DNA from: a virus
Direction: 5' to 3' (one strand)
IMG/VR virus record: IMGVR_UViG_3300043567_000531
Span: 1-25,549 of that record
DNA: 25,549 nucleotides
Below the pieces are notes generated by a model. That model had not been told where the DNA came from. It ran no database searches and saw only the letters and a program-made list of their open reading frames with translations. Made by a program: the position numbers and the translations under genes. Positions 1 through 25,549 of this stretch are shown here, one piece after another (position 1 is the first letter of the stretch; each line of letters opens with the position of its first letter).

Positions 1-249
1 AGGACTACTAAGTGGTACTTCACTTACAAATGTATTTTGGAGCCTCATTGCTATTTTATTACAATTTGCTTTCCAATTATCCATAGTGTGCCCACCAAAT
101 TTATAGAGAACTAATAGTTCTCCTATATACTTCTCAAAATCAACATTCTTTAGAGACTCAAATGCTATAAGATGGTTATCTGCATCTTCAGATTGCAACA
201 TCATAAGCAAGTTTCTTGTCTCTTCTTTACTAAAAATCATTTTTGCCAT
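1..249 (-). CDS. hypothetical protein, 3' end outside window
   Basis: An open frame of 83 codons runs from the ATG at 249 to the window edge without a stop, so the C-terminus is missing. The start codon overlaps the stop of the upstream gene as TAATG, a junction used repeatedly in this operon, and this supports the start. The protein begins MAKMIFSKEETRNLL and looks helical and soluble, with no signal peptide or membrane segment. I do not recognise the family. It is the last visible gene of the minus-strand block behind the DUF6915-like gene. Confidence 0.7.
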   Translation of the reverse strand, partial: MAKMIFSKEETRNLLMMLQSEDADNHLIAFESLKNVDFEKYIGELLVLYKFGGHTMDNWKANCNKIAMRLQNTFVSEVPLSSP

Positions 250-596
250 TAGTCTTCAATTTTTAATGTTTTAATAGCCCACATATGTGGTTTACCACTT
301 TCAATCATATCAACCCATTCTTTTGCAGTAGGAATATATCCATTGCAGTCTTCTTTTACATGTTGTTCTGCAACATATCTTGTATATACAGTAATACCAT
401 CAGAATTTACAAAGCTTGGTCCAAATACTCTTTCACATTCAAATATGCCCTCACTATGGTGCCGGAACATTCTATGCATACTATGACCTATCCAAGCCTT
501 AGTCTCATCTAGGTACTCCTCAATAGCTATGTAATCTTCCCATTTTCCACCAAACCTCTTTGCGGCTGACTTAGCATGCTGTATTGGATGGGCCAT
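249..596 (-). CDS. DUF6915-like protein
   Basis: The 115-residue protein has the pattern I associate with DUF6915: an N-terminal MAHPIQHAKSAAKRFGG, a central RHHSEGIFECERVFGP block (about residues 45-60), then a YVAEQHVKEDCNGYIPTAKEW segment. The histidine-rich blocks suggest a metal or ligand site, but the function is unknown. It lies one base after the HNH gene at 598-1197. A diverged copy of its first eight codons lies at 1284, upstream of that HNH gene, so the present start seems to have been regenerated by insertion of the nuclease gene. Family recognition is from memory of the conserved blocks. Confidence 0.8.
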   Translation of the reverse strand: MAHPIQHAKSAAKRFGGKWEDYIAIEEYLDETKAWIGHSMHRMFRHHSEGIFECERVFGPSFVNSDGITVYTRYVAEQHVKEDCNGYIPTAKEWVDMIESGKPHMWAIKTLKIED

Positions 597-597
597 C

Positions 598-1197
598 TTA
601 ATTAATTTTAATTGTTTTCATATAAATTCTTTTAATCCATTCTTTAAACTCATTAAGAGGAGAATTGCTCTTAGCTCTATTACAAATTTTACAACAAGTA
701 ACTACATTATCATTAAAATATCCTTTAGTAGAATCAACTCTATCTACACCATTATATATTATAGGTACACCAGATCTAATTTTACCAGTTTTAGGATTTT
801 TTAATTGATAAATCTGAATAGGTTCAATTCCACAATAATGACAATTACCTTTTGTTAATTCTTTAAAGTATTCATAATCAAGATCAAAAGTAAAGCCTCT
901 ATCTTTTGCATGTCTTTTATATACATACATAATACCTTTGTAACCTACTTCTACATCTTTTTCCCTTTCAGTTCCTCTGCAAGGAGATAAACCACATGAT
1001 GAACTAGTTCCAGATCTTACATTATTTAAACAAATAACTTTTTCTCTCCCACATTTACATTTAGCATTTATATATCTTCTACCTGTAATTGCATTAGAAT
1101 GTGCTTCACTGATAAATATCCAATCTGTTAATATATCTTTTGTAGTTTTTAGTACTTCACCTGAAGTAAAATTCATTGCTCTTTTAAATTTGCTCAT
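598..1197 (-). CDS. HNH homing-type endonuclease
   Basis: This 199-residue protein has an N-terminal zinc-type segment (CKCG near residue 47, further cysteines to residue 73) and a C-terminal HNH-like fold. The fold shows CHYC at 119-122, an NGVDRVD motif at 149-155 and a CCKICNRAKSN zinc and histidine-equivalent block near 168-178. NGxDRxD followed by CxxCN is typical of free-standing phage HNH homing endonucleases that cut DNA and spread their own gene. It sits exactly between a truncated copy of the DUF6915 start (1228-1284) and the intact DUF6915 gene, as expected of an invading gene. Its AT-rich leader (1198-1227) differs from the tightly overlapping junctions of its neighbours. Confidence 0.85.
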   Translation of the reverse strand: MSKFKRAMNFTSGEVLKTTKDILTDWIFISEAHSNAITGRRYINAKCKCGREKVICLNNVRSGTSSSCGLSPCRGTEREKDVEVGYKGIMYVYKRHAKDRGFTFDLDYEYFKELTKGNCHYCGIEPIQIYQLKNPKTGKIRSGVPIIYNGVDRVDSTKGYFNDNVVTCCKICNRAKSNSPLNEFKEWIKRIYMKTIKIN

Positions 1198-1227
1198 AAG
1201 ATTATAATTAAATACATTGTAAATGTA

Positions 1228-1284
1228 CTATAAAATAATCATATAAACAAATTTAAAATTTGCATGTTGCCAAGGATGTGCCAT
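1228..1284 (-). pseudogene. remnant start of the DUF6915 gene left by HNH insertion
   Basis: After the 59-residue gene ends, a TAATG junction opens an 18-codon frame reading MAHPWQHANFKFVYMIIL and then TAG. Its first eight residues match the start of the DUF6915 protein (MAHPIQHA) encoded at 596. The DNA differs mainly at synonymous positions over about 23 bases. The frame then degenerates. The simplest reading is that the original DUF6915 gene began here and was split off by the HNH gene, which carries a replacement 5' end. It is unlikely to be a functional peptide. Confidence 0.65.
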
Positions 1285-1463
1285 TACATTTTGTTTAATA
1301 ACTCAATAAGCTCATCTCTAACCTGATTAGTACCTTCACTATATCCCTCACTCTGAGCATCATCATACAATTCTCTTACTCTTTCAAGTATTTCATCTTT
1401 TAGTTCATCTGTTAATGTTTGAGTCTCCAACTCATCTATTAACCATCTTTCAAAATCTTCCAT
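1284..1463 (-). CDS. small acidic helical protein (59 aa)
   Basis: The frame starts at an ATG that overlaps the stop of the upstream 61-residue gene (TAATG at 1461-1465) and ends at TAA 1284-1286, again overlapping the DUF6915 remnant start. The product, starting MEDFERWLIDELETQ, is rich in Glu, Asp and Leu and should be mostly helical, perhaps a short coiled coil. There is no signal peptide or membrane segment, and the family is not recognised. The coupled junctions on both sides support real translation. Confidence 0.75.
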   Translation of the reverse strand: MEDFERWLIDELETQTLTDELKDEILERVRELYDDAQSEGYSEGTNQVRDELIELLNKM

Positions 1464-1648
1464 TATTTCTTTTTTAAATATTCAATTACTCTTTCCCAGT
1501 AAGTTCTGTTTTTCATTAGACCATCTCTAAATGGTGCTAATGCATGGGTTGCTGCTGCAGATTTTAATGATTCTTCTTTAGCTTTTTCAGGACCATGTAG
1601 TTTTACTGCATAATCATATAACTCTTTAGCTTTATCTTTCTCTGTCAT
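1463..1648 (-). CDS. small basic hypothetical protein (61 aa)
   Basis: This 61-residue protein starts MTEKDKAKELYDYAVKLHG and ends in a lysine tail (YLKKK). It overlaps the upstream DUF6878-like gene by four bases (ATGA) and the next gene by TAATG, so it is translationally coupled. Predicted helical and soluble. I do not recognise a family. Confidence 0.75.
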   Translation of the reverse strand: MTEKDKAKELYDYAVKLHGPEKAKEESLKSAAATHALAPFRDGLMKNRTYWERVIEYLKKK

Positions 1649-2052
1649 TCTTCTTCTGCTTTATCTAGAATACTACCTTCATGATTATATGTTTCATGAT
1701 CAGTAACTCTAATGTTGTTAGTAATTTCATATTTACCTGAAGGAACACAAATACATAACTCTCCCCAACCACCTTCATTATTCCACCAATCTTCTATATC
1801 ATCAAGAAGTTTGTTTTCTGCAAATGTTTCAAGCTCCATAAAAAGATCATGATCAATATTTAACAACTTTGCATCCTCTTCCCAATCATCTATATTATTA
1901 TCTACATCTTCTGGAGTTTCACAAGGTTTTTTTGTATAACCTATCCATTCTATGGCACCTGAGTCTCCTCCACCATCATATTTTACTTTAACACCTGTAA
2001 TACCAAAATCAGCCAACCTAAATAGGAGGCTTGTTAATTCTAATTCTGTCAT
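1645..2052 (-). CDS. DUF6878-like protein
   Basis: The 135-residue acidic protein shows blocks resembling DUF6878: a GITGVKVKYDGGGDSGAIE segment (about residues 17-35) and a WWNNEGGWGELCICVPSGKYEI segment (about 88-109), followed by a short HETYNHEG tail. This family is common in phages and mobile elements and has no assigned function. The gene lies seven bases downstream of the GIY-YIG gene in the same operon. Confidence 0.65.
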   Translation of the reverse strand: MTELELTSLLFRLADFGITGVKVKYDGGGDSGAIEWIGYTKKPCETPEDVDNNIDDWEEDAKLLNIDHDLFMELETFAENKLLDDIEDWWNNEGGWGELCICVPSGKYEITNNIRVTDHETYNHEGSILDKAEEE

Positions 2053-2059
2053 AATTATT

Positions 2060-2485
2060 TTATTTTACCTTAAAGAAGCGGCCTAGTATGTTTCCATTTA
2101 GGTATTCATCTTTTTCAAGTACTTCATACAAGAACTGATGTTTAGTTTCCTGATATGTGAGTTCCATCTGAGTATTACATATTCTAAGAATCTCTCTTTT
2201 AATAACTACTCCTGCTTTGTGAGCATCTTTAAGAGTTTTATTACTACTGTAATATCTCATAAAGTCAGGTTTCAGTTCCCGCTTGTACTTTTTTAACCTC
2301 TTATCAGTAGACATAGCTAGTGCTTTTTTACCAAGAGGTCTCTTTATATTGGCAAAGAAGTTCTTCTTACCAATGTATGCAACAGACTTACCATCTATAA
2401 TAGCAGTCATAATGTAGATAAAACCTACAGATCCTTTAGGAATATCTAATTCCCCAAAGTCTTTACCTTTATATATCCAGCTCAT
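2060..2485 (-). CDS. GIY-YIG endonuclease (SegE-like)
   Basis: The 141-residue protein has a degenerate GIY-YIG nuclease signature: GFIYIM near residues 21-26 and AYIGKKNF near 36-43. A KRELK-DFMRYYSSN-LK block and an ELTYQETKHQFLYEVLEKDEYLNGNI block follow, the latter with the catalytic-type glutamate and asparagine. This arrangement matches phage Seg-type GIY-YIG enzymes, which nick or cut DNA and are often mobile. Its ATG overlaps the primase stop (ATGA at 2482-2485). It could act in recombination or genome processing instead of homing, since no target duplication is visible around it. Confidence 0.75.
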   Translation of the reverse strand: MSWIYKGKDFGELDIPKGSVGFIYIMTAIIDGKSVAYIGKKNFFANIKRPLGKKALAMSTDKRLKKYKRELKPDFMRYYSSNKTLKDAHKAGVVIKREILRICNTQMELTYQETKHQFLYEVLEKDEYLNGNILGRFFKVK

Positions 2486-3465
2486 AATGCTTGTTTTAAT
2501 AGTGGAAATAATGTTTCTCTTACTTTATCTATACCATGTACTTTAACTGAATCTGAAAGATCTTTCTCCATAGGTAGCAATATATAGCTAAATCCATACA
2601 TATCAGAATATCTTTGAGCAGCTTTAATCCCAGGCTCATCATTGTCAAACAACACAACTATCTTATGATACTTGAGTTTTAGTTCTCCAACAGCCTTTTC
2701 TCCTATCATAGTATTCTCACTGTCTGGAGCAATAGCTTCAATATTACTAATACCTAGTTTGTTGAAAGCCATAAGATCCTTAAGTGAAGATGTGATGATA
2801 AGATACTTGCAATCATACTTTAACTGATCTGTGCCCTGAATATAATTTTCTACCTTGATAAACTTCTTCTGAGTACTCTTTGGCATATATATCTTATACA
2901 AGCTACCATCATTTCTAAAATATCCATAAGTATGGGACTTTCTAAATGTATGTGAAGTTATACTACCATCCTGTTCAGTTTTGCTCATAGTAAAGAAAGC
3001 CAGAGGAACTACATTATATCTATCAAGCATTCCAGACCCAATCTTAAAACCCATCCAATAAGTCTGATCAAAGTTATTCCAGTGTCTCATTTCATAATCT
3101 ACTACTCTATACTTATCATGAAACATAGCAGCCTCAGGAGTATATGTAGTGTTATCCTTAAGATACTGTTGATACTCAAGAAGTATTTTATTTGTAGCTT
3201 GTCCTCTTGTAGACATGTTAAACAAATGCTTTACCAACTCAATGCAATCTCCCTGATAACCAGATGAAAAGTCCTTGAATTTATAGAATCCAGAGGCTAC
3301 ATCAAAATAAACAAACATGGATGGAACTTTATCCTTGGCATTAAATGCAGATAGCATTTTTACATCTTGACCTGTTAGTTTTTCCTTCAGGTTAAGATAA
3401 TATTCAAAGACCCATTCTCTGGGGACTTGTTCTAAATCAGTAATTAAATTCTTTGTTGAAATCAT
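2482..3465 (-). CDS. DnaG-type primase with TOPRIM domain
   Basis: This 327-residue protein should make RNA primers for phage replication. Residues 20-85 resemble the CHC2 core of DnaG primases (PSMFVYF, YKFKDFSSGYQGDCIELV), but the zinc-binding cysteines are missing. The TOPRIM domain spans about 218-310: ITSSLKD at 224-230 holds the position of the first acidic motif, with Ser replacing the usual Glu in EG. VLFDNDEPG at 271-279 gives the DxD pair, and KDLSD follows at 301-305. It is shorter than cellular DnaG and lacks the helicase-binding C-terminal domain. It opens a new transcript or sub-operon, since a terminator hairpin lies just upstream (3486-3511). Confidence 0.85.
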   Translation of the reverse strand: MISTKNLITDLEQVPREWVFEYYLNLKEKLTGQDVKMLSAFNAKDKVPSMFVYFDVASGFYKFKDFSSGYQGDCIELVKHLFNMSTRGQATNKILLEYQQYLKDNTTYTPEAAMFHDKYRVVDYEMRHWNNFDQTYWMGFKIGSGMLDRYNVVPLAFFTMSKTEQDGSITSHTFRKSHTYGYFRNDGSLYKIYMPKSTQKKFIKVENYIQGTDQLKYDCKYLIITSSLKDLMAFNKLGISNIEAIAPDSENTMIGEKAVGELKLKYHKIVVLFDNDEPGIKAAQRYSDMYGFSYILLPMEKDLSDSVKVHGIDKVRETLFPLLKQAL

Positions 3466-3485
3466 ACTACCTAGTTTAAAAATTA

Positions 3486-3511
3486 AGGGGAAGCCATTTC
3501 TAACTCCCCCT
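3486..3511 (-). terminator. GAAA-tetraloop hairpin terminator
   Basis: On the minus strand, 11 base pairs (with G-T wobbles) close a GAAA loop, followed by an A/T stretch with five Ts. It sits between the SSB-like gene stop and the primase start. It may reduce read-through after the abundant SSB-like protein. Confidence 0.7.
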
Positions 3512-3519
3512 ATAACTTA

Positions 3520-4203
3520 TTAGTCTAGGCTGAAGTCAGAAGATGTTTTAGATGGAGGTGTGAAGTCATCATCCTCTCCAAAGCTTTTTACTTCTTTTGT
3601 CTCTAATTTTTTCAAATGTTTGGATTCATCAAAAGTAATAACTTTTCCTTCCTCTACCTCACCATAAGCATACTTTTTATTTTCTCCTTTTGGCAACCAC
3701 ATGTCATAGTTTGTATAACCTGTCTTACCTTCATACTCTCTACCAGCAATACAGAACTCAAGAAACTTATCTTTGATAGGTGCAGTAGCATTAAATGCTT
3801 CCACAAAGTCTTCAATAGTGTCATGCTTACCATCTTGTTCAGTAAACCACTCATTGATTCCTGCAGTTTTACACAAGCTTTGTAGAAAAATCAAGATAGA
3901 TCTATCTCTCTGAATCTTGATACCTGTTTTAGTTTCACCATCTGCATATGCATACTGGCTAGCTTTAACTTTACCAATTTGACCAGCATATCTACCTTTG
4001 CTTTCATCATCCTTGTCAAGCATGAAGCCCTCAAAACCATCAATAGGTTGTGTTTCCACATGCAAAAGCAAATGTTTTGCATTATCAATGAATTTAAAAT
4101 CTTCTAGCTCCACATAGTTAATCTTTAACACATGATTTCCTGGAGAAATTGTTTTAGGTAGCCCACTGCCACCAGTTCCTAAGTCAGTTGTACTTAATCC
4201 CAT
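3520..4203 (-). CDS. single-stranded DNA-binding-like protein
   Basis: This 227-residue protein sits between the Sak4-like ATPase and the primase. It ends in an acidic tail with a terminal aromatic residue (DDDFTPPSKTSSDFSLD), like the partner-recruiting tails of bacterial and T4-type SSBs. The body contains beta-rich stretches (HVLKINYVELEDF, HLLLHVETQ, ILIFLQSL, FCIAGREYEGK) compatible with an OB fold. No classical SSB signature is obvious, so the call rests on context, tail and length. A hairpin terminator directly after the gene fits a highly expressed protein. Confidence 0.6.
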   Translation of the reverse strand: MGLSTTDLGTGGSGLPKTISPGNHVLKINYVELEDFKFIDNAKHLLLHVETQPIDGFEGFMLDKDDESKGRYAGQIGKVKASQYAYADGETKTGIKIQRDRSILIFLQSLCKTAGINEWFTEQDGKHDTIEDFVEAFNATAPIKDKFLEFCIAGREYEGKTGYTNYDMWLPKGENKKYAYGEVEEGKVITFDESKHLKKLETKEVKSFGEDDDFTPPSKTSSDFSLD

Positions 4204-4210
4204 TTTTCTT

Positions 4211-4396
4211 TTATTTTGTTTGTTTTATAATTTCATCTGTTAATTCAACAGCTATCTCTTCTGGATAAGTTGTTTGAATTATCTCATCTGCTATGTCACG
4301 TGCAAATATTACCATCTCTGTAATACTTAGCTCTGTGGCATTGTTACTAATCATTCCAGCCACTAACTGAGTGACTATTTGTGTTCTTACTTTCAT
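4211..4396 (-). CDS. small hypothetical protein (61 aa)
   Basis: The 61-residue product starts MKVRTQIVTQLVAGMI and is a small amphipathic helical protein with an alternating hydrophobic pattern (ELSITEMVIFARDIADEII). It has no clear membrane segment or signal peptide. It lies between the Sak4-like ATPase and the SSB-like gene with short gaps on both sides. The family is not recognised. A partner role in recombination is possible from position only. Confidence 0.65.
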   Translation of the reverse strand: MKVRTQIVTQLVAGMISNNATELSITEMVIFARDIADEIIQTTYPEEIAVELTDEIIKQTK

Positions 4397-4414
4397 TTGT
4401 TATCTATTATTTAA

Positions 4415-5137
4415 TTATACATAAATTTTATCCCAGTGAAACTCCAATTCACCTTTTTCATTCATCTCAGTTACTACTATCTCTTCATTACGGAGATGTT
4501 CTGGTCTTGCACCACAAGTAACTTCTTCATTAGTCTTAAAGCTCAGAATAGTTTTGTTTCCTTTTCTGTACATGTACCCAATAGCATCAGCATTAGCACA
4601 AATCAAAGACTTTATTTTACCAGTTAAGTCTATGTTAGCAGACATAACCATCTCACCTTTATCATCAACTACCTTGTCTTTAATATGACCAGATAAAATA
4701 ATGTGGGGAGCTAAGGTATCAATAAAATCTAAAACTTGGAAGAATGCTTGACGGATATATAAATAACCAGCACCATTTGGCAGTGTAGTTACATTGTCTC
4801 CATCATAGTTTTTACCCATTGGTGTCTGACGGTAAAGTTTTATTGCAAGAGGTTGTATCATATCTTCTAATGCAGTTACAGTATCTACAGTAACATACTT
4901 ATAAGGATTACCAGCTGCTTTGATAGCTTTACCAGCATCTAGCAACTCTTGCAAAGTATTAACTTTAATCTTCAGAGCTTCAACATAATCAGAACCACTC
5001 TCCAAATCTAGGATTAAATTGTCATCAAGACCAGCATAGGCTGTTGTCTTACCAGTCTTAGGCTTGGAATAAATAATCATTCTCTTTGGATTCTGTCTTT
5101 CAGCCTTAACCTTTTTAGTTGGAAGTACTATACTCAT
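4415..5137 (-). CDS. Sak4-like RecA-fold ATPase (AAA_24 type)
   Basis: The 240-residue protein has a Walker A motif SKPKTGKTT at residues 24-32, an NLILDLESGSDY strand after it (about 40-51) and a Walker B-like YVTVDTVTALEDM at 81-93. An HIILSGHIKDK segment follows. This layout matches the AAA_24/Sak4 family of phage RecA-like proteins that anneal single strands with help from SSB. The SSB-like gene is close downstream, which fits. The start overlaps the upstream stop as ATGA. Family recognition is from motif order and length; exact Sak4 activity is inferred. Confidence 0.8.
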   Translation of the reverse strand: MSIVLPTKKVKAERQNPKRMIIYSKPKTGKTTAYAGLDDNLILDLESGSDYVEALKIKVNTLQELLDAGKAIKAAGNPYKYVTVDTVTALEDMIQPLAIKLYRQTPMGKNYDGDNVTTLPNGAGYLYIRQAFFQVLDFIDTLAPHIILSGHIKDKVVDDKGEMVMSANIDLTGKIKSLICANADAIGYMYRKGNKTILSFKTNEEVTCGARPEHLRNEEIVVTEMNEKGELEFHWDKIYV

Positions 5138-5790
5138 ATTTCACTTTTTGTTTGTTTAATCAGCTCATTTAACCAAGGTCTAGCACTAACAGGCTTTATC
5201 AGCATGATAGCTGCAAGATCTCTAATAGTAATTTCTGACAATGGCGCATCTGCAATCTCTTCATTAAGAAGAATCTCTCCCTTATTAGAAGGAAACTCCT
5301 CTTCAAAATCAGGAAATAGTGACAAGCTTTTCTGTAACTTAGGTAAAGAATCTTCTTTCTTAGCTTCTTCTTTTCTCTTTTCATAAAGAGCATGAGTTAT
5401 CTCAGTACCATCTTCAAGAACTGCTACCAATTCAGATAGAGGAACAGTATACAAAATATAAGGCTCACCTTTAAAGTTTGTACCTTCTTTTGTTTCATAC
5501 TCCTCTGCATAGAATGGGTTAGCTTTGTACTTAAATAACTGTCTGTCTTCTGTAAAAGGAACTACATCAGTTACAGTACCTTTATCATCAGTAACATTGT
5601 CATAGAACTCTATATAGATATCCTCACCTTTACTAATCTCAGACTCAAATAACTGTACTTGTCTACCAAATTTACCTTTCTGGAAGAATGCAGTTTTAAT
5701 TATAAAAAACGGATCTGACAGACCCAGCTTTTTAAAAGTCTCCATGTGTTCTACAAAGAACTCTTTTTCTCTTTCTTTTCTTATATTCAT
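5134..5790 (-). CDS. conserved replication-operon protein of unknown function
   Basis: This 218-residue acidic protein lies between the SF4 helicase and the Sak4-like ATPase and overlaps the latter by four bases. It starts MNIRKEREKEFFVEHMETF. A beta-rich middle (VQLFESEISKGEDIYIEFYDN, ILYTVPLSELVAV) is followed by a charged linker and a C-terminal helical segment ending NELIKQTKSEI. I see no nucleotide-binding or metal motif. Its position argues for a role in DNA replication or recombination, perhaps as an adaptor. Confidence 0.7.
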   Translation of the reverse strand: MNIRKEREKEFFVEHMETFKKLGLSDPFFIIKTAFFQKGKFGRQVQLFESEISKGEDIYIEFYDNVTDDKGTVTDVVPFTEDRQLFKYKANPFYAEEYETKEGTNFKGEPYILYTVPLSELVAVLEDGTEITHALYEKRKEEAKKEDSLPKLQKSLSLFPDFEEEFPSNKGEILLNEEIADAPLSEITIRDLAAIMLIKPVSARPWLNELIKQTKSEI

Positions 5791-5799
5791 ATTTAAAAT

Positions 5800-6825
5800 T
5801 TACTGTGTTGATACTTTTTTAGTTGCACATGCTGGAGTAGGTATCTCTACTATCCTCATCTGTTCTCTGTCAAGTTTAAAGAAACTTATTCTTGTGGTAC
5901 CATTTCTAGATTTCAAAAAGTGAAAAGCTAATATATCCTCATCATTTATGATATATCTGTCTGGTCCATACTGTCTTATTTTTCTCAGAGAAGGTTTGTT
6001 TATACCTAGCACAACGTCTGCATGTTGTAATAATGCATCTGACCCATAAATATCTGAGTCCAATACATAATTACCATAATCACCATCCACTGCTCTCTTT
6101 GGATCATCTATGTTTCTATTCAACTGGCTGAGGACTACAAAAGCTACCGGATACTTTTTCTTTAACATGGTGAGTGCTTCACCTAAAGCTCCTAACATTT
6201 CAAATTTATCTTTTTGTCCCTTACCATTTTTAAATAAAGCTGAGTGATCTATAGCAACAAGCATATTAGTGTACTCTTTTTTCTGATTACCATCTGCATC
6301 CACAATAAACTTAGAATACTTTTGCATCTGGTAATGAATAGTAGCACACATTTCATCTACAGTACAAGCATCATAGATTACATCTATTATATCCTTGTGA
6401 GCTGTATTATCATAATAGTCTTGACACTTTGCATAAAGAGTCTTATCAATCTTCTTACCCTTACTCATTAGGGTGTTGTAATCAGCACCTGTATTCAGAC
6501 TAAACTTTCTTATACCACTGGTCTCATCAACCATTTCCATTTGAAACTTTAATACACGGAATCTTTGATCTCTGTTCATCTCAATAATGTCACTAATCAG
6601 CTGTTCCATGAATAAAGTTTTACCTGTACCAGGTCTAGCACCAACTACGGTGATAGTTCTCCATTCTAATCCATCACAAAAGGCATCATTAAATTTGGGC
6701 CAGGCACTTCTTAAAGATTTTATATCCCCCCGGCTTCTAGCCGCCATTTTTGCTAATGCTTTGTATAAAGCATCTCTTTCACTTACAGGTTGTAGTGGCT
6801 GTGCACCATTAAATAATTCTGCCAT
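5800..6825 (-). CDS. DnaB-type replicative helicase (SF4)
   Basis: The 341-residue protein is an SF4 hexameric helicase core. Walker A GARPGTGKT is at 62-70, Walker B MLVAIDH at 188-194 and the sensor-type SQLNRN at 233-238. It then shows GSDALLQHADVVLGI (261-275) and an arginine-containing C-terminal block (FHFLKSRNGTTRISFF). It lacks the N-terminal primase-interacting domain of cellular DnaB (usually 450 or more residues), which pairs with a primase that also lacks its C-terminal domain. It should unwind the phage fork. The upstream junction holds a small membrane protein gene. Confidence 0.9.
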   Translation of the reverse strand: MAELFNGAQPLQPVSERDALYKALAKMAARSRGDIKSLRSAWPKFNDAFCDGLEWRTITVVGARPGTGKTLFMEQLISDIIEMNRDQRFRVLKFQMEMVDETSGIRKFSLNTGADYNTLMSKGKKIDKTLYAKCQDYYDNTAHKDIIDVIYDACTVDEMCATIHYQMQKYSKFIVDADGNQKKEYTNMLVAIDHSALFKNGKGQKDKFEMLGALGEALTMLKKKYPVAFVVLSQLNRNIDDPKRAVDGDYGNYVLDSDIYGSDALLQHADVVLGINKPSLRKIRQYGPDRYIINDEDILAFHFLKSRNGTTRISFFKLDREQMRIVEIPTPACATKKVSTQ

Positions 6826-6829
6826 ATGT

Positions 6830-7006
6830 TTATGTATTAGTTAAATATTTGTTTTTGACATAGTTATAGAAACTATGTACAACTGCCATGATTACTTCAA
6901 TTATCAAATACTGCCAGATATTTATAGTAACTATAAACTGATCTATAACAGTAAAGCAAAACAAAGACCCCACCACAGCAATCATAGTCAGTTTTAGATT
7001 TATCAT
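6830..7006 (-). CDS. small two-segment membrane protein (58 aa)
   Basis: The frame starts at an ATG that overlaps the upstream stop (ATGA at 7003-7006) and ends four bases before the helicase start, so spacing strongly supports it. The product, starting MINLKLTMIAVVGSLFCF, has two hydrophobic stretches (about residues 6-29 and 31-46) and a basic C-terminus (YNYVKNKYLTNT). This suggests a small inner-membrane hairpin protein. Holin-like size is noted, but its place among replication genes makes a lysis role doubtful. Confidence 0.7.
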   Translation of the reverse strand: MINLKLTMIAVVGSLFCFTVIDQFIVTINIWQYLIIEVIMAVVHSFYNYVKNKYLTNT

Positions 7007-7590
7007 ACTACTCTCTCACTAAAATATACTTGTTCTTCATCATCACCACTTCTGATTATCTCACAATATGTTGCTAAATCAGATTCAAAAGACTTATCTA
7101 TGTTTTGCTTTCTTACAAAGTATTGTGCAGTTCTCATAAATTCATATCTTCTAATGCTAAATTCATCAACATATCTTTCTGTGGCTTTATTTATTTCCTC
7201 CCAACTGTAATCATAGTTCTCAAAGAACCATCTAAATGGTGCTTCAAGATTCTTAGCATTTACTCTAGCATATTTACCAGATGAGAGTTTCTTATTAGGA
7301 AATATTTCTACATATTTCTCTATATTTCTTACAAAGTCTTGCCCCATTAAATCTTGTGAAGTTTTCTTCTTGGTCTTTTTAAAATAACCATTAATTTCTT
7401 CCATAAAGATAAGACTTTTACTAGTTAATTCCAAACTTTCTGTCAACCATTGATCCGTTTGCAGTCTTTTGCATTCTAATTCTTTGTTAACAAATTTATA
7501 GGGTACTAATTTCTCTCTTATACAATGTAAAACATAGTAAGTATTAGGTGTCAATCCTTCCTGGATCAACCTTGTAAATATATCTGTCAT
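7003..7590 (-). CDS. hypothetical helical protein beside the helicase (possible loader)
   Basis: The 195-residue protein is mostly helical and charged. The ATG at 7590 overlaps the stop of the uracil-DNA glycosylase gene as TAATG, so I prefer it to the TTG two codons earlier. Motif-like blocks include NKKLSSGKYARVNAKNLE and APFRWFFENYDYSWEEINKA followed by YEFMRTAQYFV. I see no Walker motif. Its position just upstream of an SF4 helicase that lacks its N-terminal domain would suit a helicase loader or replication initiator, but this is inference from order only. Confidence 0.7.
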   Translation of the reverse strand: MTDIFTRLIQEGLTPNTYYVLHCIREKLVPYKFVNKELECKRLQTDQWLTESLELTSKSLIFMEEINGYFKKTKKKTSQDLMGQDFVRNIEKYVEIFPNKKLSSGKYARVNAKNLEAPFRWFFENYDYSWEEINKATERYVDEFSIRRYEFMRTAQYFVRKQNIDKSFESDLATYCEIIRSGDDEEQVYFSERVV

Positions 7591-8288
7591 TACCAAGTTA
7601 TTATTTCACCTGTGGTGTTAGTTACTATTGTAGATATCTTAATAAAAACATCATCTGAATCCCATTTAGAGCCATTATATGCAGCACTAGCAGGATGCTT
7701 TACCATAAACTTATAATCTGTATTTGTAGTAAGTTCAGACCATTCTTCAGCCTTTTTACCCATGTACACATAAATTAGTCCGGGGTTGTAGTTATTAAGC
7801 CAATCTAATAGATATGCGGTAAACTTCTTCCATATATCATAGTGACTACCTATTTTACCTACTTCTGTTGTAAGAGCAGTGTTAAGCATAAGTATACCTT
7901 GATTAGACCATCTTGTAAGATCTACATCTTCACTTACAGGATGATCATTGTACACCGTCCTGTTCACTTCTCCTAAGATATATCTAAGACTTGGTTGTAA
8001 TTTACCTGTATTACTACAACTAAAGGATATTCCATCGGCCTGTCCCAAACCTGGATATGGATCCTGACCCACTATAACTACTTGTAGTTTATCATAAGGA
8101 CATTCTTCAAATGCTCTGAACACTTGTTTTAGTGGTGGAGTAAATCTCTTATCATCCTGACTCAGTGTATACAACTTAGTAAGTATATCATCAAAGTCAC
8201 TGCTAAATATAAAAGATTTAAGAACTCTATCCCAACCACTAGGCTCAAGTTTAGTAAACATTTTTTGTTTAATTTCTTCTAAGTCCAT
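7590..8288 (-). CDS. ung: uracil-DNA glycosylase, family 1
   Basis: This 232-residue enzyme removes uracil from DNA. It carries the family-1 water-activating loop GQDPYP at 74-79 (catalytic Asp76) and GQADGISFS after it. MLNTALTTEVGKIGSHYDIW (about 134-153) and YMGKKAEEW (about 175-183) follow. The Leu-loop histidine lies in KHPASAAYNGSKW at 197-209; the usual HPSP reads HPAS here. I chose the ATG at 8288 because it gives the normal family length; a longer frame to 8372 would run into the opposing plus-strand gene. UDG is a frequent gene of crAss-like phages. Confidence 0.95.
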   Translation of the reverse strand: MDLEEIKQKMFTKLEPSGWDRVLKSFIFSSDFDDILTKLYTLSQDDKRFTPPLKQVFRAFEECPYDKLQVVIVGQDPYPGLGQADGISFSCSNTGKLQPSLRYILGEVNRTVYNDHPVSEDVDLTRWSNQGILMLNTALTTEVGKIGSHYDIWKKFTAYLLDWLNNYNPGLIYVYMGKKAEEWSELTTNTDYKFMVKHPASAAYNGSKWDSDDVFIKISTIVTNTTGEIITW

Positions 8289-8296
8289 TTTTTTTC

Positions 8297-8304
8297 TATT
8301 TTTG
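8297..8304 (+). promoter_or_regulatory. host-like -7 promoter box (TAnnTTTG)
   Basis: The octamer TATTTTTG fits the Bacteroidetes -7 consensus TAnnTTTG and lies 16 bases before the ATG of the plus-strand gene at 8320. It falls in the only 31-base gap between two divergent starts. No clear -33 element is seen. Confidence 0.5.
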
Positions 8305-8319
8305 TTTAAAATTAATACT

Positions 8320-8643
8320 ATGAGTACTATCAAAGTAAGGGAAATTAAAAATGATGCTGTTATAGACATCAAGCTTAATAAAAACTTTTATTTAATGCTT
8401 AAGGCTACAATGCTTTACATATTTAAACAAGAAAAAGATCAAGAAAAATATGAAGCATTGATTAAAAAAGTAATGTCTGCTGAAGCTGAAAATGAACCAC
8501 ATACTGAGCATGAGGCAGCATTCAAAACTATGTTACTTCTTTTAGCTGAGATTGAAAGACAGGCTGGTGAAAAAGAACTTTTTGACATAAAAGAAATTGA
8601 AATTGAAGGGGAAGATAATAAACCTACCCCAGATTCAAATTAA
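8320..8643 (+). CDS. conserved phage protein, lone plus-strand gene
   Basis: The 107-residue product starts MSTIKVREIKNDAVIDIKL and has a helical middle with an acidic C-terminus ending KPTPDSN. It is the only plausible plus-strand gene in the first 24 kb. It reads away from the glycosylase gene and runs 20 bases into the 3' end of the opposing gene at 8624. The ATG at 8320 is preferred to the TTG at 8302 because the latter would overlap the promoter box. The style resembles small conserved proteins of the late arm of crAss-like phages. I cannot assign a function. Confidence 0.75.
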   Translation: MSTIKVREIKNDAVIDIKLNKNFYLMLKATMLYIFKQEKDQEKYEALIKKVMSAEAENEPHTEHEAAFKTMLLLLAEIERQAGEKELFDIKEIEIEGEDNKPTPDSN

Positions 8644-8977
8644 ACTGTTCTCTTCCTATTTGTATACAAGCTTCAATAGCTAGCATAAGTTCATCTTTAC
8701 CACAATCTGCAAAGGATTTACCTCCCAGACCAGATGCTTCTTTTACCACATCTTTCATTTCATCAAAAGTGTACCCGGACTCTTTTGCCATTTCTCTAAT
8801 ACAAGCATGTACTTTTGCAAGTTGTGCTTTACTGTGATCTGTACTTGTCAGATCTATATACATTTCTACTGCTTGACCCTCTTCTAATTTGCTAATGAAT
8901 ATATCATAGGCCAATTTATCTTGAGGGCTAGCATAGGTTAGTTTACCATCTTTTTTAATTAATCTTCCACTAAACAT
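8624..8977 (-). CDS. NinB-like / conserved phage recombination-associated protein
   Basis: The 117-residue protein has the layout of a common Bacteroidetes phage family I associate with NinB-like proteins. A short beta start (MFSGRLIKKDGKL) leads to AVEMYIDLTSTDHSKAQL, a helix with MAKESGYTFDEMKDVVK, and a C-terminal KSFADCGKDELMLAIEACI helix. NinB of lambda aids single-strand recombination, but the homology is from pattern memory. The ATG at 8977 is two bases after the upstream stop; an ATG three codons earlier is also possible. The 3' end overlaps the plus-strand gene by 20 bases, an unusual convergent overlap. Confidence 0.5.
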   Translation of the reverse strand: MFSGRLIKKDGKLTYASPQDKLAYDIFISKLEEGQAVEMYIDLTSTDHSKAQLAKVHACIREMAKESGYTFDEMKDVVKEASGLGGKSFADCGKDELMLAIEACIQIGREQFNLNLG

Positions 8978-8979
8978 AA

Positions 8980-9231
8980 TTAACAAATTATATTGTTCAT
9001 CACTTCAAGAAACTGATCATAATGATCCTTAGTGCTAATATTAATAGCCGGGATCTCAAAACATTTCAATGTCCAGTTGTTACCTTTAGTATCTATACTA
9101 TCAGAGCTGTGTAATACAACACCACTGCACATTTCTTTTTGGTAGTAATAGTAATCATATCCATTCTGGCTTTCATCATCAGTAATACTTACCTTTTCAA
9201 AGCCAAGATCTATTAATTCTTCTTCTGTCAT
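8980..9231 (-). CDS. small acidic hypothetical protein (83 aa)
   Basis: The protein starts MTEEELIDLGFEKVSITDDES and is tyrosine- and aspartate-rich, with beta-strand segments (GYDYYYYQKEM, NNWTLKCFEI). Sequences of the type 'dLGFEKV...YYYyk' recur in small phage proteins of unknown role. There is no membrane segment. Its ATG overlaps the stop of a possible tiny ORF upstream, and its stop is two bases from the next start. Confidence 0.75.
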   Translation of the reverse strand: MTEEELIDLGFEKVSITDDESQNGYDYYYYQKEMCSGVVLHSSDSIDTKGNNWTLKCFEIPAINISTKDHYDQFLEVMNNIIC

Positions 9232-9287
9232 TATTCCAGATTTTTATAAATAATACTGATGATAGCTGTAAACATACAGTCAATCAT
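9231..9287 (-). CDS. possible 18-residue hydrophobic peptide
   Basis: An ATG at 9287 opens MIDCMFTAIISIIYKNLE and stops at a TAA that overlaps the next ATG (TAATG). It also overlaps the end of the 31-residue membrane peptide. The coupling pattern is the same as for the accepted neighbours, but so short a frame can arise by chance. Confidence 0.3.
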   Translation of the reverse strand: MIDCMFTAIISIIYKNLE

Positions 9288-9375
9288 CCCAGTTATGATA
9301 GTTTTCATCTCTTAAGTTATAAATTATTAAACCTGCAACTGCAAATACTACTACTGTTATAATCACAAATTCCAT
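9280..9375 (-). CDS. single-pass membrane microprotein (31 aa)
   Basis: The frame starts at an ATG that overlaps the stop of the 73-residue gene upstream (TAATG at 9373-9377). The product begins MEFVIITVVVFAVAGLIIYN, one full hydrophobic helix, and continues as a short charged tail LRDENYHNWDD. This N-terminal helix with acidic tail is a sensible membrane microprotein. Function unknown. Confidence 0.6.
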   Translation of the reverse strand: MEFVIITVVVFAVAGLIIYNLRDENYHNWDD

Positions 9376-9596
9376 TATTCTATATTTAAGTTACTGTCAT
9401 TTAATATCTCCCGGATCTTCTCTCTAATAGCTTGATAAGCCTCATCTGTTTCTGTAGACAACTTCTCATTATACTTTATCTCACTTCTGAGATGTTGATC
9501 AAGATCCCACATGGCCATTTTCCACTTCCAACCATCCAATGCTGTTCTAGCATCTTCAAATTCATCTTCTTTAAATTTTAAAATTATTTCTGCCAT
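9375..9596 (-). CDS. small acidic helical protein (73 aa)
   Basis: This 73-residue protein starts MAEIILKFKEDEFEDARTALDGWKW and is followed by an amphipathic, Glu/Lys-rich helical region ending NDSNLNIE. The pattern (EIxLKFxxDEFEDAxxALDGxkWk) is familiar from many Bacteroidetes phage genomes, but no function is known to me. It overlaps the next upstream gene by 13 bases. Confidence 0.75.
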   Translation of the reverse strand: MAEIILKFKEDEFEDARTALDGWKWKMAMWDLDQHLRSEIKYNEKLSTETDEAYQAIREKIREILNDSNLNIE

Positions 9597-9991
9597 TGGT
9601 TCATAAATATTTCAGTATTAATAATATCTCTAATATAGTCAATTTCACTGTATTTATCATTATCAGAAGTCCACAATCCCATATCTTTTATTCTAGCATC
9701 TCTTAAAGTTAATAAAGAATAAGCCATTATATATGCATTTTCTTCATCTGAACTAAGCAACATGCCAAGCATACTCTGCTTTTCATCTTCAGTAAGATAA
9801 TTTAGTTTAACAAGTAGATTTAACTCTGATAGAAAAATAAAGGGTTTAAAGACTCCTACTCTAGTACCTTCAGCATACATATGCCATAAATATCCTATAT
9901 TGCTATCATTTGGTCTTGCAACCAGTTGATGTTCAGTACAAATTTCCTGGATTAATTTCATAATCTTAGGATCTTTAAATGTTTTTATCAT
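9584..9991 (-). CDS. hypothetical protein (135 aa)
   Basis: The protein starts MIKTFKDPKIMKLIQEICTE and has several helices with a hydrophobic middle (FKPFIFLSELNLLVKLNYL) that is not long enough to be a clear membrane segment. It ends NTEIFMNQWQK. No catalytic motif or known family is recognised. It is preceded by a 17-base repeat and the 28-residue ORF. Confidence 0.65.
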   Translation of the reverse strand: MIKTFKDPKIMKLIQEICTEHQLVARPNDSNIGYLWHMYAEGTRVGVFKPFIFLSELNLLVKLNYLTEDEKQSMLGMLLSSDEENAYIMAYSLLTLRDARIKDMGLWTSDNDKYSEIDYIRDIINTEIFMNQWQK

Positions 9992-10012
9992 GCTCTTAAA
10001 AATTTAAACATA

Positions 10013-10029
10013 CATCTTATTCTGATTTA
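10013..10029. repeat. 17-bp direct repeat, copy 1
   Basis: The string catcttattctgattta is identical at 10101-10117. The two copies bracket the 28-residue ORF and lie 88 bases apart. Copy 1 covers that ORF's stop codon. Confidence 0.85.
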
Positions 10030-10103
10030 CATTTTGATTTACCATATCTATATCCTACATAAAACCATAGAGCAAAACCTATGTGGGCAAATATTAACAC
10101 CAT
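10017..10103 (-). CDS. single-pass membrane microprotein (28 aa)
   Basis: The frame starts MVLIFAHIGFALWFYVGYRY and ends GKSKCKSE. It has one hydrophobic helix (residues 2-18) and a basic tail, compatible with a small membrane protein. Both ends fall in copies of a 17-base direct repeat, so the segment may have arisen by duplication. It fills an otherwise empty gap of 120 bases. Only length and composition support it. Confidence 0.45.
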   Translation of the reverse strand: MVLIFAHIGFALWFYVGYRYGKSKCKSE

Positions 10104-10117
10104 CTTATTCTGATTTA
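10101..10117. repeat. 17-bp direct repeat, copy 2
   Basis: Identical to 10013-10029. This copy covers the start codon of the 28-residue ORF and the stop of the 107-residue gene. Confidence 0.85.
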
Positions 10118-10438
10118 ATCAACAAACTTATGTTTCATGATTCTTTTAATTAAATCAACACAGTAGTCTACATCATGTAGTGTAATTCTACCTGTGTTAG
10201 ATTCTACTTCAGCACAATGATGTATTACCTGAAATATCCATTTGTCTATTTCTTTAATCATTTGCTCTTGTTCTACATAAGCTTCATCTAACTTAGTTTC
10301 TAAGTCTGCAATACTCTCATTTCTTGCAGTAATTACTTTTTGAGCATGTTCAAGATCAATCTCTGCTTGACTATACACTGTAAGAACAGGTTCTTTCTCT
10401 TTTCTAGGTCTTCCTGCTTTTTTCTTTTCTGTTTTCAT
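10115..10438 (-). CDS. AT-hook-like, coiled-coil protein (107 aa)
   Basis: The N-terminus KKKAGRPRKEKEP contains a GRPRK core typical of AT-hooks, which bind the minor groove of AT-rich DNA. A long coiled-coil-like helix follows (about residues 25-75, IDLEHAQKVITARNESIADL and onward), then a C-terminal helix with VDLIKRIMKHKFVD. A DNA-binding or scaffold role is plausible but unproven. The ATG overlaps the upstream stop. Confidence 0.7.
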   Translation of the reverse strand: MKTEKKKAGRPRKEKEPVLTVYSQAEIDLEHAQKVITARNESIADLETKLDEAYVEQEQMIKEIDKWIFQVIHHCAEVESNTGRITLHDVDYCVDLIKRIMKHKFVD

Positions 10439-10629
10439 AACTTCTTTTTTTGTTCTAAATAATCAATAATAAATCCAGCAGCAACTAGTATATTCATACC
10501 AAATGATGCTAATATCTCATATATGTCTTGGTAAATATTTACGGACAGGTGCACATGACCTACCATCCAGAAAGGTATGGACAAGTTTTGGCTTATCCAT
10601 ACCACTAGATATTTAATAAAATGGAGCAT
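10435..10629 (-). CDS. small membrane protein (64 aa)
   Basis: The ATG at 10629 overlaps the lipoprotein stop as TAATG, so I prefer it to the ATG four codons earlier. The product MLHFIKYLVVWISQNLSIPF continues with a hydrophobic C-terminal helix (EILASFGMNILVAAGFIIDY) and the basic tail LEQKKKL. One or two membrane passes are likely. It follows a lipoprotein and a secreted protein, so the three may form an envelope-directed set. Confidence 0.65.
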   Translation of the reverse strand: MLHFIKYLVVWISQNLSIPFWMVGHVHLSVNIYQDIYEILASFGMNILVAAGFIIDYLEQKKKL

Positions 10630-10874
10630 TAAGGTATACAATAAGTATCACCAAGTTCTAAACTATTGTACAGTTCTTCACTAACATTTATCCATCTAGA
10701 CTCACGAATACAAGGATCATAAAAAAGTATTTGATAGTAAGTACTAAGCACAACACCAGATGAACTGAGGTAGTGATCAATGTCTTTATCTTTTACATCA
10801 GCACAGTTACATTCCTTTTTCTTACAGCTTAGAAAGACTAAACTTAACAATAAGATACTTATTACTTTTTTCAT
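10629..10874 (-). CDS. small lipoprotein (81 aa)
   Basis: The protein begins MKKVISILLLSLVFLSC, a short signal peptide ending in a lipobox with Cys17. KKKECNCADVKDKD follows, and the mature part has four more cysteines. It would be lipidated and held in the cell envelope. Phage-encoded lipoproteins often block superinfection, but no family is recognised here. It lies 13 bases downstream of another secreted protein gene. Confidence 0.75.
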   Translation of the reverse strand: MKKVISILLLSLVFLSCKKKECNCADVKDKDIDHYLSSSGVVLSTYYQILFYDPCIRESRWINVSEELYNSLELGDTYCIP

Positions 10875-10887
10875 ATTACTTGTTTAA

Positions 10888-11340
10888 TTACTTGATTATA
10901 AAATCATAAGCAGCCTTACTGCTGGTCATCTTGAAAGTATAAATCTCTGTAGTACAATAGCTTTCATTTATCCTGATTCTAACTGAAGTGGATGTCTTAA
11001 ATGCTTCTAAAAATAAAGGATTCTCATCCAGATCCCAACTTATGTAAACAACATCAGATGATCCACCTTTATAGCCCTCTACTGAGAATTTTTTATCTGT
11101 TCCATTCACTACAAATACTACATCCACAATAGGATTATCTTCACAATAATAACCACCACTTACAGATAATACTATTGATGTATCCAATTTTATTAAATAA
11201 AGTGCAGCTCCATTATTTTCTGCTGTATATGCAATTTTATAAGGCGGATCAAAACCATTATCTTGTACCTTATAACTCCATTGAGCACTAACACATCCTG
11301 TAATTAGTATTGCTCCTAATAAATTAATCACCTTCTTCAT
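10888..11340 (-). CDS. secreted or lipid-anchored hypothetical protein (150 aa)
   Basis: The N-terminus MKKVINLLGAILITGCVSAQ is a signal peptide. ITGC (Cys16) could serve as lipobox, while SAQ-W could be a signal peptidase I site of the type common in Bacteroidetes. The mature domain is beta-rich with a YCEDNPIVDVVFVVNGTDKK block and a second cysteine pair region (SYCTTEIYTFKM). This resembles small periplasmic beta-sandwich proteins. It overlaps the upstream gene by four bases, which ties its expression to the operon. Confidence 0.7.
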   Translation of the reverse strand: MKKVINLLGAILITGCVSAQWSYKVQDNGFDPPYKIAYTAENNGAALYLIKLDTSIVLSVSGGYYCEDNPIVDVVFVVNGTDKKFSVEGYKGGSSDVVYISWDLDENPLFLEAFKTSTSVRIRINESYCTTEIYTFKMTSSKAAYDFIIK

Positions 11341-11588
11341 TGTTCACTTTTTTTTTGTTCTCTGGCTTCTCCATACCTTTGGGAGAATTTTTTGCTGACT
11401 TGTTCAACCTTTCCAGTCTCTCCTGTATTTTCTTGTTGATACTGTTGTAGTCTGTTTTTCTCTTGTTGTCGTTCATACTCATGCCAATTATAATTTTCTA
11501 ACTCTTTCATTTTGACTACATCTTCTATAGTCATACCTTCAGGTATACCACCATTGGCCTCAATAATATCCATACAAAGTTCTTTCAT
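11337..11588 (-). CDS. charged, Gln/Glu-rich hypothetical protein (83 aa)
   Basis: The ATG at 11588 overlaps the upstream stop as ATGA; an ATG three codons earlier (11597) is an alternative. The product starts MKELCMDIIEANGGIPEGMT and then becomes a long charged Gln/Glu/Lys region (EYERQQEKNRLQQYQQ), probably helical or disordered. No family recognised. Confidence 0.65.
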   Translation of the reverse strand: MKELCMDIIEANGGIPEGMTIEDVVKMKELENYNWHEYERQQEKNRLQQYQQENTGETGKVEQVSKKFSQRYGEAREQKKSEQ

Positions 11589-12025
11589 TCTTCCCATAAT
11601 TTCAAACCTTTTTCAATAAATAATTTAATTGTAGTTCTCACATCTTTGTGGCCCATAATAGCACCTATTGCTTTTAGTTTAACAAATACTTTTCTTTCAA
11701 GATCTAGTTCTACTCTTGTTGATCTTCTGGTATTAGTAGGACTTGTGTCAACTAGACTAAAATCAAATGGAAACATTTGAGCATACACATAGATATTTTG
11801 CATGTAAGACTTATCATTATGAAACTGCAATGCTAGTTTCTTGTTGTGATAAACTTTATCTCTTTTAAAACCTATAAGATTAGCAATAGCATGTTCAGTC
11901 ATCAAAAATCTATAAGCAAGTAAACCTACTAAATAACTTCTTTGATCAACTAATACTCTATGTCTTGACTTGTTAGGAATTTTTAAAAGAGCTTCCACTA
12001 CATCTTCTTTAGTGTACTCTTCCAT
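11585..12025 (-). CDS. putative HTH DNA-binding protein (146 aa)
   Basis: Residues about 28-70 hold a helix-turn-helix-like stretch, SYLVGLLAYRFLMTEHAIAN followed by LIGFKRDKVYHNKKLA. It resembles the pattern of DnaA domain IV or a resolvase-type HTH (ALANLIGxxRDxVYHxxK). The C-terminus (GHKDVRTTIKLFIEKGLKLWEE) could be a second small helical unit. A regulator or replication-initiation role fits, but the match is to a general fold pattern only. Confidence 0.6.
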   Translation of the reverse strand: MEEYTKEDVVEALLKIPNKSRHRVLVDQRSYLVGLLAYRFLMTEHAIANLIGFKRDKVYHNKKLALQFHNDKSYMQNIYVYAQMFPFDFSLVDTSPTNTRRSTRVELDLERKVFVKLKAIGAIMGHKDVRTTIKLFIEKGLKLWEE

Positions 12026-12035
12026 ATGTGTTAAG

Positions 12036-12311
12036 TTAAACTAGTTCTAGATCTGCAGAGATTTCCTCTACTCTTTCTTCTTTCAGTGCTTGTTTTAATG
12101 GCACAATTGGTACAAATCTGTCTGCATTGTAGTATTCATATGGAAATGACTGTTCTGATAGTTGTACTTCTTTAAGTTTATATCCAAATTTACCGGCCTG
12201 TAAGCCCATCTTAGATATTTCTACAACAGTATAAGTTTTACCTTCCTCAATCCATTCATATGGAGAGATTCTTTTTGGCCTATTCTCATCATTAATACAT
12301 ATCACTTGCAT
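12036..12311 (-). CDS. conserved small phage protein (91 aa)
   Basis: The protein starts MQVICINDENRPKRISPYEW and continues IEEGKTYTVVEI, then a beta-rich region ending in acidic residues. 'xxVxCIdDkNRPxxIpxxxWvkkGxxYtV' is a recurring pattern in Bacteroidetes phages and looks like a small SH3-like barrel. The ATG at 12311 is preferred to 12320 because this pattern begins there. It overlaps the 3' end of the ClpS-like gene by 20 bases in another frame. Confidence 0.7.
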   Translation of the reverse strand: MQVICINDENRPKRISPYEWIEEGKTYTVVEISKMGLQAGKFGYKLKEVQLSEQSFPYEYYNADRFVPIVPLKQALKEERVEEISADLELV

Positions 12312-12546
12312 ACTCTTCAATTTCAGATTTGATGTCTAGATCATCAAAAGTACTTTTTAATTCAAACATATCCAAGAAAGCACCAGATTTAACCACACAT
12401 TTTCCTACATTATGTGCTGTAATAGCACATTGTTCTGCTTGTATTGGATTATGCTTACATAACTTAATAAGACATGCTGTAACATAATCATAGGAATTTA
12501 CATCATCATTGTAAATTGCCAGCTTGTGTGTTTTAGTCTCTTCCAT
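12292..12546 (-). CDS. clpS: ClpS-like N-degron adaptor
   Basis: The 84-residue protein matches the ClpS core over nearly its full length. HKLAIYNDDVNSYDYV at 7-22 carries the NDD motif that binds the N-terminal amino group of N-degron substrates (N13, D14). AEQCAITAHNVGKCVVKSG at 37-55 holds the conserved pocket histidine H45 and GKC turn. ClpS delivers N-degron proteins to ClpAP/ClpCP protease. E. coli T38 and M40 positions read Asn17 and Tyr19. The long N-terminal arm that delivers cargo into ClpA is only about 6 residues, so it could also act as an inhibitor. The ATG at 12546 lies four bases after the helicase stop. Confidence 0.85.
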   Translation of the reverse strand: MEETKTHKLAIYNDDVNSYDYVTACLIKLCKHNPIQAEQCAITAHNVGKCVVKSGAFLDMFELKSTFDDLDIKSEIEEYASDMY

Positions 12547-12550
12547 ACTA

Positions 12551-13645
12551 TTAATATAATGAAATATTAAAATCTTTCCAAATAATTTTAGTCTGGTCAA
12601 AGTTCTCCAAGGCTTCCTTAACCCACTTTTCATCTATTGAATCCATATAACATAGTATGTGCACAATAGACTTATCATTTGGGTTTAACCGGAGTAACCT
12701 ACCAATTCTCTGTGCAGCTTTTCTCTCATTACCATATGCATGCATAATAATACCTTGCTTAAGATTAGGTATGTTCACACCCTCATTTAACTGCAGTACC
12801 GTAGATAACTTAGTAATTTCACCTTTCTTAAACAGTTCTAGATTATCCTCAGACTCCTTATTACCGCTGTGATAGCTGTATTCACATAATCTATCAGCCT
12901 GGGCTTGAGTATTAGCAAATATAATACACTTAGTAGTGATGCTTTCCATGAGTTTCTTTGTATATAACTCTTTACTAGGATAATCCATCATAGCCTTCAT
13001 TCTCATCACTCTGAGCATATGCATATTTCCTGACCCTACATCTAATCTTCTAGACCAATAAGTATAGTTATCTATCTCAGATGCTAAATACTGTCTGTTA
13101 CCTGTTTTGACCGGATATACTTTCTGATCAGTTAATTGAATCTGGTGCACTATAATCTGATAGTCATTTAGTATTCCATTTTCTATAGCATCATCTGCTT
13201 TGAATGTAAATACTACAGGACAGAACTCATTTACTAACTTACCTTTTTCTGAATAGTCTCTCTTTGGTGGAGTACCAGTAAGACCGAGGATCTTGCCTTT
13301 AAACAACTGCAAGAATCCCCGGTGACTATCTAATAGACTATGCATCTCATCCAAATAGACAGCATCATAATCATTAGGGTTATGTTTATTCAGACTTAGA
13401 TAAGTAGTAAACACTATTCTACCTAATAAATTTTGTTTACCAAATTTTACAGCATCATCTTTCCATGATTGGAAGATGGCTTTCTTTGGTGCTACTACAA
13501 GACACCGCATCAACTCTGTGGTATTGAGCTCCATGTGAGTAAGACCAACTAGAGTCTTACCCACACCTGTGCCCAACGCAACACTAGATCTTTGCTTGCC
13601 TTCTGTAGCTTTAATTGCTTCTTCTTGGACTTGATCTTTTGTCAT
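12551..13645 (-). CDS. SF2 helicase (DEAD/DEAH-SNF2 type)
   Basis: The 364-residue protein has the full SF2 motif order: motif I GTGVGKT at 25-31, motif Ia LVVAPKKA (about 49-56), motif II YLDEMH at 97-102 and motif III TGTPPK at 123-128. Motif IV-like IIFANTQAQADRL is near 241-253, motif V QLNEGVNIPN near 285-294 and motif VI QRIGRLLR at 312-319. It should translocate on or remodel DNA. It resembles UvsW/RadD-type phage helicases that process forks and recombination intermediates. It is compact and has no extra nuclease domain. Confidence 0.9.
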   Translation of the reverse strand: MTKDQVQEEAIKATEGKQRSSVALGTGVGKTLVGLTHMELNTTELMRCLVVAPKKAIFQSWKDDAVKFGKQNLLGRIVFTTYLSLNKHNPNDYDAVYLDEMHSLLDSHRGFLQLFKGKILGLTGTPPKRDYSEKGKLVNEFCPVVFTFKADDAIENGILNDYQIIVHQIQLTDQKVYPVKTGNRQYLASEIDNYTYWSRRLDVGSGNMHMLRVMRMKAMMDYPSKELYTKKLMESITTKCIIFANTQAQADRLCEYSYHSGNKESEDNLELFKKGEITKLSTVLQLNEGVNIPNLKQGIIMHAYGNERKAAQRIGRLLRLNPNDKSIVHILCYMDSIDEKWVKEALENFDQTKIIWKDFNISLY

Positions 13646-13646
13646 T

Positions 13647-14390
13647 TTAAATTAAATTAAATACATTCTTTTGGATAAACTGAGTAGCCTCAGATACATC
13701 TGTCATAGCTTTAATAGTCTTGATGTTGTCATCAATATTCTGGAGGGTAGCTTTATGGTTATAATTTTTACCATTATAAGCCTGTATAAATACTCTCAAG
13801 AAGTTATGCTTAACCCATCTGTCAGCTTTACCAATCTTAATAAACAAATCACTAAAGTCTTTACACATTGCTTGAGCTCTTGGATTTGTAACTCTAAAGT
13901 TACCAGTTTTAATTAAATCACTTGCAGCAGATACACCATTGTAAGAATCTGAATTATTACAAATACCTGCAATCATTAGTGGTTCTAAGTTATACAAGTT
14001 CTTAAACTTTTTCAGTGTAAGGTAATCAGGGTGAATATATAACCAAGCATTTACATAATCCATAAGCTTCCAAGACTTGGAAGAGTTATTGTAAAATGCC
14101 ATAGTATGTACTATATCATCAAGATCAGTTACCTCAACATATTCATATCTAACTGGAACACCTTCCCTTTGACATGCATGTAACAAATGCTGACCATCAA
14201 TAATATAAGTTTTTAACTCACCATCAATAAGATCTGTTTTAATACACATTACTGATCTTCTTACACCAATCTTGCGGAGACTCTGTACTAATGCTTCTAC
14301 TTGTTTTGCATCAATAACTCTGTTCATTGGTAAATAGTTAAACAATGTATAATCTGTTGTAACTGCAATTTGAATAAATCCCTTTTTCAT
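13647..14390 (-). CDS. ParB/sulfiredoxin-fold nuclease-like protein
   Basis: The 247-residue protein starts with a ParB-N-like domain. LPMNRVIDAKQVEALVQSLR (about 22-41) is followed by IIDGQHLLHACQREGVPVRY, the typical DGxHR-type motif here reading DGQHLL, with a C-terminal helical domain. Such phage proteins may bind or nick DNA or modify partners. I chose the ATG at 14390 and not 14396 because it lines up with an AT-rich leader (TTTAAAATTTATGATT) seen in front of other genes. Activity is inferred; the usual Arg after DGxH is replaced by Leu. Confidence 0.75.
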   Translation of the reverse strand: MKKGFIQIAVTTDYTLFNYLPMNRVIDAKQVEALVQSLRKIGVRRSVMCIKTDLIDGELKTYIIDGQHLLHACQREGVPVRYEYVEVTDLDDIVHTMAFYNNSSKSWKLMDYVNAWLYIHPDYLTLKKFKNLYNLEPLMIAGICNNSDSYNGVSAASDLIKTGNFRVTNPRAQAMCKDFSDLFIKIGKADRWVKHNFLRVFIQAYNGKNYNHKATLQNIDDNIKTIKAMTDVSEATQFIQKNVFNLI

Positions 14391-14423
14391 AATCATAAAT
14401 TTTAAATCATAAATAAATAAATA

Positions 14424-14603
14424 CTAAATCTTCTCTGTCTTAATTAAAAGACTGTTTGCATATAAGGTGTTCTTAAATGCGGCAATAGCAAGCTTCCCAG
14501 CTTCAAGTTTGCCATCTTTGTTAAAATTGTCATAAGCTTTGTTGCCAATCACTTCTGATTTGTCTGCAACATCTTTGATCTGTTTTGTGTTTACTTTACT
14601 CAT
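14424..14603 (-). CDS. small hypothetical protein (59 aa)
   Basis: The frame starts at an ATG that overlaps the zinc-ribbon gene stop as ATGA (14600-14603) and ends at TAG 14424-14426. The product starts MSKVNTKQIKDVADKSEVIG and is a soluble, lysine-rich helical protein with a repetitive LEAGKLAIAAFKNTLYANSL segment. No family recognised. It fills a 200-base gap, and the ATGA coupling supports translation. Confidence 0.75.
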   Translation of the reverse strand: MSKVNTKQIKDVADKSEVIGNKAYDNFNKDGKLEAGKLAIAAFKNTLYANSLLIKTEKI

Positions 14604-15229
14604 AACTTTTGGTTTTTAAGTTTACGTTTAACTATTAACTGTTTTTTTTTGATCTCAATTAAATTGGGTGTAATATCTTCAGGACTAAGACCCTGTATAG
14701 AATTAAGTATAAGAATTTTAATGTAATTATCATCAAGATTTCTTCTTGCAATAATAGCTAAATGTGCAGTAATTTTATCATTTTGGAGTATAGAAAACTC
14801 TTCTAATTCTATTGTTGAATATGATAACTTACAAAACTGCTCAATACCATATCTACAATGCTTACATCTATCTATTCTTTTCTTGTCTTTTGATAAACCT
14901 ATGCATTCATTTTTTTCACTAAGCTCACTACCGCATCTTCTACATACTGTTGGTTCTTTTTTTAGTATTCTAATAGCTGCTCTTCTAGACCCTATTACCC
15001 TTTTGTAATATGATCTCTTTTCCAATAGTTTTCTTTGTCTTATTGAAAGTTCTCTAAGTTCAGGATCACTATATTCAACTCTGCACCATTTAGCATTTCT
15101 TATGCAATACTTACACTTCTTTTCCACATAACCAAAAGTATTATCAGAATTTTTTCTTAATATCCATGTTCTTTTTGTTAAGTCAACAGTACATACACTA
15201 CAGTTTTTACTAACTTGTTTTATTTCCAT
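14600..15229 (-). CDS. double zinc-ribbon protein linked to an HNH gene
   Basis: The 209-residue protein has two successive four-cysteine units, C10-C13/C39-C42 and C96-C99/C122-C125, each followed by a similar helical stretch ([L/I]ELxEFSILQ or LRELSIRQRK). This suggests an internal duplication of a zinc ribbon plus helix. The C-terminus ITPNLIEIKKKQLIVKRKLK resembles a tail found in phage proteins that accompany homing nucleases. The ATG at 15229 is preferred to a TTG at 15241. It lies 12 bases after the HNH gene, so the two probably work or travel together. Confidence 0.65.
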   Translation of the reverse strand: MEIKQVSKNCSVCTVDLTKRTWILRKNSDNTFGYVEKKCKYCIRNAKWCRVEYSDPELRELSIRQRKLLEKRSYYKRVIGSRRAAIRILKKEPTVCRRCGSELSEKNECIGLSKDKKRIDRCKHCRYGIEQFCKLSYSTIELEEFSILQNDKITAHLAIIARRNLDDNYIKILILNSIQGLSPEDITPNLIEIKKKQLIVKRKLKNQKL

Positions 15230-15241
15230 AACTAGATGCAA

Positions 15242-15646
15242 TTATTTTAACCATCCCATAGTTCTAGCTTCTGCTGGATTTGCATGAATCCAATCATGAC
15301 AGTTCCTGCATGCACCTAACCATGTACTCTGCACTAAGTAAAAAGCATCTCTATTAGCTCCATTAAAAGTGTGGTGCACATCTGTAGCAAAGTGAGTACA
15401 ACCTTTGACTTTGATCATACATAGAGGATTCTCTGTAAGATATCTCTGTCTTAGTTTACTGTACTCTGCATCTTTCTTTGCCCTTTTAGCGGAGACACGG
15501 GGGATTTCAGAACTTGTTGGTTTCTGTGTATTTTCTCCGCTTTTGTGGCAACTCCAGCATTGTTTGCATAATTTCAATCCCCCGGTTCCACTGCTTTTCC
15601 AGATGAGTTTTTCTTTTCCACACCCATCACATACTTTTAACTTCAT
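15242..15646 (-). CDS. HNH endonuclease with zinc ribbon
   Basis: The 134-residue protein has an N-terminal zinc ribbon (C6, C9, C27, C30) and a C-terminal HNH-type nuclease. The nuclease shows C76 and C83, the DVHH motif at 89-92 and CRNCHDWIH at 113-121, the HNH metal-binding histidine block. This is a common phage architecture for DNA-nicking enzymes. It overlaps the upstream gene by 20 bases in another frame. It could be a homing nuclease or a packaging- or recombination-associated enzyme; no flanking duplication is visible. Confidence 0.85.
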   Translation of the reverse strand: MKLKVCDGCGKEKLIWKSSGTGGLKLCKQCWSCHKSGENTQKPTSSEIPRVSAKRAKKDAEYSKLRQRYLTENPLCMIKVKGCTHFATDVHHTFNGANRDAFYLVQSTWLGACRNCHDWIHANPAEARTMGWLK

Positions 15647-16121
15647 GCTTTAATCTTGGTAATTTATTTGGGTCCTTATCTAAACTTAAAAAGTTTTTAG
15701 GTAAGATACCTTCAGCTATAAAGATACTGATAATATCCTCTTTTGTGATGTCTAAATCTTTAAAAGTTAAAGTATTTTTAAACTTATCATCAAACTCAGT
15801 ACATGCTAGTAATGAGTCAGTTAGAGGACTATTTGGAAACAAAGTCTTAAAGATAAAATTAGTATATCTTATAGTAAACTCCTGTTTAAGTTTATTGATC
15901 ACTACTTGAGCTCTCTTATAAACATTAACAATTCTCTGTTTCTTTTTACTACACATTGTAGCCAGTTCTTGTTCAGAAAGGGCATTTAGACCATAAAGTG
16001 CTCTCTTGTACAAATAATTTTGATACTGTGAATATCTGTCAGTTTCATACTGCATGTAAGTTTTACCTGCATTTAACTGATAATTTTTAATTTCCTGTTT
16101 TAACTTTTCCATTTTATACAT
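15627..16121 (-). CDS. hypothetical helical protein (164 aa)
   Basis: The protein starts MYKMEKLKQEIKNYQLNAGK and is dominated by Tyr/Lys/Gln-rich helices, with a coiled-coil-like stretch to about residue 85 and a mixed C-terminal half. No catalytic motif is visible. It is the first gene after a strong terminator (16141-16164), so it likely starts a transcript. An ATG three codons later (16112) is also possible. Confidence 0.7.
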   Translation of the reverse strand: MYKMEKLKQEIKNYQLNAGKTYMQYETDRYSQYQNYLYKRALYGLNALSEQELATMCSKKKQRIVNVYKRAQVVINKLKQEFTIRYTNFIFKTLFPNSPLTDSLLACTEFDDKFKNTLTFKDLDITKEDIISIFIAEGILPKNFLSLDKDPNKLPRLKHEVKSM

Positions 16122-16140
16122 TTTTAATCATAAATAAAAA

Positions 16141-16164
16141 GAGAGGGATATTTCTACCCCTCTC
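16141..16164 (-). terminator. GAAA-tetraloop hairpin terminator
   Basis: On the minus strand, GAGAGGG pairs with CCCTCTC. The stem extends by a G-T wobble and two A-T pairs to a GAAA loop, and five Ts follow. It ends the transcript of the 160-residue gene. Confidence 0.85.
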
Positions 16165-16189
16165 ATATTAACTAATAGCTTAGACTATC

Positions 16190-16672
16190 TTAGATAGATA
16201 AGTCTTCAGCTGGACGTGCATTGTTTATAGCACTTGAAGTACCTGATTGTGCTGCATAAGCATCACGTAATTGATCAACATTATCATGTTTAACAAAAGT
16301 GTCTTGTGCATTAACATCAAAAGAAAACTTAGTTCTACGGTAGATTGGTTGCCCTTCTACTGTACATACTATACCTGTTCCTCCTGCTACTTTAAGATCA
16401 CGTTCTGGAGTCTTGTTGTTAAATGGAGTCAAAGACTCTTCAATAACTACTTTACCATCCAATTGTTGACCTGCATAAAAGCTCATCAATTGCAAGTCTG
16501 TTACAAGACCTGGAATTAAAGCTGTTACTAATCTTGGACGCAAGAATCCACTTTTCTCATCAATCATAGGTCTTACCTGTGATACTCTTACATATCCAAA
16601 TTCAGGATTGCTAGAAGAATTGATAACTGCATTTGTTGTTTGGTCTGCTAAAACTGTTACTTTAGTTGTCAT
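16190..16672 (-). CDS. conserved phage protein, probably abundant (160 aa)
   Basis: The protein starts MTTKVTVLADQTTNAVINSS and continues with conserved-looking blocks FGYVRVSQVRPMIDEKSGFL, LTPFNNKTPERDLKVAG and GTGIVCTVEGQPIYRRTKFS. The last blocks recur in crAss-like phage proteins of unknown function. Its own leader and strong terminator, and its balanced composition, suggest high expression, for example as an SSB-like or nucleoid-like protein. It is followed in the genome by nuclease genes. The function is not proven. Confidence 0.7.
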   Translation of the reverse strand: MTTKVTVLADQTTNAVINSSSNPEFGYVRVSQVRPMIDEKSGFLRPRLVTALIPGLVTDLQLMSFYAGQQLDGKVVIEESLTPFNNKTPERDLKVAGGTGIVCTVEGQPIYRRTKFSFDVNAQDTFVKHDNVDQLRDAYAAQSGTSSAINNARPAEDLSI

Positions 16673-16791
16673 AACTTTAAATTTTAAAAAATAAATAAAT
16701 AAATAATTGATTGTTTTGAGTAGATTTTTACTATATCATTAGTTACTCATGCTAAGTGATAAGTTGTAAATACCTTATTGCAATTCAGGTA

Positions 16792-17070
16792 TTATGTATC
16801 CAGTGGGCCCGTTAAGTCTATGATATCATCAAATGGGTCATCATCTGATATCACATCATCATCACTTTCATCATCTGCTAGATAATCAAAGTCATAATAT
16901 TTTTCTTGTTTGTTTTTCTCTACTGCTGATCCTGTGAATGGATCTAAGATATGTTCTCCATAGTCTAGAGACATAAGGTACTGCACATCTTCATCTGTAA
17001 GATCAAGATATTCCTCTATTGAGAGATGGACTACTTTCCCGTTTGGGAGTTGATACTGCATTACCGGCAT
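16792..17070 (-). CDS. acidic conserved crAss-like protein (92 aa)
   Basis: The protein carries MQYQLPNGKVVHLSIEEYLD followed by LTDEDVQYLMSLDYGEHILDPFTGSAV, then a highly acidic tail (DDESDDDVISDDDPFDD). I associate the 'LPNGKxxHLSIEEYLdLTDEDiQYL' block with crAss-like phages. The acidic tail suggests binding to a basic partner or DNA mimicry. The start may be 17070 (AT-rich leader directly before) or 17061. Confidence 0.75.
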   Translation of the reverse strand: MPVMQYQLPNGKVVHLSIEEYLDLTDEDVQYLMSLDYGEHILDPFTGSAVEKNKQEKYYDFDYLADDESDDDVISDDDPFDDIIDLTGPLDT

Positions 17071-17158
17071 AAAAATATGCTAGTAAATGTAAGCCTTTTA
17101 GTAATACATCTAAAGTTTAAACCAATAAAATTTAGCACTATATAGCTAAACAATGAGA

Positions 17159-17178
17159 AGGGAGCATTTCTACTCCCT
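17159..17178 (-). terminator. GAAA-tetraloop hairpin, weak terminator
   Basis: On the minus strand, AGGGAG pairs with CTCCCT and extends by a T-G wobble and an A-T pair to a GAAA loop. The downstream tract TCTCATTG is poor in T, so termination may be partial. It lies in the gap after the gene at 17221-17640. Confidence 0.55.
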
Positions 17179-17220
17179 CTATCATTTGGTCAGGAAAAGT
17201 ATATTCACAGAATACACTTC

Positions 17221-17640
17221 TTAAAATTCCTCAATAACTTCTAAATCTTTTGCTTGTACATAAGTAATATCCAGTCTAGTTAAACCAGCTGTTGTAACTA
17301 CCATACATTCAACATTATAAGGACTAAACTCATGATATCCTCTAAATTCTTTTATAGTTACTGTTACATTCTCATCTTGATCAGCAAACTTTTCTTTGGT
17401 AGCTTCTTTATCTACACCATAGCCAAGATTACCATAATACATTTTACATAAAGTACCATTTGGTATTATATCTGGTAACTTATTACCTATCATAAGTTTG
17501 AAAAAGTGATCTACACCTTGAGAATTATTACATAGCATAGGAGTAAGTAACTTAACAAACTCCTCAGCATTTGGATCTTTGATGATCTTACTGAGAGCTT
17601 TTGCTACATCAGTGTCATCATATGTAACACTTATCTTCAT
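17221..17640 (-). CDS. hypothetical protein (139 aa)
   Basis: The protein starts MKISVTYDDTDVAKALSKII, with a helical first half. The beta-rich second half includes NVTVTIKEFRGYHEFSPYNV and a C-terminal DITYVQAKDLEVIEEF. Residues about 70-130 look like a small SH3-like barrel. No family recognised. The gene is two bases from its upstream neighbour. Confidence 0.7.
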   Translation of the reverse strand: MKISVTYDDTDVAKALSKIIKDPNAEEFVKLLTPMLCNNSQGVDHFFKLMIGNKLPDIIPNGTLCKMYYGNLGYGVDKEATKEKFADQDENVTVTIKEFRGYHEFSPYNVECMVVTTAGLTRLDITYVQAKDLEVIEEF

Positions 17641-17642
17641 AC

Positions 17643-17861
17643 TCAGTCATTTAATCTTCTGAAATCCCTTATTTTAGATAAGAGAGTTTCATTGTAATGT
17701 GTAAAGAAATTTTTATCTAGTATCCGAGGTTCTGGTTCTACATCAGTAAATACATACACATATGTTGATTTAACACCAGATCTAATAACCTCACCATTCT
17801 GATCAGCTATCTCTGCCTTAAGATCAAATCCTAAGACAGAGGTAATTAGTGTCTTATCCAT
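17643..17861 (-). CDS. hypothetical protein (72 aa)
   Basis: I chose the ATG at 17861, which overlaps the upstream stop by eight bases. It gives a sensible start MDKTLITSVLGFDLKAEIAD. The longer frame to 17918 would overlap the upstream gene by 65 bases. The product is a small beta-rich protein with a STYVYVFTDVEPEPRILDKN segment. Function unknown. Confidence 0.65.
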   Translation of the reverse strand: MDKTLITSVLGFDLKAEIADQNGEVIRSGVKSTYVYVFTDVEPEPRILDKNFFTHYNETLLSKIRDFRRLND

Positions 17862-18180
17862 TGCCAAACATGTTTTTGAGCATATTATGAATCCTTTCAT
17901 GTGACTCATTCTTCTCAATAACTTTAGCCATCATAAGAGTAGCAAAGACTACTTCATTAGTATGAGTGCATATGTCAACAACCTTTTCCATTGCAACATG
18001 CACACGTTTACTACTCTCAAAAGCCTCTAAACAGGCAGTTAATAGTACTTCTGCCCTTACATCATTGATACCCAGATTCTTATGAATCAACTCAGCCTCA
18101 TCATCAATGATAAGTAGCTTATACTTAATATCAGTGTTGTAACTCTTTTGTTTTTTCTTAAATAGTTTTCCTAACCACAT
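17854..18180 (-). CDS. hypothetical helical protein (108 aa)
   Basis: The protein starts MWLGKLFKKKQKSYNTDIKY, a hydrophobic-basic end that could touch the membrane, and continues as an acidic helical domain (LLIIDDEAELIHKNLGINDV). It ends NMLKNMFGNG. No known motif. Its leader TTTAAAATTTATAGTT before the ATG matches those of other genes here. Confidence 0.65.
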   Translation of the reverse strand: MWLGKLFKKKQKSYNTDIKYKLLIIDDEAELIHKNLGINDVRAEVLLTACLEAFESSKRVHVAMEKVVDICTHTNEVVFATLMMAKVIEKNESHERIHNMLKNMFGNG

Positions 18181-18196
18181 AACTATAAATTTTAAA

Positions 18197-18469
18197 TTAT
18201 TCTTGATTCCCTAATGCCATCCAGTCCTCATCTTCTAGGACCCATACTTCATCAATATAACCAAATTCATTGAGAGTATACATAGTATTCCAAAATTCTA
18301 CTACTATGATACCATCATTTCTTTTAGTTACATCTACTAAGACATCATTTGTAAGTTCAATTACACTCTTAACAAACTTTTTCTCAGACCGTGTAAGATT
18401 CTTTGGTAATTTTTGTGAGTAACCAGCTCCGGCAATCATAATTGCCACAATCATAAATAACTTTTTCAT
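18197..18469 (-). CDS. small secreted protein, paralogue of 22442-22618 (90 aa)
   Basis: The N-terminus MKKLFMIVAIMIAGAGYSQ is a signal peptidase I-type signal peptide. The mature part includes an IIVVEFWNTMYTLNEFGYID strand region and ends DEVWVLEDEDWMALGNQE. The C-terminal VLxDEDWxxL motif is shared with the 58-residue protein at 22442, which also begins with a short hydrophobic leader. The two are probably related periplasmic proteins. The ATG overlaps the upstream stop (TAATG). Confidence 0.7.
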   Translation of the reverse strand: MKKLFMIVAIMIAGAGYSQKLPKNLTRSEKKFVKSVIELTNDVLVDVTKRNDGIIVVEFWNTMYTLNEFGYIDEVWVLEDEDWMALGNQE

Positions 18470-18720
18470 TACATAAATATTAAAATTGATAATCCTGTTA
18501 TAACTAGTGCATATAGTACTACAAGAAATGCAGTACTAACATTGTTATTTTCTCTTATTGACTCTTTCTCAGTTTCTATAGCTTCTTCTATACAGGCTAT
18601 TTGATACTCAAGTTCTTCTCTTCTCATTTTGTACCATTCTTCACTTGGTTCATAAATATGAAGTTGTTCCAAGTGTAATTGGCACTTTGCTCTTTCTTGT
18701 TCTAATTCTTCTAAATTCAT
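18469..18720 (-). CDS. coiled-coil, C-tail-anchored membrane protein (83 aa)
   Basis: The ATG at 18720 gives MNLEELEQERAKCQLHLEQL, a charged coiled coil to about residue 60. A hydrophobic C-terminal helix follows (STAFLVVLYALVITGLSILI), so the protein is probably tail-anchored. I preferred 18720 to the ATG two codons upstream by alignment of AT-rich leaders. It starts just after a strong terminator, so it has its own transcript. Confidence 0.7.
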   Translation of the reverse strand: MNLEELEQERAKCQLHLEQLHIYEPSEEWYKMRREELEYQIACIEEAIETEKESIRENNNVSTAFLVVLYALVITGLSILIFM

Positions 18721-18744
18721 AATCATAATTTTTAATAATACAAA

Positions 18745-18768
18745 AGGAGCCAAGTTTCCCCGGCTCCT
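18745..18768 (-). terminator. GAAA-tetraloop hairpin terminator
   Basis: On the minus strand, AGGAGCCGGG pairs with CTTGGCTCCT (two G-T wobbles) around a GAAA loop, followed by TTTTG. It separates the small lipoprotein gene from the coiled-coil gene. Confidence 0.85.
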
Positions 18769-18790
18769 ATAACTCTTAGTACCTTAGATA

Positions 18791-18922
18791 CTAAATTCTT
18801 TCTTCTGTGTCTACCTGACCATAGGCATCACATGCATGACCGCTTGTACCACAACTAGCAAATAATATTGCTATTGTAGTAATTACCGCAAACCATACAA
18901 CTACTGCTGATATTGTTTTCAT
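18791..18922 (-). CDS. tiny lipoprotein (43 aa)
   Basis: The frame from the ATG at 18922 gives MKTISAVVVWFAVITTIAIL then FASC, a signal peptide with lipobox cysteine at residue 24. The short mature tail GTSGHACDAYGQVDTEERI follows. Small Bacteroidetes lipoproteins of the type CGTxxxxCDAYG look alike, suggesting capture from a host. It would sit in the envelope and could alter phage re-infection. Longer upstream starts lack a signal peptide and are rejected. Confidence 0.7.
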   Translation of the reverse strand: MKTISAVVVWFAVITTIAILFASCGTSGHACDAYGQVDTEERI

Positions 18923-18938
18923 ACTGTAAATTAATAAA

Positions 18939-19172
18939 TTAATAAATATTATCCAAATCTGCAGGTGGGTAAGGTACAATCTCCTGATCATACTCATTTA
19001 ATAACCACATTTTATCTTCCAATGGAAGAGCAAATAGTTGTTGTTTGGATCTGTCATCCAATCCCTTTCCATAGAATTTTGTTGCAGAAACAAGAAGTCT
19101 TAAATTAATGTTAGACTCCATTGCATGCAGAGTTTCTACAAACTCTCTGTTGTTAATCATAGTTGCATTCAT
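18939..19172 (-). CDS. hypothetical protein (77 aa)
   Basis: The protein starts MNATMINNREFVETLHAMES and is helical, ending LNEYDQEIVPYPPADLDNIY. There is no signal peptide or membrane segment, and the family is not recognised. It starts after a terminator-like hairpin and an AT-rich leader, so it may be independently transcribed. Confidence 0.65.
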   Translation of the reverse strand: MNATMINNREFVETLHAMESNINLRLLVSATKFYGKGLDDRSKQQLFALPLEDKMWLLNEYDQEIVPYPPADLDNIY

Positions 19173-19204
19173 ATATTTGTTTTTAAAAGTTACTAGTTAA
19201 AATT

Positions 19205-19230
19205 GAGTGGTACTATAGACCGTACCACTC
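19205..19230 (-). terminator. hairpin terminator with 9-bp stem
   Basis: GAGTGGTAC pairs with GTACCACTC across 8 bases, followed on the minus strand by AATTTTAAC. The stem includes the stop codon of the gene at 19213-19446. Confidence 0.65.
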
Positions 19231-19446
19231 ATCAAGGTCTTCTTGTTGCTCTGCAAGCAATGCTTGGTCTAGCATATCTTGAGCAATATCACCACTAAGT
19301 CCTGACCAATGTCTAGGTTCTTTTGGTGTAGATTGAGCTCTCTTAGCTCTAATAAGCATTTTGAGAGTATTCCGGAGATGCTGAATGTCCATAGTATCAA
19401 CATCTATCTTTTGACCATTCTTCATAGTCCAATAAACTTTCTCCAT
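19213..19446 (-). CDS. hypothetical protein (77 aa)
   Basis: The protein starts MEKVYWTMKNGQKIDVDTMD and continues with a helix-rich domain containing HLRNTLKMLIRAKRAQ and an acidic end QQEDLDEWYGL. The 'YWTMKNGQkIDvDxMdxxHLRNtLKM' pattern recurs in phage and bacterial proteins of unknown role. The terminator hairpin overlaps its stop codon. Confidence 0.7.
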   Translation of the reverse strand: MEKVYWTMKNGQKIDVDTMDIQHLRNTLKMLIRAKRAQSTPKEPRHWSGLSGDIAQDMLDQALLAEQQEDLDEWYGL

Positions 19447-19487
19447 AAGTATATATTTAAGGTTAATAATTAAGTTATATAGTGAGA

Positions 19488-19730
19488 TTACTCTTCTTCA
19501 TCCCACTGGTTTGGATCTTCTTCTCCATAAAGACTATAGTTAGTCCGGTCATAATGATCAGCATAAGATTCTTCATCATCAAGATCACCATAAATGTATT
19601 CATACTCCTCACAGTAACAATCCATACACTGAAACCATTTATCTTCATGTGCACGGTCTTTTATAATATAAGGTTCTTCAGATTCTGTAATATCTTTATG
19701 ACATTGACCGCAGATTAATTTTTCTTCCAT
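19488..19730 (-). CDS. acidic zinc-binding hypothetical protein (80 aa)
   Basis: The N-terminus contains CGQC near residue 8 and CMDC near residue 35, forming a four-cysteine zinc knuckle. A very acidic, tyrosine-rich C-terminal half follows (EEYEYIYGDLDDEESYADHY). It may bind nucleic acid or a protein partner. The family is not recognised. It is the last gene before the structured non-coding region. Confidence 0.7.
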   Translation of the reverse strand: MEEKLICGQCHKDITESEEPYIIKDRAHEDKWFQCMDCYCEEYEYIYGDLDDEESYADHYDRTNYSLYGEEDPNQWDEEE

Positions 19731-19775
19731 AAGTTTATTTTTAAGTTATTAATTAAGTTACTATAAGTTAAATAA

Positions 19776-20016
19776 AAGCATACAGTGAGAGTTTTAACCA
19801 CACCTACTCACAAGTTGACCGATTTACTGTATGCTTAAAAACCCCTCTGTACTCAGTTGTAACTATCTCCGTGGCTGTAAGACGTTGTGGAGTCATTCAT
19901 TACAACTGCCTGACCTTGGGAATCAGGAATGGTACATTAATATTTTCTGATTACCCTCAGAAAAGTCAAAGAAGGGATTACAAGTAAAAGACATTCTAGA
20001 CTCCAAACTCTTGTAA
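19776..20016. other. non-coding region of stem-closed inverted repeats
   Basis: No plausible gene is present. Several paired arms follow each other. An 11-bp pair (19776-19786 with 19826-19836) encloses a GTGAG/CTCAC helix. A 9-bp pair cagttgtaa/ttacaactg (19854-19862, 19900-19908) encloses CTCC/GGAG. A hairpin lies at 19909-19927 and an 8-bp hairpin at 19943-19964. A 7-bp pair lies at 19978-19984 and 20010-20016. The strand of any RNA is unknown. I tested the arms for tRNA features and found no T-loop consensus. Confidence 0.6.
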
Positions 20017-20030
20017 CATATAGTTTACCG

Positions 20031-20243
20031 TTAATCCTCAACTACAATAGAAGATATAAAATAGATAGAACTCATTTCATTATATTCATCTGTAATCTCT
20101 TTATCCTTATCAGGAAAAGAAGATATCTTAGCATTTGCTCCTTCTATTGTAGCATGATAAGAGACTATTGTAGACTCAATCCAATTTTGCCAATTATCAT
20201 GATCTGAATTCCAAAACCGTCTGTTTACAGTAAATACTTGCAT
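20031..20243 (-). CDS. hypothetical protein amid the structured region (70 aa)
   Basis: The ATG at 20243 gives MQVFTVNRRFWNSDHDNWQN, then WIESTIVSYHATIEGANAKI and an acidic, beta-rich C-terminus ending YFISSIVVED. A longer start at 20285 would run into the inverted repeats and is rejected. It is the only gene between two structured non-coding blocks. Soluble, and no family recognised. Confidence 0.6.
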   Translation of the reverse strand: MQVFTVNRRFWNSDHDNWQNWIESTIVSYHATIEGANAKISSFPDKDKEITDEYNEMSSIYFISSIVVED

Positions 20244-20276
20244 AATTATAAGTTTAAGGGTTAATATTTTAATTAG

Positions 20277-20773
20277 TACTCTCACAAGGTTGCAACCCTT
20301 GAATCACACAAGCTTTAGGAAATAACTCCGACTTTAGTGCAATATGTAAATAGTCATTATGTAAAGAGGACTACCTGCAATTGGATGAGAGTAAATAAAC
20401 CACAAGTCAACCTCTGCTTTACAGAATGAGAGGTTATGCCTGAAACCTTGTGGTAAATACAAAAGAAACAGTTGTGTTTATAACGGTAGAAGACTATGCT
20501 TCTACATTCTTGCAATAAGCCATCTTTAGCCCTTGCTCACCAAGTTCATGGACATTATAAAGACATTTCCACATCTTTATACATTCACAACTGTTTCTAT
20601 ATATGACCGGTTTTTATAAAGATCCGGAAGATATTACTGTCCAACTCTAACTAATATATAATAGTAATAATATATAGTAATAGTAATAAGTTAGTTTAGT
20701 AACAGTCTGTGTGCTAAACAAGGTAGTTCTAGCCATATATATTAATATTGAGCTTAGTTCTAGATTGTTAGCT
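20277..20773. other. non-coding region of tiled stem-closed elements
   Basis: Five paired units lie almost end to end with no gene: 20277-20393 (tactctca/tgagagta), 20399-20454 (accacaag/cttgtggt with an inner AACCTC/GAGGTT), 20464-20598 (13-bp arms agaaacagttgtg/cacaactgtttct, inner 7-bp hairpin GTAGAAG/CTTCTAC), 20636-20706 (ACTGT/ACAGT with inner CTAACT/AGTTAG) and 20713-20772 (gctaa/ttagc type). This suggests a string of folded small RNAs or a structured replication or packaging site. The transcribed strand is not known. Confidence 0.6.
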
Positions 20774-20986
20774 TTTACTTTTACTAATGTGACCGTGGGT
20801 AGTGTAACACCCATTTTAACACTCTCTCACACATTTTTCTATACTAATCCTGCACATATTATATACTCAGAGTCAGAATGATTCCCGGGCTAGTATGCAT
20901 ATAGTGTGTATTGTAGTGTAAACAGCCATAATAGTACTTACTATTCCTACTTGACCGGATCATTCCACGCTATCTTCCCCACTCCC

Positions 20987-20997
20987 TTATGAGTGGA
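20987..20997 (-). promoter_or_regulatory. variant of the early promoter-like element
   Basis: The string TCCACTCATAA (minus strand) matches the copy at 21582-21592 and differs from the TCCACTTTTAA type in the TTT positions. It faces the structured non-coding region and could drive its transcription. Inference only. Confidence 0.4.
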
Positions 20998-21027
20998 GAT
21001 AAGCCTGCGAAGCACAAAGAAAAAAAC

Positions 21028-21064
21028 CATGGTTAACTATTTAATATCATGGTTAACTATTTAA
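21028..21064. repeat. tandem 17-bp repeat CATGGTTAACTATTTAA
   Basis: Two identical 17-base copies at 21028-21044 and 21048-21064. A related string ccatggttaacatttaa occurs at 21627 and a shorter one (ccatggttaa) near 22027, each next to a promoter-like element. Confidence 0.8.
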
Positions 21065-21113
21065 ATGAAGCTACTATACCTACTATAGGTTAAGTAATCA
21101 AGCTGAATAAAAA

Positions 21114-21145
21114 AAGAACACCCTGTATTTCTACAGAGTGCTCTT
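21114..21145 (-). terminator. strong GAAA-tetraloop terminator
   Basis: On the minus strand a 14-pair stem (with wobbles) closes a GAAA loop and is followed by a run of seven Ts. It ends the transcript of the 130-residue gene. Confidence 0.9.
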
Positions 21146-21152
21146 AATTACC

Positions 21153-21545
21153 TTACTTCTTAGGTACCTTGTTGAAGTCTTGGATAACTCCTGCTGTTTG
21201 GAAGTCTTCCATATTCAAGCCTAAGTCAGCTAAGCTAGCTTCAGTACCTCTTGCTAAGTGACTCATAATAAACAACGGTTTACTACCTGCACTAGCAATA
21301 ATCTTTGTAAGATAGCTAACTCCCTTTTCAACACCATAATCAGCATTGCCTTTGTATAGCAATGCAGGTACAGATTGTTGATTACCCAATGCATTCTCAA
21401 ACTTAATAGTAACGGGATAAAACTCATTACCATTCTTGTTTGCAATTGGGTTGCTACCTTGAGATACCAATTCCGCAGTAATAGATGCTACTAATACTGT
21501 GTCTCCTGCCGGTGTTGTTTCCGGCTTAAATTCAATTTTGCTCAT
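21153..21545 (-). CDS. conserved phage protein, monocistronic (130 aa)
   Basis: The protein starts MSKIEFKPETTPAGDTVLVA and contains SQGSNPIANKNGNEFYPVTI, an AL[L/V]YKGNADYGVEKG segment and FIMSHLARGTEASLADLGL. I associate this block order with a family frequent in crAss-like phages. It is mostly beta, compatible with an OB-like or small beta-barrel fold, and could be an abundant DNA-binding protein. It has its own leader and the strongest terminator of the window, both suggesting high expression. Function not proven. Confidence 0.75.
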   Translation of the reverse strand: MSKIEFKPETTPAGDTVLVASITAELVSQGSNPIANKNGNEFYPVTIKFENALGNQQSVPALLYKGNADYGVEKGVSYLTKIIASAGSKPLFIMSHLARGTEASLADLGLNMEDFQTAGVIQDFNKVPKK

Positions 21546-21581
21546 AATGCTAAAATTTAAAAGGTTAATAATCCCCCTCTA

Positions 21582-21592
21582 TTATGAGTGGA
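21582..21592 (-). promoter_or_regulatory. early promoter-like element (TCCACTCATAA)
   Basis: Lies 36 bases before the ATG at 21545 and is identical in core to 20987-20997. Its T-rich 5' flank merges with the T-run of the hairpin at 21601-21617. Confidence 0.45.
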
Positions 21593-21600
21593 AAAAAGCC

Positions 21601-21617
21601 TTGTTGCGGAGCAACAA
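21601..21617 (-). terminator. hairpin with T-run between gene units
   Basis: TTGTTGC pairs with GCAACAA across a 3-base loop, followed on the minus strand by GGCTTTTTTCC. It could stop transcripts coming from upstream. Confidence 0.55.
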
Positions 21618-21650
21618 CAAAGACACCATGGTTAACATTTAAAAACACAA

Positions 21651-21668
21651 AGGGGCTTTTACACCCCT
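21651..21668 (-). terminator. hairpin terminator after the 102-residue gene
   Basis: On the minus strand AGGGG pairs with CCCCT (extended by a T-G wobble), followed by TTGTGTTTTT. It lies six bases after the stop of the gene at 21674. Confidence 0.65.
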
Positions 21669-21673
21669 ATAAG

Positions 21674-21982
21674 TTAAAAAGGATTTGTGTCCTCCTCTTC
21701 CTCTTCTACTATAACAGCATATCCACATCCATAAGGTGTGTCAACAATAGTAAATTTAGGATAAATTTTACTATAAGGTTTATCATAGCTCAAACACTTT
21801 TCATACAGATATTTTAATCTATCCTTTTGTGAATAGTCAGGTCTTAAATATTTACTCCATTCAAGCAAAGCAAACAAGTGTGCCTCTGCTGTGAAGTCTT
21901 CAAAACCTTCAATTTTTATCTGATAAGTAGAAATGATAGAACTTAACTTGCCTTCAATCAGGATACCATTAATTGTTTTCAT
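21674..21982 (-). CDS. hypothetical protein, one-gene unit (102 aa)
   Basis: The protein starts MKTINGILIEGKLSSIISTY and has a helical middle with ALLEWSKYLRPDYSQKDRLK. The beta-rich end KFTIVDTPYGCGYAVIVEEE leads to an acidic tail. No known family. It has its own promoter-like element 27 bases before the ATG (22010-22020) and a terminator after it, so it appears independently expressed, probably early. Confidence 0.7.
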   Translation of the reverse strand: MKTINGILIEGKLSSIISTYQIKIEGFEDFTAEAHLFALLEWSKYLRPDYSQKDRLKYLYEKCLSYDKPYSKIYPKFTIVDTPYGCGYAVIVEEEEEDTNPF

Positions 21983-22009
21983 ATATTATAGTTTTAAAAT
22001 TACAAACAA

Positions 22010-22020
22010 TTAAAAGTGGA
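22010..22020 (-). promoter_or_regulatory. early promoter-like element (TCCACTTTTAA)
   Basis: Minus-strand TCCACTTTTAA lies 27 bases before the ATG at 21982. It is one of seven near-identical copies found only before the small one-gene units. Confidence 0.6.
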
Positions 22021-22049
22021 AAACACCATGGTTAAAATGAAAGAAAGCT

Positions 22050-22280
22050 AAGACTAGTGGCGCAGCCACACATATAAGAATGAATGCTTGGCAAGCCAAG
22101 ATATGTCATTAGCTTTGTAATGACATGACTTGGTGCGCTAGGTGTGTGGCAAAGGACAAAGTGCCGAAGAATGAGGCTGCTTGTCCTGTGTGATGTGTGA
22201 TGGAGGAAGGCCAAAGTCTGAACGGTAGTGAAGGCTTGGTCTGTGCGGTGGAAAATACTGTGGTTAAGTATCTATATATC
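22050..22280. other. GC-richer non-coding region with cloverleaf-like folding
   Basis: No gene is credible. An 8-bp arm pair GCCACACA/TGTGTGGC (22065-22072, 22143-22150) encloses hairpins at 22087-22100 (CTTGG/CCAAG) and 22103-22126 (9 bp). A separate stem AGGACAA/TTGTCCT lies at 22153-22187. The layout recalls a three-armed RNA of about 86 bases, but tRNA consensus positions are missing on both strands. Which strand is transcribed is unknown. Confidence 0.5.
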
Positions 22281-22288
22281 AAAGTAAT

Positions 22289-22315
22289 AAAGCACCACAT
22301 TTAAAGTGATGCTTT
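22289..22315 (-). terminator. hairpin terminator after the 22-residue ORF
   Basis: A 10-pair stem AAAGCATCAC/GTGGTGCTTT with one wobble closes a 7-base loop and is followed by ATTACTTTG on the minus strand. It lies just behind the stop at 22320. Confidence 0.65.
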
Positions 22316-22319
22316 AATC

Positions 22320-22388
22320 TCATGCATTAGGGTTTAATACCCATTCCTTAACGGTAACAATCCCGTTGATAATTACATAACTTACCAT
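22320..22388 (-). CDS. 22-residue microprotein with own control signals
   Basis: The frame reads MVSYVIINGIVTVKEWVLNP and ends NA before TGA. A promoter-like element lies 29 bases before the ATG (22418-22427) and a terminator five bases after the stop, exactly as for the larger one-gene units. This strongly suggests a real short gene. The peptide is a small beta-hairpin-like hydrophobic sequence with no signal peptide. Function unknown. Confidence 0.55.
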   Translation of the reverse strand: MVSYVIINGIVTVKEWVLNPNA

Positions 22389-22417
22389 GGTATATAGATT
22401 TAGAATTTACAATTAAT

Positions 22418-22427
22418 TTAAAGTGGA
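22418..22427 (-). promoter_or_regulatory. early promoter-like element (TCCACTTTAA)
   Basis: One base shorter than the other copies in the T-run. It lies 29 bases before the ATG of the 22-residue ORF and directly after a terminator. Confidence 0.55.
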
Positions 22428-22433
22428 GAAAAA

Positions 22434-22456
22434 CTAAGAGCTTATTCAGCTCTCAG
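22434..22456 (-). terminator. hairpin terminator overlapping the stop codon
   Basis: CTGAGAGCT pairs with AGCTCTTAG around a 5-base loop and is followed by TTTTT on the minus strand. The loop region includes the TAA of the gene at 22442. Confidence 0.75.
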
Positions 22457-22618
22457 TCTTGTCCAATCTTCATCACCAAGTACATATATCTCAGTGATCT
22501 TACTAGTAGAGTCCAAGACTACTATCATCTTGTCTTCAAACTCTATTACAGTTTTGTCAGCTTGATTAGTGACAACAGGTGTTCCCCACAAAGTAAGGAT
22601 TAATGCTAATGTATTCAT
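22442..22618 (-). CDS. small exported protein, paralogue of 18197-18469 (58 aa)
   Basis: The protein starts MNTLALILTLWGTPVVTNQA, a short hydrophobic leader that may be a signal peptide. It continues with a beta-rich domain ending ITEIYVLGDEDWTRLRAE. The VLxDEDWxxL end matches the secreted 90-residue protein at 18197. An element 21 bases before the ATG and a terminator overlapping the stop define a one-gene unit. Two related envelope proteins under different control suggest duplication. Confidence 0.7.
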   Translation of the reverse strand: MNTLALILTLWGTPVVTNQADKTVIEFEDKMIVVLDSTSKITEIYVLGDEDWTRLRAE

Positions 22619-22639
22619 AGTATATTAATTTAGTTTAGA

Positions 22640-22650
22640 TTAAAAGTGGA
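22640..22650 (-). promoter_or_regulatory. early promoter-like element (TCCACTTTTAA)
   Basis: Lies 21 bases before the ATG at 22618. Its T-rich 5' flank follows the terminator at 22660-22680. Confidence 0.6.
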
Positions 22651-22659
22651 GAAATAATA

Positions 22660-22680
22660 AAGGGAGTTAATAACCCCCTT
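22660..22680 (-). terminator. hairpin terminator overlapping the stop codon
   Basis: AAGGGGGTT pairs with AACTCCCTT (one wobble) around a 3-base loop, followed by TATTATTT on the minus strand. The stop of the gene at 22667 lies in the stem. Confidence 0.65.
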
Positions 22681-22858
22681 CATTCATTTGGTTTTCAGCT
22701 TGACTTACTAAGCTTTCAATACCTTCTTGAACATGTGCTCTATAAGCCTTCAAGTCAGACAGCTCACATCTCTGCTCATAGCTGTTAACATTCTTTTCTA
22801 ATAAAGCAATCTCTTTGTCTAGTCTTTCAGCCAATTCAAATAGTTCTTTTGATTCCAT
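22667..22858 (-). CDS. coiled-coil microprotein (63 aa)
   Basis: The protein starts MESKELFELAERLDKEIALL and continues as a Glu/Leu-rich amphipathic helix ending NQMNEGGY. The regular heptad-like spacing of Leu and Ile suggests a coiled coil that binds another protein. It has its own element (22884-22894) 25 bases before the ATG and a terminator over its stop. Such tiny acidic early proteins often bind host factors, but that is only inference. Confidence 0.7.
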   Translation of the reverse strand: MESKELFELAERLDKEIALLEKNVNSYEQRCELSDLKAYRAHVQEGIESLVSQAENQMNEGGY

Positions 22859-22883
22859 AATATATAATTTTAATTAGTTACAT

Positions 22884-22894
22884 TTAAAAGTGGA
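22884..22894 (-). promoter_or_regulatory. early promoter-like element (TCCACTTTTAA)
   Basis: Lies 25 bases before the ATG at 22858, next to the terminator at 22903-22922. Confidence 0.6.
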
Positions 22895-22902
22895 AAATAA
22901 TA

Positions 22903-22922
22903 AAGGGGAATTACTCCCCCTT
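22903..22922 (-). terminator. GNRA-type hairpin terminator overlapping the stop codon
   Basis: AAGGGGGA pairs with TTCCCCTT (one wobble) around a GTAA loop, followed by TATTATTTT on the minus strand. The stop TAA of the gene at 22911 lies in the loop and stem. Confidence 0.7.
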
Positions 22923-23129
22923 ATCTGCATCTGTTACTTTGTCTTCCAAAGTTTCATCATACTCAAATGTTCCGGTCTCTATATACTCTATGATCTCTGC
23001 CTTATAAGCATAATCAACAACCTTCCCATCAGGAAAGAATAGAGCATAAGTGTTTCTACCTTCAACATCATGTTGGTATATTACAGTCCCTGTAATTAGA
23101 TACCAAATAAAAATAATCTGTGCTATCAT
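22911..23129 (-). CDS. small membrane-anchored acidic protein (72 aa)
   Basis: The ATG at 23129 gives MIAQIIFIWYLITGTVIYQH, a membrane helix. A soluble part with NTYALFFPDGKVVDYAYKAE follows, with a very acidic end. I rejected the longer start at 23231, which would read through the promoter-like element and the previous gene's terminator. The element ends 23 bases before this ATG, in the usual range. The topology suggests a cytoplasmic acidic domain tethered to the membrane. Confidence 0.7.
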   Translation of the reverse strand: MIAQIIFIWYLITGTVIYQHDVEGRNTYALFFPDGKVVDYAYKAEIIEYIETGTFEYDETLEDKVTDADKGE

Positions 23130-23152
23130 ATAATTTAATTTATTATTATACA

Positions 23153-23163
23153 TTAAAAGTGGA
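23153..23163 (-). promoter_or_regulatory. early promoter-like element (TCCACTTTTAA)
   Basis: Lies 23 bases before the ATG at 23129. Confidence 0.6.
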
Positions 23164-23178
23164 AAAACAGTATGGGAA

Positions 23179-23201
23179 AAGAGAAGCTTAAAGCTTCCCT
23201 T
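23179..23201 (-). terminator. hairpin terminator overlapping the stop codon
   Basis: AAGGGAAGC pairs with GCTTCTCTT (one wobble) around TTTAA, followed by TTCCC and later TTTTT on the minus strand. The stop codon of the gene at 23188 is inside. Confidence 0.6.
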
Positions 23202-23379
23202 GTCTCCATTCATTGTGTAGAGTTCTTGCAATCATAAACATTGCAAATCCTGCTAATGACATGATAAATGCATTAGCAAACATGTTGGCAAATATGACAT
23301 AGTATGTAACACTTACCATACTGATGAGCACACATATATATGCTGCAATCATGTTGAATAACCCAAAGGCTTTTTTCAT
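23188..23379 (-). CDS. small two-pass membrane protein (63 aa)
   Basis: The protein starts MKKAFGLFNMIAAYICVLIS and contains two hydrophobic helices (about residues 5-28 and 32-52). It ends with the basic HNEWRQGKL, so it is probably a membrane hairpin with both ends in the cytoplasm. It forms a one-gene unit with an element 28 bases before the ATG and a terminator at its end. Possible roles include superinfection exclusion or membrane remodelling, not shown by the sequence. Confidence 0.7.
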   Translation of the reverse strand: MKKAFGLFNMIAAYICVLISMVSVTYYVIFANMFANAFIMSLAGFAMFMIARTLHNEWRQGKL

Positions 23380-23407
23380 AATATATATTTTAATTGGTTA
23401 CAATAGA

Positions 23408-23418
23408 TTAAAAGTGGA
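23408..23418 (-). promoter_or_regulatory. early promoter-like element (TCCACTTTTAA)
   Basis: Lies 28 bases before the ATG at 23379, after the terminator at 23426-23445. Confidence 0.6.
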
Positions 23419-23425
23419 AAAACAT

Positions 23426-23445
23426 AAAGGGGTATTACCCCCTTT
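23426..23445 (-). terminator. hairpin terminator overlapping the stop codon
   Basis: AAAGGGG pairs with CCCCTTT around GTAATA, followed by ATGTTTTT on the minus strand. It overlaps the TAA of the 47-residue gene. Confidence 0.7.
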
Positions 23446-23587
23446 AATCTTCACTCCAAAACTCACAAACAAAACACCCCATAACATCAATCCCACACTC
23501 TTCCTCTATCTCCCACACATCATTAACATAATATTTCTCTTTACTCAAAATACTATTATCATCCATTACAATTTTATTATACCACAT
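23444..23587 (-). CDS. acidic microprotein, outermost minus-strand gene (47 aa)
   Basis: The frame from the ATG at 23587 reads MWYNKIVMDDNSILSKEKYY and continues to an acidic end with two cysteines (GCFVCEFWSED). An element 31 bases before the ATG (23619-23629) and a terminator over the stop mark it as a one-gene unit, the first of the series from the divergent control region. The CFVC pair could bind a metal. No family recognised. Confidence 0.65.
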   Translation of the reverse strand: MWYNKIVMDDNSILSKEKYYVNDVWEIEEECGIDVMGCFVCEFWSED

Positions 23588-23618
23588 AGCTTTATTATTT
23601 AATTATTATTATTATCAT

Positions 23619-23629
23619 TTAAAAGTGGA
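23619..23629 (-). promoter_or_regulatory. early promoter-like element (TCCACTTTTAA)
   Basis: Lies 31 bases before the ATG at 23587. It is the outermost copy, at the edge of the divergent control region. Confidence 0.6.
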
Positions 23630-23975
23630 GATACACTATATACATATAATGTGTGTGCTTGCCTGCTTGCTAGATATATAACATGTTGGTTGAGATATCT
23701 CAGGAAGCATTGCTTATATATATCTATTACTAATACATACTATCTAACATATCTATTGATAACTATCATGCTACTACATACATATTTACCACAGATAAAA
23801 ATATATTATTGCATCTTGATTTGTTTTTGTCTGCCAATTCTTCACGGGGGGTACCACCAACTCCAGCTGAGGGTGGGGCGTTGTTATACATACCCCATCA
23901 CATTCTACTATATACAATGTCACCTCAATCTCTTGTATACTACATTCTTAATAACCCACATTCTAATTAAAGTTA
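23630..23975. other. gene-free divergent control region
   Basis: No gene is supported; frames here have unlikely composition. The stretch is AT-rich with TA-repeat tracts. A GC-rich island near 23845-23880 contains ggggggtaccacc and gggtgggg. It lies between the outermost minus-strand unit and the plus-strand RNA. An origin or a binding site is possible, but I see no specific iteron or known site. Confidence 0.4.
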
Positions 23976-23983
23976 TATCTTTG
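23976..23983 (+). promoter_or_regulatory. host-like -7 promoter box (TATCTTTG)
   Basis: Fits the Bacteroidetes consensus TAnnTTTG and lies just before the structured RNA that ends at the terminator near 24266. No convincing -33 box is visible. Confidence 0.5.
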
Positions 23984-23988
23984 TAGCA

Positions 23989-24266
23989 TAACTCATTCGG
24001 CATCCCTTTAGAACTGCCCGCTCAGAGTGAGTCTTTCCCCCATCAATGGCAACATTGAGACCCTCTACTTCTCCGGTTGTAGAGCCCCCCCCCTGTGGTG
24101 AGATAACCATAGGCCAAGTTCCAGAACACATACCGTAAGATCTGTGTCCCAGCTCTGGACTTTTTGGGTACTGGGAAAGCAGACTGAAGGTACCTAGGTT
24201 TGTATAACCAGTATCCGGCCCAGATAAGTTTCTCTGATCAAGAAGTACTGTCTGGGTTTTTTTTTG
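23989..24266 (+). ncRNA. putative structured plus-strand RNA, about 280 nt
   Basis: There is no coding potential, but hairpins are dense and favour the plus strand. TCAATG-GCAA-CATTGA (24043-24058) has a GNRA loop, and CTCTAC/GTAGAG lies at 24063-24084. CCTGTGGT/ACCATAGG (24092-24113) uses a wobble that pairs only in plus-strand RNA. AGTTCCAGA/TCTGGACT (24117-24161) encloses ACACA/TGTGT. A CCCAGA/TCTGGG stem with nine Ts ends the RNA. Promoter box, folds and terminator together suggest an independent RNA. No known RNA family is recognised. Confidence 0.55.
24219..24266 (+). terminator. hairpin terminator with nine Ts
   Basis: CCCAGA (24219-24224) pairs with TCTGGG (24252-24257), with an inner TTCT/AGAA helix, followed by TTTTTTTTT. 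Confidence 0.8.
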
Positions 24267-24300
24267 TATCTTAGCAGTAAGATATGTGTTTTCCGGTCAA

Positions 24301-24346
24301 CGGACTGGGTAAGAAGTCCCGGGTGTTACAGTCCGGGATTTTTTTT
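24301..24346 (+). terminator. terminator with a competing upstream pairing (attenuator-like)
   Basis: TCCCGG (24317-24322) pairs with CCGGGA (24333-24338), followed by eight Ts. CGGACT at 24301-24306 can instead pair with AGTCCG at 24330-24335, which would break the terminator stem. A short RNA from a box-like TATCTTAG (24268-24275) could end here. This could be an attenuator or simply a small RNA end. Confidence 0.6.
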
Positions 24347-24347
24347 A

Positions 24348-24355
24348 TATATTTG
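24348..24355 (+). promoter_or_regulatory. host-like -7 promoter box (TATATTTG)
   Basis: Matches TAnnTTTG and ends four bases before the ATG at 24360. If used as a -7 box, transcription would start at or near the A of the ATG and give a leaderless message. Confidence 0.55.
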
Positions 24356-24359
24356 CTTT

Positions 24360-24803
24360 ATGAAAAAGTTTGACATGGGTAAATATATTCTGTTAGCAGG
24401 AGATAATGCTACAGAGATCTTTGATTATTATAAGGTGCCGGAGATGCATGGTCTTAACAGAGCTGATGCTCAGGCAGAAGAGATTGATAAGACTAAAGGC
24501 AACGGAGTTTATATTTATGGGTGGACTAATTATGACCCTGCTGATAAGAAGCTAACAGCAAAAGCTCCACATAAACCATTCTTGTTTCTTAACTTAAGTA
24601 CATTTAAGAAGTACTCCCTTACAGAAAAAGCTACAGCTGTTATGCATGAAACTATGCACATGAGTATCCTGTTAAATAACTGGAAGATTACTGACAAAGA
24701 AGAAGAAGCAATAGGCTTTGCTGAAGATGAAGCTAATAAGATTATAGAGAAGTTAGGATTTAATAAAAAGGAAGAACCTAAGAAAGGGTTTTTTAAAAAA
24801 TAG
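24360..24803 (+). CDS. HExxH metallopeptidase-like protein
   Basis: The 147-residue protein starts MKKFDMGKYILLAGDNATEI and has a zinc-protease signature HETMH at 96-100 within a helix (TEKATAVMHETMHMSILLNN). Acidic residues follow at about 114-124 (KEEEAIGFAEDEA), one of which could be the third zinc ligand of a gluzincin-type site. A lysine-rich tail ends the protein. The ATG at 24360 is preferred because the longer frame would start inside the upstream terminator region. Substrate and partner are unknown; it may process a virion or host protein. Confidence 0.75.
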   Translation: MKKFDMGKYILLAGDNATEIFDYYKVPEMHGLNRADAQAEEIDKTKGNGVYIYGWTNYDPADKKLTAKAPHKPFLFLNLSTFKKYSLTEKATAVMHETMHMSILLNNWKITDKEEEAIGFAEDEANKIIEKLGFNKKEEPKKGFFKK

Positions 24804-24806
24804 TTT

Positions 24807-24814
24807 TATATTTG
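24807..24814 (+). promoter_or_regulatory. host-like -7 promoter box (TATATTTG)
   Basis: Matches TAnnTTTG directly after the metallopeptidase gene. The next terminator is only about 55-80 bases downstream, so it would make a short RNA. Confidence 0.5.
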
Positions 24815-24818
24815 TACT

Positions 24819-24892
24819 GTTCATTTTATTAAATGATTAACTTGATTGATTGATTTACTGCTAGAAGCCCTGGAAATTTTTCCGGGGTTTTT
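24819..24892 (+). ncRNA. possible short RNA or leader ended by a terminator
   Basis: A promoter box at 24807-24814 and a terminator at 24868-24892 frame a stretch of about 75 bases. The only frame inside is six codons (MINLID). It could be a small RNA or the 3' trailer of the metallopeptidase message. Weakly supported. Confidence 0.35.
24868..24892 (+). terminator. hairpin terminator
   Basis: CCCTGGAA pairs with TTCCGGGG (one wobble) around a 4-base loop, followed by five Ts. Confidence 0.8.
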
Positions 24893-24913
24893 AGTTTAAA
24901 CAAAAAAAGTTTT

Positions 24914-24921
24914 TATATTTG
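24914..24921 (+). promoter_or_regulatory. host-like -7 promoter box (TATATTTG)
   Basis: Matches TAnnTTTG 24 bases before the ATG at 24946 and follows the terminator at 24868-24892. It should drive the last three genes. Confidence 0.6.
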
Positions 24922-24945
24922 TTGTCATTAAGTTTGTTATATGAG

Positions 24946-25041
24946 ATGACTGATCAGCAAAAAAAGTTATGGTTGCATGTTGCAGAAAAGACAGGGTCTA
25001 ACTTAGAAGCTAGGATGGTGTATGATGAACTATTAAAATAA
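24946..25041 (+). CDS. small helical protein (31 aa)
   Basis: The frame reads MTDQQKKLWLHVAEKTGSNL followed by EARMVYDELLK. A promoter box stands before it and a further gene begins five bases after its stop. The peptide is an amphipathic helix of a kind seen at the start of late arms in related phages, from memory. An ATG five bases earlier stops at once and is rejected. Function unknown. Confidence 0.65.
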   Translation: MTDQQKKLWLHVAEKTGSNLEARMVYDELLK

Positions 25042-25046
25042 TAAAT

Positions 25047-25244
25047 ATGGATAAAGATGCAGTGATTATTTCCATCACAGAAACAAATGATGGATTAGAG
25101 GTAAGAGTTAATGAGGGTGCTTATGGTAATCCACATATCATAGGTATCTTAGAGAAGATTAAGTTTACTCTTTTATCAGAGGACCCTCCTATGGTAGAGA
25201 AGGTATCTGCCAGCACTACTACCAGTCAGAAGTATGATGCGTAA
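25047..25244 (+). CDS. hypothetical protein (65 aa)
   Basis: The protein starts MDKDAVIISITETNDGLEVR and has a beta-rich first half, a middle helix (HIIGILEKIKFTLL) and a Ser/Thr-rich end. It is compact and soluble with no known motif. It lies in the plus-strand operon five bases after the 31-residue gene. Confidence 0.7.
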   Translation: MDKDAVIISITETNDGLEVRVNEGAYGNPHIIGILEKIKFTLLSEDPPMVEKVSASTTTSQKYDA

Positions 25245-25262
25245 ATTTTAAAAACCAACAAT

Positions 25263-25549
25263 ATGAGTGAAAACAAACCAGTGTACAGTGTACCAGATCA
25301 AGCTCCAGAAGTACTTGAGCATAAGATCATCCCATTTGGACATCAACTAGTAGGATTAGATCCAGACAATCTAGATGATACCACAGTAACTAAAGTAAAG
25401 TTATTAGCAGCTGAGATGGCTGAGATCTTAAAGAAAGACTATGAGAATGAAAGAGGTCCTTTGAAAAGTTTATTATTTGACCATGCATTAGGAGAGATAA
25501 TCAATGCACAGATGTCAGTAGTAAAAGTAATCACTTTAAAAAATAAATA
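25263..25549 (+). CDS. hypothetical protein, 3' end cut by window; possible Acb2/Tad1-like fold
   Basis: At least 95 codons run from the ATG at 25263 to the window edge; the last two bases are TA, so the stop may be the next base. After an N-terminal MSENKPVYSVPDQAPEVLEH come two helices, TKVKLLAAEMAEILKKDYEN and SLLFDHALGEIINAQMSVVK, then VITLKNK. The helix pair with NAQMSVVKxxT resembles the hairpin of cyclic-nucleotide sponges of the Acb2/Tad1 type as I recall them. The match is weak and needs a profile search. Confidence 0.65.
   Translation, partial: MSENKPVYSVPDQAPEVLEHKIIPFGHQLVGLDPDNLDDTTVTKVKLLAAEMAEILKKDYENERGPLKSLLFDHALGEIINAQMSVVKVITLKNK

Follow-up and report, generated by a model that had tools for sequence, protein, structure and literature searches.

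What is the short element that recurs before a chain of very small genes in this viral DNA, and what reads it? The window (the whole stretch of DNA that was analysed, 25,549 nucleotides) carries on its minus strand, between 20987 and 23629, six copies of TCCACTTTTAA, one copy with a T missing and two copies of TCCACTCATAA (table 1). All six exact minus-strand copies of TCCACTTTTAA in the window are located inside 22010-23629, and none is found elsewhere in it, against a mean of 0.07 and a maximum of 2 in 300 dinucleotide shuffles. A preliminary description, made from the sequence alone, had listed seven copies, one of them lacking a T, and a variant before the ATG at 21545; this count held, but the ninth copy, the TCCACTCATAA at 20987-20997, was overlooked. 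The ORF sizes it gave (six of 22-72 residues, the others 102 and 130) also held, as did a spacing of 21-31 bases to the ATG, provided that it is counted from the end of the element and for the seven main units. Counted from the first base of the element, the ATG follows after 32-42 nt in these seven units and after 47 nt in the variant unit. Over the whole array the elements lie 21-36 nt upstream of the start codons, at the junction with a terminator.

A terminator-like hairpin follows each of the eight ORFs, as had been claimed. A terminator-finding tool placed 14 such sites in 20900-23750 (1.2 +/- 1.3 in shuffles), and in a separate hairpin search the energies for all eight units ranged from -12.6 to -20.9 kcal/mol, with 18% of shuffled gaps reaching -8. 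The further claim, that in most units the terminator directly abuts the next element, held for units 1-5, where the end of the preceding terminator and the element are -7 to +8 nt apart, and for unit 7 by way of a second hairpin (21622-21599) only; it failed for units 6 and 8, which leave gaps of 267 and 116 nt. In units 1-5 the terminator ends so near the element that little space remains for a further promoter ahead of the ATG. Near the boxes no separate conserved promoter could be made out, and sigma-70-like sites were not above shuffles.

Table 1. Features of the array in the window, in the order of the minus strand.
Feature	Position	Strand	Remark
Element 1, TCCACTTTTAA	23619..23629	-	ATG 42 nt from first base
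ORF 1, 47 aa	23444..23587	-	L225 homologue likewise preceded by TCCACTCATAA element
Terminator-like hairpin, unit 1	23425..23446	-	Overlaps ORF 1 stop
Element 2, TCCACTTTTAA	23408..23418	-	
ORF 2, 63 aa (MKKAFGLFN...)	23188..23379	-	2TM-like match weak, below cut-off
Terminator-like hairpin, unit 2	23172..23209	-	
Element 3, TCCACTTTTAA	23153..23163	-	
ORF 3, 72 aa (MIAQIIFIWYL...)	22911..23129	-	G002 DNA 93-94% identical, box there different
Terminator-like hairpin, unit 3	22900..22924	-	
Element 4, TCCACTTTTAA	22884..22894	-	
ORF 4, 63 aa	22667..22858	-	
Terminator-like hairpin, unit 4	22657..22683	-	
Element 5, TCCACTTTTAA	22640..22650	-	
ORF 5, 58 aa	22442..22618	-	
Terminator-like hairpin, unit 5	22434..22456	-	CTGAGAGC..GCTCTTAG, then T-run
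Element 6, TCCACTTTAA, one T fewer	22418..22427	-	
ORF 6, 22 aa (MVSYVIINGIVTVKEWVLNPNA)	22320..22388	-	
Terminator-like hairpin, unit 6	22288..22316	-	Then 267 nt without clear gene
Element 7, TCCACTTTTAA	22010..22020	-	
ORF 7, 102 aa	21674..21982	-	
Terminator-like hairpin, unit 7	21651..21668	-	
Second hairpin after unit 7	21599..21622	-	Abuts element 8
Element 8, variant TCCACTCATAA	21582..21592	-	All units of related contig L225 use TCCACTCATAA
ORF 8, 130 aa	21153..21545	-	Weak similarity to phi14:2 gp129
Terminator-like hairpin, unit 8	21114..21145	-	
Element 9, TCCACTCATAA	20987..20997	-	Heads ~250-300 nt stretch without clear gene

Database searches did not assign the region. No nucleotide match to it was found among named phages, Rfam returned nothing at gathering scores in the window and the array regions of the relatives G001 and G002, no tRNAs were found, and the array proteins gave no significant family in PHROGs or Pfam. 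The 21 longest of the relatives found at first held, taken together, one stray copy of exact TCCACTTTTAA, a near-absence that pointed to the use of other boxes by the relatives. A homologous array is present throughout a clade of aquatic crAss-like phages, with at least 15 box types in about 36 contigs (for example TACAGCTT, AACATCTT, AACAGCTCA, TAACTGTG and CTAGCCCT), the box being nearly invariant within one phage. In most lineages the box of ~8 nt is followed by an ACT-like second box and then by an AT-rich leader. The window and L219/L220 have mixed arrays with two related boxes, and box matching therefore need not be exact. A scan of IMG/VR with TTTTCCACTTTTAAT gave mostly single chance matches. 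The AAAGGTGG repeat in G036 was set aside, as it is mostly coding sequence.

A motif search in relatives, which the preliminary description had suggested as a check, shows that the box is exclusive to the array in eight near-complete relatives. The box is also private to its lineage and tracks the giant polymerase block described below. In each of these eight genomes the top-scoring sites, 5-12 in number, lie on one strand in one array of 2-3 kb. The score gap to the rest of the genome is clear in six of them (in G002, 10 sites score 23.5-27.9 bits and the next best 15.9); in G036 and G039 it is less distinct. Orthologous array genes carry whichever box type their own phage uses: the orthologues of ORF 2 in G001 and G002 are preceded by the box of their own phage, and ORF 6, which is conserved in G001, G002, L222, L225, L226, L227 and L246, has its own box in each.

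The element is also carried by units that have no ORF in the expected place, namely an internal unit of G001 (44715) and the final unit of most arrays, a gene-less end like that headed by element 9. This fits a promoter, not a translation signal, and it bears on the reading in which the box is an mRNA element, that is, a start-associated translational or stability signal. On the one hand, most start codons follow the box at a short and constant spacing of about 30-48 nt. On the other hand, besides the units without the expected ORF, the tight junction with the terminator in units 1-5 and the covariation of the box with the polymerase block speak against this reading, and we regard it as very improbable.

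The box differs at all of its copies at once between phage lineages. Orthologous units of different type are 79% identical in the ORF starts and 67% in the leaders, but 52% in the boxes, compared with 94% box identity in orthologous pairs of the same type. The phages of types K and L, whose leaders are 94-100% identical, differ by the same single base (TCACCTTG vs TCCCCTTG) in all three compared pairs, and the remaining units of these phages are equally uniform in box. Between type G and K/L the leaders are 88-100% identical and the boxes 50-62%.

The relatives encode giant homologues of the crystallised virion RNA polymerase of phi14:2; that they are packaged in the virion and injected in these phages is inferred. 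The polymerase was recognised through direct comparison with phi14:2 and through a profile. A 3829-aa protein matches phi14:2 gp077 over 1168 aa (E=9e-18) with DFDVD kept, and the family profile (10 sequences) matches 6vr4, 'DNA-dependent RNA polymerase', with E=9.1e-25. The catalytic DxDxD motif is present (KSGGDFDVDK in G001, KSGADFDVDK in G002). The polymerase is flanked by giant ORFs; the giant ORFs gave only LysM against PHROGs and Pfam and nothing in a single-sequence PDB search. The cargo proteins of crAss001 are packaged in the virion and injected (PMC10172136). The polymerase presumed for the window's own phage would lie outside this 25.5 kb fragment, whose DnaB shares 97-98% identity with its counterparts in the polymerase-bearing G001 and G002; longer K- and L-type contigs with the polymerase were not found. 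Sigma70 r2 and r4 domains were detected in 0/12 genomes, with positive controls, and the T7-type single-subunit polymerase (PF00940) in 0/12 genomes, with the control genomes silent too.

Box similarity is associated with the polymerase block. Across 12 genomes it correlates with polymerase similarity at r=0.73 (partial r=0.71 after removing the backbone) and with the backbone at r=0.27 (partial -0.07); the values are 0.26 for TerL and 0.33 for MCP. G001 and G002 are 96-98% identical in core genes, yet their polymerases are 50% identical and their boxes different, while G002 and G058 share the box and 87% of polymerase residues. Overall polymerase identity is nevertheless an imperfect predictor, as shown by G040, whose polymerase is 72% identical to that of G002 and whose box is quite different; the polymerase of G059 is 59% identical to that of G002, yet G059 uses the TACAGCTT box. 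The giant ORFs neighbouring the polymerase correlate at r=0.70-0.78 and the portal at r=0.71. Since the 1943-aa neighbour (0.78) and the portal also correlate, the data do not single out one reader within the block. The evidence for the association is correlational, drawn from 12 related genomes and from consensus boxes set by hand; when three near-duplicate genomes are dropped, r falls to 0.47 for the polymerase and is 0.01 for the backbone.

Could the boxes instead be promoters of the host RNA polymerase, differing with host sigma factors or activators? Crassviruses infect Bacteroidota and probably use the host polymerase for later genes (PMC8375218), and the hosts of these contigs are unidentified. 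The primary sigma factor of Bacteroidota recognises a consensus of TTTG at -33 and TAnnTTTG at -7. This consensus has 0 matches in five of six scanned arrays and 1 in the sixth, and the sigma-70-like sites do not exceed shuffles, as stated above. Long genes of G001 (1883, 697 and 582 aa), which we take to be presumably tail or receptor genes from their position, are only weakly correlated with box similarity (r about 0.2), and the near-identical cores of G001 and G002 do not share it. Moreover, the TATATRGCTA word just after the array hardly varies among these same lineages. The factor-dependent host start offered as an alternative in the preliminary description thus finds no support in host-type promoters, host-recognition genes or phage sigma domains, and this rival is unlikely.

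Equally unlikely is that the boxes are operators bound by a regulator of the phage (either an injected protein that is not the polymerase, or an early repressor or activator) and placed over overlapping promoters. The slightly better tracking of the box by the 1943-aa neighbour than by the polymerase (0.78 vs 0.73) would favour it, and repressor-operator pairs of temperate phages also diversify in concert. However, there is little room between terminator and ATG for the promoter that such operators would overlap, and none was recognised; no sigma domain was found in the 12 genomes; and a lytic life style leaves little place for an early repressor acting on every early gene.

The reading that we favour, and consider likely, is that the boxes are early promoters private to each lineage, which the injected giant polymerase and/or its co-packaged partners read. 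The data show the array and its exclusive possession of the box, and they show box differences that are concerted and associated with the polymerase block; the promoter role, the reader and the early timing are inferred without transcript data. The array would be a chain of one-gene transcription units. Each would begin with its own promoter (the lineage-specific box of ~8 nt, mostly with the ACT-like second box) and an AT-rich leader, continue with a very small early gene or a non-coding unit, and close with an intrinsic terminator. The giant virion polymerase and/or partner proteins would enter with the DNA, and a shift in the specificity of this reader would be followed by a matching shift in every box. 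One reader serving about 5-12 promoters would account for the uniformity of the box within a phage and its difference between phages. The dedicated virion polymerase of crAss-like type that had been proposed is well supported by comparison, with earliness and transcription starts at the box still inferred. Early transcription in phi14:2 is rifampicin-resistant and driven by the virion polymerase (reviewed in PMC10136315); for the present arrays the evidence on earliness is limited to the position of the array at the head of a gene module and the weak gp129 match.

Several known systems resemble this arrangement in part. With phi14:2 (PDB 6vr4) the clade shares a homologous DxDxD polymerase, giant flanking ORFs comparable to the proteins co-packaged in phi14:2 and crAss001, a location where a gene module begins and the weakly similar gene gp129, but no repeated early-promoter box was found in phi14:2. 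Arrays were not detected in phi14:2, crAss001 (80-102.7 kb only) or the gut crAss phages cr10_1, cr52_1 and cr125_1; the method recovers 7/9 arrays of this clade and misses short CCC-type arrays, and non-detection elsewhere is therefore no proof of absence. In Thermus phage P23-45 a repeated AT-rich motif before pre-early genes is read by an injected, tail-borne two-barrel polymerase, and relatives without that polymerase also lack the motif (PMC10770324); its polymerase-keeping relatives retain a similar motif, whereas near relatives differ here. T7-like single-subunit polymerases form phage-specific, mutually exclusive pairs with their promoters even though the promoters are similar (PMC10138996), but their fold is another one, and the box change here is larger and faster between close relatives. 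T7-like promoters serve phage-specific later genes, unlike what is inferred for the array here. The SAS/ESAS of Mycobacteriophage cluster K is a short repeat before many small genes, with an ESAS consensus varying by subcluster (PMC3203893); SAS lies immediately upstream of starts, whereas the present element stands further upstream and also before units without an ORF. In the literature searched such arrays are undescribed, and no early-promoter motif for the giant virion polymerases of crAss-like phages was found in its open-access part.

That a presumed regulatory word has been altered at many sites together between phages that are almost identical encourages us to ask what drives the change. 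In a bolder reading, to which we give rather less than even credence, the box is a fast-evolving private key, and the polymerase and all early promoters diversify together under selection, for example to deny early transcription to the polymerases of co-infecting relatives or to escape a box-binding protein of the host or of a rival. If this were true, mutually exclusive polymerase-promoter pairs would exist inside one phage clade. The clade offers some 15 natural promoter types (their promoter role being inferred), each repeated about 5-12 times, together with 12 matching polymerase sequences. Promoter recognition by this polymerase family thereby becomes directly testable, and the collection could yield a set of mutually exclusive polymerase-promoter pairs.

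The element TCCACTTTTAA is present in six exact copies in the window, all on the minus strand within 22010-23629 and none elsewhere, against a chance expectation of 0.07 copies. Each of eight units (ORFs of 47, 63, 72, 63, 58, 22, 102 and 130 aa) begins its ORF 32-47 nt from the element's first base and ends in a terminator-like hairpin (-12.6 to -20.9 kcal/mol); 14 terminator-like sites are observed in the array region where 1.2 are expected, and in units 1-5 the hairpin ends -7 to +8 nt from the next element. The element copies, the eight ORF lengths and the hairpin after each ORF, all proposed from the sequence alone in the preliminary description, held (8/8 units for the hairpins), as did the abutment of terminator and next element in units 1-5, and a ninth element was added.

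Features in and around the arrays
Feature	Location	Strand	Remarks
Copy of TCCACTTTTAA lacking a T	window 22418-22427	minus	
TCCACTCATAA variant element	window 21582-21592	minus	
Ninth element, TCCACTCATAA	window 20987-20997	minus	just beyond the range of the preliminary description
TATATAGCTA / ATATATGGCTA word	window 20730-20740	minus	possible start for the next gene block
Same word, related contigs	G001 46489; G002 3238; G040 22512; G043 87707; G073 40410		
Stretch without clear gene	window 22020-22287		267 nt, unit 6 terminator to element 7; inverted repeats
Non-coding region	window ~23640-23900		between divergent gene blocks; part conserved in G002; contains CTGAGATATCTCA; possibly an origin or regulatory region
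Unit without ORF	G001 44736-45020 (L209 4736-5020)		~300 nt; element and terminator-like end, no ORF at the expected place
DUF2828/DUF7788 protein	G001 46960-49143 (L209 6960-9143)		downstream of array, after ~700 nt without clear gene
13-nt TAAATCAGAATAG repeat	G002 104546-106109 (L218)		~1 base ahead of ATG in six consecutive small genes
Word similar to TAAATCAGAATAG	L161 30-701		
Giant cargo and RNAP block	G001 80059-117546		whole block

The window, a 25.5 kb fragment from IMG/VR, encodes a DnaB-like helicase, a primase, a Sak4-like protein and a DNA helicase; IMG/VR contains more than 500 relatives of its DnaB. In the related contigs G001 (118 kb) and G002 (107 kb), whose major capsid protein (MCP), portal and terminase match phage families, DnaB is 97-98% identical to that of the window, and a syntenic region adjoins a divergently transcribed gene. 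Exact TCCACTTTTAA was not found in either, although both have an array: in G002 the small genes are each preceded by TACAGCTTNNTACT, in G001 by AACATCTTNNTACT. De novo word counts around a neighbouring marker gene in 80 contigs revealed further arrays, with the words TACCTCTT, ACAACTT, AACAGCTCA, TAACTGTG, CAACTTTAT, AACCTCTCA, GGCCGCTTTT, TCACCTTG, ATCCCCTTG, TACTTCTT, CTAGCCCT, GCTAACCC, CAACCCTT and CTTTWTAAG. The element, or box, differs from lineage to lineage; mixed arrays also exist, as the window and contigs L219/L220 combine TCCACTTTTAA with TCCACTCATAA, the word of all units in contig L225. The preliminary description had asked for the motif to be sought outside the array. In eight near-complete genomes scanned with a weight matrix, the box is restricted to a single array, the best 5-12 sites lying on one strand of one 2-3 kb stretch; array sites are clearly separated from the rest by score in six genomes, less sharply so in G036 and G039. 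Unlike the box, the TATATAGCTA / ATATATGGCTA word, ~180-360 nt past the last element in most lineages, is nearly invariant. In G002, TAAATCAGAATAG forms a second, start-associated repeat, its copies mostly overlapping the preceding stop.

Orthologous units bear the word of their own phage. Two genes of the window, of 22 and 72 aa, have orthologues under different boxes; DNA identity between the 72-aa gene and its G002 orthologue is 93-94%. Orthologous pairs of different type (n=61) average 52% identity in the box, 67% in the leader and 79% over the first 90 nt of the ORF, compared with 94%, 91% and 88% for pairs of the same type (n=25). The clearest case of concerted change is provided by contigs L278 and L301, where leaders (94-100%) and ORFs (90-100%) of three orthologous pairs are nearly unchanged and the same single base of the box differs in all three (TCACCTTG vs TCCCCTTG), the remaining units of each contig bearing the same box as those compared. 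Between TAACTGTG phages and these two, 88-100% of the leader is shared but only 50-62% of the box.

Which gene tracks the box was asked by comparing box similarity with amino-acid identity for 22 gene families in 12 genomes having both array and RNAP; for the RNAP, a profile of 10 relatives matches PDB 6vr4 ('DNA-dependent RNA polymerase', E=9.1e-25). The giant block correlates most highly (1943-aa ORF 0.78, RNAP 0.73, 2267-aa ORF 0.70), alongside the portal (0.71), which in crAss001 binds a cargo protein (PMC10172136); TerL (0.26) and capsid protein (0.33) are lower. The partial correlation is 0.71 for RNAP given backbone and -0.07 for backbone given RNAP. With three near-duplicates removed, the RNAP correlation falls to 0.47 and that of the backbone is 0.01. 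G001 and G002, with different boxes, share 96-98% identity in TerL, MCP, DNA polymerase and DnaB, whereas their RNAPs are only 50% identical; G002 and G058 share the box and have RNAPs 87% identical. One RNAP group (G043, G064, G067, G073) has CCC-type boxes and another (G036, G039) CTTTATAA-like boxes. On the other hand, the G040 RNAP is 72% identical to that of G002, yet the box differs, and the G059 RNAP is only 59% identical, yet the box is the same; overall RNAP identity is therefore an imperfect predictor. The box is associated with the giant block, but which part of it sets specificity is not pinned down. The whole block of G001 is 33-55% identical to that of G002, other core genes reaching 96-98%; this module has either been exchanged or has evolved much faster than the backbone.

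The box lies at the end of the previous transcript, units 1-5 leave little room for another promoter, and ORF-less units (the last in most arrays and one inside the G001 array) are also preceded by it. A promoter thus fits better than a translation signal, which is very unlikely. The ORF-less G001 unit might encode a structured RNA; it has no Rfam match. In phi14:2, early transcription resists rifampicin and has been attributed to the vRNAP (review, PMC10136315), and RNAP proteins are present in the crAss001 virion (PMC10172136). On the basis of these precedents, box position and the ORF-less units, the injected RNAP complex is proposed as reader of the box: it would recognise the box, and each early gene would then be transcribed as far as its own terminator. 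Whereas array anatomy, exclusiveness, concerted change and block association are demonstrated, this reading is likely only, promoter function, reader identity and early timing being inferred. Evidence on timing is limited to two points: the array stands at the start of a module, a position with a parallel in phi14:2, and the 130-aa window protein weakly matches phi14:2 gp129 (E=1e-5, one-sequence comparison). The 'early-gene array under a dedicated polymerase' of the preliminary description is supported by comparison to this extent.

Its alternative, a factor-dependent host start, found no support, and host promoters are unlikely: the Bacteroidota have a promoter consensus, which was not found in five of six arrays scanned, sigma-70-like sites are no commoner than in shuffles, and long tail or receptor-like genes (assigned by position) correlate only weakly with the box. 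Reading through a phage sigma factor is unsupported (0/12 genomes). The search for a T7-type RNAP gave no match, but neither did its control. Another phage regulator, perhaps a co-packaged neighbour, could act at the box; this is improbable but not excluded. Near the G001 DUF2828/DUF7788 gene an associated Y-like RNA is conceivable by analogy, because crAss001 has a TROVE-domain early gene.

No crAss-like early-promoter array was found in the open-access literature searched, nor any array in five named crAss-like genomes by the same detection method. Polymerases with matching private promoters are already known in T7-like phages (PMC10138996), and so is a vRNAP promoter motif in P23-45 (PMC10770324); what is unusual here is how extensive and how rapid the concerted change is among close relatives.
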